NCBI GenBank assembly: GCA_003225295.1 | Contig: QHYZ01000091.1 | Span: 1-64,000, forward strand | Length of the DNA stretch: 64,000 nt | DNA from: Acidobacteriota bacterium | GTDB lineage: Bacteria; Acidobacteriota; Terriglobia; Acidiferrales; UBA7541 | Reading direction: 5' to 3' | Shown here: positions 1 through 64,000 of the stretch, in pieces | How positions within the stretch are numbered: the stretch's first letter is position 1 | Layout: each line of letters begins with the position of its first letter | Notes under the pieces: generated by a model | Told to the model about the DNA's origin: nothing | The model's database searches: none | What the model saw: the letters and a program-made list of their open reading frames with translations, nothing else | Position numbers and translations under genes: made by a program

Positions 1-3000
1 AACGGCCAGCGCTCCCACATCTGGAAGTGCTGGTAGAGCGGTTGGCGTTGCGTACCTCACACTGAAGGTGCATGTGCCACCGACCGCCAGTGGGGTGGTG
101 AAGGAACAGGTGTTTAGAGGCACGGAGTATAGCGTGCCAATGTTGACCAGGAGGTTCTCGGCTGTGATTGTCAAAGGCGCGCTACCCGTGTTGGTTACCG
201 TCACGACGCTTGTAACCGCAGCGCGTGGGCTTGGAATCGTGAAGGTGAGGGTCCGCACGCCCAATACGGTCGTCAGTGTTCCATTGGTCGCAGCGGTAAA
301 AGTCAAAGTACCCTGGGGAGCAGTCACCGTGAACGTCACGGTGTTGCTGGTTCCCCCTGGCGTCGTGACGCTGACGGTCCTCGCACCGAGCGCAGCGGTA
401 GCCGCGATCGTGAAGGTTGTCGTAACCGTAGTAGCAGTTACGGTTAAGGCGCCGGCGGTGACGCCGGTTCCAGACACGGTCACTGCCGTTGCGCCGGTCA
501 GGTTCGTGCCAGTCAAAGTCACCGTGCCGGTGGTGCCTTGTGCGCGTGACGAAGGAGCGATCGAGGTCAGCGTCGGCGGCGCTGAAGTAGCACCAGCCGT
601 GAACTCGACCGCGCCAGCGTCGACCGATCCGTTCTTCCTCGAAGTGCCGAAGAAGTCAGTCGCCGGTGCTTCGTTGTAGTTGGCAGTCGCAGAGGAGGGG
701 ATGTAATTGATGGCTGGCGAACCCGCCGCTAGGGCGTAGTTGCCGAGAGTAACATTAGTCGGGGATACCTGAGAAAGCGGGCCCCAACTAATGTTGATCC
801 AGTTGTTGCCCTCGTCCACTGTCGCCGCCGGCGTCAGGTTGAAAACCGGGTTGGGCACGGTCGCGTCCGAGATGCCTGGAGGCACCTGGTAGCCCGCCGC
901 CCCAAGTTCCGGTGGGATTCGCGAACCATTGCAGTACTGCTTAACGACGGCCGGGTTGGATCCCGTGTTGTTCCCGCCGGGATAGTCTGCCGCGTCCGTC
1001 AGTACAGAGTACGTCGGAGCGAGCGTGACGGTCGAGCTATGGTTGCTCGGGCCCGTGTCGCCGCGCACGCCAATGTCCCAATAGCTCACCGGGGAGGGGC
1101 AAGCACCGGTTGCCGACTGGCTCGGTGCTGCCGTCGTAGTAAACCCATCATAGAGCGTAACTATGTTCTGCTGGTTTAGGGTTCCCGGACCAAGGGAGCC
1201 TACACCGATGTAGAACGTACGGTTCTGCCAGAACACATTGTTGGCCAAAAGCGGATATGAGACGCTCCTGCAAGTCCCGTTGGTGGCAGTCGTGCCCGCA
1301 TAATGGCCTGCGGGGCAAGTGATGGAAGCCGGCAAATTCGCGGTCAGGACCGCGCCGTTCTGGACGCTCACGAGGCCAGCGGGCTGGGCTGTCGAAGTCG
1401 TAATGCAGGGTGATGGTGGCAGTCCAGTAGTGGGGCTGATGGGGCAGGGGCCCGACGAGCTGGCTAAGGGAGCCCCAATCGTGTTGAACAGCACGCCCGA
1501 CGACGCGGTGGTGTCGTTGGATATGACCGTGTTGTTGATGACATTCACCGCGAACGAGTCGACTAGCGAAATGCCAGCGCCATCCCAGCCGGCGACATTG
1601 TTGGCGATGATATTGTTGGTGACGTTCACAGAGTACCAGTTTGCTGGCGTGGTCGGGAAGGTTAGCACGTCCCCGCCGTTCACGGCCTGGAAACGTATGC
1701 CGCCGCCGCTGCCGCTTTCCGCGGCGTTGCCCATAATCAGGTTGGCATTGATCACCAAGCCCGGACCCACTCCGTCGCTTGGCGAAATGCTGCTAGGAGG
1801 CGGAACGCAATCCGCGTCGGTCGTGGTGCCGCATGTAGGATCGACATCGGGGGCACCCATGACGAGAATACCGCCGCCGTTCGAAGCAATCGTCGGGTTG
1901 GTACTCTGGTTGAACAGGATCGCGTTGTGCTCGATGTCACCGAAGTAGCTGAACCCAAGCTGACCGACGCCGCCGCCGTCGCCCGTGCTCAGATTCCCGC
2001 ACAACCAGTTGTAGTTGAACTTGTAGAAGTCGGAACCGGTGCAGAAGCTGACACCGCCTGCCCCTGCCGGCGTGGCCGAGAACAATTCGTCGCCGCTCGA
2101 AGAGTTCAGCGTGATCCCGTTGTTGTGCACGTTCACGTTCAGATCGTGGCAGTAGGGTAGCTGAGCGTTCGGAGCATTCGCATAGGCGACCGACTGGCAG
2201 GAGCCCGGATCCGCGTTTGCGGCGCCCTGGAGGTACGAGGGAGGGAATTCACCCTGACCCACGTTGATCCCGCCCGAGAGCGTTCCGGTATTGTTGGTCA
2301 CCCGGTTGTTGGCGATTTGCAAGTTATGCCCCCAAGCGTGCACGAAGATGCCGCCGCCCCCCTGGGAACTGTTGGTGATGGTCAGGCCGTCGATGCTTGA
2401 CGGATTGCACCAGAAGTTGCTCGGGAATGGATTGGGACTGGCAGTGCAATTGGCGCTTGTCAGAAGCGTAGTGCCGGTCGGGAACGTACCCCCTGCGGTT
2501 ACCCACGGATTCGATGGGAAGTTCACTCCCTTCGCCAATACCGTGATTGCCGCTCCTTCCAGCGCGCCCATCAGGCTTGGCTCTTGCAACATCTCAGCCA
2601 GGTTGCCATTCAGCGTGGCATCCCAACCGACAGTTGCCTCCGTCGGTATCCGATCTACCTGCGGATTGTTGGCAGTCGGCGTGAAGCCGAACCAGCCAGT
2701 CCCCGGGCAAGCGAACGCGCCGGTCGAATCGTAAGGATTCGAGCTGGACAGGGGCGCTCCATCGAGTGACAAACCAAACAGGCAGTCGACCTTCCGTCGC
2801 CACACATCCACCTTCCCGGCCGGATGCGTATTCGCGTTGAGGATGCTGGAGGCAGCTCCGACACCTTGCAGCCGGACCGGCTTCCACATCAACAACAGTT
2901 CTTGGTGGGTAGAGGGTGCATGGGTTACACCGGCGACAGTACACGCAACTATCCCTGTAGTTGTGGAGCAAGTAGGGTCAACGATGATCAGGTCGCCCGG

Positions 3001-6000
3001 CTTGGCGGCGTCAATAGCAGTCTGGATGCTTCCGCTCGCCGCGACGTGGGTAGGCGCTTTGCCGCCGATCGTGACGGTCACGGTGTCGATTGTTGATCTA
3101 CCGTTGTCGCCTCTGGTGATGACCAATTCACCGCACTGCGCAGCTGAGCCTCCGTATTGCGCTTGCTGTTGTATACCGCATGCCGGCACGGAGCCAGCTG
3201 GTGGCGTCGTACCTGTGATCAAAGTGTCGGTCCATGTCACTCCATGAAGTGGTACGCCACCTATCGTCACATTCGGGCACGCTGCATTGGCATTGCCACC
3301 GCCGCAGCCTGCTCCGCTTGGTGCGGGTCCGAAGCCATAGTTGCGCGTGATGGTCTTCTGATTGTATGGAGCTGTGGTAGCCGACGGCCCGGAGTACGCA
3401 TTGTTGTTCACGGTCTGCAGGCCGAGCGCAGTGATCCTAATGGTGTGGCCTGGCGCGCTCACCCAAGGTCCGACGCCGTCGCCGTCCACCTCTTTGATAG
3501 CTGGCGTAAGGTCCGGGTAGGCGCAGTCAACATTGTTGTACCCCGCACCGGCGAATGCAGACGTGGGCGTCACCGGGGTATCCATGTACTGGGTTTGTCC
3601 CGGCATGAACGGGATCTCGTAGCAGAACTGGCTGTAGGCCGGGTTGAACAACGGATCCGGGGCAGCTCCAGTTCCTGGGTCGTTCATGCATGTGACCATC
3701 ATCGTCGGCGCATACCCTGTCGGATTTGGTGGGTTGACTTCCCAAGTCGAGTAGGTCAGGCCGTCGTAAGTCCCCCACTGGTCGGTATACACGCGGGAGA
3801 TTTCGGTTCCGCTCCAATCCTTGATGGCTACCGGCAGGTTGGCCGGGGAGAATTTCTCGCCGAATTGTGGCGAGAACGGGTCGAATTCTGAAGTGAAGTC
3901 GTCCGTAATCACACCAGTGAAGTGCGCGGCAGTGTGAGCTGAGGTGAAGATCCAGAACTTCGCCAGCGACGAAGCCTGATCCTGCACCAGCACTTCTTTG
4001 CGGTCGCACAGATTGCGTGTCGCGCCGGCAAAAGGCGATACTTCTAGCGACTGTGGGAATAGGCTGATGTAGTCGGGGACGATGCGCGTCGCGCCAACGC
4101 ACGGCCAGAATTGCTCCACGCTTCCCGTGTCGCCCTCGCCTCGTGGCAGGTGCAATGAACCCAGATCCTGCGTCGGGTTCTGCGCATTGTTGGCATTGTA
4201 GCTGGCACCGACGGCAGCCTGGTCGGGAAGAATGTAAATCGCGGATCCTAGACCCGGGAACTCTTGGGTCACGGGCGCGATGTAATTGTCGCCGATCAGG
4301 ATGTTCTTATCCTCCTCCTTCACCAATTCATAGCCTGGAGGGGTCACCATTTCGACTACGTACTTGCCCGGGGGCAGCATGGGGGTGCCCACTCGATAGG
4401 CATCAGTGGTGTCCGGGTTCGGCACGCAAATCGTGCAGTTCGTACCCGCTGGCTTCCCGGTCGTCGGATTTATGCTGGTAACGCTCGGGAATTGGTACAT
4501 CCCGTCGTACGGCGCCGGCTGCACTTGATTCCAGTTGTGCATGCCGTCATAGCACTTGAACTGCGAGTTGTTTGGCAGCGCCGTCGGGCTCGTAGCAGTG
4601 CCGTGCTGGACATTGTTGTAGAAGTCCAGGTACATCGGCTGGTTAAAGAGCGTGAAGAAGAACAGATCGCCGGGGGCGCCGGGGGTGGTTGAGGTTGGGG
4701 CTGTGTACTGGCCCGGGCAGTTCATGTTGGGAATTCCATCGGTCCGGAAGCCTTGCGCCCAATCGTCCCAGCTGCTGGTCTTGGTGGTGTCGACCAACCT
4801 GAGGGACGTGGTTCCGTCCGGAGCGGTTCCCTCTTGGTACAAGTTAATGGTGACACCCGGCACGTCCGGCGTCCAACTGGTATGGATTAGCAAGCTGGGA
4901 TCGTCGAATGGCCGCGTTGAGGCGTAGATCACTTCTCCGCGGATGCCACCGTTCTCGCCGGCAGCGTATGGGACCTTGCCGAATTCAAGAAACGAGTTCT
5001 GTCCGGAGAAGCCTTGCCAGCCTTCACTGACAACCCAAGGCGGATCAACTCGGCCAGTCGACCCTCCGGCCGTATCGCCAGCAGGGCAGTCCGCCGATGC
5101 GCAGTATCTTGCGCCCGGCACGTGCAGGGCAGTGGGCAGACGCACAGCGGCTGGTTCGAGTGTGTTCGCCAGGTTCCCGCCAATGGTCGAGGTCCCCCCT
5201 CCCGGTGTACCGTCGGCCGGCCCACCCGCGTCGTAGACCACGTGGACTCCGGTGTTCTTGTAGCGAGTCGAATCCGTTTCAACAACATACCAGCTGAACA
5301 GCGGAAATATCTCGTTAAAGCCTGCGTTTCCGCTCAGGTCGGTATTGTTAAAGTTAGAGTAGCTGCCGTCACGGAACCGGATGTTCGTCGACACCAGCGT
5401 CAGTCCGGGTTCATTGGTGTCTTGAATGCCATTGTGGTTGAGGTCAAAGAAGGTCTTGGTGTACAAATTTGCCTGCCACTGGTTCATGGCAATCGGACCC
5501 ATATTCGCGCCTCCGCCAGCCAGACGGACGGGCGTCGATAGGCCGTCCACCAGCATATCGTTCCACTGGTCAAAGACCGTGATTCTCCAGTCGCCATTGG
5601 GAAGGCCCGACATAGAGAAGCTCCCATCGGCGGCACACTTGGTGAACGCAAAATCTTCGCCGTCCGGATCTCCAAAGCTTACATAGCACTGGGTGAAAGC
5701 GAAGCTGCTATTGTCGCCGCTGCTATAGAGCCTCTCATCCGGAGTGCGGCTCATGCGCTCGGTCGTTACCAAACCCGTCACAGTATTCGTGCAGCCAGTG
5801 CCGGTGACGTTCGGGTCGGTGCCGGCGCAGACGCCCGCCAAGCGGCCATTGATGATCTTTGGGTTGGCGAAGCCGATGGCTACGTGGTATCCCGCCGGCC
5901 CAAACTCTTGGAAGAAGCTCGGCTCGCCGATCCTCAGGAACGAATCGTGGGCCTTCTGGCCGTCCAGCGTGTTGGTTTGCAGCCACTCTTCACCTTTCGC

Positions 6001-8931
6001 AATCCGGTCTGCGCCCGGCGTGGCCACCACGCCGTACCTTCCTGGCATCAGGTTGGCAACCACAGCCTGACCCGCCAGCGGGGATAGCGTTTTGCCGTCC
6101 GCTTCGTACTTCGGGCAAGTCACGATTGTGCCGGTTATACCGGTTTGCGTAGGATCGCCCGCACCGATCCGCGAAATAGTGGAGATTGGGCACGCATCGG
6201 AATTGTTGTTGGACGGGTCGGGTGTTCCCGCCAAGCTGTTCACCAAGGGCTGGTTAAACATGTCGTAAGTCATCTGTCCTGTGGCATCGCCAGTGCCGCC
6301 AGCATCATCAAAAAGAGTGATATTGAACTGTCCCAGGCCGGGCTCGTTGGGCGACAATATATCGACTCCGCCGCCGCCATCTTGCTCACCGTTGAGCGGG
6401 AAGTCATCCTCGTACACAAACACGGAAAGTTTCGACGGTGGAAGGGGGGTCGGTTGCGTCAGCACGGTAACCGCAGGAAAGGTACCAGTGCTGGTACATG
6501 TTACTGCTGGCGCCACAGGGATGCAGGCGATCGGAGCACCACCCATGCCATGGCCCTTCTGTTTATTGGCGGTCTCGAACGGGTTGGCAGCGTCCCCCGG
6601 CAGGACCGAGAGATAGTAGCGCTTGGTCGGATCTAGATGGACGGCACTGGGATTCAGGACGGTGAATCCATTTCCCGTAGTGTCGGGTCTGCAAACGCCA
6701 TCGCCCACATCACACACTGCGGCGACATGGGTCCCAGTGGCTGGATCCACGATCGTCTGTCCCGATTCACAAGATAGTGGCCCGGTGCAACCCGTTGCCA
6801 CGAGCGGCATGTAGCTAGTGTGGAAGTTTGTGCCAAATGTTGGAACGATGCCGCTGGCCGCGGTCGGGCATCCCGCCGGTGGCGGATTCGTTGTGCACCC
6901 AGGGTTTACATAGAAGGTGCGATCTTCTTCGATGATCCAGCGATAGTCGGGGATGACAGTTTTCTTATCTGCGCCGTCCAAAACCGTCACGCTAAGACCG
7001 GTCGCTGCCGGAAAGATGAGGGTCACCGTCGCACTCGCGGCGCTCACCGTCCCCTGCGAGTTCTGCGCCTTGTAGGTAAATGTGTAGGTACCGGCTGCGG
7101 TGACCGACGCGTTAAACGCGCCAGTCTTGTCCACAGAAAGTGTCAGGCCCCCCGATGCCACTGCGCTCCCAGGTGCAACCGAAAGCGGATAGCCCGCCGC
7201 GTCCCGGTCAACCGCCAGGATACCTGGGGGCTTGATGCTCAGGGCTGTGGCGTTCGACGTGTACGTGATGTTGCCCATGGTGATTCCGCTGCCCGCCTCA
7301 AGCGGTGCCGCACCAAGTGTTACCGAAGCGGTGATGTTAGAGGAGCATACCCCCGCCGTAACAGTACCGTTGGCGCAGTAGGTAAAGGATGTAGGAGGGC
7401 CCAAGTAGGTAAACGTCCCGTTCGGGTTCAGAGTCAGTCCGGCTACGGTCCCCACAACCTGAACACCGAAAACATTAGTATCGTTGGCGATCACACCCTT
7501 GGCTGGATCCGACACGGTCAGCGTCTGGCCCGCAAGCACGGAGTTGTAGGTATCCGCTCGGGCTATTGCACCTGTAAACGCAGGGGCGGCTGGGAGTCCA
7601 CTCCCGTTGACACTAATGTAGGCCACCATCCCGGCGTCGCGCGCGATAGCATTGGCCGACAGGCTCAATTCACGGTCGTATACCGGGAGGGCCGTCGCAC
7701 CTGCTGCCGTGGGTACGTTCACCATTACGTCATAAGTCTTACCCGCGGCCAGGAACACTTCGCTCTGCACGCGGGAAACACCTGGCAACGGATTTCCATC
7801 CTCGGCCACTAGGCTGAAGCCCGAGACGGCAGCAGCAGTTGTGCCGGTTGGCACGACGGCCGGTGTAGTGACGGAGCCAACAATCGAAGGTACGTGCATG
7901 CGCAAGCCAGCATTAACGAAGCGCACCAAAACCGATCCGGTGACTCCAGTCGCCGGAGAAACCGGGAACAGTGAACTCGAAGGGCTAGTCTTGTTGAATG
8001 CAACTCCGTTAATAAGATAGTACAGTGGTGTGTAGTTAACAGCTGGAGGATAGCAGGTGTGGTAGTTCGGTGAGCTGGGATTGCCGCACTGGTTTGGCTG
8101 GCCAGACCACACGGCGGTCTCGGTGAAGCCGGCAGTGTTGACCGCGGCGTTGACTGCGTTGTTTTGGACTGGGTCGATTTCACTCAGAAGCACTGGAATT
8201 TCGGCGTTGTAAGTGACGGCGGGAACCGTCGTCCCGACTGCTGGATACGCCGTGCCCGCGACGCCTCCAGCGGGCGCAGTGGTGACCACCAGGATTCCGT
8301 ACAGCCCCATGGGACCCTGGATCGACGGGTGCGTGCCGGACTCAATCAGATATGTGCCCGGCCGAAGAGCTGTCCAAGTCACTGCCGTGGTCGCGCCAGG
8401 CGCCACTTCGGTGGAGAACGACTGCACGCGCGGACCCTGCGGCGGTGGCGTGCCTACGCCAGTCAGCGGCGCACCCGGCGGACCTCCGGCGATGGGCCAC
8501 GTGAGTGGCTGCGCGTTGGTGTGGTCCGGGCTCGCCGTGGATGTCGCTGACGTTCCGAGACCCGTGTCCAACTGACCCACGATCAACAACGAAGTAGGCA
8601 CGGAATTCGCGCCAAACGTAAGGTTATTCGTGAGGTTGATCGTCAGGCTTGTCCCGGTCGCGACATAGGGAACGGTAATCACGACGGGGGACCAGCCGCC
8701 AACTACGGCCGCCGCCGCCGGATTCAAAGGGAGGCAGGTTGCGGTGGCGCCGCTAACGGCCAGTCCGCAACTGTAGCCCCACATCGGCACTGCTGAGCCA
8801 TCGGGCAGGGTTGCGGTGGCCGGTCCGGCAGTCAGATTAACCTGGCCGAAGGCCACAACCGCCGCGAACGGAAGAATACAGACTACTCGTAGCGCGGCCT
8901 TCAAGATAGCTTTCATATTGTTCGTTCGCAT
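1..8931 (-). CDS. Giant exported multicopper-oxidase-like / beta-helix surface protein, 3' end outside window
   Basis: I read this frame triplet by triplet from the ATG at 8931 to the window edge and found no stop, giving at least 2,977 codons. Residues 1-29 look like a signal peptide. Residues 30-450 resemble a multicopper oxidase (PDGS..WGY near 43-53, PGTYLIESGT near 191), but the HCH-type copper ligands are absent. A cadherin/VCBS-like IANDT motif lies near 480. SdrB/CNA-like segments follow, with DLNHNGIQD near 1160 and PPGKYVVEMVTPPGYE near 1520. A right-handed beta-helix region begins near 1968 (IQTAIDAAKPGD), is rich in N.I..N repeats, and ends near 2755 at DFFGTSRKNGSVDAGAVEF, a typical closing motif. 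TIG/IPT-like and HYDIN/ASPM-like domains then run to the edge. It starts 15 bases after the upstream oxidase gene, so it is probably the last known member of that operon. A role as a surface scaffold or adhesin is inference. Confidence 0.85.
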   Translation of the reverse strand, partial: MRTNNMKAILKAALRVVCILPFAAVVAFGQVNLTAGPATATLPDGSAVPMWGYSCGLAVSGATATCLPLNPAAAAVVGGWSPVVITVPYVATGTSLTINLTNNLTFGANSVPTSLLIVGQLDTGLGTSATSTASPDHTNAQPLTWPIAGGPPGAPLTGVGTPPPQGPRVQSFSTEVAPGATTAVTWTALRPGTYLIESGTHPSIQGPMGLYGILVVTTAPAGGVAGTAYPAVGTTVPAVTYNAEIPVLLSEIDPVQNNAVNAAVNTAGFTETAVWSGQPNQCGNPSSPNYHTCYPPAVNYTPLYYLINGVAFNKTSPSSSLFPVSPATGVTGSVLVRFVNAGLRMHVPSIVGSVTTPAVVPTGTTAAAVSGFSLVAEDGNPLPGVSRVQSEVFLAAGKTYDVMVNVPTAAGATALPVYDRELSLSANAIARDAGMVAYISVNGSGLPAAPAFTGAIARADTYNSVLAGQTLTVSDPAKGVIANDTNVFGVQVVGTVAGLTLNPNGTFTYLGPPTSFTYCANGTVTAGVCSSNITASVTLGAAPLEAGSGITMGNITYTSNATALSIKPPGILAVDRDAAGYPLSVAPGSAVASGGLTLSVDKTGAFNASVTAAGTYTFTYKAQNSQGTVSAASATVTLIFPAATGLSVTVLDGADKKTVIPDYRWIIEEDRTFYVNPGCTTNPPPAGCPTAASGIVPTFGTNFHTSYMPLVATGCTGPLSCESGQTIVDPATGTHVAAVCDVGDGVCRPDTTGNGFTVLNPSAVHLDPTKRYYLSVLPGDAANPFETANKQKGHGMGGAPIACIPVAPAVTCTSTGTFPAVTVLTQPTPLPPSKLSVFVYEDDFPLNGEQDGGGGVDILSPNEPGLGQFNITLFDDAGGTGDATGQMTYDMFNQPLVNSLAGTPDPSNNNSDACPISTISRIGAGDPTQTGITGTIVTCPKYEADGKTLSPLAGQAVVANLMPGRYGVVATPGADRIAKGEEWLQTNTLDGQKAHDSFLRIGEPSFFQEFGPAGYHVAIGFANPKIINGRLAGVCAGTDPNVTGTGCTNTVTGLVTTERMSRTPDERLYSSGDNSSFAFTQCYVSFGDPDGEDFAFTKCAADGSFSMSGLPNGDWRITVFDQWNDMLVDGLSTPVRLAGGGANMGPIAMNQWQANLYTKTFFDLNHNGIQDTNEPGLTLVSTNIRFRDGSYSNFNNTDLSGNAGFNEIFPLFSWYVVETDSTRYKNTGVHVVYDAGGPADGTPGGGTSTIGGNLANTLEPAAVRLPTALHVPGARYCASADCPAGDTAGGSTGRVDPPWVVSEGWQGFSGQNSFLEFGKVPYAAGENGGIRGEVIYASTRPFDDPSLLIHTSWTPDVPGVTINLYQEGTAPDGTTSLRLVDTTKTSSWDDWAQGFRTDGIPNMNCPGQYTAPTSTTPGAPGDLFFFTLFNQPMYLDFYNNVQHGTATSPTALPNNSQFKCYDGMHNWNQVQPAPYDGMYQFPSVTSINPTTGKPAGTNCTICVPNPDTTDAYRVGTPMLPPGKYVVEMVTPPGYELVKEEDKNILIGDNYIAPVTQEFPGLGSAIYILPDQAAVGASYNANNAQNPTQDLGSLHLPRGEGDTGSVEQFWPCVGATRIVPDYISLFPQSLEVSPFAGATRNLCDRKEVLVQDQASSLAKFWIFTSAHTAAHFTGVITDDFTSEFDPFSPQFGEKFSPANLPVAIKDWSGTEISRVYTDQWGTYDGLTYSTWEVNPPNPTGYAPTMMVTCMNDPGTGAAPDPLFNPAYSQFCYEIPFMPGQTQYMDTPVTPTSAFAGAGYNNVDCAYPDLTPAIKEVDGDGVGPWVSAPGHTIRITALGLQTVNNNAYSGPSATTAPYNQKTITRNYGFGPAPSGAGCGGGNANAACPNVTIGGVPLHGVTWTDTLITGTTPPAGSVPACGIQQQAQYGGSAAQCGELVITRGDNGRSTIDTVTVTIGGKAPTHVAASGSIQTAIDAAKPGDLIIVDPTCSTTTGIVACTVAGVTHAPSTHQELLLMWKPVRLQGVGAASSILNANTHPAGKVDVWRRKVDCLFGLSLDGAPLSSSNPYDSTGAFACPGTGWFGFTPTANNPQVDRIPTEATVGWDATLNGNLAEMLQEPSLMGALEGAAITVLAKGVNFPSNPWVTAGGTFPTGTTLLTSANCTASPNPFPSNFWCNPSSIDGLTITNSSQGGGGIFVHAWGHNLQIANNRVTNNTGTLSGGINVGQGEFPPSYLQGAANADPGSCQSVAYANAPNAQLPYCHDLNVNVHNNGITLNSSSGDELFSATPAGAGGVSFCTGSDFYKFNYNWLCGNLSTGDGGGVGQLGFSYFGDIEHNAILFNQSTNPTIASNGGGILVMGAPDVDPTCGTTTDADCVPPPSSISPSDGVGPGLVINANLIMGNAAESGSGGGIRFQAVNGGDVLTFPTTPANWYSVNVTNNIIANNVAGWDGAGISLVDSFAVNVINNTVISNDTTASSGVLFNTIGAPLASSSGPCPISPTTGLPPSPCITTSTAQPAGLVSVQNGAVLTANLPASITCPAGHYAGTTATNGTCRSVSYPLLANNVFWQNRTFYIGVGSLGPGTLNQQNIVTLYDGFTTTAAPSQSATGACPSPVSYWDIGVRGDTGPSNHSSTVTLAPTYSVLTDAADYPGGNNTGSNPAVVKQYCNGSRIPPELGAAGYQVPPGISDATVPNPVFNLTPAATVDEGNNWINISWGPLSQVSPTNVTLGNYALAAGSPAINYIPSSATANYNEAPATDFFGTSRKNGSVDAGAVEFTAGATSAPPTLTSIAPSSRAQGTTGTVTLTGTNLTGATAVTVSGTGVTAGALTVTATTVTTTFTIAATAALGARTVSVTTPGGTSNTVTFTVTAPQGTLTFTAATNGTLTTVLGVRTLTFTIPSPRAAVTSVVTVTNTGSAPLTITAENLLVNIGTLYSVPLNTCSFTTPLAVGGTCTFSVRYATPTALPALPDVGALAV

Positions 8932-8946
8932 TTTTCTTCCTCGTCG

Positions 8947-10581
8947 TCAGTTGGACTCATCGATCACAAATTCACGGGAATCAACCAGCATCATCATCAG
9001 CATTCCGCCGGGGAAAATATTGTTGGTGGTGATCTCGCGCTCGTTGTGCGAATGCCACATAAACGCAAAGCCGGCTTCGCCAGAGGGTGAGTTCGCGATC
9101 GTGCCCGACGGCGGGGTTGAGCCGGTGGCGCCGCAATTAACGGCTAGAGGACCGGCGTTCGTACCGGCGCTGCATCCCGTCGCCCGCAAAGTGGCGTCCG
9201 GTCCGAGATAGGGGCTGCCGCCATACCAGGGACCGTTCGTGAAGAGGTTCGGATCGGGCAGGGTTGTCGGGCCGCCACCCGGCACATCGCCGAACGGAGC
9301 AAGTTCCATCGGCTTGTTGTGGTCCTGGCACCACTCGAAATAGTTGATCGCGGCGGTTGCGCTGGTGTTGTAGCCGTTGGCATCCGGGGTACAGGAAAGC
9401 TTGGCGGAAGCGTCACCAGAAGCAGGATTGTGACCGTAGGCATCCCAGTTCAGACCCTTGGCAGTCCAGTAGAAAATTCCGTCAAAGGCTAGCCCGGGGG
9501 TCGTCGAAGTGGTGAACAGCAGAGGTCCAGCGAGACTAGTCGGATCGGTTGCGCTGAGAATCAAGTTCCCGTCGCGCCCCAGGATGCGCACATGGTTGCC
9601 ATGCTCGTGGAACGGATGTTGCCAGCGGCCCTGGCCGATGACGCGCAACAACACTTGCTCGCCTGGATGCATGTGAGGATTGCCGTTGTAAGGCTGGTGC
9701 GGATACTCCACGGCATAGTTCGGGTCCATGTCGTCGGGCATGGAGCGCCCGTTAATCAGGAAATATGCAGGATGGTAAGGCTCGGTCGCGACGTTGAGAC
9801 TGCATCCGGCAGCTCCAGCCACACATCCAGCCCTTGCCGCAACTTGCGCTTGTGCCTGGTAATGAATGTCGGGGTCCATCTCGGAAAACTGGAACAGGTA
9901 TTCCCGATCGTAGCAACTCTTGGCGTGGTCGTAAGCGGCATGCGACAGGCGGAAATCGTGTTCGCCCCAGTGCGCTTCCGCAGCCAGGTTGGAAGCAGCC
10001 AGCCCGGTCGAGCAGTTGGCGGGGACCGCAGCCGGGAGCACAATGATGGCCCCGTAAAGGCCCATCTCGACCTGCAGGTCGCCTTGCGTTCCGCTGTAAT
10101 ACGCGCGTGTACCGGGTGTCCCGGCAACGAAGCTATAAGTTACCGTCCCGCCAGGCGCGGCCTCCTGCGTCAGCACGCCGGCAACACCCCCCGTGGTGGA
10201 TGTCAGCGAAAAGCCGGGAAACAGAATCGACGTGTTGCCGGCTGAAGTGGGGAGTCCATTTGCGAGGTTCACCGTGACCGTCTGTCCTTCCGTGACGATC
10301 AGCGTGGGTCCGGGAACTTGCATCGTGGGGCAGGTAGCGCCAGAGATAGCCGCGGGCGCAAAGCCGCTCGGCGCGACACGGCAGCCGTACCCCCAGGAGT
10401 AAATCATCGACCCGTCCGGCTGGCTGATATAAGCCGGCTGCGCGGTCAAATTGAACGTGGGACCGGTTATCCCCGGAGCCGCTCCATGCGCTGTAGCTGG
10501 GAGCAACAAAGCCATTGCCACCATCGCCGCCAGAAGCAGTCGTGTCTTCGAGATTGCTTTTTTCGTTTTCGTAGCATTCAT
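8947..10581 (-). CDS. Exported multicopper-oxidase-like protein with HPxHxHGxH motif (second of three)
   Basis: From the ATG at 10581 this is 544 aa with a signal peptide (hydrophobic core about 15-29, AHG near 31-33). An N-terminal cupredoxin-like domain has PDGS..WGYGC near 56-67 and a decayed loop YYSGTQGDLQVEMGLYG near 161-177. Its C-terminal part carries HPFHEHGNH (H322, H325, H327, H330), which matches the third laccase copper motif, and MWHSHNEREI (H510, H512). The usual HCH cysteine of the type-1 copper is replaced by Ser511. This combination is reminiscent of MofA of Leptothrix and OmpB of Geobacter (family recall, not searched). An alternative start at 10602 adds seven residues and has its own Shine-Dalgarno. 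The gene lies between the other two multicopper genes, and its product probably acts outside the cytoplasm. Confidence 0.85.
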   Translation of the reverse strand: MNATKTKKAISKTRLLLAAMVAMALLLPATAHGAAPGITGPTFNLTAQPAYISQPDGSMIYSWGYGCRVAPSGFAPAAISGATCPTMQVPGPTLIVTEGQTVTVNLANGLPTSAGNTSILFPGFSLTSTTGGVAGVLTQEAAPGGTVTYSFVAGTPGTRAYYSGTQGDLQVEMGLYGAIIVLPAAVPANCSTGLAASNLAAEAHWGEHDFRLSHAAYDHAKSCYDREYLFQFSEMDPDIHYQAQAQVAARAGCVAGAAGCSLNVATEPYHPAYFLINGRSMPDDMDPNYAVEYPHQPYNGNPHMHPGEQVLLRVIGQGRWQHPFHEHGNHVRILGRDGNLILSATDPTSLAGPLLFTTSTTPGLAFDGIFYWTAKGLNWDAYGHNPASGDASAKLSCTPDANGYNTSATAAINYFEWCQDHNKPMELAPFGDVPGGGPTTLPDPNLFTNGPWYGGSPYLGPDATLRATGCSAGTNAGPLAVNCGATGSTPPSGTIANSPSGEAGFAFMWHSHNEREITTNNIFPGGMLMMMLVDSREFVIDESN

Positions 10582-10582
10582 T

Positions 10583-10615
10583 GGCTCTCTCCTAGCTCTC
10601 ATTGCCGCTCTCCTA
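10583..10615 (-). promoter_or_regulatory. Two tandem Shine-Dalgarno/ATG units at the start of the second oxidase gene
   Basis: AGGAG at 10610-10614 precedes the ATG at 10602 by 7 bases, and a second AGGAG at 10589-10593 precedes the in-frame ATG at 10581 by 7 bases. The two units are near-copies offset by 21 bases. The upstream gene's TAG stop (10613-10615) overlaps the first Shine-Dalgarno, so the two genes are probably translationally coupled. Confidence 0.6.
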
Positions 10616-12163
10616 ATTGATATGGACCTCGGTCATCAGCCCACCGAAGTTCTCGGCATCGTTCGACAAGTGGTCAAGATTGGGGGTGTAGAGATAGAAC
10701 ACGCTGCCCGATGGATACTTAGTCGTATCGGTGGCATCCAGAATCACATCGAGCGACTCGCCACCAGCCAGCGTGATCGAGTTGGTGTTGTAGTTGAGGT
10801 TGTTTCCCGCTTGGTCGCGCAGCAGCTTGGCATTGATCCCGACGACATTCATCGGAATCCCTATGGAGGCTAGGGTCTGATATTCCGTGACGTCAAGGTC
10901 GGAAATGCGGAGCAGCGCCTTTTTGCCCGCCGGAATATTGATGATCGTAGGTAGCGGCTGAGAGAAATGGTTTACGCCATCCGCCGATTGAGTCTGCAGC
11001 GGACCCGGCGTCACTGTGTCGGGATAGCTCCGTCCGTTCAACAGGAAGAATTTGTCCTTCATGTCCGCAAATTCTTCGGGGTTGAAGGTCATTCCGATAA
11101 AGTGGAAGCTGGGGTCGAACCCGTGGATCTGGATCGGATACTCGACATCGTATGCTGTCGAGCCATCGCCATCGTTATACGCATACTTACCGCCGCCTGT
11201 GGCGCCGGTATTCACTGCTGGCAGGGGATTGCTGCACAGGATATCGGTGGTGGAATCGCATTTCGTGCGCAGATCCAACTGCTGTTGCTGGAGCGCGGCG
11301 TAAAGGGCGCCAGTGGCTCGATTCTGCCGTGGGCGAACGTAAAGTTGCCCGACCATGCCCATCTGCAAGTGCTCGGGGGGCGTGATATGGCAGTGCCAGA
11401 AGTAAGTGCCGGCGTCCGGCGCAAGATAGTAATACGTGAAGCTCGCGCCGATGTTGATGGCCACCGAGGCGTCGGGCACGCCGTCGTAGAATGACGAAGC
11501 GTTGGGATATCCGTGGAAGTGGACGGTGTGCTGCTCGAACAGGTCTGGCCGCATGATCATGCCCACGTTAGTGAGCGTGAGGAAGAATTCGTCATCCTCG
11601 TCGATCGCCATCAATGGAGCGGGGATGTTCCCGTTCATCACCCCGACATCCATGATTTGACGCGGATCCACATGCCCGTCGAGACACAGGCCGGTGCAAC
11701 TTCCAGCAGCCAGGGCATCACGGTCAGGAACCAGTCCCACAGCGCCGTTATACGTAATGCCGGTGGTGGCCGGATCGCCAGGCTGCAGCAAGCCCGGAGT
11801 CACCGTATTGAAGACGCTCGGGAACTCGGTGCCGGGCAGGCCGTTCGCAATGTCCGAGATCCCGGATAGCGGCCCGAAGGAGAACATGTACGTCTGTGTG
11901 CCGTCTCCCATCGTCGAGTATCCGTCGCCGCCCGAGATCTGCTGGCATTTGATAGCGCCGTTTACATGGGCGGGTGCTGCCGGATAACCACTGGTGCCCG
12001 CATAAGTCGGACCGGCGTAGGCCGGCTCCGAATTATTGCTGGTCGCCGTCGGGTGCGTAATCGTGCTGGTTGGACACTGAACACGAAAAGACTGTGCGCT
12101 CGCGACCGCAGGAACAAGACATACTAAAAGCATTAGCAAACAAATCTGGTACGGCTTTCTCAT
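10613..12163 (-). CDS. Exported multicopper-oxidase-like protein with HxHG and HCH motifs (first of three)
   Basis: 516 aa from the ATG at 12163, preceded by AAGGAG. A frame extending to 12268 adds 35 residues before the clear signal peptide (hydrophobic 7-22, ASA.Q near 21-24), so I reject it. Copper motifs are HTVHFHGYP (H212, H215, H217) and WHCHITPPEHLQMGM (H257, C258, H259, H265, Met268/270). The second contains a type-1-style Cys-His...Met set next to trinuclear-type His residues. A second cupredoxin-like domain ends near 516 without the HPxHxHGxH or terminal HCH motifs of ordinary three-domain laccases. Those motifs sit in, or are degraded in, the next gene. It heads the three-gene set. 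Substrate is unknown; oxidation of Mn(II) or Fe(II) is a hypothesis. Confidence 0.85.
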   Translation of the reverse strand: MRKPYQICLLMLLVCLVPAVASAQSFRVQCPTSTITHPTATSNNSEPAYAGPTYAGTSGYPAAPAHVNGAIKCQQISGGDGYSTMGDGTQTYMFSFGPLSGISDIANGLPGTEFPSVFNTVTPGLLQPGDPATTGITYNGAVGLVPDRDALAAGSCTGLCLDGHVDPRQIMDVGVMNGNIPAPLMAIDEDDEFFLTLTNVGMIMRPDLFEQHTVHFHGYPNASSFYDGVPDASVAINIGASFTYYYLAPDAGTYFWHCHITPPEHLQMGMVGQLYVRPRQNRATGALYAALQQQQLDLRTKCDSTTDILCSNPLPAVNTGATGGGKYAYNDGDGSTAYDVEYPIQIHGFDPSFHFIGMTFNPEEFADMKDKFFLLNGRSYPDTVTPGPLQTQSADGVNHFSQPLPTIINIPAGKKALLRISDLDVTEYQTLASIGIPMNVVGINAKLLRDQAGNNLNYNTNSITLAGGESLDVILDATDTTKYPSGSVFYLYTPNLDHLSNDAENFGGLMTEVHIN

Positions 12164-12916
12164 GACTTGGCAATCTCCTTCCAGACCTGCGGGCGCCCGA
12201 GATTCACTCTCTGTTTCCTGACCAACGAATGAAACAAGTGCGACAAGGGCCCGCCGTGATCGCACCACGAGACTAGTGGCATCTTACTGACCTGAAAGCA
12301 GGAGTCCTTGTCCATTCGCAAATGTGAAAGAAAAATAAGAGTGCGCCGGAATTATCCCTTGAAAACAAGGGCACATGCGTCGATTATTACTTATACTATA
12401 TATTTAGCTAGAGTATATACGGATGACAACGAAGAATTATGGTTAAAATGGCGGTTTCATACGCCGATTCTGCTTGGCTTGTTCATTCGAAGCTCACGAA
12501 GTGCTTGCTTTCGCACTCTCGCGACCACCAAAGAATGGCACACCTGCCGCAGTTATCTTCTGCTGGCGACCACGCTGAGTCTTGTCGTGCACACGAAAAG
12601 CGTTATTCTTTCTGCGCTGGTTGCTCAGCGGCCATCGGAGAGCTAGCGCGGAGCCACAGCACCGATACGGAACTGATCGATCGCGCCGGGAGGTTGCCGG
12701 GCAAGCAAGATTCAGTTCGAGGGTCCAACAGGCGTCTGCCACACCATGCGTTCAAGGAAAGCTCCCGCTGGCGTGGCTCCTTAGATTCGCTCCCTCTCCA
12801 AACCCGTGGGGGGATTTCTCTTGGGGGCGATTACACTCGGCGATGACGACGCACTCGCTGCAGGAGTAGCACTGGCCGCGGGTTTTAGCCTGGAGCCGGC
12901 GTGATAGAATATGGTT
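12164..12916. other. Non-coding stretch upstream of the multicopper operon
   Basis: No convincing gene on either strand. The part at about 12375-12425 is strikingly AT-rich compared with its surroundings and contains several TATA-like hexamers. It is the most likely place for the minus-strand promoter of the multicopper operon, but I could not fix a -35/-10 pair with confidence. The rest (12430-12900) reads like degraded sequence with no recognisable domain. Confidence 0.4.
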
Positions 12917-13057
12917 ATGAAGCAAAGGCGAAAAAAGTTAGAGCCGCGGGAGGAGACTCGAAAAAAAATGCGCCCGATGACACGGGATGCCTTCACGGCT
13001 ATCGTTGCCAAGGCGATCAAAACGCCTTCTAGAAAGGCACTCCCAAAATCAAATTGA
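12917..13057 (+). CDS. Possible 46-aa basic protein
   Basis: A short ATG..TGA frame encodes a very Lys/Arg-rich peptide (MKQRRKKLEPREETRKKMRP, then MTRDAFTAIVAKAI). The C-terminal half could form a short helix. No clear Shine-Dalgarno precedes it. It is convergent with the truncated transposase gene at 13099-13626. I do not recognise a family. It could equally be a chance frame. Confidence 0.3.
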   Translation: MKQRRKKLEPREETRKKMRPMTRDAFTAIVAKAIKTPSRKALPKSN

Positions 13058-13098
13058 GTGCCAGATTGCCGTTTCGCCGATTCCATCGGCTGCGATTC

Positions 13099-13626
13099 TC
13101 ATCCGACGGAGCCCGCTGCTCTCGCTCGCTCGCTGTGGTGGTGGGCGAGCCCGCCGATACCATCCTCGGGCAACCCAGATGCGTCTCCATTGTCCATTGC
13201 CGTCGTCGACTGCACCACTTGCGGGTCCTCACTGGTCAGCAATCGCCGAATCTGACGCAGCGTGCGCCATGCCGTCTTGTACGTAACGCCTGTTTCGCGC
13301 TGAATCCGCTTGGCGGACAAGCTGCTGTTTGTGGAACCCATTAAGTAGATGACGTAGAACCAAGTCTTGAGGGAAGTGGTGCTCTTCGCAAAAACAGACC
13401 CAGTCAGCGGGTATATGTGATGCCCACAGTGGTCGCAGGCGTACGCCGTGCGGCCAGTCACGCGATGATGCTTTCGCTCGATGCTGCACTTCTCACACTT
13501 GGTGACCCCATTCGGCCAGCGCTGCTCTTTGATGTATTCGAGGCAGGCATCATCATTCGCAAATTCGCGGTTAAAGTCGGCCACAGAATAGAACCGTTTC
13601 TTGGCGATGCGCGTTCTTGGCTTCAT
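13099..13626 (-). CDS. Truncated IS1595-type transposase N-terminal domain protein
   Basis: About 175 aa from the ATG at 13626 (an in-frame upstream start at 13686 is also possible). A zinc ribbon with CEKC and CDHC pairs is followed by a helical segment (TWFYVIYLMGSTNSSLSAKR, then TYKTAWRTLRQIRRLL) typical of the N-terminal half of IS1595/ISXO2-family transposases. In that family a DDE nuclease domain beginning with a VDE(T/V)Y-like motif follows. Here the protein ends about 45 residues later in unrelated sequence, so the catalytic domain is missing. It is probably a dead remnant, or a domesticated DNA-binding domain. I saw no terminal inverted repeats. Confidence 0.65.
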   Translation of the reverse strand: MKPRTRIAKKRFYSVADFNREFANDDACLEYIKEQRWPNGVTKCEKCSIERKHHRVTGRTAYACDHCGHHIYPLTGSVFAKSTTSLKTWFYVIYLMGSTNSSLSAKRIQRETGVTYKTAWRTLRQIRRLLTSEDPQVVQSTTAMDNGDASGLPEDGIGGLAHHHSERARAAGSVG

Positions 13627-13813
13627 GTCCGCCTGCAGAGATATCAAGGGTATTGCCGTACTTGTATTTAAGGGATAGAAAACCATGGGTGTCTGAAAAC
13701 GGCGCGGCGAGCTGACTCGATCCCTGCAACCGCAGATCCGGATCGCTCACCAACCATGGCCTGTTCCTAAATAATGGCCTCCAATTGAACAAGCAGAGCC
13801 CACAACCCGGGAA

Positions 13814-14506
13814 TCATTTGGCCTTGCACAGATCCATGAGGCGAGGGACGTTGTGAACCTCAATGGCTTCCCTTCGAAGTCTTACGAGCCCCTGATTTTC
13901 CCAGTTGGTCAGGAGCCGGCACACGGTGAACGACGCCATGGAGGTCATTTGCGCCAGCGCCTCCTGCGAGACCTTGATTTCGAAATGGCTGTTCACTTTC
14001 TGACCTATTTGGTCAAGCAAACGAACCAACCCATGAGCCAGTCTTGGCGCAACCGTTTCCGTAGACACTTCACAAAAACGGCGTTCCAGCTCTTGAAGGC
14101 GCTGTTCAAGGAGATGCTTAGCGTTCGATCGAAGGGCCGGGAGACGCTCTAAAGCAACCTCAAAGGTCACTGCGTCCCAGGCAAGAACCTTGCAATCCTG
14201 GAGGGCTTGGGCTGTCGAGGAGTGCCTGCTCCCCGGCACCAAAGGAAGCTCGGAAATTAGGTCGCCGGGGACGCACAGCCGAACAATGATTTCCGTGCCG
14301 TGTTCGCTGCACTGCGTTATTTTCGCACGCCCTTCAGTCAGCAACAAAATTTGCTCAATCGGATCGCCTGCGAAATACATCACCTGGCGGCACATGAAAT
14401 CGATAGGGCGCGCCATCGATACGATATTGGTACAAACGGAACTAGGAATTCCCGCAAATAGCTCAGATCTTGTCATCAGTGAACACTTCTCCGCGCCCTC
14501 GGCCAT
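13814..14506 (-). CDS. Crp/Fnr-family transcriptional regulator
   Basis: 230 aa from the ATG at 14506, which has a good GGGAG Shine-Dalgarno; a longer frame to 14566 lacks support. Residues about 15-120 form a cyclic-nucleotide-binding beta-roll (HGTEIIVRLCVPGDLISELP). A linking helix follows, then a C-terminal winged helix with a CRP-type recognition segment (SQEALAQMTSMASFTVCRLL). No cysteine cluster for an Fe-S sensor is evident, so it is not a classical FNR. The gene stands alone, about 1.7 kb upstream of the multicopper operon and on the same strand. Control of that operon is possible but unproven. Confidence 0.85.
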   Translation of the reverse strand: MAEGAEKCSLMTRSELFAGIPSSVCTNIVSMARPIDFMCRQVMYFAGDPIEQILLLTEGRAKITQCSEHGTEIIVRLCVPGDLISELPLVPGSRHSSTAQALQDCKVLAWDAVTFEVALERLPALRSNAKHLLEQRLQELERRFCEVSTETVAPRLAHGLVRLLDQIGQKVNSHFEIKVSQEALAQMTSMASFTVCRLLTNWENQGLVRLRREAIEVHNVPRLMDLCKAK

Positions 14507-14666
14507 AATTAGGTCTCCCAGGCTGCCTGGAGTATTTCGGATGGAACTCCAGCCAGCGCACGTCAAACCTTCAAGTTAGTAGTTTGTTAGCGAAGAACGG
14601 CTAGACACCGCCAACTAAAAATGCGCGAGGCCGTAAGCCGTCGGTTTGCACAGATTCAGCAGATCT

Positions 14667-15383
14667 TTATTCGCAGGAGGGTGTGGGAGGCGCGCGTCCG
14701 AGGAGCGACACTAAGAGGAGTTTGCTGATTCTCGCAAAGTTCGCTCTTGGAAGAAAGTCCGTCTCCCGGCGAGCGTGTAACAGGTACTTCCATCCCGAGA
14801 AATCTCCTACTGGCAATTTCGGCGGTGTCGCAACCGCGTCGGTCGGCGGCGGCAACTCCTCACCATTCAGAGTCTTCCCTGACCCACCGGAGACTCCGGG
14901 AAATGAATATGAATCGGCCAATGAAAAAGAAGCGTGGCCGTCATTGAGAAGGACGGCCACGGGACCTTCTCGCCAAGCTAAACTGACGATGAGATCGGGA
15001 ATGCCATCCCCGTTCACATCGTCCGCCGCGATTCGAAGACCACCGGAGAGCGCGACCAAATCTACAGATCGCACCCCGCCGTCGCCGAGCTGAACTTGAA
15101 TCCGGTAAATTGATTGTGAAGGACTATTCGATCCAGGTTCAATAGTCGCCAGATTGGGGCGACCATCCCCGTCGAAATCGGCAATTGCAAAGTCTAAGCG
15201 ATGCCCCGTCGTAGGCAAACTAACATTACTTGCTTGCGCTGGTATGGTACTAAAGAAAGATGCAACAAGAACGAGCAAGCAGCCCCGTAGGGAAGCGAAC
15301 AGCGGGATGAGCCGCCCAGCCAGTTTGCTCCGCGAATGCACGTCTGAAATCACAATGACTCGCACTAATGCATCGTCATTCAA
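14667..15383 (-). CDS. Exported FG-GAP/VCBS-repeat protein, short
   Basis: 238 aa. A long N-terminus leads into a hydrophobic stretch (about 25-45) ending in PAQA, likely a signal peptide. Two calcium-binding FG-GAP motifs are visible, DFDGDGRPN near 70 and DVNGDGIPD near 124, matching the integrin-like beta-propeller repeat. The family usually has more blades. After about residue 190 the sequence becomes Arg-rich (HARRETDFLPRANF) with no repeat, as if the gene were truncated or the frame changed there. Function unknown; extracellular binding is likely. Confidence 0.65.
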   Translation of the reverse strand: MNDDALVRVIVISDVHSRSKLAGRLIPLFASLRGCLLVLVASFFSTIPAQASNVSLPTTGHRLDFAIADFDGDGRPNLATIEPGSNSPSQSIYRIQVQLGDGGVRSVDLVALSGGLRIAADDVNGDGIPDLIVSLAWREGPVAVLLNDGHASFSLADSYSFPGVSGGSGKTLNGEELPPPTDAVATPPKLPVGDFSGWKYLLHARRETDFLPRANFARISKLLLVSLLGRAPPTPSCE

Positions 15384-15884
15384 CTGCCAGATTCGAGCTA
15401 ATTCGTCGGTTTTTCTAGCGCACGTACATCGCCAATCGGCGTTCTGGTCGAAAGTCGTTGCATCGAAAAGACTTTTGCCTTAATAGTGTGTTGCCGGCGC
15501 GTGAAACTCTTTGCACAACTATGGCAAAGTTCTCCTCCTTTGCTGAAACGCTTTGGGACTTCTTCGTTGCCAGGATCATCGAATCGACGACGCGGGTTGT
15601 ATCTTGCCCGCCAGGGGCACCTCACAGCTTGCCCGTCCTTATTCAAAACACCTTGGTTCACTCCAGGGTCACAGTTTCAGGGAAAGAATTAGAATCCGGA
15701 ATGCAGGCCTGGTCGCGCCTGCCATTCTTTGCCCCATGACCAAGGATGCAATCCTGCATTCGCTGGCAGGTCTCCGCGGTTCTTTTTCTCTCTGTGTGAA
15801 TTCAGACAGAGTGGACCTGGACATCATCGGAGGCACTTCCCGCGCCATTTGACAGGTTTGCATTCCTTGTATACCGTGCCCGCC
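15384..15884. other. Intergenic stretch without a recognised gene
   Basis: Short frames occur on both strands, including an 87-codon GTG frame on minus (15398-15661) with a CHSC pair, but none matches a family I know and none has a clear ribosome-binding site. The right end should contain the promoter of the plus-strand enoyl-CoA hydratase-like gene. Confidence 0.4.
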
Positions 15885-16634
15885 ATGAGCAACAAAAGGC
15901 CAAGTGACGCCCGCACTCCCCTTGGAGTCGTGATCGATCACGCCGCTGACGTCCTCACCTTTACCTTGGATAACCCCAGCTACGGCAACGAAGTCACCGG
16001 CGCCATGCTGGACGATATGCTGATCGAACTCCGCAAGGAAGCAACAAAGCCTCGCGCCCGGGTATTGCGCATTCGAGCGCGCGGCAATGTTTTCTGCACG
16101 GGGCGTGAGCGCGCGGGCCGCACCCTGGCGGCAATCCGTCGTGAATCGGCGCGCCTGATCAAGTTCAAAGTCGCCTTGCGGTCCTCGCCATTAATTAGTG
16201 TCGCGGAGGTGCAAGGAGACGCTCTCGGGTTCGGCTTCGGCCTCGCAATCGTGTGCGACTTCGCGCTCGTCGCGGACCACGCCTCGCTCGCTTTCCCCGA
16301 GATGCGTTCCGGCCTGGCCCCCGTGGCCATCATGTCCTATCTCGGCGAATACATGCTCCCCCGCTTCGCATTTCCCCTTATTTTCTTCGGTGAGCCCGTC
16401 GACCCGCATCGCGCGCAACAAATTGGTCTGATCTCGCGAGTCTGTCCCCCCGCTCGCCTCTCGGCCGAAGCCCACGCTCTCGTCGAGCGTATCCTGCGGC
16501 TCGACCCATCCGCGGTGCGCCGCTGCAAAAGCTTTTTTCTCAGCGCCCAGCAAAACTCCTTCGATCAGAACTGCGCTCTTGCCGTCGACGCTTTGACGAA
16601 AGGCAGCCTGGCCTTGGTAGCGAAAAAGAAATGA
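15885..16634 (+). CDS. Enoyl-CoA hydratase/isomerase-family (crotonase) protein
   Basis: 249 aa from the ATG at 15885; an upstream start at 15729 adds 52 residues of low-quality sequence. The crotonase fold is shown by the oxyanion-hole segments (RARGNVFCTGRE near 70 and QGDALGFGFGLAIVCDFALV near 110-130) and by FPEMRSGLAPVA. Typical family length is about 260. It probably hydrates or isomerises an acyl-CoA, substrate unknown. Its TGA overlaps the ATG of the MFS gene (ATGA), so the two are co-translated, which fits uptake plus CoA-dependent breakdown of an organic acid. Confidence 0.8.
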   Translation: MSNKRPSDARTPLGVVIDHAADVLTFTLDNPSYGNEVTGAMLDDMLIELRKEATKPRARVLRIRARGNVFCTGRERAGRTLAAIRRESARLIKFKVALRSSPLISVAEVQGDALGFGFGLAIVCDFALVADHASLAFPEMRSGLAPVAIMSYLGEYMLPRFAFPLIFFGEPVDPHRAQQIGLISRVCPPARLSAEAHALVERILRLDPSAVRRCKSFFLSAQQNSFDQNCALAVDALTKGSLALVAKKK

Positions 16635-17974
16635 ACGCGCTCCTGACCGCGGACTCAGGAGCGCGTCTCGATCGTCTCCCTATCTCCAGCTTCCATCGCC
16701 GCATCCTGCTCTTGATCGGCACGGGCATGTTTTTCGATGGCTTTGATATCTACGTCGCCGCCACGGTTCTCGGTGCCACGCTAAAGAGCGGTTTTTCCAC
16801 CATGGGCCAGAACGCGCAGTTCATGTCCGTCACATTTGTCGGCATGATGCTGGGATCGTTTATGACCGGCTTCCTCGGCGACCGCTACGGCCGCCGCTTC
16901 ACGTATCAAGCCAATCTGGCCATCTTCGGGCTCGCCGCCATCGCTTCCGCGTTCGCTCCCTCGATGACAGTGCTGACCCTGTTGCGTTTCATCATGGGGG
17001 TGGGGCTCGGAGCGGAAAATGTCGTCGGATACTCGACGATGACGGAGTTTGTCCCTCCCGCGGCCCGCGGCAAGTGGCTTGGCGGCATGAACGTCATCGT
17101 GGTGTCTGGCTTGCCAGTCGCCGCACTCCTCGGAGCACTTATCATCCCGCACTTCGGATGGCGCGCGATGGTCGCGCTCGGCGGACTGGGCGCGCTCGTG
17201 GTCTGGTATCTGCGCAAGTCGTTGCCGGAGTCGCCACGCTGGCTGGAATCGGTCGGGCGAACTGCCGAAGCCGAGGCCCTCCTCGAATCTATCGAAAGTG
17301 AGGTCTCCGAACAGCACGGTTCTCTTGTGGCTCCCGTGCCGCGCTGCTCGGCTCCTCCTTCCACGAATCTCGGTTCCCTGCTCAGTCCGGCGCTGTTGCC
17401 TCGCATGATCGTCGGAGCCACGACTCTGATCGTGATGAACACCTTAATTTTCGGGTTCGTGACCTGGCTGCCTTCCTTCTTCGTGCAGGAGGGGCTAAGC
17501 ATGGTCACCTCCTTTCGTTACTCGTTCATTATGTCGCTCGGCGCGCCGCTTGGGTCGGCTATTGGAGCCTTCGCTGCAGACTCCTGGGGGCGCAAGCCCA
17601 CGATCGTCGGGGCGTCCCTGCTCACCATTGTGCCCGGCGGCATTTATCCGTTCATCCATCAGCCGGCGGCTTTGATCACTATCGGCTTCTTGCTGACCAT
17701 TCCCATCTATATCCTGGTCGCCACGCTCTTTGCGATTTACATTCCTGAATTGTTCCCCACGGAAGTGCGCCTGCGGGCATCGGGGATCTGCAACACCTTT
17801 GGCCGCGGTGCAACGATTCTTACGCCGTTCCTGACCGTAGCCTTGTTCCGGTCTTACGGGCTTCGCGGCGTCCTCAGTCTGATGATCGGTTTTCTCCTTG
17901 GACAGGTTGTGGTCGTCCTGCGCTTTGGAATTGAGCCCAAAAAGCGGCCGCTTGAGGACCTGGAACCGGGCTAA
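16631..17974 (+). CDS. MFS transporter, organic/aromatic-acid type
   Basis: 447 aa with about 12 membrane segments. The first helix carries DGFDIYVAA, as in the aromatic-acid:H+ and related sugar/acid symporters. The loop-2 signature GDRYGRRF and the PESPRWL motif after helix 6 are present. The start overlaps the preceding crotonase gene by 4 bases. The substrate cannot be read from sequence; an organic acid is likely from the motif set and the neighbour. Confidence 0.85.
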   Translation: MNALLTADSGARLDRLPISSFHRRILLLIGTGMFFDGFDIYVAATVLGATLKSGFSTMGQNAQFMSVTFVGMMLGSFMTGFLGDRYGRRFTYQANLAIFGLAAIASAFAPSMTVLTLLRFIMGVGLGAENVVGYSTMTEFVPPAARGKWLGGMNVIVVSGLPVAALLGALIIPHFGWRAMVALGGLGALVVWYLRKSLPESPRWLESVGRTAEAEALLESIESEVSEQHGSLVAPVPRCSAPPSTNLGSLLSPALLPRMIVGATTLIVMNTLIFGFVTWLPSFFVQEGLSMVTSFRYSFIMSLGAPLGSAIGAFAADSWGRKPTIVGASLLTIVPGGIYPFIHQPAALITIGFLLTIPIYILVATLFAIYIPELFPTEVRLRASGICNTFGRGATILTPFLTVALFRSYGLRGVLSLMIGFLLGQVVVVLRFGIEPKKRPLEDLEPG

Positions 17975-18002
17975 AATGCAGGACGGTTCAGGAGGAAAAT
18001 CA

Positions 18003-18878
18003 ATGAAGCGCGCGGCTATCCGCTCTGTGCTCCTATCTCTGGTAGTTGCTTGTTCCATCCATGCGCAGTCCAAACTCCCCGTAAATTGGGAAGAGTTGAC
18101 GGCTGCTGACTTTCGCGAAGCCATCCAGCTATCCAAAAGCACCTGTTTGCTGCCATTTGGCATTCTGGAAAAGCATGGGCCGCACTTGCCTCTGGGCACG
18201 GACCTTCTCAACGTTCGCCATGCCTCATTCGAAGCAGCGCAGCGGGAGTATGCTGTCGTTTTTCCGCAGTACTACTTCGGACAAATTTTTGAAGCCAAGC
18301 ACGAACCGGGAACCGTGGCCTACAGCATGGAACTCCAGTTAAAGCTGCTCCAGGAAACGACCGATGAAATGGCACGCAATGGCTGCAAGAAGATCGTCAT
18401 TGTGAACGGCCATGGCGGAAACGAGCATCTGCTTCCCTTTTTCGCCCAGGCGCAACTCGATCGGCCTCACGATTACGTTGTTTACGTTCTTGACGGCGAA
18501 CGTAGCCGTCCGGGCGGGCCGCCGAAAAAATCAACCGGCATCGATTACCACGCCGGTGAGAACGAAACCTCCAACACTATGGTCTCCCGTCCCGACCTGG
18601 TCCACCTCGACCGTGCCCCCAGCGAATCCGGCAGTGACCAGAAACGCGTGAACTTGCCCGAAGATGTGTACACCGGCATCTGGTGGTACGCCCGCTTTCC
18701 CAACCACTACTCCGGTGACGGCTCGGTCGCCACCCGGGAGCTCGGCGAGTGGAACATGAACAATTGGATCGCCGCCACCGTCGAGGCCATTCGGGCCGCA
18801 AAGACGGATGATCAGAGTCTCAAGCTCCAAAACGAATTCTACGAAAAAAGCAAACATCCCCTTGATACTCGGCCATAA
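18003..18878 (+). CDS. Creatininase-family amidohydrolase, exported
   Basis: 291 aa from the ATG at 18003, which has a strong AGGAGG. A longer frame overlapping the MFS gene is less likely. Residues 1-21 form a signal peptide (VVACSIHAQ). Metal ligands of the creatininase family are present: EKHGPHLPLGTD near 57-68, VNGHGGNEH near 138 and DYHAGENETS near 182. The family normally hydrolyses cyclic or linear amides in the cytoplasm (creatinine, formamidopyrimidines, mycofactocin peptide), so an exported copy is unusual. It is probably co-transcribed with the transporter. Confidence 0.8.
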   Translation: MKRAAIRSVLLSLVVACSIHAQSKLPVNWEELTAADFREAIQLSKSTCLLPFGILEKHGPHLPLGTDLLNVRHASFEAAQREYAVVFPQYYFGQIFEAKHEPGTVAYSMELQLKLLQETTDEMARNGCKKIVIVNGHGGNEHLLPFFAQAQLDRPHDYVVYVLDGERSRPGGPPKKSTGIDYHAGENETSNTMVSRPDLVHLDRAPSESGSDQKRVNLPEDVYTGIWWYARFPNHYSGDGSVATRELGEWNMNNWIAATVEAIRAAKTDDQSLKLQNEFYEKSKHPLDTRP

Positions 18879-18937
18879 TACGCGACCTAGACCGGCGCAA
18901 CCGGCGTCGCTCAAATCAGGATGATCGGCGGAAATCG

Positions 18938-19315
18938 TCAGCGCGACTTGCGGAGTTGTTCCACCCAGCGGGAAAGCAGGCCCTGGTAAGGCGCCTCAAC
19001 GTCAATGAATTCAACGCCCATGCCGATCCGAGGTTTCACGATACGCACTACGGCCAGCGCTTGCACGCTTTGGTCCTTGCGCGTGAGCGTGATGCGAATG
19101 CGGGTGTTCAAAGGGAACGGCCGGCTGGTGCAGACGAACGCGCCGCCCATGGAAATGTCGGAGGTAACCCCCGCTGCCTTTGCTCCACTTTCCAGGTCCA
19201 GCAGCTCAACGTCCGAGGCAAACGGATACCGGATGCAGTAGCGCCGGTCGCGCACGGACATGCCGCGCGCGTCGCCTTTCAATTTTCGGTCGTCCATGGA
19301 GATTACGTTGCTCAC
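18938..19315 (-). CDS. Single-domain PilZ protein
   Basis: 125 aa from a GTG at 19315 (or 119 from the ATG at 19297). It has the PilZ elements: an Arg-rich start (RDRRYCIRYPF), then SDISMGGAFV (the D/N.S..G motif) and GMGVEFIDV at the end of the barrel. PilZ domains bind cyclic di-GMP and control motility, polysaccharide or secretion. The RxxxR part is present as RDRRYCIR, so binding is plausible. It lies near a second, larger PilZ gene on the other strand. Confidence 0.8.
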   Translation of the reverse strand: MSNVISMDDRKLKGDARGMSVRDRRYCIRYPFASDVELLDLESGAKAAGVTSDISMGGAFVCTSRPFPLNTRIRITLTRKDQSVQALAVVRIVKPRIGMGVEFIDVEAPYQGLLSRWVEQLRKSR

Positions 19316-19569
19316 AGTCGCTTACGCCAGGCAGCAAACGGCCTTGCTTACCGCGCGCGTGTCCGGCACCTTTTATTTTGCCTCAAGCAGCCTGACCTGT
19401 GGATTCTCAAACCATGAAGAACGCCAAAAAGGCAACACCTCCTGAGCCCCGGCAGGGTCCGGCCTTGTCCCAGCAAGATATTACTTGGAACGACAAAGCG
19501 GCGATTCTCCAAGCGGTTGGCCCCTTCCTGCCATGTTAGCCTGGCTGCAGGTTTCTCTCTTATCGCGCC

Positions 19570-20415
19570 ATGACCACACTATCCGATGGACTCCGGCAGA
19601 GTGACCGCGTCAACTTCCGTATGCCCGTGGAGGCCTCGTGGGTCTCGCCCGCCGGCGCCACCCTTACACAAGCCGCGGAAACCCTGCTCGTCAGCCGCAA
19701 TGGGGGTGTCCTCCGCCTGAACGACAAACTCTCCATGGGACAGGAGCTCCACCTGCGCCGCAACCTCGAAGGAGACACCTGGAAAAGCACGCGCGCCCGC
19801 GTGGTCGCCGAAATCGACCAAGACCCCCCCAATCACTTCCTTTACGCCATTCATATTCTCGATCCGCACTCCGACTTCTGGGACATCGACTTCCCCGCTC
19901 TTCACAAAGCCGAGGAAGCCCTCGCGCGTCTCCTCATGGAATGCAGCTTCTGCCAACGCCGCGAAGTGGTCTATCTCAACGAGCTGCAGCTGAAATCCTT
20001 CGAAGTCCGCAAATGCATCGCGCGTCACTGCCGCCTTTGCGACTCGCCCTCCATCTGGATTGAATCCCAATCCGAAATCCGCGATCCGCAAAACGGCGCG
20101 TCGGGCAGCACCGTCGAAGACCGCGTCATTCCTCGCCGCAACCGCACTCGCGTCAAGGCCCGCGTCCTCGCTTGCATTCGCCACCGCGGCTTTCAGGAAG
20201 AGATTGCCGTCTGTGAGGATTTGTCCAAGGGCGGCCTCAGCTTCCGCAGCCGCAATCAATATGCCGAAGGTTCTCGCGTGGAAGTTGCCGTGCCCTTCAC
20301 CCCCGGGGCCGGCGCCATCTTCGTTCCTATCCGCATCGTCTTCTCCCAGTCCATCCCCACCGCCGGCCTCTATCGCCACGGCGCCGCCTACATCAAGCCT
20401 CCCCTCGACATTTGA
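19570..20415 (+). CDS. Two-part PilZ protein with central cysteine cluster
   Basis: 281 aa. The N-terminal 100 residues look like a degenerate PilZ barrel (SDRVNFRMPVEASWV, then SRNGGVLRL). The middle contains CSFCQRRE near 125 and CIARHCRLC near 148, a likely zinc-binding knuckle. The C-terminal part is a clearer PilZ domain: RRNRTRVKARVLACI, EDLSKGGLSFRS and a closing GAAYIKP. Role probably c-di-GMP-dependent regulation; the zinc knuckle may mediate protein contact. It stands alone, convergent with accA. Confidence 0.7.
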   Translation: MTTLSDGLRQSDRVNFRMPVEASWVSPAGATLTQAAETLLVSRNGGVLRLNDKLSMGQELHLRRNLEGDTWKSTRARVVAEIDQDPPNHFLYAIHILDPHSDFWDIDFPALHKAEEALARLLMECSFCQRREVVYLNELQLKSFEVRKCIARHCRLCDSPSIWIESQSEIRDPQNGASGSTVEDRVIPRRNRTRVKARVLACIRHRGFQEEIAVCEDLSKGGLSFRSRNQYAEGSRVEVAVPFTPGAGAIFVPIRIVFSQSIPTAGLYRHGAAYIKPPLDI

Positions 20416-20500
20416 GACCCGCCAACGTGGGCAAAAGCTCCGACTGAGGAACGGGCTTCCTAGGTCTAGGGTGAATTTCCATCGTAGGCGAGAATGGCCG

Positions 20501-21502
20501 TCAATTTCCCAAATCGAAAAACTGCCCCATCTTGCGGAACTTCTCGTAGCGCGCATCGAGCAGTTCCCGGACCGGCTCGTGCGCCAACGAGACCAGCTGC
20601 CGGTCCAGCACTTCATCCAGAAACCGCGCCGCCGCTTCATGGTCGGTGTGCGCGCCACCCTCTGGTTCCGCCACGATTTCGTCCACAATGCCCAGCTCTT
20701 TCAAGTCCTTCGCTGTAATCTTCATCGCTGCGGCCGCTGTTTCCGCTTTCGTGGAATCGCGCCAAATGATCGAAGCACACCCCTCCGGGGAAATCACCGA
20801 GTAGAAGCTGTTCTCCAGAATGTTGACGCGATCGCCGACGGCAATCGCCAGCGCCCCGCCCGAGCCGCCCTCGCCTGTCACCGTCGCGATGACCGGCACC
20901 GGTAGCCGCGCCATCTCTCGAAGATTTCGCGCGATTGCTTCGCCCTGTCCCCGCTCTTCTGCATCGATTCCCGGATATGCCCCCGGTGTATCGATAAACG
21001 TGAGAATGGGCCGCCCAAACTTCGCCGCGAGTTGCATCACGCGTAGCGCTTTCCGGTAACCCTCGGGCTTGGGCTGGCCGAAATTCCGGACCAGCCGCTG
21101 CTTCATGTCGCGTCCCTTCTGGTGGCCGATGATGACTACGGGGCGCCCATGAAATTTCCCCAATCCCGTGATGATCGCCTTGTCGTCGGCATAGCCACGG
21201 TCACCGTGGAGCTCCATAAACTCCGTGAATAGCAGACCGATAAAATCGAGCGTGTATGGGCGCTGCTGGTGGCGCGCGATCTGCGCGCGTTGCCACGGCC
21301 CCAGGTGGGTGTAAAACTCGCGCCGCAATTCCGCGACCTGCTCGCGGATACGCCCCAACTCCGCGTCGGCATCCGCGTGTCCGGCCAGGTGGCGCAATTC
21401 TTCGACATCTTTTTCCAGGCGTTCGATTTCCTTTTGACGGTCCTTCTCTTTCGCTGGGTCGGGGAACGGCGCGCGGGCTTTGGTTTTTTCTCGTGCGCTC
21501 AT
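20501..21502 (-). CDS. accA: Acetyl-CoA carboxylase carboxyltransferase subunit alpha
   Basis: 333 aa. After an N-terminal coiled region the carboxyltransferase-alpha core is complete: [10 protein letters not shown] near 98, [32 protein letters not shown] and [15 protein letters not shown], ending in the usual C-terminal helix. It transfers carboxyl from biotin to acetyl-CoA to give malonyl-CoA, with AccB, AccC and AccD, none of which is in this window. The start overlaps the dnaE stop (ATGA), an arrangement also known in other bacteria, so replication and fatty-acid synthesis genes are co-translated. Confidence 0.97.
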
Positions 21503-24500
21503 TCCGGCACCATTCTAACGGCGCGGCTGCCACAGATTTCGTGAACCGCTTCCACCAATTCGGATGTGACTTTCACGCGCTGCTGCGCTGGTAGCACGGC
21601 CATGGAACCGTCCGGCGAGCACAATTCGAACACCACCTGGCAGGGTCCCGGCGAGGCCACAAACAAGTCTTCCAAGTGGTCAAGAGCATCCTCGCTCAGC
21701 GATTCTATATCGATTCGAACGCGAAGCTCGTTAGGTGCAGCGCGCTCCCCCACTTCTTCGAGCCGCCGCGCCTCCTGCAGTGAAAGCCGCGTGCCTGCTT
21801 CCTCAACCTGCACGCGAACTTTCAACAGCAGCGGATTGCCGGGCTTCAAGAACTGTTCGAGGCGACCAAAGCTTTCAGGAAATGCGAGGAGTTCCTGAAC
21901 GCCGGTCATGTCCTGGATCGTGAAGATGGCCCAGCGCGCGCCCTTTTTTGAACGCATGGGACGCGCGCCGACAATCAGCGCGGCGACGGTAATTTCTTTT
22001 CCGTTTCGCTGGTCTTCGACTTGATCGAGAGAAACCGTTTTCAGGTCCATCAAGCGCGAAGCGTATTTCGCCAGCGGGTGGCCGGAAACGTAAAAACCGA
22101 GCATGGCGTACTCGCTCGCGAGGCGTTCTTCCTCGCTCCACGGCGCAGCTTCCCGCAATTCGAACGGCATCGGCGCGGAAGCGGCGGCGGTTCCGAACAA
22201 TCCGTGCTGCCCGGATTCGCGCGTCCGGGAAGCGCGCTGCAGGGCGGCGACCGCATCATCGACGGAGGCCAGCATGGATTCGCGCGCACCAAGCGAATCC
22301 ACGGCGCCCGACTTGATGAGGCTTTCAAACACGCGCTTGTTCAGAAAGCGCGACTCGATGCGTTCGCAGAAATCGTAGAGGGATTTGAATTCCCCCTGAT
22401 TCAGTCGCGATTCACGAATCGCTTTGGCGGTGTTCTCGCCTACATTCTTGATCGCAGCAAGACCGAAGCGAATCGATTCACCGACGGGCGTGAAATAAAG
22501 ATCACTCTCATTCACATCGGGCGGCAGAATGGAAATGCTCATGCCGCGCGCTTCATTGATGTACTTAACGACTTTCTCGCTGTTGCCAGCCTCGGAGGTC
22601 AGCAAGGCGGCCATGAATTCGACGGGAAAATGTGTCTTCAGATAAGCGGTCTGATAAGCAAGCAATGCGTAAGCGCAGGAGTGTGATTTGTTGAAGCCGT
22701 AGCCCGCAAACTCCTCCATCAGGTTAAAGATGCGCTCGGCTTTTTTCTCGGGGATTTTGTTGACCGCACACCCAGTCATGAACTTGGCGCGCTGCGCGGC
22801 CATCTCCTCTTTCTTCTTCTTTCCCATGGCGCGCCGAAGAATGTCGGCTTCACCGAGTGAAAAACTCGCCAGGAGATTGGCGATCTGCATCACCTGTTCC
22901 TGATACAGAATGACGCCGTAGGTTTCTTCAAGAATGTCTTGCAACTGTGGAAGTTCGTAGCTGACCTTGGTCTTGCCTTGTTTGCGGTTGATAAAATCGT
23001 CGATCATGCCGCCCTGGATCGGGCCAGGACGGTACAGCGCATTGAGTGCCGTGAGATCCTCGATGCGAGTCGGCTGGTAACGGCGGAGAATGTCGCGCAT
23101 ACCGTGGGATTCGAACTGGAAGATGGCAGTCGTTTCGCCGCGGGCGAAGAGTTTATAGGTTTCGGCGTCGTCCAGGGCGAGATTATCGATGTCCATCTTC
23201 GAGCCGCGATTCTGTTCAATCATGCGCACGGTATCGTGGAGCACAGTGAGCGTTGTGAGGCCAAGAAAATCCATTTTCAGCAGGCCGATGCGCTCCAGCG
23301 CATTCATGTCGTACTGCGTGGTGATTTCATCGCGATTGGTCTTGTACACGGGGACGACATCGGTTAGCGGCCGTGGCGAAATGACCACACCAGCAGCGTG
23401 AGTGGAGGCGTGCCGTGACAAACCTTCGAGACGCAGCGCCACGGCCATCAAATCCTTGAGCCGTTCATCGCTATTGATGGCCGCTTTGAGCTGCGGGGAT
23501 TCTTCCAAGGCGTTTCCCAGCTCGATACCGAGGGTCGCGGGAATGAGCTTGGCCAGGCGATCCACTTCGCCGTAGGGAATGTCCATGGCGCGGCCAACGT
23601 CCTTCACCGCGGCCTTCGCGGCCATGGTTCCGAAGGTGATGATCTGGGCGACATTTTCACGGCCGTACTTCCGCGTCACGTATTCGATCACCTCGCTGCG
23701 CCGCCGCATGCAAAAATCGATGTCAATGTCGGGCATGGAGACGCGTTCGGGGTTCAGGAAACGCTCGAAGAGCAGGTTGTACTGCAAGGGGTCGACGTCG
23801 GTGATCCGTAGGGCGTAGCTCACCAGGCTCCCCGCCGCCGAACCGCGCCCCGGCCCGACGGGAACATCTTGTCCGCGCGCGTAATGAATGAAATCCCAGA
23901 CGATCAAGAAGTAGCCTTCGTAGCGCATCTTCTTGATCATTTCGATCTCGGAGGTCAGACGGCGCTCGTATTCAGCCAGTGAATTCCGAAGGAAACCAAG
24001 CTGGGCCTGCCGCTCAAGTTGCGGAACGCGGGCGGCGAATCCCTCGCGCGCTACCGATTCAAAATAGCTCGCCGAGGTATGCCCTTCCGGGACTTTGAAC
24101 TCCGGGAAAGGATTGGAGATGCGCTCAATCTTGACGTTGCAGCGCGACGCAATGTCCACGGTGCGACTGAGCGCTTCGGGAATCTCGCCGAAAATCTGGG
24201 CCATCTCCATCGCTGACTTGAAGTAAAACTGATCCGTTTGGAATTTCATCCGATTCGTGTCGCTCATGGTCTTGCCGGTCTGGATGCAGAGCAGCACTTC
24301 CTGGGCGTGAGCGTCCTGATGATGAAGATAATGACAATCGTTGGTGGCGACGAGCGGAATTCCGGTCTCTTTCGAAAGTCGGACCAGTTCGCGATTGACA
24401 TCTTTTTCGATCGGTATCCCCTGATCCTGAATTTCCAGGAAGAAATTCCCTTTGCCGAAAACATCGCGCAGGCGGTAGGCATTTTCACGCGCCCGATCGT

Positions 24501-25002
24501 ACTTCTGGTCCACGACCGCTTCGGTCACTGGCCCGCGAAGACAGGCGGAGAGCGCAATCAAGCCCTTGCTGTGTTTGGCAAGCAAATCGTAGTCAATGCG
24601 GGGGCGGTAGTAGAAGCCCTCAAGAAAGCCGGCGGAGACCAACTTGATTAAATTATGGTAGCCCTCCAGCGACTCGCAGAGGAGCACCAGATGATTCGAA
24701 CCGCGCATTCCGGGTTCGGCGTCGCCGCGATCCTGGCCGTTGCCCCCCTCGGTTTTTTCGCCGCGGTCATGGCGGCTGCCCTTGGCCACGTAGACTTCGC
24801 AGCCGATGATCGGTTTGACGTCGCGCTTGCTGGCTTCATAGAAGAAATTCGCGGCGGCAAAGAGATTGCCGTGATCGGTGATGGCCACGGCGGGCATTTT
24901 CTGCCGGGACGCTTCGTCCAAGAGCTCGGAGGTTTCGCAGGCCCCATCGAGCAGGCTGTAATCGGTGTGAACGTGAAGATGAACAAACTGCGGTTGGCCC
25001 AT
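21499..25002 (-). CDS. dnaE: DNA polymerase III subunit alpha
   Basis: 1,167 aa, normal for DnaE1. The PHP domain starts with [14 protein letters not shown]. The C-family palm carries [12 protein letters not shown] and [10 protein letters not shown]. Fingers, thumb, the helix-hairpin-helix ([12 protein letters not shown]) and the OB-fold near the C-terminus follow. It is the replicative polymerase of chromosomal DNA. Its stop overlaps the accA start. Confidence 0.97.
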
Positions 25003-25059
25003 GGAACTCGATTCTAACAGGATACTGAAAAAGTCGATATGCCGCGCACCAAGCGAAAC

Positions 25060-25079
25060 GACGAATCTTTCGATTCGTC
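25060..25079. terminator. 8-bp perfect hairpin between cca and dnaE
   Basis: GACGAATC and GATTCGTC form an 8-bp stem around a 4-base loop. On plus the stem is followed by TTGTTT; on minus by GTTTCG with a GAAA loop. It lies between the end of cca and the dnaE start, so it may act as a weak terminator or as an attenuator in the dnaE leader. Confidence 0.4.
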
Positions 25080-25091
25080 TTGTTTACGGGG

Positions 25092-25208
25092 TCACACGGA
25101 TGGGCGGTTATGCAGGTTGGGCTTGGCGCGTTTAGCCTTTTCCGAGAATGTCATTGGCCTTGGCGGTCCGGACAAAGGGTTTGGGTTGACCATTATGTTC
25201 TTCGACAT
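25092..25208 (-). CDS. Possible 38-aa protein
   Basis: ATG..TGA frame beginning MSKNIMVNPNPLSGPPRPMT and ending with a basic stretch (SEKAKRAKPN). It fills the otherwise empty space between cca and the hairpin upstream of dnaE. Only weak purine-rich sequence lies upstream and I know no homologue. It may be a chance frame. Confidence 0.25.
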   Translation of the reverse strand: MSKNIMVNPNPLSGPPRPMTFSEKAKRAKPNLHNRPSV

Positions 25209-25308
25209 ACGCGAGGGATCGATTCTTGGAGAGCTTCCTTTCCGGGAGATTCGATTACCCAACGTGACCTTCCCACCGCCGGAAGTCCACCGCCGCCAAT
25301 CCGGGGCG

Positions 25309-26829
25309 TTACTTCCGCCCGTGACTCTTCTTGCCAGGGGCCGCACCCCTGCTCTGAGAGGCTGGGGCAGCATGCTTTGCGTGGGGCTTGGGGCGCGCAG
25401 GCTGCCCCTTGGCGGCATGCGTTGTCGCCTCGATTTTCGCAGCCGCGTGCTTCTTGTGAGCAGCGTCGCCCATCGCCGCAGCGGCGTGAGCTTTGTCAGC
25501 ACCCTTTGACGCCTTCTTTTCCTTCTCCTTCTTTTTGGGGGGTTCCTTGATGCCGCTGAGCTTTCGCAGAATTTTTTCCCTCTCCTCGGGGGTCTTCCCG
25601 CGCCCGGTAAGTTGCATGGCGAAGACTTGGTCGACAATCTGGTCGAACTTCGCTCCCCGCGCCATACCAAGCGCTTCCAGTTCGGTGGCCACCGCCGGAA
25701 GAGCAATGCGAACCGGGCGCCACTTGTTCAGGAAGGCCCGAATCTTTGAAAGGGCGGCCGATTTATTGGACGCCGCCATCAGGTACGCAATCTGATCGAG
25801 CGGAAGTTTCTCGAGAAATCGGAAAGCATCGATCGGGGCATCCATCTTCCGCCCCGTAAGCTCCCTCTGGGCCTCCAACGATTCTTCCTCAAAACCGAGC
25901 GCGGATTCCACTTCGGCCGAACGGAATCCGGCCTTCTGGAGGATGTGGGCCTGTTCCCGTTCCTTTAAGCGTCCTAAAATGGCGAGCAGCATCGGGGCAG
26001 CCAGACGCGGACGGAAACCCGCAGTGAACAGGTCCTCGCGCACCTTCATCAGGCGTCCGATGGCGTCGTAAGCCGGATGTTTTTTCGCCAGGACCGGATT
26101 GATGGCCTCGAGGAGGTCGCGCTCTTCCCAAGCCTTCAGCACGACGGACGGCCTTTCTTCGCGAGCAACCGCGCGAAGCTCGCCGCCGGCATCTTCCGGC
26201 GCAATGGTCTGCTGCAGATTGCGTTCGATGGCCAGGTCAAACCATTCCTGAGTGCGCTGTTCAATCTTGAAGCCCATGCGCGCCGCGAAGCGCAAGACCC
26301 GCAACAAACGGACCGGCTGGTTGGTGAAGCTGTGAATGGTGAGCGCACGCACTTCGGCGCGCTCGATGTCGGACAGGCCGTTTGTGGGATCGAGCAGCAA
26401 GCCGCGCGAGGCGGGGTTCAGGGAAATGGCGATGGCGTTGAGAGAAAAATCGCGGCGGCGCAGATCCTCCATGATGGTGGACCAGCGGATCTCAGGGCGC
26501 GTCCCCGGGCGAACGTAATGGTCGTCGCGGGCGGCGGAAATGCTCCCTTCACAGTCGCCAGCGAAGAGCACTTCAACATGACGAAGTTTTTCATCTTCGG
26601 AGATGATCCGGGCGCCACCTTTTTCGAGTTCGTGAGCGATCCTCGAGGGATTCCCCTCCACGGTGAAATCGAGATCACGCAGCGAGGCACCGGTAACGAG
26701 GTCGCGGACGGTGCCGCCCGTCAGGTACGCATTGAACCCGAGGGCGGCGGAGAGTTCCTGCACGCGCAGCATCACGGCGCGCTGTTCGGGAGAGAGCCGG
26801 CTTTCCAGCAAAAACATGTAGTCTGGCAT
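25309..26829 (-). CDS. tRNA nucleotidyltransferase (CCA-adding)/poly(A) polymerase family with basic tail
   Basis: 506 aa; AAGGAG lies 5 bases before the ATG. The class II nucleotidyltransferase head shows GGTVRDLVTG near 37 and DLDF (metal-binding Asp pair) near 52, then RRDFSLNAIA and the ERxxxE-like helical region QPVRLLRVLRFAARMGF. Family members are usually near 400-450 aa. After about residue 430 comes a low-complexity Lys/Ala/His/Pro tail (KKKEKEKKASKGADKAHAAA and on). It completes or repairs tRNA 3' CCA ends, or adds poly(A); the sequence alone does not decide. It is downstream of xerD on the same strand. Confidence 0.85.
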   Translation of the reverse strand: MPDYMFLLESRLSPEQRAVMLRVQELSAALGFNAYLTGGTVRDLVTGASLRDLDFTVEGNPSRIAHELEKGGARIISEDEKLRHVEVLFAGDCEGSISAARDDHYVRPGTRPEIRWSTIMEDLRRRDFSLNAIAISLNPASRGLLLDPTNGLSDIERAEVRALTIHSFTNQPVRLLRVLRFAARMGFKIEQRTQEWFDLAIERNLQQTIAPEDAGGELRAVAREERPSVVLKAWEERDLLEAINPVLAKKHPAYDAIGRLMKVREDLFTAGFRPRLAAPMLLAILGRLKEREQAHILQKAGFRSAEVESALGFEEESLEAQRELTGRKMDAPIDAFRFLEKLPLDQIAYLMAASNKSAALSKIRAFLNKWRPVRIALPAVATELEALGMARGAKFDQIVDQVFAMQLTGRGKTPEEREKILRKLSGIKEPPKKKEKEKKASKGADKAHAAAAMGDAAHKKHAAAKIEATTHAAKGQPARPKPHAKHAAPASQSRGAAPGKKSHGRK

Positions 26830-26905
26830 TGCGCTCCTTCTGCTTCAGGGTGTCCGCGCTGACTGCCGCAGAGGCACCCGCAATGGGTTTCCCTGGCCTG
26901 CCGCG

Positions 26906-27799
26906 TTATGCACGCGGGTGATGCGCTTTGTAAATCTGCTTCAACCGCTCCTCGACGACGTGGGTGTAAATTTGGGTGGTGGAAATGTCCGCGTGGCCGA
27001 GCATGAGCTGCACGGACCGGAGATCCGCTCCGCGCTCGAGCAAGTGCGTGGCAAAGCTGTGCCGCAGCATGTGCGGGGTAAGCGCTATGCGCATACCCGC
27101 TTGGCGTCCGTAGGATGAAAGTATCTTCCACACGCCGACACGGCTCAGCGGCGCGCCCCGCCGATTCACGAACAACGTCGGGCTGCCTGCCACTTTGCCG
27201 AGCAGCTTCGGCCGTGCGTCGCGGAGATACCTTTCGACGATGGTGAGCGCCTTCTTGCCAACGGGAACAATTCGTTCCTTGTCCCCTTTGCCGATGCAAC
27301 GAACACAGCCAACTTTGCCATCGAGATCGCTGACGCGCAGCCCCGTGAGTTCCGATACACGCAAGCCGGTCGAGTACAAAACCTCGAGCATGGCGCGGTC
27401 TCGCAAGCCGAGAGGGGTCTTGACATCGGGCTGGGAAAGGAGGCGCTCGACTTCCTCAAGGCGGAGATAGCCCGGCAAGGAGCGCCGGATTTTCGGCGAT
27501 TCGAGATTCACGGAGGGATCTTCCGGAATCAGATCCTGGATCTGGGCAAAACGGAAAAAGTTACGCAGGGTGACCAGATGCCGCGCCACTGTCTTGCTCT
27601 CGAGCTTTTGACGATAAAGTCCGGCGAGGAAATCCACAAGATCGTCGCGGCTGACGGTCTCAAGGCTCAGCTTGCGTTTGCGGGCAAATTCATCGAATTT
27701 TACGAGATCGCGACGATACGCAGATACGGTGTTGGAGGAGAGTCCCTTCTCCACGCGCACGTGAGTCAAAAATGCCGAAACAGTTGCCGCAATTTCCAT
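26906..27799 (-). CDS. xerD: Site-specific tyrosine recombinase, XerD type
   Basis: 297 aa, the usual Xer length. The N-terminal SAM-like core-binding domain begins near residue 1, and the catalytic domain holds all residues: Arg in YSTGLRVSEL, Lys near GKGDKERIVP, HMLRHSFATHLL, GHADISTTQIYTHV with the His and the nucleophile Tyr. It resolves chromosome dimers with a XerC partner at dif; XerC is not seen in this window. Its ATG shares one base with the murJ stop (TGATG). XerC cannot be excluded as the alternative name. Confidence 0.9.
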   Translation of the reverse strand: MEIAATVSAFLTHVRVEKGLSSNTVSAYRRDLVKFDEFARKRKLSLETVSRDDLVDFLAGLYRQKLESKTVARHLVTLRNFFRFAQIQDLIPEDPSVNLESPKIRRSLPGYLRLEEVERLLSQPDVKTPLGLRDRAMLEVLYSTGLRVSELTGLRVSDLDGKVGCVRCIGKGDKERIVPVGKKALTIVERYLRDARPKLLGKVAGSPTLFVNRRGAPLSRVGVWKILSSYGRQAGMRIALTPHMLRHSFATHLLERGADLRSVQLMLGHADISTTQIYTHVVEERLKQIYKAHHPRA

Positions 27800-29397
27800 C
27801 AGGGCTCCGCGTATCCGTTACCCGCGCCGACCGTGCGCCGCGTTGCAATTCCGTAGACCTCCTCGATTTCATGGCAGCGGAACAGCCAAGCAAGGGCGAG
27901 ATAAAGGGCCGTCGCTCCGATGATCAGGCCGGCAAAAACGAGGAGCTGCACGAGGAAGCGCGAGTGGATCGTAAAAGCGGTGTAGTAGTTTCCGAACCAG
28001 CACCCCACTCCCATGATACTCGCACACAAGGAGGTCTTTCCGAAGGATCGCAATATCTCCATCGTTCCCATAGTCCCGTAGCGCAAACGAAAAATAATAA
28101 ACAGTGCGAAGAAATCAAAAAAGCAGGCGATGGCTGTCGCTAGGGCGGGCCCGCCATTCTGCACGCGCTTGAAGAAAAATTGCAGAAAAATGATGTTCAG
28201 CAAAATGTTGATGCCCAGCGAAATGGACGCGACTATGACAGGTGTCTTAGTATCTCCTGTCGAATAGAAGGCTGGCACTACCAGCTTTACCGTTGCCAGC
28301 GCTGGCAAACCTACGGCGTAGTAGAGCAAAGCTCTTGCCGTCAAACGCGTGGACTCCGCAACAAACTGCCCGTGCTGGAACAACACCCTGATTATCGGCT
28401 CACGCAGAATCATCAGCCCTAGAGCCGCAGGTATGGTAATGAAGGCCACGATGCGCACGGAGAACGCCAGCGTCTTCTTCAGCGATTCGTAGTCCTTGGC
28501 CGCGGCTTGATGGGACATCATGGGCAGGATCGCCGTCGCCACGGCGATTGCGTATCCCCCCAGGACCAGCTCCATAACACGGTCCGCAACCGTCAGTGCC
28601 GCCAAACTTCCTATGGGCATAAAAGTTGCCGTCGCAAATCGGGTATCAACAAACAGATTAATTTGTCCGATGCCGATTCCAAACAACCTTGGAATCATCA
28701 GCCGAGCTACGTTCCTGATCCCCGGATGAGAGAAGGAAAGCCCGAAATTGAACCTCATGCCCTTTTGTACCAGGAGTGGTACCTGTATCAGGAACTGCAA
28801 CACCCCCCCTACCAGCACTCCAACCACTATGGCCGTCGCAGAGTCCTTGAAATGGCTGCGGACCACGACTAAGGTAAACAGGATGGTTGCTAGATTCAGG
28901 CAGACGGGAGTCGCCGCGGGCAAGCCAAAGACATGAAAACAGTTCAGTATACCCATCGCCAGTGCGGCCAACGCTACGAAAAACAGGTAAGGAAATACGA
29001 TGCGGTTCAGCTCGATTGCCTGGGCCTCGGCGATGTTTTTTCCGGCAAACAGGTGGACTACGGCGGGCGAAAAGACCATCCCGAGGATCGTGATTACAGC
29101 CACAACGAGAGCCAGGGTCCAGAAAAGCCGGTTCGCAAATTCCCAAACCTCCTCTTTAGTGTTTTCCCGCATGTAGGTGGTGAAGACCGGGATAAACGAA
29201 GCGGTCATCGAGCCCTCAGCCACCAGGCGACGAAATAGGTTGGGAATCCGGTATGCAAGATTGTAGGCGTCGGCTGCAGCCGTTGTTCCGAGCAGGAGGG
29301 CGATACGCTGCTCGCGCACGTAGCCGAGGACGCGGCTTACGATGGTGACCAGGGAGATGATCGAGGCCGACTTGAGGATGTGCTTTTTATCGGTCAA
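27799..29397 (-). CDS. murJ: Lipid II flippase MurJ
   Basis: 532 aa with about 14 hydrophobic segments. It starts at TTG (29397) with GGAG nine bases upstream. N-terminal SIISLVTIVSRVLGYVREQRIA and the conserved Arg-containing loops match MurJ/MviN, and FRRLVAEGSMTASFIPV is the family signature. It moves lipid-linked peptidoglycan precursor across the inner membrane. First gene of a minus-strand run murJ-xerD-cca, divergent from the plus-strand gene at 29522, so its promoter should lie in 29398-29521. Confidence 0.95.
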   Translation of the reverse strand: MTDKKHILKSASIISLVTIVSRVLGYVREQRIALLLGTTAAADAYNLAYRIPNLFRRLVAEGSMTASFIPVFTTYMRENTKEEVWEFANRLFWTLALVVAVITILGMVFSPAVVHLFAGKNIAEAQAIELNRIVFPYLFFVALAALAMGILNCFHVFGLPAATPVCLNLATILFTLVVVRSHFKDSATAIVVGVLVGGVLQFLIQVPLLVQKGMRFNFGLSFSHPGIRNVARLMIPRLFGIGIGQINLFVDTRFATATFMPIGSLAALTVADRVMELVLGGYAIAVATAILPMMSHQAAAKDYESLKKTLAFSVRIVAFITIPAALGLMILREPIIRVLFQHGQFVAESTRLTARALLYYAVGLPALATVKLVVPAFYSTGDTKTPVIVASISLGINILLNIIFLQFFFKRVQNGGPALATAIACFFDFFALFIIFRLRYGTMGTMEILRSFGKTSLCASIMGVGCWFGNYYTAFTIHSRFLVQLLVFAGLIIGATALYLALAWLFRCHEIEEVYGIATRRTVGAGNGYAEP

Positions 29398-29521
29398 AGG
29401 GCAGTGCTCCGGGGCCCTAACCCTAATGAAAACAATAAGTTGACAGGAAAAACGGACTTAACATAACATACATTTTGCCGATTGGCAAATCTGGGCCGTC
29501 CGGAACCGGGATATCCTAAAT

Positions 29522-30010
29522 TTGAAAAATAAAGCCCCAGCGTCAACGCACAAGAAGGTCGTTGTTGTGCTCGCCGACAAGAAGCCCTTGCGCGGCTATT
29601 TGAACCCTGGGCGGCTGGGGCAAGCCGATCCCGTCGATCTGCTGACTCCTGAAGGGGAGCACATTGAGGTTCCCTTGGCGCGAGTGCGTTCGATCTATTT
29701 CGTGCGTGAGTTTTCCGACGAGTTCGAACCGGAACGTAAGGCGTTTCTGAGCCGGCCAAAACTGGACGGGTTGTGGGTGAAGCTGCGTTACAACGACGGA
29801 GAAACTCTGGAAGGCGTCGTACCGAACGACTTGCTGTCGCTGTTGGATAACGGGTTGCAGATCACATCTCCGGACCTGAACTCTTCCACGGACCGTATCT
29901 TTGTTCCGCGTGCCGCGCTCTCTGAACTGACCGTTCTCGGGGTGGTAGGTATGGCGCGCCGCAAGCCGGCCGCTGCCGCTGCTTCACAGCCCCGCCTTTT
30001 CAACGAATAG
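29522..30010 (+). CDS. Conserved-looking hypothetical protein, small beta-barrel type
   Basis: 162 aa from a TTG start; there is no good Shine-Dalgarno, so the start is uncertain. Two beta-rich halves recall Sm-like barrels or the DUF6982 type: KKVVVVLADKKPLRGYLNPG near 11-30 and DGLWVKLRYNDGETLEGVVP near 83-102. A short Ala-rich tail ends it. No signal peptide or membrane segment. It is followed 72 bases later by lpxD on the same strand. Function unknown. Confidence 0.65.
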   Translation: MKNKAPASTHKKVVVVLADKKPLRGYLNPGRLGQADPVDLLTPEGEHIEVPLARVRSIYFVREFSDEFEPERKAFLSRPKLDGLWVKLRYNDGETLEGVVPNDLLSLLDNGLQITSPDLNSSTDRIFVPRAALSELTVLGVVGMARRKPAAAAASQPRLFNE

Positions 30011-30082
30011 GCTTCCAGCCCAGCTGTACTTGCCTCTTTGGCCTGTGCGAGACTCGCAGACAGCCTCTGAGGAGCTCTCTCC

Positions 30083-31117
30083 ATGAAACTTGCCGAAGTT
30101 GCGGAGAAATTGGGATGCCGATTGGAAGGCCCACCGGAACTCCAGATTCGCGGGGTAGCCGGAATCGAGCATGCCGAAGCGGGTCAGATTACGTTCCTTG
30201 CGAATCGGCGGTACTTTCCGCTACTGAAGACCACACGCGCATCGGCGGTTCTGGTCGAGGAAGGAATTACGCTGGATCGAGAGGCGGCACTGCCGGCACT
30301 CGCGGCGCTGCGCTCTGGTAATCCGTACTTGGCATTTGCTCAGGCCATCGAGCTATTCCATCAGTCGCTCGGCTATGCGCCCGGGATTCATCCGACGGCG
30401 ATCATCGCGAAAAGCGCCAGGATTGGCGAGGGGGCGCATCTCGGGCCCTACTGTTATATTGACGAAGACGTCGAAATTGGCCGCCATGCCGTGCTGCACA
30501 GCTTCGTCACTATCTATCGCGGCGCGCAGATCGGCAACGACTTCTTCGCCCATGCCCATGCTGTGGTGCGCGAGTATTGCCGCATCGGGGATCGCGTGAT
30601 CTTGCAAAACGGGGTGATTATCGGCGGAGACGGGTTTGGATTTGCCCATCAAGACGACGGTACTTGGTACAAGATGCGGCAGTCCGGTCCTGCAGTGCTG
30701 GAAGACGACGTCGAGGTGCAAGCCAATTCTTGTGTGGATCGGGCCACCATCGGCGAAACGCGAATCGGCCGGGGCACCAAGCTGGACGACCTGGTGCTCG
30801 TTGGCCACGCATCGGCAATCGGCGCTAACACATTGCTGTGCGGCCAGGTTGGACTGGCCGGCTCGACCAAAGTCGGCGATAGCTGCGTCTTTGCCGGTCA
30901 ATCCGCAAGCTCCGGACATCTTTCGGTGGGCGACGGAACGGTGGTTTACGGGCAGAGCGGACTGCCAGGGGACTTGCCACCTCGCTCCAAGGTTGGCGGT
31001 TCCCCCGCCGTGGATGGCCGTTTGTGGATGAAAATCACCGCGGCGCTCCATCGCCTGCCCGAATTGCAGAAGCGCGTGCGCGAATTGGAGGCGGAGATCG
31101 AAAGGCGCAAGGCCTAA
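30083..31117 (+). CDS. lpxD: UDP-3-O-acylglucosamine N-acyltransferase
   Basis: 344 aa with GAGGAG eight bases before the ATG. The N-terminal uridine-binding domain ends near 95. A left-handed parallel beta-helix of hexapeptide repeats follows (HPTAIIAKSARIGEGAHLGP and on), with the catalytic His in FAHAHAVV or GFGFAHQDD. A short C-terminal helix (LQKRVRELEAEIERRKA) closes the trimer. It adds the N-linked acyl chain in lipid A synthesis, so the cell has an LPS-type outer membrane. Its stop overlaps the convergent NIF3-like gene. Confidence 0.96.
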   Translation: MKLAEVAEKLGCRLEGPPELQIRGVAGIEHAEAGQITFLANRRYFPLLKTTRASAVLVEEGITLDREAALPALAALRSGNPYLAFAQAIELFHQSLGYAPGIHPTAIIAKSARIGEGAHLGPYCYIDEDVEIGRHAVLHSFVTIYRGAQIGNDFFAHAHAVVREYCRIGDRVILQNGVIIGGDGFGFAHQDDGTWYKMRQSGPAVLEDDVEVQANSCVDRATIGETRIGRGTKLDDLVLVGHASAIGANTLLCGQVGLAGSTKVGDSCVFAGQSASSGHLSVGDGTVVYGQSGLPGDLPPRSKVGGSPAVDGRLWMKITAALHRLPELQKRVRELEAEIERRKA

Positions 31118-32001
31118 TGCTTCCAGAAAGGGTCTTTGGCGGGAACAAATTCGACCGGAACTTCGCTGATAAACGTCTTGAGCCAACGGGTGCATTCCTC
31201 CATTCCGGCCTGCTCGGATGGAATGTGGCTGAGGATAATTAGAGCTTTTCGCCGGCCTTCGGTCACCGCGTCCGCGAGGTATTCTACGGTCTCCCACTCG
31301 CGCGGTTCCCCGGTCACGAGTACTTCCACGTCGTTCATTTCCAGTGCGCGGGTCTCTTTGCGGAGGCCCGAAGCGCCGGGCACTAAAGCAACTTTCCTTA
31401 CTTTCAACTGCGGGTCGCCGACGATTCGCAGCACGTGAATCCCCAGTTTCTTCTTAAGATCGCCGGCCAGCATCTCCAGCGAGGTTTCTGGAATCTCGAA
31501 CAGGTATGGATTGTCACGGACCTGATGTTTGTCCCAGCCCAGTGCGTGAGCCATGCCCGCCTCAATTCCATCCGGGTTGCGCATGTGCCAGTGATCGTGA
31601 AAGCGCCAAATTACCAAATTGTGTTTTGCGATGAAGGACAGTTTCTCTGCTAAAACGGGATCGTTTTCCTTTTCCTCGAGTTCATCCAGTTTATCCAGGT
31701 GATTGTAAAAGGTGGGCTCGTGAGTGATGATCAGATTCTGACTGGAAGCAGCCGCGCGTTCGAGCGCATCCATCGTCGCCATCATCGTCACGGCGATACC
31801 CGTAACTGATGAATCCGGGTTGCCAGCCTTGAACGTGTCCACCGTTTCCGCCCGCCACGGCACCCCGACGCGCTGTTGGATTTTCGTGATTACTTCCTGA
31901 GCAGTCGGATGCTTCTCTTGCGCGATTGCGCCGCCCGACAAAAGGGACACCATCATGGCAATCATCACGCTCCAACAGGCAGCTCCTCGATTAACTGACA
32001 T
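31114..32001 (-). CDS. NIF3/YbgI-like dinuclear-metal protein with signal peptide
   Basis: 295 aa from the ATG at 32001 (GGGAG eight bases upstream). Residues 1-27 form a signal peptide (MIAMMVSLLSGGAIAQ). The rest matches the NIF3-like fold: VTGIAVTMMAT, NLIITHEPTFYNH (metal His), WRFHDHWH and GEPREWE near the C-terminus. NIF3 proteins are hexameric, bind two metals and are normally cytoplasmic, some with GTP cyclohydrolase-like annotation. An exported form is unusual. It overlaps plsC by 11 bases and is the last gene of the cell-wall/lipid run. Confidence 0.75.
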   Translation of the reverse strand: MSVNRGAACWSVMIAMMVSLLSGGAIAQEKHPTAQEVITKIQQRVGVPWRAETVDTFKAGNPDSSVTGIAVTMMATMDALERAAASSQNLIITHEPTFYNHLDKLDELEEKENDPVLAEKLSFIAKHNLVIWRFHDHWHMRNPDGIEAGMAHALGWDKHQVRDNPYLFEIPETSLEMLAGDLKKKLGIHVLRIVGDPQLKVRKVALVPGASGLRKETRALEMNDVEVLVTGEPREWETVEYLADAVTEGRRKALIILSHIPSEQAGMEECTRWLKTFISEVPVEFVPAKDPFWKH

Positions 32002-32752
32002 TTGCGCTTCTCCCTTCCTCTGGACTGGAATCCGCTGTCGCAAAATCGATGGGACGCTGATCGGGCGGCAATGCGACAGCCATGGCGCGGCGCACGCAAT
32101 GGTTCAAATCATCGCGATTTTCGAAGGCGGACGCATCGATGGGACTGAGAAACTCCACAAGAATTTCACCCGGGCGAATGACCAGTGAACCCTTCTCCAT
32201 AACCCGGTGCGCGCCAGAGCACACGATCGGTACGATGGGCACGCCGGCTTTGATGGCCATCACTACCGCACCCTTTTTGAACTCCTGCAGGCGGCCATCC
32301 GGGCTGCGCGTGCCTTCGGGGTAGATCAGGAACGATTGGCCGCGCTTGAGCGCCTCCGTGGCTTTCTCGATGCTGGAAAGCGCCGATTCGCGGGCACTTC
32401 GATTGACGGGGATGAAATGAGCCGACAAAAAGGCCTGTCCGACGATGGGCCATTTGAAAAGTGAGGCTTTCAAAAGAATGGCGATCCGACGAGGGATGGC
32501 ACCAACAACTGCCGGCGCATCGGCAGAGCTCGTATGATTGGCGACAAAAACGCAAACGCCCGGGGGAATGCGCTCAAGACCCCGGACGTGAACCCGCACG
32601 CCGACGGCCTTGACAAAAAACATCACGCCTTTCACACCTGCCCAATAAATCGGATCAGGATTGCGCGCGATTAGAGTGTAGACCAGCAACGGCGGCCCGA
32701 CGATCAGGATATACAGCGACAAGAAGACGGCGATGAAAAGAGTCCGCAGCAT
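31991..32752 (-). CDS. plsC: 1-acyl-sn-glycerol-3-phosphate acyltransferase
   Basis: 253 aa. An N-terminal membrane helix (FIAVFLSLYILIVGPPLLVYT) anchors it. Acyltransferase motif I is NHTSSADA (the NHxxxxD form), and YPEGTRSPDG is motif III. It converts lysophosphatidate to phosphatidate at the inner membrane. It is placed after the M61 peptidase gene with a 65-base gap. Confidence 0.92.
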   Translation of the reverse strand: MLRTLFIAVFLSLYILIVGPPLLVYTLIARNPDPIYWAGVKGVMFFVKAVGVRVHVRGLERIPPGVCVFVANHTSSADAPAVVGAIPRRIAILLKASLFKWPIVGQAFLSAHFIPVNRSARESALSSIEKATEALKRGQSFLIYPEGTRSPDGRLQEFKKGAVVMAIKAGVPIVPIVCSGAHRVMEKGSLVIRPGEILVEFLSPIDASAFENRDDLNHCVRRAMAVALPPDQRPIDFATADSSPEEGRSANVS

Positions 32753-32817
32753 AGGCAGGCAAAACTCTCTCGAATCCCGCGCCGCTGGTCAAGCGGAACG
32801 TGGAATCAACCGCATGG

Positions 32818-34623
32818 TTAGCGAACGGGGATCGCGCTGGTCTCGCCGCGAAGCATCCCCTGACGAATGTGCCGCGCCTTTTCACCAGCGTGTGAAATCT
32901 CCATGACCTCGTAAACGGTCTCTTTGTTCTCGCCGAGCCGGAATTCCAGCGAAATCTCCTTGCCTTCCCGGCGTACCCGCAGCTTCAGCAGGTCTCCCGC
33001 CCTTTGCTCCTGGAGCCAACGTTCGACGCGCCTGGGCACCTCGCCACCATTCCAGCTGATGATGACATCCCCTGCACGCAAGCCGGCCGGGGCCGCAGGG
33101 CCTTCGGAATCGACTGTACTTATGACGAATAGACCATTCGGATCGTGCTCCATGGCGAAACCAAGCACCGCTTTCCGACGTTCCACGGTTCGCAGACCCA
33201 AGCCTGCCAACGCCAGGATCTGCTCGTACGGGAAGGCGTCCGTGCCCGCCACGTATTGCCGGAAAAATTCCTCGAACGAGCCGCCGGCGATCGTCTCCGA
33301 GGTCAGCTGGACGTCCAGACTGTCCCGATATGTTTTTCCCTGCTTGGCAAAATTAGTATTCATCAAGCGCAAGACATCGTCCAGGCTCTTGGCATTGCCA
33401 GTGCGATCGCGAATGAGGATGTCCAGCAGGTCTCCCAATACCTGCCCTTTGGTGTAATACGAGACGCTGTATTCGGGTTGATCGTAGAGGGAATATTTTT
33501 CCAGCCAGGCATCCAGGCTGGACTGCTCCGCGCTCTGCCAGTGGTTAGCCGGGCGGCTTTCCAGCTCGGTGATTTGGTCGCCGAGGTCGGCGTAGAACTG
33601 CTCTTTGCTCCAGATGCCAGTGCGTACAAGGGTGTACGAACCGTAGGTGTTGGTCACCCCCTCGGCAAACCACAGAGCGCGCGTATATTGCTCCTTGGCA
33701 TAGTCTACGGGATCCAGCGATGCTGGCCGGATGCGTTTCACATTCCAAAGATGAAAGAATTCGTGTGCCGCGACACTGGGCAAGTATTCATCCGAATAGG
33801 CGCCAATCGCGGTCGAGTTCGCATGTTCCATGCCACCGCCGCTGGCTCTTTTGCCAAGGTGGAGAATGAAGGTGTAGCGTTCGAATGGAGCTCCGCCCAT
33901 GAGCTTCAGTTGGTACTGGCAAATGCGCTGCAGGTCCGACTCGACCTGTTTTTTCCTCCAATTGTCGCCATGAACCACCACCCAAATGTCCGGCCTAATT
34001 CCCGTCAACTGAAACTCTTCGAACTTCCCTGCCTCGATGGGCGCGTCGACCAGGGCATCGTAGCTCGGGGCATCACCACCGAAGACTCGGACGCTGCCGT
34101 CATATTCGACGAATCGAAGGGCGGCACCGGCTGCTATCCAATCTGCGGGAACCTCCGGCATCTGAAGATGCACGGCCTCGCCCCGCCGCTCTGGCACGTA
34201 CATGAAGATCATCGCCGGATTGATGAAGGCATGCTCGGCATTGAGTTGCGAGGCAAAGGGGCCCACTTCATCCCAGTACGCGGCGTAAGAAACTTTAATC
34301 GTGCCCGTGCCCTTGATTCGCCACGTTTGCTTGTCCACTTTCTCGATGAATGCTTTCTGCGAACCGGCAGATGCCTCCACTTGCTGCACGTGACTGCTGA
34401 AGTCGCGGATCTGGTAGAGCGCATTCCACGCCGGCATCTGCACAATCACTTCGCCAGTCACATCGGGAATGGTCATCGTTACGTGGAAGAGATGCCTCTC
34501 GGGATGATCCAAGAAGACGGCATATTGAATTGTTGCTCTGGCCGAAGAGCTGAACGTCAGGATAAACAAAAGCCAGAGGCGCCCCGAGATCAGCAGCCTG
34601 CATGGGGCCGAAGGTAGGGTCAC
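32818..34623 (-). CDS. M61-family (glycyl aminopeptidase-like) metallopeptidase with PDZ domain
   Basis: 601 aa from a GTG at 34623 that overlaps the mpl stop (GTGA). An in-frame start at 34686 would sit inside mpl and add 21 residues before the signal peptide. A signal peptide (LLISGRLWLLFILTFSSSARA) is followed by the M61 N-terminal beta domain. The zinc motif is HEFFHLWNVKR with the third ligand in WFAEGVTNTYG, and a PDZ domain near the C-terminus reads PAGLRAGDVIISWNGGEV. It probably cleaves peptides in the periplasm, a good fit with the adjacent cell-wall genes. Confidence 0.9.
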   Translation of the reverse strand: MTLPSAPCRLLISGRLWLLFILTFSSSARATIQYAVFLDHPERHLFHVTMTIPDVTGEVIVQMPAWNALYQIRDFSSHVQQVEASAGSQKAFIEKVDKQTWRIKGTGTIKVSYAAYWDEVGPFASQLNAEHAFINPAMIFMYVPERRGEAVHLQMPEVPADWIAAGAALRFVEYDGSVRVFGGDAPSYDALVDAPIEAGKFEEFQLTGIRPDIWVVVHGDNWRKKQVESDLQRICQYQLKLMGGAPFERYTFILHLGKRASGGGMEHANSTAIGAYSDEYLPSVAAHEFFHLWNVKRIRPASLDPVDYAKEQYTRALWFAEGVTNTYGSYTLVRTGIWSKEQFYADLGDQITELESRPANHWQSAEQSSLDAWLEKYSLYDQPEYSVSYYTKGQVLGDLLDILIRDRTGNAKSLDDVLRLMNTNFAKQGKTYRDSLDVQLTSETIAGGSFEEFFRQYVAGTDAFPYEQILALAGLGLRTVERRKAVLGFAMEHDPNGLFVISTVDSEGPAAPAGLRAGDVIISWNGGEVPRRVERWLQEQRAGDLLKLRVRREGKEISLEFRLGENKETVYEVMEISHAGEKARHIRQGMLRGETSAIPVR

Positions 34624-36068
34624 CGAGTTCTCGCCTCGCCTGCAAGCTGCGTAGCCGTGCTGAGTTTCTTCAAGAGTTTTTCGCACAAACCATCAAAGCT
34701 GCCATTGGACATAATGAGAAGAACATCGCCTGCTCTGGCTTCCGCCCCAAGATGTTCGGCAATGGCGTCGGAGCTGGGAAACACGCGGGCGTCCTTGCCC
34801 AGGGCGCGCACACTTTCTGCAACGGTTTCGGGGTCAAGACGATTCTCGCCGCTCAATTGCTGGACGCGAAAAACACCGCCGAGAACGACGCGGTCGCCGA
34901 GGGCCAGCGCCGGCGGCAGCGCTTCCTGAAACACTTTGCGGCGCATGGAATTTGACCGCGGTTCGAGAATGGCCCAGAGACGCCGTCCGGGCCAGCGGCC
35001 ACGGGCCGCTTCGATGGTTGCTTTCACCGCCGTGGGATGATGCGCGAAATCGTCGACCACCACTACTCCTCCGATTTCGCCCCGCACATCCATTCGACGT
35101 TTCACGCTGCGAAACGTCCCGAGCGCTTTGGCAATCTCCGCGGCTGGGATGTCCCGCCCCTGCGCCACGATGAGCGCTGCCATGGCGTTCAAGACGTTGT
35201 GCCGCCCCGTGGCGGCCAATGCGAATTCTCCAAATATCGTTCCATGATGCGCGGCCCGAAACCGCATGATTCCGCCATCAACAGCGAGATCGCTCGCCAC
35301 CCAATCATTACCGCCATGGAGACCGTAGGTTTCCACTGGGCAGAAAGCCTTTTCCGCCGCGCGCTGCAACGCCGGGCCTGATTCCTCCGTGTCGCCCCAA
35401 ATCACCAGTTTCCCTCGCCGGGGCACAAGATTCACCAGGCGGCGGAAGGCCAACTGATAGGTCTCAAAATCCGGATAAATGTCGGCGTGGTCGTATTCGA
35501 GCGAGGTAATGATCAGATCATCGGGATGGTAATGAAAGAATTTGGGCCCGCGGTCCCAGAATGAGGTTTCATACTCGTCGCCTTCAAGGATGAACTCCTC
35601 ACCCCCGCCAAGGCCGTAACTCTTTCCAAAGTTTTCCGCCACGCCCCCCACAAGAAAATTGGGGCGTTTCCCGGCGGTGTGGAAGATCCAAGCCAACATG
35701 GCCGTAGTGGTCGTTTTTCCATGCGTTCCGCTGACGACAATGGAATGTCTCTCGGGAAGAAAGAATTCCTCCAGAATTTCTGGCATCGAGCGATAGGAAA
35801 TCTTTCGATCCAGCACTTCTTCCAGCTCGGGGTTCCCCCGGGCGATAATATTCCCGATCACCACAAGATCAGGCGCCGGATGCAAGTGCGCGGCATCAAA
35901 ACCGTTGAAGAATGAAATACCCAGACTTTCAAGAAGTGTTGACGCGGGCGGGTAGACTCCCGAGTCCGAACCGGACACGCGAAAGCCGCGCTCGCGGAGC
36001 ATCCCGGCCAGCGGGGCCATCGCCGATCCGCCAATCCCGATCACATGCACATGTTTCGTTTCGTTCAA
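34620..36068 (-). CDS. mpl: UDP-N-acetylmuramate:L-Ala-gamma-D-Glu-meso-DAP ligase
   Basis: 482 aa from a TTG at 36068 that overlaps the LD-carboxypeptidase stop (TTGA); longer in-frame starts lie inside that gene. HVHVIGIGGSAMAPLAG, GVYPPAST and VVIGNIIARGNPELEE are diagnostic of Mpl rather than MurC. The ATP loop is SGTHGKTTTT, and LIMSNGSFDGL is near the end. It ligates recycled murein tripeptide to UDP-MurNAc in the cytoplasm. The upstream LD-carboxypeptidase makes the tripeptide, so the pair is a peptidoglycan-recycling unit. Confidence 0.93.
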   Translation of the reverse strand: MNETKHVHVIGIGGSAMAPLAGMLRERGFRVSGSDSGVYPPASTLLESLGISFFNGFDAAHLHPAPDLVVIGNIIARGNPELEEVLDRKISYRSMPEILEEFFLPERHSIVVSGTHGKTTTTAMLAWIFHTAGKRPNFLVGGVAENFGKSYGLGGGEEFILEGDEYETSFWDRGPKFFHYHPDDLIITSLEYDHADIYPDFETYQLAFRRLVNLVPRRGKLVIWGDTEESGPALQRAAEKAFCPVETYGLHGGNDWVASDLAVDGGIMRFRAAHHGTIFGEFALAATGRHNVLNAMAALIVAQGRDIPAAEIAKALGTFRSVKRRMDVRGEIGGVVVVDDFAHHPTAVKATIEAARGRWPGRRLWAILEPRSNSMRRKVFQEALPPALALGDRVVLGGVFRVQQLSGENRLDPETVAESVRALGKDARVFPSSDAIAEHLGAEARAGDVLLIMSNGSFDGLCEKLLKKLSTATQLAGEARTR

Positions 36069-37012
36069 GACACGACCGCCGATTCCAGGAATTCGAGTGT
36101 GCCTTCCCCATCTGCATCCAGGCGCGCCTGTATGCCCAGGGGTATCGTGAGCATAGGCCGAACGGTGTGCCCAACTGGCGCACCGAAAATGATGGGAACG
36201 CCGAACGGCCTCAGAATTCGCGCGCATACTTCCCGCACGGTGGGAGCTCCCACCACAGCCGGCTCACTTTCGGGAAACTCTCCCAGCACAATCCCGCGAA
36301 CACCTTCGAATTTACCGGCTTGTTTCAAATGCATCAGGACACGATCGACCTGGTAGGGCTTCATGCCGCGGTCTTCCAGGATCAAGATCGAATCTTTGGT
36401 GTCCAATTCCCACGGCGTTCCTATCGTAGCTTCCAGCAGAGTCAGGCATCCGCCCAAAACTCTGCCCCTGGATTGACCGGCGAGGACGGCTTCACCCTTC
36501 AGCCGTAACTTCCAGCCCCCTTCCGTTCTGCCCACCGCTTGAAGAAATGAGCTCTCGTCATAGCCCTTGCGCGCCCCCGGGCCCGCGTTGAGCCCGGCAG
36601 CAACCATTGGACCGTAGAAAGTTGTCCAGTTACACCGTTGCCAGAGAAAGATCTGCAGAGTGGTGAGGTCGCTGAATCCAATCACGCACTTGAGATTGGC
36701 GAGGCTCTTCTCCAGTTCGAATTCTAGAAGGTAATTCGATCCATAGCCGCCGCGCAAGGCCACGAGTCCGTCAACCTGATCGGAATTCAGGGTCCCAAGA
36801 AAACCATTGGTGCGCTCCAGAGACGGCCCGGCAAAGTACCCCTCCGCTTTGCTGTTCTGATTGGCAACGACCTGAAAACCGTGCCGCTTCAGTTCTGCCA
36901 GTCCGGCGATCATCTCGACAGACTCTGCAGGAGAGGCCGGAGCAAACACTCCCAGGCGGGAACCGGGGGCCAGTGCTCTTGGCTTTCGGGGAGTCCCGTT
37001 GCTTCCCGTCAT
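36065..37012 (-). CDS. LD-carboxypeptidase (muramoyltetrapeptide carboxypeptidase), S66
   Basis: 315 aa. The S66 nucleophile lies in RGGYGSNYLL (Ser near 93) and the catalytic Glu/His in ILEDRGMKPYQVDR and GAPVGHT near 289. There is no signal peptide, so it is cytoplasmic like E. coli LdcA. It removes the terminal D-Ala from murein tetrapeptide. It overlaps MgtC upstream (ATGA) and mpl downstream (TTGA). Confidence 0.92.
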   Translation of the reverse strand: MTGSNGTPRKPRALAPGSRLGVFAPASPAESVEMIAGLAELKRHGFQVVANQNSKAEGYFAGPSLERTNGFLGTLNSDQVDGLVALRGGYGSNYLLEFELEKSLANLKCVIGFSDLTTLQIFLWQRCNWTTFYGPMVAAGLNAGPGARKGYDESSFLQAVGRTEGGWKLRLKGEAVLAGQSRGRVLGGCLTLLEATIGTPWELDTKDSILILEDRGMKPYQVDRVLMHLKQAGKFEGVRGIVLGEFPESEPAVVGAPTVREVCARILRPFGVPIIFGAPVGHTVRPMLTIPLGIQARLDADGEGTLEFLESAVVS

Positions 37013-37689
37013 TCGTGATGGCCCTCGAACGGAATCACCTCGGTAACGATACCTTTCCGATTGAGGTGGGCGACAATCTTTTGCTGTTGGCTGTGACTCA
37101 CGTCGGCTTCGAGCTCAACAATGGAGTTTATTCCCGCGATCGACGCGCGCAAGTGCCGGATGGTGACTTTCATCTCCGCCAACAGCTGTTGCACTTCCGT
37201 GGCTACGTTATCCGCTTGGCTCGCGGTAATCCGGAACACCATGATTCGGCGCTTCAAGTTGAGGCGATCCGCGCACCAGCCGATGACCACCAGTCCGAAA
37301 AGCACCAGGCCCGTCGCATAGGCAGCCACGGAGTAGAGACCCCCGCCGACGGCCATGCCGATTGCGGCTTCCACGAAAACGGTCGCGGCGGTGGTCATCC
37401 CCACCACGCCGCCTGCTTCGCGCAGAATCGCGCCCGCGCCCAGAAAACCGATGCCCTGGACGATGTTCGATGCTATTCGCGTGCTCCCTGTATCGCCAAA
37501 CCGGCGAGCGATTTCGGCCGATAGAATGGTGAACAAAGCAGTCGCCAGGCAAACAAAGAGGCTGGTGCGAACACCCGCGGGTCGCCGCCGCAGATCGCGC
37601 TCAATGCCAATGACCGCGCCTAACGCGGCGGCTACCGTCAGCCGCAAGATCATGTCCCCAAGAGAAATCATTGCCAGCAGGATCCACAC
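37009..37689 (-). CDS. MgtC/SapB-family membrane protein
   Basis: 226 aa from a GTG at 37689 (ATG at 37671 also possible). N-terminal membrane helices contain the MgtC signature GAVIGIERDLRRRPAGVRT, then GIGFLGAGAILRE. The C-terminal 80 residues form a soluble ACT-like domain (MKVTIRHLRASIAGINSIVE). Related proteins affect Mg2+-limited growth or acid and envelope stress. It is translationally coupled to the LD-carboxypeptidase gene. Confidence 0.9.
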   Translation of the reverse strand: MWILLAMISLGDMILRLTVAAALGAVIGIERDLRRRPAGVRTSLFVCLATALFTILSAEIARRFGDTGSTRIASNIVQGIGFLGAGAILREAGGVVGMTTAATVFVEAAIGMAVGGGLYSVAAYATGLVLFGLVVIGWCADRLNLKRRIMVFRITASQADNVATEVQQLLAEMKVTIRHLRASIAGINSIVELEADVSHSQQQKIVAHLNRKGIVTEVIPFEGHHE

Positions 37690-37713
37690 CCGCCTGAACG
37701 GAATTCTAGCTAT

Positions 37714-38622
37714 TTACAATTTGAATTGCGTCAATTTCGCGAAGTGGCGTGCCCTGGCGTGTATCTCGCTGCGCTTCAAGTGGCGAAGCCGATCAAGGCC
37801 GAACTTTTCGACGGTGAAGCTACCCAGCACCGAACCGTAAACCATGGCGCGGCGCAGCGAGGCGTCACTCTTATCCTCACAACCCGCCAGGTAGCCCATG
37901 AAGCCACCAGCAAAGCTGTCGCCTGCTCCGGTAGGATCGTGCGGCTCTTCGAGGGGAAACGCCGGGACGCAGAAGATCCCGCGTTTGTCCACCATCATGG
38001 CGCCGTACTCTCCGCGTTTCACAACCAGGGTCGTCGGTCCCATCTTGAAAATGTTCTTGGCCGCGCGCAGCAAATTATGTTCACTGGAAAGCTCGCGGGT
38101 CTCGGAATCATTGATCATCAGGATGTCCACGTGTTTCAGTGTCTCTCGCAGCTCCGTGTTCGAACGCTCGATCCAATAGTTCATGGTATCCAGCGCTGCG
38201 ATTTTGGGCCGCTTCTTGACCTGGTGAAGCACGTCCCGCTGCAAATCGGGTGCAATGTTGGCGAGGAAAACGTACTTTGAAGTCCGGTATTGTTGCGGCA
38301 AGCGAGGCTTGAATTCCGCGAACACGTTCAATTCCGTTGCCAGCGTTACGCGCTCATTCAAGTTCTGGGAATAACGCCCGGCCCAGAAGAATGTTTTGCC
38401 CTCGGCGCGCTCCAGGCCGTCCGTGTCGATATTCCGGCCGCGAAAGATCTTTTCGTCTTCCGGAGTGAAATCGTCGCCCACTATGCCGACAAGACTCACG
38501 GCCGTGAAAAAACTGGCTGCCACGGCGAAATACGTGGCTGCGCCGCCAAGTGTGCGGTCCACTTTTCCATATGGACTTTCCAGAGCGTCGAATGCGACGG
38601 AACCCACAACCAGTAAGGACAC
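37714..38622 (-). CDS. PfkB-family carbohydrate/nucleoside kinase
   Basis: 302 aa from a GTG. The N-terminal GSVAFDAL and GGAATYFAVAAS and the C-terminal signature DPTGAGDSFAGGFMGYLA (Asp catalytic base) place it in the ribokinase/PfkB family. It lies nine bases after the MTA phosphorylase gene, which suggests a nucleoside or a (methylthio)ribose-type sugar as substrate. That is context inference; sequence alone does not name it. Confidence 0.88.
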   Translation of the reverse strand: MSLLVVGSVAFDALESPYGKVDRTLGGAATYFAVAASFFTAVSLVGIVGDDFTPEDEKIFRGRNIDTDGLERAEGKTFFWAGRYSQNLNERVTLATELNVFAEFKPRLPQQYRTSKYVFLANIAPDLQRDVLHQVKKRPKIAALDTMNYWIERSNTELRETLKHVDILMINDSETRELSSEHNLLRAAKNIFKMGPTTLVVKRGEYGAMMVDKRGIFCVPAFPLEEPHDPTGAGDSFAGGFMGYLAGCEDKSDASLRRAMVYGSVLGSFTVEKFGLDRLRHLKRSEIHARARHFAKLTQFKL

Positions 38623-38631
38623 GATGCGCCC

Positions 38632-39537
38632 CTAAGAAATATACTTTCCGATGATTGCCGCGAGTCGCTTCTTTGTTGCTTTGGGGACAATGCTAAAATC
38701 CGTAACCAGCGCGTGGCCGAGGGCCGATCCACATTTGCAGGACCTAGTCGCGGGCAGCTCACGAACGGCGGTTCGCAGCACCTTCTGCGCATTCTCGGCG
38801 TTTTGATTCAGCGTGGCGATGATCTGCGAGGCTGTGACCGACTCGTGCTGCGGGTGCCAGCAGTCATAGTCAGTGATCATGGCGATCGTCGCGTAACAAA
38901 TCTCCGCTTCGCGCGCCAGCCGCGCTTCCGTCACGTTGGTCATGCCGATCACTTGGAAGCGAAGCTGCCGATGCACTTCCGCCTCGGACAGCGTAGAAAA
39001 CTGCGGCCCTTCGATGCATAGGTATGTTCCGCGGCGATGCACCATGATGGCTTCATGAACGCAGGCGTCGGCTAGAACGTCCGACACCTGGCCGCACGTG
39101 GGGTGTGCAAACGCCACGTGAGCAACGATCCCTTCTCCAAAGAAAGTGCAGATGCGATTCTTCGTACGGTCGAAAAACTGATCGGGGACCAGGAATTCTC
39201 CCGGGCGCAAGTCTTCCGTCAGGGAACCGACAGCGCTTACGGAGATGATGCGCTCTACGCCCAGGAGCTTCATGGCGTAGACGTTGGCGCGGTAATTGAT
39301 CTCGCTTGGCAGGATGCGGTGGCCCCGGCCGTGGCGCGCCAGAAACGCCACGCGCTTTCCTTCTAGCGTGCCAAGCACGATTGTCTCCGACGGATCACCG
39401 AAGGGCGTTTTCACGCGAATCTCACGTGTATTGGTCAGTCCGGCCATCGAATAGAGTCCGCTTCCTCCGATGATGCCGATGGCTGCCCGTGCGTCGGATT
39501 TGGCACGCTTGGACTTTCCGGTCTTCTTTGTGGCCAT
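38632..39537 (-). CDS. mtnP: S-methyl-5'-thioadenosine phosphorylase family
   Basis: 301 aa. GIIGGSGLYSMAGL, FLARHGRGHRILPSEINYRAN, CIEGPQFSTLSEAE and GMTNVTEARLAREAEICYA are the trimeric purine nucleoside/MTA phosphorylase signatures. It cleaves methylthioadenosine (or a related purine nucleoside) to adenine and sugar phosphate. A basic N-terminus (KKTGKSKRAKSDAR) of about 16 residues precedes the fold. Paired with the PfkB kinase. Confidence 0.92.
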   Translation of the reverse strand: MATKKTGKSKRAKSDARAAIGIIGGSGLYSMAGLTNTREIRVKTPFGDPSETIVLGTLEGKRVAFLARHGRGHRILPSEINYRANVYAMKLLGVERIISVSAVGSLTEDLRPGEFLVPDQFFDRTKNRICTFFGEGIVAHVAFAHPTCGQVSDVLADACVHEAIMVHRRGTYLCIEGPQFSTLSEAEVHRQLRFQVIGMTNVTEARLAREAEICYATIAMITDYDCWHPQHESVTASQIIATLNQNAENAQKVLRTAVRELPATRSCKCGSALGHALVTDFSIVPKATKKRLAAIIGKYIS

Positions 39538-39616
39538 ATTTTCTGATCCCTGTATCGAGAGTCACCGCAGTTCGGTCGTCGGGCTTTCCTGCTGCCCCCA
39601 TGGATGCGCCGTTTCT

Positions 39617-40576
39617 TCAATCATCGAGGCCGCTGCTCTTGAGTATTTCGTTCACGGCTGTAAATGGATCCTTCTTTCGATCCGCAACCTCTGCCGCCAT
39701 CTCCGCCAAGCGGGACTCGCCACCCGTTCCGCCCAAGGCGCGCTCAAGCAGGCGGGATTCGAGCAGGCCGATCAAACGGTTTTTCCAATGCTCGATGTGT
39801 TTTCGCTGGCGCTGGCCGCTGGACTCAAAATGCTTTCGAAATTTCGCCACCGTCTCGGACAATTCCTCAATGCCCTTATTCTCCGGGGCTACCGTGCGCA
39901 CGACCGGAGGGTGCCATCCGTCGCGCGGCATCACCAGCGACAGCATGGCCAACAGTTGCTGCTCCAGCCGGTCGGCGCCTTCACGATCGGCTTTGTTCAA
40001 GACAAAAATGTCGCCAATCTCCATGAGCCCGGCCTTCATGTTCTGAATGTCATCGCCAAGCCCCGGCACGAGCACTACGAGCACGCAATCCGCCAGCCGA
40101 ACCACGTCGATTTCATCCTGGCCAACGCCGACCGTTTCGATCAGCACGTGCTTTTTCCCGGCCGCGTCCAGGAGCAGCGCTACCTCCGCTGTCGCTCGAG
40201 CAAGGCCGCCGAGGAATCCCCGTGTGGCCATCGAGCGGATAAACGTGCCAGCATCACCGGCGTGCCCTTGCATGCGAATCCGATCCCCCAGGATGGCGCC
40301 GCCGGAATAGGGGCTCGTCGGATCGACAGCGATCACACCGACTTGTTCCTGTTTCCTGCGGTGGTAGCTCGCCAGACGGTCGACGATGGTGCTCTTGCCG
40401 GTTCCCGGCGCGCCAGTAATGCCCGTCAAATAGGCCTGACCCGTGCGCGGAAAGAGCAGCCGAAGTAGCGCCTCCGCTTCGGGCTGGTGGTTTTCGATGG
40501 CCGTGATCGCCCGCGAAACGGCGCGCACATCACCGGCGCACACGCTTTCCGCCCACTTCTCAACGGACACAGTCAT
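39617..40576 (-). CDS. meaB: MeaB/ArgK-type methylmalonyl-CoA mutase-associated GTPase
   Basis: 319 aa. The P-loop GAPGTGKST is near 56, DPTSPYSGGAILGDRIRM is the family signature, ETVGVGQDE is switch-like, and NKADREG gives guanine specificity. It loads and protects the B12 cofactor of methylmalonyl-CoA mutase; no mutase gene is in this window. It is followed on the same strand by the broken acyl-CoA dehydrogenase's region, consistent with propionate or branched-chain breakdown. Confidence 0.94.
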   Translation of the reverse strand: MTVSVEKWAESVCAGDVRAVSRAITAIENHQPEAEALLRLLFPRTGQAYLTGITGAPGTGKSTIVDRLASYHRRKQEQVGVIAVDPTSPYSGGAILGDRIRMQGHAGDAGTFIRSMATRGFLGGLARATAEVALLLDAAGKKHVLIETVGVGQDEIDVVRLADCVLVVLVPGLGDDIQNMKAGLMEIGDIFVLNKADREGADRLEQQLLAMLSLVMPRDGWHPPVVRTVAPENKGIEELSETVAKFRKHFESSGQRQRKHIEHWKNRLIGLLESRLLERALGGTGGESRLAEMAAEVADRKKDPFTAVNEILKSSGLDD

Positions 40577-40622
40577 ACTTTACCCGAGGAACCTTCTTGC
40601 GAAAGGCAGGCGCATTCCCCCA

Positions 40623-41667
40623 TTATTTCTTCCCGAGAAGCTGCCGGGCAATCACCAGCCTCTGAATTTCACTGGTACCTTCTCCAATGGTGCAGAGCTT
40701 CACGTCGCGATAATACTTTTCCGCGGGATAATCCTTGATGAAACCGTAGCCGCCGTGAATCTGTACGCATTCGTTGGCCACTTGGACGGCAATTTCGCTG
40801 GCAAACAACTTGGCCATGCTCGATTCACGCGTGAAACGCACGTCCTTTTTATCCGCAAGCCACGCCGCCTGATAGACGAGCAGCCGGGCTGCTTCGACCT
40901 GCGTAGCCATGTCCGCCAGTTTGAACTGCACCGCCTGGAACTCGCTGATCGCCTGGCCGAACTGTTTTCGTTGCCTGGCGTATTTCGTGGCCGCGTAAGT
41001 TTTCCTGCGGCACGTGGCAATCGTTGAATATCACTTCCGAGGTGTCGCTCGCGCGCATTCCCAGCTTGTTTTCTTTTTTTCCGGGCCGGAATCCTGGTGT
41101 TCCTTTTTCTAGGATGAACGCGCTGATCCCGTGTGCGCCCTTCGATTTGTCAGTGACCGCCATGGCCACGCAATAATTCGCGTATTGGCCATTGGTGGTG
41201 AAAGTCTTCGCGCCATTAAGCACCCAGCGGCTGCCATTGCGCACGGCGGTCGTTCGTGTACCTCCCGCGTCCGAACCGGCCTCCGGCTCGGTTAAGGACC
41301 ACGCGCCAATGGCTTTCCCAGAAGCCAGCGGCACAAGATACTTTTTTTTCTGCGACTCCGTCCCGAACTTAAAAATGTGGTTCGAGCACAGCGAATTGTG
41401 CGCGGCGACAATCAAGCCCACCGAGCCATCCACTCGCGACAGCTCTTCGATCGCCAGGGCGTATTCGATATAACCCAGCCCCGCACCGCCGTACTGTTCC
41501 GGAAAAATGACGCCAAGCAGCCCCATCTCTGCCAACTTGGGCATGATCTCCAACGGAAAATGGGACGCTTCATCCCACTCCATCACGTGTGGAGCGATTT
41601 CGCCCTCGGCGAATTCCCGCACACTGCGGCGCAGGTTTTGCTGTTCCTCGGTGAAGCTGAATTCCAC
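40623..41667 (-). pseudogene. Acyl-CoA dehydrogenase broken by internal deletion with frame change
   Basis: The first part (GTG at 41667, AGGAG upstream) has the FAD-binding middle domain ([32 protein letters not shown]) and reads to CHVPQENL. Beginning at about 40990-41000, the next conserved segment, [11 protein letters not shown] then [13 protein letters not shown], is in another frame and runs to 40623 with the family C-terminus ([30 protein letters not shown]). The roughly 35 residues that normally join them (the GGRIGIAAQALG segment) are missing. A deletion of about 100 bases, not a multiple of three, explains this. It could be real or an assembly error. Without it the gene would encode a normal fatty-acyl/branched-chain acyl-CoA dehydrogenase. 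Confidence 0.85.
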
Positions 41668-41741
41668 AGTCTCCTCGGCAGCTTATGGGCTTTGCCGATA
41701 CGCAGACAAAATTTTGCTCATTTAATTCTACACGAACGCCT

Positions 41742-43586
41742 CTACCAACCTACGGGGTAATGGTTGGCCTTGTTCTCCTCGTCAAGCCAGGTCCTTAGCG
41801 GCGCGAAATAGTCCGCCAGCGCTGAGGCGTCCATCTGTGTCTCCCCGGTCAGCACCGCCAGCGCTTCGGGCCAGGGCTTGCTCAACCCCATACCAAGCAT
41901 CTTGTTCAGCCTCTCTCCGGCGGCTTTATTTCCGTAAATCGAGCAGCGGTCGAGTGGGCCGGTGTAGCCGGTCTCTCGGCAAAGCGCGCGCTGAAATTGA
42001 AATTGCAAGATGCGCGCGAGGAAATAGCGCATGTAAGGGGTATTCGAAGGCACGTGGTACTTCGCGCCGGGATCAAAATCGGATTCCGTGCGCTCCACGG
42101 GCGGCACTATGCCCTGGTACTTCCGCCGCAATTCCCACCACGCTTTGTTGTACTCCTCCGGCTTCACCTGGTTCGCAAATACTTCCCAGCGCCACTTGTC
42201 CACCAGCAACCCAAACGGCAGGAAGGCTATTTTCTCCAGCGCCTGTTGCAGCAGATAGTCAATATCGCCGGACGCCTCCGGCACGGCGTCAATCAAACCG
42301 ATCTTCTTGAGGTATTCGGGCGTGACGGAAAGCGCGATGGTATCTCCCACGGCCTCGTGAAAGCCGTCGTTGGCGCTGTTCTGGAAAAGCGGTGGCTGCC
42401 CATTGTAGGCGCGCTGGTAGAAGTTGTGCCCCAGCTCGTGATGGATCACCCGGAAATCCTCTTCCGTGATCTGAATGCACATCTTGATCCGCAAATCGTC
42501 CTTCGAATCGATGTCCCAGGCACTGGCATGACAGACGACATCGCGGTCCGCAGGCTTGGTGAAAAGCGATCTCTCCCAGAAGGTCTTCGGCAGCGGAGCG
42601 AACCCCAGGGAGATGAAAAATGCCTCGCCGTAACGCGCCATTCCCTGGACATCCGTGCGTCGGTCCTCCAGGATCTTTGTCAAGTCGTAGCTCTGCGGAG
42701 GCTTTGGCGAATCCATCAGTGAATAAACGTTGTTCCACTCTTGGCTCCAGATATTTCCGAGTAAGTGCGCCGGAATCGGCCCGTGAGCCGGAACTATCTC
42801 ATTTCCGTATTTCTTCCGAAGCTGCCCGCGCACATAGGCATGAAGTGATTCATACAACGGTCTCAGCTGTTCCCAAAGCCGATCCGTTTCCTTGGTAAGC
42901 TCGTCCGGCGCCATGTCGTAGTTCGAACGCCACAGTGCACCGGCATCCCGAAACCCCAGCTCCCGCGATCCCTTGTTCCCGAGTTCGACCATTCGCGCGT
43001 AACGCTGCCGCATCGGCGCGCCCACGGCGTGCCAGCCCATCCACGCGCGCTTAAGTTCCTCAGGATCGCGGCTGGTGGCCATCAGCTTGCCAACCGCCGT
43101 CACGTCCAGACATTTCGAAGCGTTCCCGCTGGGGCACCACTTCCCTTTTCCGTAGTCACCGTCCAGCGATGCCAATACTTGCGACAGTTCCTTTTGTTCT
43201 TTCGCGTCCGCAGGCGCCGGAAACCCCGCCGAGAGTTTCAGCAGCAACATCTTTCGCGCCATTTCTGTCGGCAACGTTAGACTGTCAAACTCATGCGCCT
43301 TCCTGGACATTTCCGCGCTGAAGGCGCTCAACTCCTGGTTGGCCTGCGCCGCAATTTCCTCCGTATCGTCGGTGATGAAGTTTTCCTCCACCCATGACGC
43401 TCTTTGCGCTTTGTTGGTGAGATCGAAGTAGCGGCTTTCCGCTTCGTCAAGAAACTCTTGTGCCGCGGCCACCGTCGGAGAACTCTTTTTTCCTGAGGTT
43501 TTCGCGGCCGCTGGGTTCTGCGCGGCTGCGAAACCGGCGAGAATCAGACCTGCCAGTGCGCCAGCTACCATCCGCAGTCGTTTCAT
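41742..43586 (-). CDS. M2-family dipeptidyl carboxypeptidase (ACE-like), exported
   Basis: About 614 aa from the ATG at 43586, which has AAGGAG six bases upstream; the first ATG at 43601 contains that Shine-Dalgarno. A signal peptide (VAGALAGLILAGFAAAQ) starts it. The zinc site is HHELGHNFYQ with downstream Glu in FHEAVGDTI. The family fold matches angiotensin-converting enzyme. It removes C-terminal dipeptides outside the cytoplasm. It follows the threonine aldolase gene by 11 bases. Confidence 0.92.
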   Translation of the reverse strand: MKRLRMVAGALAGLILAGFAAAQNPAAAKTSGKKSSPTVAAAQEFLDEAESRYFDLTNKAQRASWVEENFITDDTEEIAAQANQELSAFSAEMSRKAHEFDSLTLPTEMARKMLLLKLSAGFPAPADAKEQKELSQVLASLDGDYGKGKWCPSGNASKCLDVTAVGKLMATSRDPEELKRAWMGWHAVGAPMRQRYARMVELGNKGSRELGFRDAGALWRSNYDMAPDELTKETDRLWEQLRPLYESLHAYVRGQLRKKYGNEIVPAHGPIPAHLLGNIWSQEWNNVYSLMDSPKPPQSYDLTKILEDRRTDVQGMARYGEAFFISLGFAPLPKTFWERSLFTKPADRDVVCHASAWDIDSKDDLRIKMCIQITEEDFRVIHHELGHNFYQRAYNGQPPLFQNSANDGFHEAVGDTIALSVTPEYLKKIGLIDAVPEASGDIDYLLQQALEKIAFLPFGLLVDKWRWEVFANQVKPEEYNKAWWELRRKYQGIVPPVERTESDFDPGAKYHVPSNTPYMRYFLARILQFQFQRALCRETGYTGPLDRCSIYGNKAAGERLNKMLGMGLSKPWPEALAVLTGETQMDASALADYFAPLRTWLDEENKANHYPVGW

Positions 43587-43597
43587 GCCTCGCTCCT

Positions 43598-44722
43598 TCA
43601 TGCCCCCGCCCCCTGCGTCTTGGCAACGACATCCTGCAGCACCACAAGCGCTCTCTCGATGCTCCCTCGGTCCACATCGCAGTGCGTGACCAAGCGCACC
43701 GAATGCAGCCCGGTGTCCTGCGCCCAGACGCCGTACGGATGAAGCACGTCACAGAGCTCCACCGCGGTCTTCCCGGTCTTCGAACAATCAAAGATCACGA
43801 TGTTCGAGCGGACTTTCTTCGGATCGATACGCAGCCCCCGGATTGCGGCGATACCTTCAGCCAGCCGCTTGGCATTTTCTTGATCGATGCCGAGCCGCGC
43901 CGGCGACTCTTCGAGGGCCACCAGGCCCGCCGCAGCGATCACCCCCGCTTGTCGCATGCCTCCGCCGAACATTTTCCGGTAGACGCGCCCCTTTTCGATG
44001 AACGCGTGCGCACCCGCAATCATCGATCCCACCGGGGCGCCCAATCCCTTCGACAAACAGAACATCACCGAATCGACGCTTCGCGTCATTTGCGCGACGT
44101 TATCTCCGAGCGCTGTAGCCGCATTAAAAATGCGCGCACCGTCCAGGTGCACTTTTAATCCCAGCGCATGCGCATGGTCGCAGATGTCTTGCACTTGCGC
44201 CGTCGGATACACCGTTCCTCCCGCCATGTTGCTGGTGTTTTCCAGACACACCAGCGCGGTTTGCGAATCGTAATAAATCTTTGGTCGGATGACCGCTTCG
44301 ATCTGTTTCCACGTCAGAATGCCGTCCTCGCCCCGTGTGACTCGCGGCATACAGCCAGCAATCGCGGACATTGACGCCAACTCATACAAATTCACATGGC
44401 TGCGCTCTTCGCAAATCACCTCGTCGCCGTGATGCGTCCACACTTTGATGGCGATGAGGTTCCCCATGCAACCTGTGGGAACAAACAGCCCCGCCTCTTT
44501 TCCAAAAATCTCGGCCGCGCGTTTTTCCAGCCGGTTGACCGTGGGGTCTTCTCCGTAAACGTCATCGCCGACTTCCGCCTCGGCCATGGCCCGTCTCATC
44601 TCCGGTGTGGGCCGCGTCACCGTGTCGCTCCGCAGGTCCACCACTCCCTCCGGAGTCTTTCCCAGCTCGGCAACCTGATTCGGATCCACCCGCTGATTCC
44701 CCTTCGCCACCGTGTAGCTCAT
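43598..44722 (-). CDS. ltaE: Low-specificity L-threonine aldolase
   Basis: 374 aa. [18 protein letters not shown] near 29, [15 protein letters not shown], and [15 protein letters not shown] with the PLP-binding Lys are the threonine-aldolase signatures; [11 protein letters not shown] holds the PLP-contacting Asp. It cleaves threonine/allo-threonine to glycine and acetaldehyde. The usual length is near 340; the extra residues are at the N-terminus. The M2 peptidase follows closely. Confidence 0.92.
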
Positions 44723-44800
44723 GTTCGTCCTTCTCCGTGCCCGGCTCCTGCCCCGACCCGCTCGGGGTGCTCACCGCGACCTCGCTACTTCCCTACTTTC

Positions 44801-46003
44801 TTACCTCATCAACTCCACAAACACTTCATTTGAAATAGTCAGCCTCTCCGGCGCAAGGCGCACTATGCTGCCATCGCGCTCCACCAAGCCAGCCGACGTC
44901 AGCGGATCGAATCGCGCCGCCAGCGACACGCCATAGTCCCGTTCGATTTGCGCAAGATCAATTCCATCGAGTTGCCGCAAGCCGAGAAATAATTCTTCTT
45001 CCAGCGCGCTCTCTGCCGTCATCGTTTCATGCTGCTCAACCGGCATTCGTCCGCCCTGGACCGCAGTCACATAGGCCGCAGCATCATGCGCGTTCGCCCA
45101 TCGCTCCGTTCCCGAGAACGAATGCGCCCCCGCCCCAAATCCCAGGTATGGTTCGCGCCGCCAGTATTTCAGGTTGTGCTTCGATTCGTATCCCGGCTTT
45201 GCCCAATTCGAAATCTCGTAGTGACGGTACCCCGCCGCGCGCAGCACCTGCTGCGCCATCTCATAAAACTCCACCATGTCATCTTCGCTGGGCACCGAAC
45301 GAGCGCTGTACTTTTCCCCGCCCTGCAGCAACTCCTTGCCGAGCCGGCTGTCTTCATCGATCTCCAGGAGGTAAACGGAAACATGCTCAGGAGCCAACCC
45401 CGCCAATTCCTGCAGAGATTGCCCCCAGCTTGCCTTCGTCTGATGTGACAAACCGGCAATCAAATCAAAACTGATATTTCGAATCCCCGCCTCCCGCAAA
45501 ATCGGCACCGCCCGGTAAATATCCGCCCGCCGATGCATCCGCCCTGCCGCCACCAGTTCCTTATCCGAAAACGATTGCAGCCCGAAACTCACCCGGTTGA
45601 TTCCCGCCCGGACCCACGCCGCTGCTTTCCCCGCCTCGATTGTCTCCGGATCCGCCTCCAGCGTTACTTCCGTAAGATCCGCCGCGAATGATGCGCGGAT
45701 CGCATTCAAAATGTTTTGCAAGTGAGCGGCATCAAGCAGGCTCGGCGTCCCGCCGCCAATGTAAACCGTGTCCACAGCCAAGTCCTCGCTCCGAGTCTCG
45801 CGCGCAACTCCGCCGCCCCTCCAGCGCCCAGGCCAATTCGCCCCAGCTGCCTCGAGCAACAGTCGATGCTCTCGAATCTCCCGGCAGACCGCCTCAACAT
45901 AGGGCCGAAACCGGCTGCTGGCCACTACTCCCGTGTGGAAATTGCAGTAAGTACATTTCGTCTGGCAGAAGGGAACCTGCACGTAAATCCCGCTGTTGCT
46001 CAT
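44801..46003 (-). CDS. hemW: Radical SAM heme chaperone HemW (HemN-like)
   Basis: 400 aa. The radical SAM cluster motif is CQTKCTYCNFHT near 13, followed by GGGTPSLL and the HemN-like EADPETIEAGKAAAWVRAG segment, with the C-terminal HemW domain (NLKYWRREPYLGFGAGAHSF). The CxxxCxYC-N.H form without the extra Cys of true HemN supports HemW. It inserts or traffics heme; older annotations call it oxygen-independent coproporphyrinogen oxidase. Confidence 0.92.
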   Translation of the reverse strand: MSNSGIYVQVPFCQTKCTYCNFHTGVVASSRFRPYVEAVCREIREHRLLLEAAGANWPGRWRGGGVARETRSEDLAVDTVYIGGGTPSLLDAAHLQNILNAIRASFAADLTEVTLEADPETIEAGKAAAWVRAGINRVSFGLQSFSDKELVAAGRMHRRADIYRAVPILREAGIRNISFDLIAGLSHQTKASWGQSLQELAGLAPEHVSVYLLEIDEDSRLGKELLQGGEKYSARSVPSEDDMVEFYEMAQQVLRAAGYRHYEISNWAKPGYESKHNLKYWRREPYLGFGAGAHSFSGTERWANAHDAAAYVTAVQGGRMPVEQHETMTAESALEEELFLGLRQLDGIDLAQIERDYGVSLAARFDPLTSAGLVERDGSIVRLAPERLTISNEVFVELMR

Positions 46004-46609
46004 CGCTCAAAAACTCTAGCACACCCCGGCCTCAATCCTGGAACCCATCAACTTGATCCTCACCAGTTCGAACCACCGGCGCTCCCCGCGGGTCAGCGCG
46101 CAGCCTACTCTTGGTTCGTCCATCGTCGAGTAAGGAATCATCCCGCTCGAGGACTTATGCGTAGGCAAGGCTTTCCTCTCAGCAATTTAAGACCATGTCG
46201 GGGGTGGGCGCCTCCGTTCGAGACACCCGCGTCCGCTCTTGGTCCAGGGGATGAAATGAGATCGCGCGAACAGCATGATTCCTCCGAAGCCGGCCAAGCC
46301 ATCATGGGGCTCCGCCGGGAGCTCATGGGGGCGTGTGTTTGGCCTTTTGTCGTTTGTGGTTTTTATTTTTTGATGCGGGTTCGTGGGCGGGATGGTATCG
46401 CCAGGGAGGTCCCCACTTCGCGGGAAAGGCGCTGTTGCCTCTGGCAATCCCGTGGAACTGCACGCGACCCTCTATGCTTCTGACCAAAAACGGCAGGATG
46501 TGGCTTCCACGGAACGAAGTGCTTTGTTTTCAGTTCATTATGCAATATTTCGGAGACTTGCAACGCTTGTCGAAAGAGAGGGCTTCACGCTGCTTTCCGT
46601 CGCACCGGA
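46004..46609. other. Intergenic stretch, possibly decayed sequence
   Basis: About 600 bases between yjbQ and hemW. Several short frames exist, the best a 76-codon plus-strand frame at 46383-46613 with no recognised homology. The part near 46180-46260 encodes a plausible but fragmentary peptide in one frame and looks like a relic. I see no tRNA or known RNA. Confidence 0.4.
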
Positions 46610-47047
46610 CTAGCGTATGTCCGTGTCAATAGCCACAGTTCTATTCAGCCCTGCTTCGTTCACGATCTTCACTTGCAACTTTCGCTCGCGGGGCCCGTCA
46701 AACTCGCAGAAGAACACGCCTTGCCAGCGCCCCAACACCAACTTTCCGCCTTCCACGTGGATGATTTGACTCGCTCCCACAAGCACGGCTTTTACATGGG
46801 AGTCCGAGTTTCCCTCGCTGTGGCGATACGGCCCCGTAGCGGGGATCAACCGGTCCAGTGCGCCTTCGATGTCCTCGGCGACATCCGGGTCCGCGCATTC
46901 ATTGATGGTGATCGCCGCCGTGGTGTGCGGCACGTATAAGTAGCAGATGCCAGTAGCCACACCGGACGATGCGACAACTTTTTGCACTTGCGCCGTCACC
47001 TCGACAAGCTGCGTGCGGCGATCCGTTTTCAGGCTCAATGTTGGCAT
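46610..47047 (-). CDS. yjbQ: YjbQ/UPF0047 family protein
   Basis: 145 aa, the normal family length. It contains the conserved CYLYVPHTTAAITINE, HSEGNSDSHVKAVLVG and LGRWQGVFFCEFDGPR segments. Homologues have weak thiamine-phosphate synthase activity and a trimeric metal-binding fold. Located between bshC and the hemW gap, same strand. Confidence 0.92.
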   Translation of the reverse strand: MPTLSLKTDRRTQLVEVTAQVQKVVASSGVATGICYLYVPHTTAAITINECADPDVAEDIEGALDRLIPATGPYRHSEGNSDSHVKAVLVGASQIIHVEGGKLVLGRWQGVFFCEFDGPRERKLQVKIVNEAGLNRTVAIDTDIR

Positions 47048-47190
47048 GTGCGGACCTCCCGGGCAGGCGCGGAGATTCTAGCATGCAGCATTCCTGGACG
47101 AGTTGGAGCGTTCCTGTTTCGGCGCAGGGGCGGACTCCGTGCGCCCCTATCTTTAACGCAGGCAAGAAATTATGGACAGCCGCTCGCGAG

Positions 47191-48804
47191 CTAATGCAAC
47201 TGAATTACGCAGTGATGCCCGATTTTCTTTCCCGTCGAATGTTTTTGCAGTTCGCTGAGTCCGCTTGCCCCCCACCGCGCGAGAAACGGCAGCAGGCACA
47301 ATTCCCGTTCCTGCAACCCTTTGTGCGGATCCAAGAGTGACTGCAGGTATTGTTCATGAGCCAAGATCAACCCGACCTTTTGGTCCTGTGCCCGGCCCAC
47401 TCTCCGGCGCAGTTTGTCGATGTGAAATTCAATCCTCTTCCGCGCCCTTTCAACCGTGCCTTTCAAGGTGGGATCAAGCTTCTCGATTTGTCTGCCAAGC
47501 TGCGCCAGCATCTTGGCGATCTGTTTCTGGTTGCGGTCGAAGTTTTTCCCTAGCGTGCTGGCAACCGACTGACGCTCCATTTTGTGCCTCAGGCCTTGCG
47601 ACCCCGCCCAAACGTCCTCAACGGTCAGGCCATACCGGCGCAAAAGTTTATTGGCCTTCGCGTCGACCAGTGTGAACCCCGCGCGCGGCAGCACCACCGG
47701 CATCCTTCCGAGAAGCTGCCGGTACACAACTTCCGACTGCGCAAAATATGAGATCTCCGCCGGACCACCAATATACGCGGCGGTGGGAAGCAGATAATCC
47801 TGCACCACCGGCCGGAAAAGCGCATTGGGGCTGAAATTTTGCGGCTCGGTGTGGGTCATATGCACCAACTCGTCCCGCGTCCAGGTTTTCTCGCCGGCCT
47901 GAAATTTTCCCGCGCTCGCCGTGACGACCTGCCGCACGCCGTCGGCCAGGTGGAACAGTAACGTGCTGCGCGACGTCACCTTGACCTGGGCATCAAATCC
48001 CGCACGGTCCAAATGCTCTCCGCGCTGTAAGAGTTTTTCGTTCAAGGCATCGCGTTCTGCAAGGGCGTGCTGATAAAGCGGTGCTGCAACTTTGTGCAGG
48101 TCGGCATCGAGCGGGTCCATCAGGATCAGTCCGTGTTGCGCAAACAGGCGCGCGAATAATTTGCCGAACGCGCCGCCGTACGTTTCCTCCGGCCGGTAGC
48201 TCTCGACCAGGTACTGCGCCAGCAGGTCGCTGCCTTGGTTCGCCAACATCTCGGCGGCTTCTTCGACAAGAGACTCGATTTGTGCACCGAGCGGAATCCG
48301 TCCCACCGGCCGGCCGCTTTCGGCGATCAGCGGCAATTCAAAACGGACCAGTTTTCCCTGGTCGAACCACGTGGCGCGGCGGACCTCGTCAAGATCGTGA
48401 TCTTCCGTCGCCATCCAAAAGACCGGCACTGCGGGGATTCCGCCGCGCGTCAACTCCTCGGCGATCTCCACGGCCGTCAGCGCCTTATAGACGGAATAAG
48501 CGGGCCCGCTGAACAGCGCTACCTGTTGCCCGGAAACAATCGCGACGGCGCTCTTTTCCAGCCGTTCCAGGTTGCCCAGTGTTTCCGCACCCGCCCCGAG
48601 GGTGATGTTCTGTTTGCGAAGAATAGAAGTTAGTTCTCGCCTGCGCTCGCCTGGATAGTCCAATTTCCGAGCCGAGCGCGTCACCGCTGGCATGGTCGGC
48701 GGATAAAAGTAGAATGACTTTACCTTCTCAAAGTGATCCAGATATTCGACAAAGAGCTTTGGTTGATGGGGAAGCTGGCGGAAGGTAAGGGCGTGACAAT
48801 CCAT
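47191..48804 (-). CDS. bshC: Bacillithiol biosynthesis cysteine-adding enzyme BshC
   Basis: 537 aa, typical of BshC. VSGQQVALFSGPAYSVYKAL, VFWMATEDHDLDEV, YLLPTAAYIGGPAEISYFAQ and RAGFTLVDAKANKLLRRYGL fit the family, and the C-terminal coiled coil (ARKRIEFHIDKLRRRVG) is present. It is proposed to add cysteine to glucosamine-malate in bacillithiol synthesis. No bshA or bshB was seen here. In a lpxD-bearing cell this supports a group such as Acidobacteriota. Confidence 0.92.
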   Translation of the reverse strand: MDCHALTFRQLPHQPKLFVEYLDHFEKVKSFYFYPPTMPAVTRSARKLDYPGERRRELTSILRKQNITLGAGAETLGNLERLEKSAVAIVSGQQVALFSGPAYSVYKALTAVEIAEELTRGGIPAVPVFWMATEDHDLDEVRRATWFDQGKLVRFELPLIAESGRPVGRIPLGAQIESLVEEAAEMLANQGSDLLAQYLVESYRPEETYGGAFGKLFARLFAQHGLILMDPLDADLHKVAAPLYQHALAERDALNEKLLQRGEHLDRAGFDAQVKVTSRSTLLFHLADGVRQVVTASAGKFQAGEKTWTRDELVHMTHTEPQNFSPNALFRPVVQDYLLPTAAYIGGPAEISYFAQSEVVYRQLLGRMPVVLPRAGFTLVDAKANKLLRRYGLTVEDVWAGSQGLRHKMERQSVASTLGKNFDRNQKQIAKMLAQLGRQIEKLDPTLKGTVERARKRIEFHIDKLRRRVGRAQDQKVGLILAHEQYLQSLLDPHKGLQERELCLLPFLARWGASGLSELQKHSTGKKIGHHCVIQLH

Positions 48805-48863
48805 GAGCCCTTAGATGATACCCGCGGCAAAACGTCTCATCAATTCCGTTCGTTCGACCTGAA

Positions 48864-49760
48864 TTAGGCCCTGACAGCGGCTGGTTCCAACGTGGCTAGG
48901 AGGGCGTTAAGACGTTTCTTTTGTTCCTGGTGCAAGGGAAGCAAGGGCAAACGCGGCAGGCCGCCCGAGTATCCACGCTGATCCATGGCGTGCTTTACGC
49001 CGGCAATGCCCATCTCGGAAACGATCAGCTTTGAGGCGCGGGCCAAAGTGGATTGCAGTTCGCGCGCTTTTTCGTGGTGACCTTGCCGCACCACTTCAAA
49101 CAGCTCCACGCACTTTTCCGGAAGTGCACACGCCAACGCCAGAATCGCTCCTCGCGCGCCGATCGCCAGCGATGGATACACGGTGGCCGCGGAGCCGACC
49201 AAGACTTGAAATACAGGTGGAGCCGCCGCTACAATTTCCCCAACGCCCTGCACATTTCCTGAACTGTCTTTGATACCGATGATGTTGGGGTGCTCGGCGA
49301 GTACGGCTACTTCTGCGGCTGCCAGCGCGATGCCGGTGAATTGCGGAATCGAATAAAGCAAAACGGGAATAGGAGATTCGTCTGCCACTCGCCGGTAATG
49401 CGCGATCAACACTTCGGGCTTGTATGCGGGTTTATAGTAGTACGGCGTCTTCACCAGCGCCGCATCATACCCCAGCTCTGCCGCCCGCTTTGTGCGCTCA
49501 ATAGTTTCTGCTGTCGACTCCGCACCGGCCCCGGCCAGCAGCGTTTTCCCCTTCGCCGCCTCTTCCTTTACCGCGACAAGAATCCTGTCCATCTCCGCTC
49601 GAGTGAGCAGCACGGATTCCCCGGTCGAACCCAGCGCCACATAGCCCGCCAGATCCGTGTGGTTGTAGCGGTGAACGTTTTGCTTTAAGTCAGGAAGACA
49701 AACTGTCCCGTCGTGCGCATACGGCGTGGTCAGAGCGGCGAAAACTCCGGAAACTGTCAC
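48864..49760 (-). CDS. Dihydrodipicolinate synthase/HOGA-family aldolase
   Basis: 298 aa from a GTG with GGGAG eight bases upstream. The family motifs are ALGSTGESVLLT, KTPYYYKP and the Schiff-base Lys in IIGIKDSSGNV. Canonical DapA has an Arg-containing segment (YN.PGRT); here it is LLYSIPQFTG, which is closer to 4-hydroxy-2-oxoglutarate aldolase-like members. The substrate is therefore uncertain and I do not give the dapA symbol. It starts 3 bases after carB. Confidence 0.85.
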   Translation of the reverse strand: MTVSGVFAALTTPYAHDGTVCLPDLKQNVHRYNHTDLAGYVALGSTGESVLLTRAEMDRILVAVKEEAAKGKTLLAGAGAESTAETIERTKRAAELGYDAALVKTPYYYKPAYKPEVLIAHYRRVADESPIPVLLYSIPQFTGIALAAAEVAVLAEHPNIIGIKDSSGNVQGVGEIVAAAPPVFQVLVGSAATVYPSLAIGARGAILALACALPEKCVELFEVVRQGHHEKARELQSTLARASKLIVSEMGIAGVKHAMDQRGYSGGLPRLPLLPLHQEQKKRLNALLATLEPAAVRA

Positions 49761-49763
49761 GGC

Positions 49764-53024
<3,261 letters not shown>

Positions 53025-53349
53025 CTTCCCTCAATATTTCCGGTTGTAACCCTGCACCCCTAACTTGGCTTGCTCTGATCGTCGTGCTCTTATTATCATC
53101 CCGAGCGAAGCGAGGAATCTGCTTTTCTTACGGTATGGCGAAGACCAATCAACCACTGCATCCTCCCACGCCGGATTCCTTGCCGCGGTGAGCGCCACCA
53201 GCTTTTGGCCCCCTCGCCCGGGACTTGATCTGCTTCTCCCGAGCAGGCGCAGCTCGGACACCGCGAGACCTTCCGAGACGGGATTACCTCCTGGGAGCCA
53301 ATACCGAGACTCCTCTTGACGTCAGGGCATCATCTCCCGTAAAACTGTT
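53025..53349. repeat. Intergenic with a possible dispersed element between carA and carB
   Basis: The stretch at about 53096-53128 contains CATCCCGAGCGAAGCGAGGA followed by ATCTGCTTTT. I recall similar sequence as an intergenic repeat in some soil bacteria, but only one copy was noticed here. The rest of the gap holds no recognised gene or RNA. Confidence 0.35.
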
Positions 53350-54534
53350 TTAACGCCTCGAGCTGCCCGGGTGCGCGAATTCCTTCATCAAATCCGTGAA
53401 CTGTGTGAACAAGTAGTGCGAATCGTGCGGCCCGGGCGATGCTTCCGGGTGATACTGCACGCTAAAGAACGGCAGCGATTTGTGGCGCATGCCCTCATTG
53501 GTGTTGTCGTTCAAATTGACGTGCGTGATTTCGACGGTGCTCGACGGCAACGATTCCGGATCGACGCAAAACCCGTGATTCTGGGCGGTAATTTCCACTT
53601 GATCGGTGAGCAGATTCTTTACCGGATGATTCGAGCCGTGGTGCCCAAATTTCAGCTTGAATGTCTTTCCCCCCAGCGCCAGGCCACACAACTGGTGTCC
53701 CAGGCAAATGCCGAAGACCGGTACGCGGCCGAAGAGCTTCTGAATATTTTCCACCGCGTAGGTGACTGGCTCAGGATCACCAGGCCCGTTCGAAAGGAAG
53801 ACGCCGTCCGGCTTCATCTCCAGAACGTCTTCGGCGGACGTTTGCGCCGGCACGACATAGACCTCGCAGTGATGGTCCACGAGCAACCGCAAAATGTTCT
53901 GCTTAATTCCATAGTCGTAAGCCACTACGCGATGTTTCCGTATCTCCGCAGGCGCGTCCGATTCGCCCATATGTTCGGACCAGGGCGAGATAGCCACTTC
54001 GATGGAACCCTTATCCCACCCGTACGGTTTCCCACACGTGACGCGGCTGGCGAGTTCCTGCCCCGTCATGCTCGGCAATTTTTTGGCTTCGAAAACCAAT
54101 TGTTCAGCGGGCGTCCCATCCGTCGACACAATGCCGCGCAGGGCGCCAACGTTTCGAATGTGACGCACCAGCGCCCGCGTATCGATGTCCCAGATCACCG
54201 GAATCTTGTGACGGTTCAGATACAACTGCGCGGTTTCCGCGGATCTCCAGCTTGAACAGACCTGCGAGAATTCCCGCACCACCAGCGCCTCGATGAAGGG
54301 CCGCGGGGATTCCTGGTCTTCGGCGTTTGCGCCGACATTTCCGATGTGCGGGTAGGTCAAACAGACGATCTGCCCGGCGTAGCTGGGGTCCGTGCAGACC
54401 TCCTGATAACCGGTGAGGCTGGTATTAAAAACCACTTCGCCGCCGCGGCGCGTGATCGCGCCCGCCGCGCGGCCGTTAAAGACGCGCCCATCTTCCAGCG
54501 CGAGTATCGCGGGTCGGTGCTGAACTTCGGCCAG
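53350..54534 (-). CDS. carA: Carbamoyl-phosphate synthase small subunit
   Basis: The annotated-looking GTG start at 54435 would cut the N-terminus. The frame upstream encodes the conserved ILALEDGRVFNG and GGEVVFNTSLTG. There is no ATG, GTG or TTG in it before the in-frame TGA, but a CTG at 54534 lies 5 bases after GGAGG, so I use it (394 aa). The rest has the glutamine amidotransferase triad: Cys in FGICLGHQ and His/Glu in QYHPEASPGPHD. It supplies ammonia to CarB from glutamine. Confidence 0.9.
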   Translation of the reverse strand: MAEVQHRPAILALEDGRVFNGRAAGAITRRGGEVVFNTSLTGYQEVCTDPSYAGQIVCLTYPHIGNVGANAEDQESPRPFIEALVVREFSQVCSSWRSAETAQLYLNRHKIPVIWDIDTRALVRHIRNVGALRGIVSTDGTPAEQLVFEAKKLPSMTGQELASRVTCGKPYGWDKGSIEVAISPWSEHMGESDAPAEIRKHRVVAYDYGIKQNILRLLVDHHCEVYVVPAQTSAEDVLEMKPDGVFLSNGPGDPEPVTYAVENIQKLFGRVPVFGICLGHQLCGLALGGKTFKLKFGHHGSNHPVKNLLTDQVEITAQNHGFCVDPESLPSSTVEITHVNLNDNTNEGMRHKSLPFFSVQYHPEASPGPHDSHYLFTQFTDLMKEFAHPGSSRR

Positions 54535-54569
54535 TGGGTCCTCCCGTGTCTCCCATCAAAATGTGCCAG

Positions 54570-55265
54570 TCACTGGGTTTTGGCTTCCGTGGTTGAAAGC
54601 GAGCCGAAATGATCCACGGGCCAGTACGCAAAGACGGCGCGGCCGTAAATAAACCGGCTGGCAACCGGACCGAAAACGCGCGAATCGTTGGAGCTGATGC
54701 GATGATCCCCCATGACGAAGTAATTGTCCTTGGGCACGCGCACCGGCCCGAAATCGCTCAGGTCCTCGTACTGCGGCGGCACATAGGGCTCCGGCACGAT
54801 CTTCCCGTTGACATACACGGCGCCCTGTCGAATTTCAACAGCCTCTCCCGGCAATCCGACAACGCGTTTGATGAACGACTTCGAGTGATCGAGCGGATAC
54901 CAGAACACCACCACATCACCGCGCTGAATGGGCTCGAATCGGTAGACAAATTTGTTGATGAAAATGCGTTCCTGGTCGGAGAGCAGCGGGGCCATGCTGG
55001 TGCCTTCGACCTTCACCGGCTGGTACAGGAAGACGATGATTACCAGTGCCAGACCGATGGCGATCAACAGGTCGCGCGTCCAGACGCGGATTTCGCTGCG
55101 CAAGGAAAGCAGTGGCGCCGGCCGCCCAGCGGCCGCACCTGAATCCGATCGTTCAGTTCTCACACTCGCCGTCACTTGGTCAGCGCTCACAACCGAGGAC
55201 ACGGCCAGAACCTGGGTCTCCGGTAAAGTCGGGGTCGTGGGCTGTTTCTCGTCCGGTTTTTCCAT
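54570..55265 (-). CDS. lepB: Signal peptidase I
   Basis: 231 aa from the ATG at 55265; a longer frame adds 47 unsupported residues. One membrane helix (DLLIAIGLALVIIVFLYQP) is followed by the catalytic Ser in VEGTSMAPLL, the Lys in KSFIKRVVGLPGE, and GDHRISSNDSR. It cleaves signal peptides of exported proteins. It ends 35 bases before the proposed carA start, so the two are probably co-transcribed. Confidence 0.95.
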   Translation of the reverse strand: MEKPDEKQPTTPTLPETQVLAVSSVVSADQVTASVRTERSDSGAAAGRPAPLLSLRSEIRVWTRDLLIAIGLALVIIVFLYQPVKVEGTSMAPLLSDQERIFINKFVYRFEPIQRGDVVVFWYPLDHSKSFIKRVVGLPGEAVEIRQGAVYVNGKIVPEPYVPPQYEDLSDFGPVRVPKDNYFVMGDHRISSNDSRVFGPVASRFIYGRAVFAYWPVDHFGSLSTTEAKTQ

Positions 55266-55463
55266 TTTTAGCTGCCTTGTATTTATAGCATGGCCATCGC
55301 GGCCGGCGCCAGATGCGTTTTGTCGTCGTTGTCGGCGGAGCGTGAAGGGGGCCGTGCTCCTACACGCAGTGAGATTCACCGACCTCCCCTGTTCGTTGCT
55401 CGCCAAAGTCGGTTTATTTGCCGAAAGGTGTGAAGCTTCCTCCGGACCAAGGTCGGCAGTTGA

Positions 55464-56183
55464 CTATTCGCGGTCGAGGGCGTAATTCAGCGACGCCAAA
55501 GCGGCAATGACGGCGGTCTCCGTGCGCAGGATCAGTCGCCCGAGCGAAGCTTCCAGAAAGCCACAGCTCCGGGCCGCCTCGAATTCCGCATCGGTCCAGC
55601 CACCCTCCGGACCGATGGCCATAATTACCCTTGTTGTCCGCTGGCCTTCCAGGATCCTTCGGAGAGGCGTGGCCATGGCTCGCTCCGAAAGCATGACGCG
55701 CAAGCCGTTTTTGCTTGCACTGAAAATGCTTTCTGCCTTTGCCAGTTCACCCAGCACTGGCACGCGGACGCGTCGGCACTGCTGCGATGCTTCCAACAAG
55801 ATCTTTTTCCATCGCTCCGCTCGCTTGGCCGCCGCGGTGAGCAAGGCTTTCTCGCCTCGCTCCGCAGCGAGCGGCACGATGGTGCTCACCGCCAGCTCCG
55901 TAGCCTTCTCGATCGCCCATTCGAACGCGTCAAACTTCACTACGGACAGCAGCAAGGTGACCTCAACGCGAGGCTGAACGACAGGCAATTCCTCGACCAG
56001 GGCGAACTGCACGCGATCGCGGCCGACACTTTCGATCCTGCCGACCCACACTTGTTCACCGTCGCTCAGCTCATAGAGCTGGCCGGTTTGGGCGCGCAAC
56101 ACCCGACCCAGGTGATGCGCCGCTTGGCCTTCCATGAAGGCGCTCTTACCCGTAAACTGTTCAACAAAAAATCGCCTTCGCAC
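55464..56183 (-). CDS. rsmE: 16S rRNA m3U1498 methyltransferase
   Basis: 239 aa from a GTG. An N-terminal PUA-like barrel is followed by a SPOUT domain with the SAM knot: VIMAIGPEGGWTDAEFEAA and GRLILRTETAVIAALA. It methylates U1498 of 16S rRNA. It follows dnaJ by about 30 bases, a common neighbourhood. Confidence 0.93.
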   Translation of the reverse strand: MRRRFFVEQFTGKSAFMEGQAAHHLGRVLRAQTGQLYELSDGEQVWVGRIESVGRDRVQFALVEELPVVQPRVEVTLLLSVVKFDAFEWAIEKATELAVSTIVPLAAERGEKALLTAAAKRAERWKKILLEASQQCRRVRVPVLGELAKAESIFSASKNGLRVMLSERAMATPLRRILEGQRTTRVIMAIGPEGGWTDAEFEAARSCGFLEASLGRLILRTETAVIAALASLNYALDRE

Positions 56184-56213
56184 GGCGAGATTCTATCCCG
56201 AGGAGCAGTGTTA

Positions 56214-57353
56214 TTACCCAAAGATGTCCTTCACCTTATCGAAGATCGAGGAGTTGCGGTCCGCGGGCTTATTTTCTATCTTCAGCGTAGCGCCGAGCTG
56301 CTCAATCAATTTGCGCTGGTCGCGCGTGAGCTTTGTTGGCGTCAGCACACGCACGTGGTAGTACAAATCGCCCTTGCCGCCGCCGCGCGGATCGGCCAGT
56401 CCCTTACCCTTGATGCGAAACACGGCGCCACTCTGGGTGCCTTCGGGAATCTTAAGCTTCTCTTCTCCGTTCAATCCCGGCACTTGCAATTCCGCACCGA
56501 GAGTGGCCTGCGCGATGCTCAAGGGGATGGTGCAGTACAAGTCCGCGCCGCGGCGTTCGAAGAAGGGGTGCTCCTTGACTTCGAGCACAACGTACAAATC
56601 GCCCGCTGGCCCGCCGTTCGGCCCGGGCTCGCCTTCGCCGGCCACCCGCAGCCGCGTTCCAGTATCCACACCCGGCGGAATGCGCAGCTCAATGATCTTT
56701 TCACGCTCGAGGCGACCCTGGCCGCGGCACTCCTGGCAGCGCTCCTTCACCGTCTGTCCTGCGCCCTGGCACGCTGGGCAGGTGCGCGTGATGGTAAAGA
56801 ATCCCTGCTGATAGGCCAACTGACCGCGTCCGGCGCAGGTTTGGCAGGCCTGAGCGCCGGTGCCCTTTTTCGCGCCGGTGCCGTTGCAGGCCTCGCAGTA
56901 TTCCTGCCGCGGCAGCTTGATCTTGGTGGTTACGCCCGCGGACGCTTCTTCGAACGTCAGCGACATGTCGTAGCGCAAATCGGCCCCGCGCCGTGCGCGG
57001 CTGCGTCCGCGTCGTCCGCCGCTTCCAAACAAATCCTCGAAGCCAAAGAAATCTCCGAAAATGTCGTGGAAATCCTGGAATACGGTGTTGTCAAATCCCT
57101 GACTGGCGCCTGCGCTCGAAAGACCCGCGTGCCCATAGGTGTCGTAAATCTGCCTCTTTTGCGCATCACTAAGCACACTGTAGGCTTCCGTGCATTCGCG
57201 GAAGTTTACTTCCGCCTCGGTTTTGTTCGCTGGATTGCGGTCGGGATGCCATTGCAGCGCCGCCTTGCGGTATGCGGACTTGATTTCCTCGACCGCCGCC
57301 GTTCGTGCCACTCCCAAAACCTCGTAGTAATCTCGTTGATTCCCTTTGGCCAT
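56214..57353 (-). CDS. dnaJ: Chaperone DnaJ
   Basis: 379 aa. The J domain has AALQWHPDRNP (HPD). A Gly/Phe region follows. Four zinc motifs (CEACNGTG, CQTCAGRG, CPACQGAG, CQECRGQG) and the C-terminal substrate-binding domain complete a type A DnaJ. It stimulates DnaK ATPase; dnaK itself is not in this window. Third gene of hrcA-grpE-dnaJ. Confidence 0.97.
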   Translation of the reverse strand: MAKGNQRDYYEVLGVARTAAVEEIKSAYRKAALQWHPDRNPANKTEAEVNFRECTEAYSVLSDAQKRQIYDTYGHAGLSSAGASQGFDNTVFQDFHDIFGDFFGFEDLFGSGGRRGRSRARRGADLRYDMSLTFEEASAGVTTKIKLPRQEYCEACNGTGAKKGTGAQACQTCAGRGQLAYQQGFFTITRTCPACQGAGQTVKERCQECRGQGRLEREKIIELRIPPGVDTGTRLRVAGEGEPGPNGGPAGDLYVVLEVKEHPFFERRGADLYCTIPLSIAQATLGAELQVPGLNGEEKLKIPEGTQSGAVFRIKGKGLADPRGGGKGDLYYHVRVLTPTKLTRDQRKLIEQLGATLKIENKPADRNSSIFDKVKDIFG

Positions 57354-57371
57354 GGAAACCCTCGATCTCCT

Positions 57372-57962
57372 TTAGTTCACCGCTTCTTTCGATGCGGGAG
57401 TCGGATGCACCGCTACACGCACCATTGCCGGACGCAGCACCCGTCCATGAAACACATATCCCGGCTGAAACACCTGCAGAATGGTTCCGTCTTGGTGCTC
57501 TGTTGTTTCAGCGCGATCCACGGCCTGGTGTAGGTGCGGATCAAATGACTTTCCAACAGGATCGATTCGCTCTGTTCCTAGCTTCGTCACGCCTTCCAAA
57601 AGCTGCTTGTAGATGAGCTCAAATCCTTTACGGTAATTCTCGTATTTGGCTTCCCGGTGCGCTGCAAGGGCGTGTTCAAATCCGTCGAGCACCGGAATGA
57701 GCCCCTCGATCACCCGAGCCGTGGCGCGCTTCGAATCTTCAAAACGCTCCTTCTCGATTCGCTTCCGGTAATTGTCAAAGTCGGCTTGCCGCCGAAGCAA
57801 CGTCTGGCGCAATTCTTCCAGGTCTGCGCCCAGCTTGGCGACTTCCGCGTCGCCTTTGGCGGTATCCGCGGCGACGGCTTGGGCATCCGCGGACTGTTCG
57901 ACGTTCGCGGCGTCATCGTCCTTGTTGACATTAAGATTGATTTTCACTTCCTTTTCGCTCAC
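57372..57962 (-). CDS. grpE: Nucleotide exchange factor GrpE
   Basis: 196 aa from a GTG at 57962 with AGGAG ten bases upstream. A TTG at 57995 overlapping the hrcA stop is possible but has no Shine-Dalgarno. An acidic N-terminus and long coiled coil (ADLEELRQTLLRRQADFDNY) lead to the beta-domain with FDPHLHQAV and VLRPAMVRVA. It releases ADP from DnaK. Confidence 0.95.
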   Translation of the reverse strand: MSEKEVKINLNVNKDDDAANVEQSADAQAVAADTAKGDAEVAKLGADLEELRQTLLRRQADFDNYRKRIEKERFEDSKRATARVIEGLIPVLDGFEHALAAHREAKYENYRKGFELIYKQLLEGVTKLGTERIDPVGKSFDPHLHQAVDRAETTEHQDGTILQVFQPGYVFHGRVLRPAMVRVAVHPTPASKEAVN

Positions 57963-57991
57963 CTTCTCGCTTCTCCTGTGCCAGTAGTTTT

Positions 57992-59035
57992 TCAAGTCTT
58001 GCTCAGCGCTTCGCTGAAGAGCTGCGCCACGTATGCGACGGCGGTCATGGCCCGCTCGTAATGCATGCGTGTCGGCCCCAGCACGCCAAGCGAACCTTGC
58101 ACCATATCGTTCCTGGTGTACGCGGCGCCGATCAGCGCCAGGTTTTCGCCCGCCTCGGAGATTCCCTTCACACCGATTTGCACGTGAACCGGTTCAGGCG
58201 TCTCAATACAGGCATTCAGCACGGTAACGAGCCGATGCTTCTCTTCAATGGCTGCCAGCAGATCACGCAACTGCGCTTGGTCTACGAACTCCGTGGCTCC
58301 GATCATCTGCGCGGTGCCTTGTACGTGCACGTGCAGAGTGGACTCATCTCCGAGCACCGCCGGGTCACACAGCGTCAGAGCACTCTGAGCCATGCCTTCG
58401 TAGCGCTCTCGCTCCGTTGCCAGCTTCTGCAAAAGGTCGCTGCGAATCGCTTCCAGCGTCCAACCGGAATAGTGCCGGTTCAAAAACTCCGCAGTCGCGT
58501 CCAGCTCGCCCTGGGTGAACAACCTGCTCGGCCGCAGGATCTTGTCACGCGTATTCCCGCCCGGCGAGATCAGCACCACCACCACGCGACCATCCGGCAG
58601 GAGCCACATTCGCGTATGTTCCAAAACAGTTTTGCCCAGCGGCGGCGACACAATTATGCCCAAGCCGTTGGAAACCTCGGCCAGCACGTGTCCGGCGCGT
58701 TCGGTGATTTCCGTTGCACTGCTGGCGCCACCCATCTCCCGCTGAATCCATTCGCGGTCCGTCGTGCTGATCGTGGCCTGCGACGCAATCTCTTGCGCAA
58801 AAAACCGATACGCCGCGGCAGTTGGCACGCGCCCCGCTGAAGTATGCGGCTGATACAGAAACCCGCCATCCTCCAGGTCGGCCATAACATTGCGAATTGT
58901 TGCAGTGCTCAGTGCCTCTTCAAAGCCTTTCGAAATCGCGCGCGAGGACACCGGTTCGCCCGTCTCGATGTACGCGCGCACAATGTCCGCCAGTATCTGG
59001 CGATTACGCCGCTCTTGGAGCGCCGAATTCCTCAT
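57992..59035 (-). CDS. hrcA: Heat-inducible transcription repressor HrcA
   Basis: 347 aa. The N-terminal winged helix (RQILADIVRAYIETGEPVSS, then RAISKGFEEALSTATIRNVM) and the C-terminal GAF-like region with IGAAYTRNDMVQGSLGVLGP match HrcA. It represses heat-shock genes at CIRCE. A CIRCE-like inverted repeat abuts its own start, so autoregulation is expected. Head of the set hrcA-grpE-dnaJ. Confidence 0.95.
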   Translation of the reverse strand: MRNSALQERRNRQILADIVRAYIETGEPVSSRAISKGFEEALSTATIRNVMADLEDGGFLYQPHTSAGRVPTAAAYRFFAQEIASQATISTTDREWIQREMGGASSATEITERAGHVLAEVSNGLGIIVSPPLGKTVLEHTRMWLLPDGRVVVVLISPGGNTRDKILRPSRLFTQGELDATAEFLNRHYSGWTLEAIRSDLLQKLATERERYEGMAQSALTLCDPAVLGDESTLHVHVQGTAQMIGATEFVDQAQLRDLLAAIEEKHRLVTVLNACIETPEPVHVQIGVKGISEAGENLALIGAAYTRNDMVQGSLGVLGPTRMHYERAMTAVAYVAQLFSEALSKT

Positions 59036-59036
59036 A

Positions 59037-59060
59037 TCAGCACTCTACACCTGGTGCTAA
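59037..59060 (-). promoter_or_regulatory. CIRCE-like operator with shortened spacer
   Basis: On minus TTAGCAC at 59054-59060 and GTGCTGA at 59037-59043 form the CIRCE arms (consensus TTAGCACTC-N9-GAGTGCTAA). Ten bases lie between these 7-base arms where the consensus gives 13. It sits between the promoter and the hrcA ATG, right for HrcA repression. Confidence 0.7.
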
Positions 59061-59074
59061 CGAGCGCTACCTAT

Positions 59075-59103
59075 ATTGTAGAAAGCGTGTCAAGCGCGGT
59101 CAA
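59075..59103 (-). promoter_or_regulatory. Sigma-70-type promoter of hrcA-grpE-dnaJ
   Basis: On minus, TTGACC (59098-59103) and TACAAT (59075-59080) are exactly 17 bases apart. Transcription should begin about 59068, giving a short leader that contains the CIRCE-like operator. A second TTGACA at 59089-59094 is too close to serve as the -35. Confidence 0.7.
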
Positions 59104-59186
59104 CGTATGTCTCCCTCGGCGGCGGCGTAGTCGCGGTTGTCGTGCCCGCCAACCTAGCGTCACCAATTCCGTGCCAGCGGACCGAA

Positions 59187-60689
59187 CTAGTTGTTGTCGA
59201 TTTGGGCGCGCTGGAGCTTGTCGGAATAGTCGATATACACGGTCTTCCACTCGGTGAAAAAATCGATCGCGGCGATGGCGGCTTCGCGGTGGCCGTTGCC
59301 GGTCTGCTTCGTACCTCCAAAGGGCAGGTGGGTCTCCGCGCCAATGGTCGGCGCGTTCACGTAGACAATTCCGGTGTAGAGATCGCGAGTGGCCTGGAAG
59401 GCGCGGTTCACGTTGCGCGTATAGATGGAGGCGGACAAACCATACGGCACACCATTCGCTACGTCGATAGCCTCCTCCAAGGTGTCGATGGGGATTACCG
59501 ACACCACCGGGCCAAAGATCTCCTCCTGCGCCACGCGCATTTTCGGCGAGCAATCGCCAAACACAGTCGGCGCGTGGAACCAGCCCTGGGCGTGCAGGCC
59601 ACCGTCCAGGCGATCTCCCCCGGTCAGTAATCTCGCTCCTTCATTCTTCCCGATCTCCACGTAGCTCATTACCGTTTGCAATTGTTGCTCGTTGATGCAA
59701 GGCCCCATATCCGTATCCACATCCAGCCCGTTACCAATCTTCAGCGACTTGACGCGCGCGACAAAGCGCTCCACAAACTCCTTGTACACGCTTTTGTGCA
59801 CAGCTAGGCGGCTCGCCGCTGTGCAGCGTTGCCCCGTGGTGCCAAAACCACCCCAGACCGCGCCGTCTACCGCCAAATCGAGATTGGCGTCATCCATCAC
59901 CATGATGACGTTTTTGCCGCCCATCTCCAAACTGTAGTGCTTGAACTGGGGCGCGCAAGCCTCGGCGATGATTCGTCCCACTGCCGTAGATCCCGTAAAG
60001 CTGATCACCGGCACATCCTTGTGCTGTGACAACGGCGCTCCCGCCCCAGGCCCATCACCGCTCACTAGATTCACTACGCCCCGCGGCACGCCAGCTTCCG
60101 TCAGAACCTGCACCAGGTGATATGCAGAGAGCGGCGTATCCTCCGCAGGTTTTAGCACCACCGTATTTCCGCTGATCAGCGCCGGCATCATTTTCCAGGA
60201 AGGAATGGCCATGGGAAAATTCCAGGGGGTGATCATTCCGCACACGCCGATGGACTGGCGCACGCTCATGGCGAACTTGTTCGGCAATTCCGAAGGCGTC
60301 GTCTGACCGAACAGCCGGCGCCCCTCGCCGGCCATGTAATAGGTCATGTCGATGGCTTCCTGCACGTCGCCGCGGGTCTCTGCCAGGACCTTGCCCATCT
60401 CGCGCGTCATGTCTTTTGAGAATTCCTCCTTGCGCTGAAGCAGCAGTTCAGCGGCACGGAACAAGATCTCTGCACGCTTCGGCGCCGGCACCAGCCGCCA
60501 CGTCTTGTACGCCTCTGTCGCCGCGGCCACGGCGACGTCCACGTCCTCGTGCGTAGAAGACACGAACATGCCGATCAATTCACCGGTGTTCGCCGGGTTG
60601 CGGTTCTCATACGCTCTTCCGCCGCGCGATTCCACCCATTCGCCGTTAATGAAATTCTTAAACAGCCGGGGCGCGACTGCGGTAGCCAT
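59187..60689 (-). CDS. NAD(P)-dependent aldehyde dehydrogenase
   Basis: 500 aa from the ATG at 60689 (AGGAGG upstream). NAD-binding and catalytic segments are all present: [39 protein letters not shown] (Glu), [13 protein letters not shown] (nucleophile Cys) and [10 protein letters not shown]. The C-terminal [20 protein letters not shown] occurs in a common bacterial subgroup with broad substrates. Substrate unknown. It points toward hrcA but the heat-shock promoter intervenes. Confidence 0.93.
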
Positions 60690-61125
60690 ACTTCCTCCTC
60701 GATCCTTGAAGCTTGCCACTTTGCTCTTCGTCTGGTCCAATGCGGGTTGGAACGCGAAACACAGCCAGGTGGAGTCTAAATTCTACAGTCGCCTCTCAAT
60801 ACGGTCAAACGCAGTTCCCTTGAGCTGTATTCCCGCAAATATCTACCCATTTCTCGGCTCATCCTGGAGGGGTTCTTCAACTTGATGCTGGCTCATCCTT
60901 CTATTTCTACCCACGACACACCAGGGACCTCTTCGCAAACCACGACCACTCTAGTGAATACCCGGCCTGACGGCATGAAAATAGGGAACGTCTCGATGAG
61001 TCCCGAATTGCACCCACTATTTAAACTGTCTAAGGCTCGCTCACACGCCCGGAGTGCTGGGCCTGCGCTCGCCACTAGCTCAAGGGAATGGTTTGTTTTC
61101 AGCGAGCGTCGCGGAGCAAATTCTC
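60690..61125. other. Intergenic stretch without a recognised gene
   Basis: Holds the leader of the aldehyde dehydrogenase gene at its left end. Short frames (e.g. minus 60893-61174) run into the amidohydrolase in another frame and look like chance. No RNA gene seen. Confidence 0.4.
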
Positions 61126-62424
61126 TCAGTTCTTTGTGCGGTCCATCACCACCGACCCGCCCTTCATCACCCACTTCACGTTCTTCAAAACCACATCGAT
61201 ATCAGCCAGAGGGTCCCCTTGGACGGCGACCAGATCCGCGAAATATCCCGGAGCGACTGCTCCCAGCTCTTTTTCTTTCCCCAACAGCTCCGCCGCATTA
61301 GTCGTCGCAGTGCGCAAGGCCTGCTCCGGCGTCATTCCTGCTTTCACGAACCAGCCCAGCTCGCGAGTGTTCTGCCCAAACATCGTGTAGATGGCATCCG
61401 AACCCATCGCAAACTTCACGCCGGCTTTGAACGCCTTTTGCGCCGTTTCCAGATTCCTGGGAATGAACGCTTGCAGCTTCTCCTGGTATCCCGCCGCGTA
61501 CCCGATCTTGTCGCCGTTTTCGATGTAATAGCGGTTGTGGTCGATCGTTGGCACATAGAACGTTCCACGCTTTACCATTTCCTGAATCGTGGCATCGTCC
61601 ATGTCCGTCGCATGTTCTAACGAATCCGTCCCGGCGCGTACTGCGTCCCGCGCCCCGTCCGGCCCGTACGAGTGGATGGCGATCTTTTTTCCAAATTGGT
61701 GGGCCATTTCCACCGCCGCCTTCATCTCTTCGTAGGTATACGTCTCGAATCCCGTCACGTCATCGTCCGTTCCGGTCGATCCGTACATTTTGACCACGTC
61801 GGCACCCGCAGCGATCTGCTGCCGTACCGCCTTCAACACTTCCGGCACGCCATCGGCGATCCCGCCCGCAGGCGGATTTATCCCCGATTTGTACGGCGTG
61901 TTGGTGACGTACAGCCCGTACCCGCACACAAACATGCGCGGACCGATCATTTCTCCGCGGTTGATCAAATCGCGCATGGCAATGTCCATGTATTGATCCG
62001 CGCCGAGATCGCGCACCGTGGTCACGCCTGCTCCCAGCGTGCGCATCGCTCCTTTGCGCGCGACAAACACCTCTACTGCAGGCGCGTTGCTGGTCAACTG
62101 CTTCAGCATCGGCTCGCCGGGAGTCTCGTCGGTGTACATGGTCATGTGCGTATGCACATCGATCAGCCCGGGCAAGCCCGCGTATTTCGACAGATCGATC
62201 ACCTCCGCGCCCACAGGGATCGTCGAGGCATCCGTCGTCACACCGCGAATCCGGTCACGCTCCACGATCACCGTGGCATTCGTCCAAAGCTTCCCCTTGG
62301 CGTCCCAGAGCCTGCCGAGCCGCACGGCCTTGACAGGTGTGGCGCTCGGTTTCTCCTGCGCACAAATTCCTTCCACACACAAGGCTGCGAGAACAGCCGC
62401 TAGGAAGACCCTCATTGTTTTCAT
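61126..62424 (-). CDS. Exported metal-dependent amidohydrolase
   Basis: 432 aa from the ATG at 62424; the longer frame to 62448 lacks support. A signal peptide (VFLAAVLAALCVEGICAQ) precedes the fold. The metal ligands are DVHTHM near 86, the Lys in VVKMYGS, His in IAIHSYG and SLEHATD, and Asp in MGSDAIYT. It resembles the imidazolonepropionase-like/Xaa-Pro dipeptidase group of secreted amidohydrolases. Substrate unknown. Confidence 0.9.
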   Translation of the reverse strand: MKTMRVFLAAVLAALCVEGICAQEKPSATPVKAVRLGRLWDAKGKLWTNATVIVERDRIRGVTTDASTIPVGAEVIDLSKYAGLPGLIDVHTHMTMYTDETPGEPMLKQLTSNAPAVEVFVARKGAMRTLGAGVTTVRDLGADQYMDIAMRDLINRGEMIGPRMFVCGYGLYVTNTPYKSGINPPAGGIADGVPEVLKAVRQQIAAGADVVKMYGSTGTDDDVTGFETYTYEEMKAAVEMAHQFGKKIAIHSYGPDGARDAVRAGTDSLEHATDMDDATIQEMVKRGTFYVPTIDHNRYYIENGDKIGYAAGYQEKLQAFIPRNLETAQKAFKAGVKFAMGSDAIYTMFGQNTRELGWFVKAGMTPEQALRTATTNAAELLGKEKELGAVAPGYFADLVAVQGDPLADIDVVLKNVKWVMKGGSVVMDRTKN

Positions 62425-62508
62425 GGCACGCTCACCTCTTCGGTCCACCCATACACGCCGAGCAACGTCCGTCTTCTAAATCAGTTGTCGACAGAATGCA
62501 ATGGCGGA

Positions 62509-62958
62509 CTACTGCTGGCGGCGGGCCGTCTGAGGGGATGGCGTTTTCTGCCGAGAAGAAGAGCTCGTCGGAGGCATGGGTGGGGCAACACCCGCGGTTT
62601 GAGAGCCCAGGCCCAATTGCTGTAGTGTTTTCGCATCCAGCTTCCCGGTAGGATTCAGCCCATGCGCTTCCTGGAATTTTCTCGTCGCTTCGATCGTTGA
62701 CGCGTCCCACTTCCCGTTCGGTTTTCCGGTGAACGAGCCGTTCTTAGCGAGCGCCTGCTGGATTTCGGAAATTCGGTCAGGAGTGGGGGTTTTTTGCCCC
62801 CGCTCCCGCCGCTTTGAGTTTTTTGACGACTTCGACCGGTGTGCAGTGCTGGGCGACTTGGAAGGAGTAGATTTCTTTTGCGCCGAAGCGACACACACAC
62901 CCAACCCTGCTGCCACGAGCAGCGTCAGGGCTAGGTGGGTCACTCTTCGCACTCGCAT
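62509..62958 (-). CDS. Exported peptidoglycan-binding-domain protein
   Basis: 149 aa. A signal peptide (LALTLLVAAGLGVCVASAQ) is followed by a Lys/Ser-rich linker and one peptidoglycan_binding_1 domain (IQQALAKNGSFTGKPNGKWD, then GLNPTGKLDAKTLQQLGL). The C-terminus is a Ser/Pro-rich tail. No catalytic domain, so it is likely a wall-binding accessory protein. Next to the HtrA gene. Confidence 0.85.
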   Translation of the reverse strand: MRVRRVTHLALTLLVAAGLGVCVASAQKKSTPSKSPSTAHRSKSSKNSKRRERGQKTPTPDRISEIQQALAKNGSFTGKPNGKWDASTIEATRKFQEAHGLNPTGKLDAKTLQQLGLGSQTAGVAPPMPPTSSSSRQKTPSPQTARRQQ

Positions 62959-62989
62959 AGGCGTGTCTGTATTGGCTGTCGCTACGTTA

Positions 62990-64000
62990 CTATTGCTGGC
63001 TGTCGGCCGGAACTTTGCCCGACAAATAGAGTGTCAGGATCCGGTCGTCCTGCCGGCGAAGAACCTTAAATACAACGTCCTCGCCATGCTTCAGTTTTGA
63101 CACGGCCTTACGGTAATCGGAGACAGAATTCACGGTTTCACCGTTGATCAGAGAGATCACGTCTCCGCGACCGAATCCCAAATCATCGGCAAACGAAGCC
63201 GGATCGACTTCGGTTACGAGCACGCCCTTCTGCCCTTCCATTCCGACGCGATGCCCGCGGTCCGGCGTCAATTCTTCCACATGCAGGCCGAATTCCGGAG
63301 GCGCGGTTTCGCCAGGCTGCTCGCCCAGGCGCCCAGCCGAATTCGGGAACACTCGCGTGCGGTCTCCAACCTCCGCGGTTGTTTCTTTCTGCGCGCGGTC
63401 GCGAATATAAGTCAGTTTCACCTTGCTACCGATCGGCGCTTGCGCAATCGGGTTCACCAGATCATTCCCTGTCTTGACCACCTGACCGTTCACGCTGGTG
63501 ATCACGTCACCGCCCTTCAAACCGGCTTTCTCCGCCGGACTTCCCGGCTCGACCCCTTCAATCACTACGCCATAGGGCGCGCCCAGCGATTTCAGCGTGA
63601 TGGTGTTGGTGCTCAGTTCTTCCTGGAAGCTGACGCCGATCGACCCGCGCGTCACGCGGCCTTGCTTGATAATCTGGTCGTAAACGTTGATCGCCGTGGT
63701 CGAGGGCAGGGCGAAGCCCACGCCTTCATAGCCGCGGCTGCCCGTGATGATCGCCGTATTTATCCCGATCACCTCGCCGGCCAGGTCTACCAGTGGCCCG
63801 CCAGAATTCCCCGGGTTGATCGCCGCGTCGGTCTGCAGAAACCTCTGGAACTGATGCCCGATCCCGCCGCGGTCTTTTGCGCTGATGATTCCCGCAGTGA
63901 CTGTGGCTTGCAGTCCGAAGGGACTGCCGATCGCCAGCACCCAGTCGCCAACCTGCACGCCATCCGAATTTCCGAGCTTCGCGATGGGCAGTTCTTTGCT
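62990..64000 (-). CDS. HtrA/DegQ-type serine protease, 5' end outside window
   Basis: The frame runs off the right edge; the last 42 bases continue it as [14 protein letters not shown]. The catalytic Ser is in [10 protein letters not shown]; the catalytic His and Asp would be beyond the edge. Two PDZ domains follow: [20 protein letters not shown] near the middle and [20 protein letters not shown] near the end. It is a periplasmic quality-control protease. A C-terminal [10 protein letters not shown] ends it. Confidence 0.93.

Follow-up and report, generated by a model that had tools for sequence, protein, structure and literature searches.

Three adjacent genes lie on the minus strand of the analyzed window, a 64,000-nt stretch of contig QHYZ01000091.1 (positions 1 to 64,000) from an Acidobacteriota bacterium (assembly GCA_003225295.1). 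The first gene, P1 (10613-12163), encodes 516 aa with a signal-like N-terminus and two cupredoxin domains. Its domain 1 carries the motif HTVHFHG (H212-T-V-H215-F-H217 at 11513-11530), which provides the first type-1 (T1) His and two trinuclear His, and the motif HCHITPPEHLQMGM (H257-C258-H259-x5-H265-x4-M270 at 11354-11395), which provides the T1 Cys, His and Met and two further trinuclear His. Domain 2 of P1 has no ligands and was recognized only weakly (Pfam Cu-oxidase at 19.2 bits, under its cut-off of 21). The second gene, P2 (8947-10581), encodes 544 aa, although a start at 10602 is also possible. It presents a signal-like N-terminus, a first cupredoxin domain without ligands and a second domain with the motif HPFHEHGNH (H322-P-F-H325-E-H327-G-N-H330 at 9592-9618), of which H325 and H327 are trinuclear His, and a C-terminal HSHNE (H510-S511-H512 at 9046-9054).

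The third gene, P3 (1-8931), encodes at least 2977 aa of an exported protein, runs off the contig end and is a candidate third subunit. Its first part (7612-8844, about aa 30-440) consists of two cupredoxin domains without copper ligands, and a P3 profile matched the Nitrosomonas europaea blue copper oxidase (PDB 3g5w) over both domains (E = 9.2e-17). The long C-terminal part (1-7539) matched Big_9 and SdrD_B, with weak beta-helix and TIG matches. A complete paralogue of about 2960 aa was found on a contig that we labeled C245.

Division of the copper ligands between P1 and P2

The preliminary description of this locus, which reported the ligands of one multicopper oxidase divided over two polypeptides, was confirmed, and its residue numbers are exact. 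P1 and P2 have separate starts preceded by ribosome-binding-like sites (judged by eye), hydrophobic N-termini, a stop codon between them and different reading frames, indicating that the split is not a single-base error. In addition, a second copy of the operon is present on another contig of the same genome, with 80% (P1) and 83% (P2) identity. The interval first described did, however, leave out the third gene. One detail was also misread: the HSH of P2 had been described as a motif with Ser where the T1 Cys is expected. We found that it aligns, weakly but collinearly, with the trinuclear HxH motif of domain 2 of the Nitrosomonas enzyme (IHDHVD), a motif that carries no Cys, and that HPFHEHGNH aligns with HAIHTHGH of the same domain.

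P1 supplies a whole T1 site (H212, C258, H265, M270) plus four trinuclear His (H215, H217, H257, H259), and P2 supplies the other four (H325, H327, H510, H512). It had been stated beforehand that the idea of a shared site would fail if each protein alone formed a full site; by ligand count, neither chain has the ligands for a trinuclear cluster, and a homotrimer of P1 or of P2 could not complete one. Taken together, P1 and P2 present the T1 site and the eight trinuclear His of the multicopper oxidase superfamily by motif alignment, although metal binding, O2 reduction and substrate oxidation were not assayed. The interpretation first proposed, that a working site would need a heteromer or a rearranged copper layout, is partly supported: the ligands are divided 4+4 between two exported proteins, the division is conserved and a working trinuclear site would need both proteins. 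The idea of a damaged T1 motif in P2 is not supported, since its two motifs are the normal non-T1 half of a trinuclear cluster, whereas the P1 motifs are a complete T1 site plus the other half, as in the first domain of type C two-domain oxidases. The copper layout is thus not odd in space but only in its gene division.

Conservation and relationships of the three genes

The arrangement is conserved, mainly in Acidobacteriota and Burkholderiales. The order P1-P2-P3 was observed in 16 of 17 regions and, in a broader set, in 85 of 89. The P1 motifs were invariant in 17 of 17 sequences. In the larger sample, the motifs were intact in 105 of 106 P1 and 103 of 103 P2 and absent from the first 470 residues of 102 of 102 P3, none of which has HCH or HxHG there. 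Across 107 P1 rows (window included), the eight ligand positions were 100% identical except H217 (99.1%), which one P1 (locus L111 of our sample) has lost. Across 103 P2 rows, H322, H325, H327, H510 and H512 were 100% identical. Only 0 of 20,000 (P1) and 1 of 20,000 (P2) random position sets were as conserved. P1 and P2 were separate ORFs in 103 of 103 loci where both were found, although P2 is broken into two ORFs in three loci (L098, L121 and L149). Signal-like N-termini were inferred for 105 of 106 P1 and 102 of 103 P2, but the starts had been chosen to favor such N-termini. Among 72,556 plasmid and chromid records, full-length P1 and P2 were found in the same 8. A single pattern scan yielded 534 stretches encoding a relative of P1 by a loose criterion (tblastn E <= 1e-3), of which the best 80 were examined, indicating that the genes are widespread in soil bacteria. 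Homologous genes are also present in Cupriavidus metallidurans CH34 (L164). As to a link with type II secretion, secretin, ATPase, membrane or pseudopilin relatives were found in 12 of 65 loci with at least 8 kb upstream; this search did not include the window, among whose ORFs none was recognized by eye, and we do not use it as an argument here.

The type C oxidase 3g5w is the best solved-structure match for P1 (E = 5.5e-15), whose HTVHFHG motif aligns to it, for the P2 profile (2.1e-16) and for the P3 profile. As a single sequence, however, P2 best matched a laccase (4f7k, 6.3e-9), with 3g5w second, and the two P2 domain 2 motifs align to 3g5w with weak scores of their own (E = 0.048 and 75). 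In a quick tree, P1, P2 and P3 each formed one clade (SH-aLRT 100, 99 and 99). A structure model of the window's P2, built with 50 P2, 33 P3 and 22 P1 rows, was moderately successful (pLDDT 72.4, pTM 0.73) and superposed on whole two-domain protomers: Z = 21.5 to 3g5w (257 residues, 3.1 A), 21.2 to a metagenome two-domain laccase (2zwn) and 21.8 to a nitrite reductase. Domain 2 was only moderately modeled, the HSH region was under pLDDT 50, and the Foldseek TM-scores were modest (0.58 by target length to 3g5w, rmsd 6.7). Structure prediction of the two proteins together had been suggested as a check on the divided site. No multimer prediction was made, but we exploited one locus (L102) in which P1 and P2 lie in one frame with a single stop between them, reading this stop as a residue and aligning the sequence with nine other such rows and 23 single rows; a first alignment, which seemed to place the P1 rows on the P2 half, was dropped before prediction. 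The linked model failed (mean pLDDT 46.2, pTM 0.36) and gives no support for the interface.

We then searched for fused single-chain relatives using P1 in 396 genomes of the phylum, and P1, the P2 profile and the P1 profile in 399, 399 and 300 genomes of the order Burkholderiales. No ORF joining P1- and P2-like parts was seen, although only 3-6 candidates per genome were scored, not all matches were covered and several frames of 815-1019 aa were not examined. One P1-profile match has a 1070-aa frame that needs a stop to be read through, and long stop-to-stop frames around P1 in two regions (L076, 1112 aa; L079, 1214 aa) matched P1 only.

These genes share with type C two-domain oxidases the two cupredoxin domains per chain, the T1 site in domain 1 (in P1 only) and trinuclear ligands from neighboring protomers. 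Two-domain laccases are described as homotrimers (PMC3192119). They carry all four motifs in one gene; here the motifs are divided between two genes and the third candidate subunit has none in its first 470 aa. Six-domain oxidases (ceruloplasmin, hephaestin, MnxG) comprise, like the ring proposed below, six cupredoxin domains with most ancestral sites lost, but in a single chain, and the bacterial ones are described with T1 in domain 2 and the cluster between domains 2 and 3 (PMC3600357) and not in the first domain of a pair. MofA of Leptothrix, a genus of Burkholderiales, is a large bacterial multicopper oxidase described as one protein with all four motifs in one sequence (PMC8218464). A search for MofA, OmpB and MnxG relatives had been named as a test; none of these sequences was available for comparison, which leaves kinship to them undecided, and Mn(II) oxidation was not assayed. 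In heterodimeric fungal laccases of the Pleurotus POXA3 type, also oxidases of unlike chains, one chain is a complete oxidase. Within a literature search that covered few subscription papers, we found no mention of a heterodimeric, heterotrimeric, heteromeric or split multicopper oxidase and no title on such a system, apart from the term heterodimeric laccase and two unread papers on a fungus (PMC10673308) and on plants (PMC8517187) that contain heterotrimer or heteromeric.

A putative heteromeric oxidase

Our results suggest that P1, P2 and the N-terminal part of P3 are three paralogous two-domain subunits of one secreted multicopper oxidase, descended by gene triplication from a homotrimeric type C two-domain oxidase (probability of about 0.78). 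In this view, they would assemble as a heterotrimeric ring of six cupredoxin domains. The substrate would give electrons to the T1 copper in P1 domain 1, and these would pass along His-Cys-His to a trinuclear cluster at the interface of P1 domain 1 and P2 domain 2, where O2 would become water. The other two interfaces would have lost their ligands and be structural, and the absence of ligands from P1 domain 2, P2 domain 1 and both P3 domains is as expected if only one interface of a ring is catalytic. The analysis itself establishes the motifs, their 4+4 division, their conservation, the operon, the common fold family and the single origin of each subunit, whereas the physical complex, its stoichiometry, its copper loading and its catalysis are inferences. 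The place of P3 in the ring, in particular, rests on homology, conserved order and lack of ligands only. The substrate is unknown; a reduced metal or a phenol are the likely candidates, because the proteins look extracellular and P3 looks like a surface protein; no substrate, metal content or expression data were obtained.

Alternatively, it is possible, though less likely, that P1 and P2 form the active site as a heterodimer or other heteromer without P3 in the ring, and that P3 is a surface anchor or scaffold that only resembles the subunits. All ligands sit in P1 and P2, P3 is 2504-3905 aa in the seven regions nearest the window (L063-L069), with Ig and SdrD matches in the window's own P3, and seven distant pairs examined in the Burkholderiales-order sample (L209-L215) show the same 4+4 division with only two genes, a signal-less T1 protein and a partner with a Tat signal. 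On the other hand, P3 is only 332-440 aa, about two cupredoxin domains, in five distant regions (L070, L071, L072, L074 and L079), it is kept next to P2 in 85 of 89 loci, and solved two-domain oxidases are described as trimers (PMC13151041). It is unlikely that P1 acts alone as an electron-transfer or single-T1 protein, with another role for P2 and no trinuclear cluster: P1 domain 1 does contain a full T1 site by itself, but a lone T1 protein would not need the four trinuclear His of P1 (100, 99.1, 100 and 100% kept) nor the four of P2 (100%). A copper nitrite reductase relative is more doubtful still. The P2 model is as close to nitrite reductases as to two-domain oxidases, and Foldseek ranks a nitrite reductase first, but P1 has HCH and P2 adds HxH and HSH, so that all eight trinuclear His are present, whereas nitrite reductases keep HCA and a single type 2 copper. 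Finally, although three-domain and six-domain oxidases hold all four motifs in one chain, a decayed or mis-assembled single-chain oxidase is contradicted by the second intact copy, the separate ORFs, the signal-like N-termini and the conservation of the split in at least two phyla.

Known oxidases of this kind keep all four copper motifs in one gene. Here, the oxygen-reducing cluster can only be made by two gene products, and searches and annotation by single-chain motifs can therefore miss it; a Paraburkholderia record labels all three genes as hypothetical protein. It is somewhat more likely than not that these genes represent a class of multicopper oxidase built from three different paralogous gene products, forming a heterotrimeric six-cupredoxin ring with exactly one T1 and one trinuclear site, the latter shared between two different polypeptides. 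Such a class may have been overlooked because surveys look for all motifs in one chain. It would be a living counterpart of the proposed step between homotrimeric two-domain oxidases and single-chain six-domain oxidases. The divided site allows each half to be mutated separately, and the arrangement makes the origin of ceruloplasmin-like six-domain oxidases directly testable.

Division of the copper ligands between two genes

We first examined whether the two minus-strand genes of the preliminary description encode the ligands reported for them. P1 (10613-12163, minus strand) is 516 aa long and presents H212, H215 and H217, followed by H257-C258-H259, H265 and M270. P2 (8947-10581, minus strand) is 544 aa long and presents H322, H325, H327 and H330, followed by H510-S-H512. 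The observation that these ligands are split over two polypeptides was therefore confirmed. Both proteins begin with hydrophobic, signal-like N-termini. P2 starts 31 bases after the stop of P1 (10 bases if the start at 10602 is used) and in another frame, so the split is not one sequencing error. The same genome (8.13 Mb, 385 contigs) carries a second copy of the operon on contig C245, with 80% identity for P1, 83% for P2 and 81% for the tested part of the third gene. Upstream of P1, a transposase-like zinc-ribbon ORF (13099-13686, minus strand) and a Crp/Fnr-like regulator (13814-14566, minus strand) were recognized by eye and were not searched.

Domain 1 of P1 (about residues 172-280) matches the first domain of two-domain oxidases, the best match being 3g5w (E 5.5e-15), and matches Cu-oxidase_3 of Pfam. 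It contains HxxHxHG and HCHx5HxxxxM, which is a complete T1 site (H212, C258, H265, M270) plus four trinuclear His (H215, H217, H257, H259), while domain 2 of P1 has none. In P2, domain 1 has no ligands. As a single sequence, P2 matches the laccase 4f7k best (6.3e-9) and 3g5w second. A profile built from 17 P2 sequences matches 3g5w best (2.1e-16, whole chain) and aligns HPFHEHGNH with HAIHTHGH, and HSHNE with IHDHVD, of its domain 2. These two stretches are weak taken alone (E 0.048 and 75) but are collinear with the strong match of domain 1. HSH is therefore read as the HxH motif of the trinuclear site, and not as a T1 motif with Ser in place of Cys as had been proposed. Each chain holds four of the eight trinuclear His.

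The third gene, P3 (1-8931, minus strand), starts at 8931 and runs to the end of the contig; the window begins at base 1 of contig C147. It encodes an exported protein of at least 2977 aa (about 3000 aa). A profile of its first part matches 3g5w over both domains (E 9.2e-17), without ligands. The rest of the window's P3 matches Big_9 and SdrD_B and, weakly, beta-helix and TIG models, so that this giant protein begins with two ligand-free cupredoxin domains and continues with Ig, SdrD and weak beta-helix-like matches. In distant lineages P3 is 332-693 aa. Relatives of the long C-terminal part occur as a separate neighbouring ORF in 15 loci, 12 of them in distant lineages, although in the other three (loci L084, L085 and L110) P3 may simply be broken.

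Conservation and genomic context

P1 relatives (E <= 1e-20) were found in 15 of 396 genomes of the phylum, including the window's own. P2 was then found in 14 of those 15, and the exception has P1 at a contig end. Of 17 regions retrieved, 16 have P1-P2-P3 in order. We then extended the search with a pattern scan of public genomes, which yielded 534 stretches encoding a relative (tblastn E <= 1e-3). The best 80 of these were kept and belong to Acidobacteriota, Burkholderiales (Paraburkholderia, Burkholderia, Collimonas, Cupriavidus, Pandoraea, Trinickia) and a few bins labelled only as Proteobacteria, Gamma- or Deltaproteobacteria. Of 89 loci (those 80, 7 from other genomes and 2 plasmid records), 85 have all three genes. 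In loci L092 and L114 the record ends within 0.3 kb of P2, and in L098 and L149, and also in L121, P2 is broken into two ORFs.

Over the 106 loci with P1, both motifs are present in 105 P1. The exception is locus L111, the only P1 with a lost ligand, where H217 is replaced by Ser through either a true change or a sequencing error. Two contigs were retrieved twice, so that 104 of the 106 P1 are distinct. P2 has its motifs in 103 of 103, and P3 has no HCH or HxHG in its first 470 residues in 102 of 102. Hydrophobic N-termini were found in 105 of 106 P1, 102 of 103 P2 and 93 of 102 P3, although starts were chosen in a way that favours them. The eight P1 ligands present an average column conservation of 0.999 against 0.687 overall, and the five P2 His 1.0 against 0.636. 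Finally, among 72,556 plasmid records, P1 (at least 80% covered) and P2 occur in the same 8, including the megaplasmid of Cupriavidus metallidurans CH34, and P1 has one further short hit in Deinococcus ficus.

Other genes are found near the operon at several loci. A small exported protein of about 160 aa (14426-14983 in locus L063, 13708-14193 in locus L200) follows P3 in 17 of 24 loci with at least 1 kb downstream and is possibly a fourth component; the L200 copy has no Pfam match. A cytochrome c-like protein lies downstream of P3 in locus L164 (27422-29047), with relatives in 6 of the 24 loci with at least 1 kb downstream. Type II secretion-like genes (secretin, ATPase, membrane protein, pseudopilin) were found upstream of the operon in 12 of 65 loci with at least 8 kb upstream (9961-12165 in L164, 627-1835 in L092, 427-1686 in locus L147). 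The window was not part of that search and none was recognized by eye in its ORF list. The inference that the proteins are located outside the cell rests on their N-termini, the surface-protein-like P3 and these secretion-like genes.

Origin, predicted fold and inferred assembly

In a quick maximum-likelihood tree of 78 rows, the 21 P1, 21 P2 and 21 P3 each form one clade (SH-aLRT 100, 99 and 99), with P2 grouping with P3 (96). The AlphaFold model of P2 (pLDDT 72.4, pTM 0.73, with the C-terminal region containing HSH under 50) superposes on whole two-domain protomers, with tied Z scores of 21.8 for 4kns, 21.5 for 3g5w and 21.2 for 2zwn. Foldseek gives E 2.8e-14 for 4kns and 2.4e-12 for 3g5w, with modest TM-scores (0.60 and 0.58 by target length). 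Two-domain oxidases are described as trimers with the cluster shared by two protomers, type C having T1 in the N-terminal domain (PMC13151041). The simplest model is such a trimer made of three different subunits, in which only the interface between P1 domain 1 and P2 domain 2 would keep its ligands.

The suggestion that a working site would need a heteromer or a rearranged copper layout was partly supported: the trinuclear His are divided between two chains, but the T1 motif with Ser for Cys in P2 is not supported. Modelling the two proteins together had been put forward in advance as a test of this idea; the linked P1-P2 model failed (pLDDT 46.2, pTM 0.36), and no complex was observed or modelled. 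The motifs, their division and their conservation are read from the sequences, whereas the assembly, and P3 as the third member of the ring, are inferred; copper binding, O2 reduction and substrate were not assayed.

Related systems

A second, simpler case was found in the Burkholderiales-order sample. The seven pairs of adjacent two-domain genes that we looked at (loci L209-L215) show the same 4+4 division of ligands: gene a has HxH...HxH, and gene b has HTIHxHG or HTVHHHG and HCH...H...M. In six pairs gene a has a twin-arginine-like start while gene b, the T1-bearing protein, has no signal as called, which would fit co-export of an assembled pair (hitchhiker export). This is an inference from N-termini only, and in L209 both proteins have signal-like starts.

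Bacterial six-domain oxidases are described with T1 in domain 2 and the cluster between domains 2 and 3 (PMC3600357), whereas here T1 is in the first domain of its chain. MofA is described as one protein with all four motifs (PMC8218464), and in the Mnx operon only mnxG encodes a multicopper oxidase (PMC5622069). Relatives of MofA, OmpB and MnxG had been named beforehand as a point to search; no sequence of these three was compared, and no ORF joining P1- and P2-like parts was seen among the matches listed for the phylum and the Burkholderiales order, which are not exhaustive and in which not all long frames were examined. Phrase searches for heteromeric or split multicopper oxidases found none among the papers searched. 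The arrangement differs from the two-domain oxidases described as trimers in that its three inferred subunits are different proteins. The division is real, conserved and mechanistically sensible, and our results suggest that it represents a multicopper oxidase whose active site is encoded by two genes, in a conserved three-gene operon.
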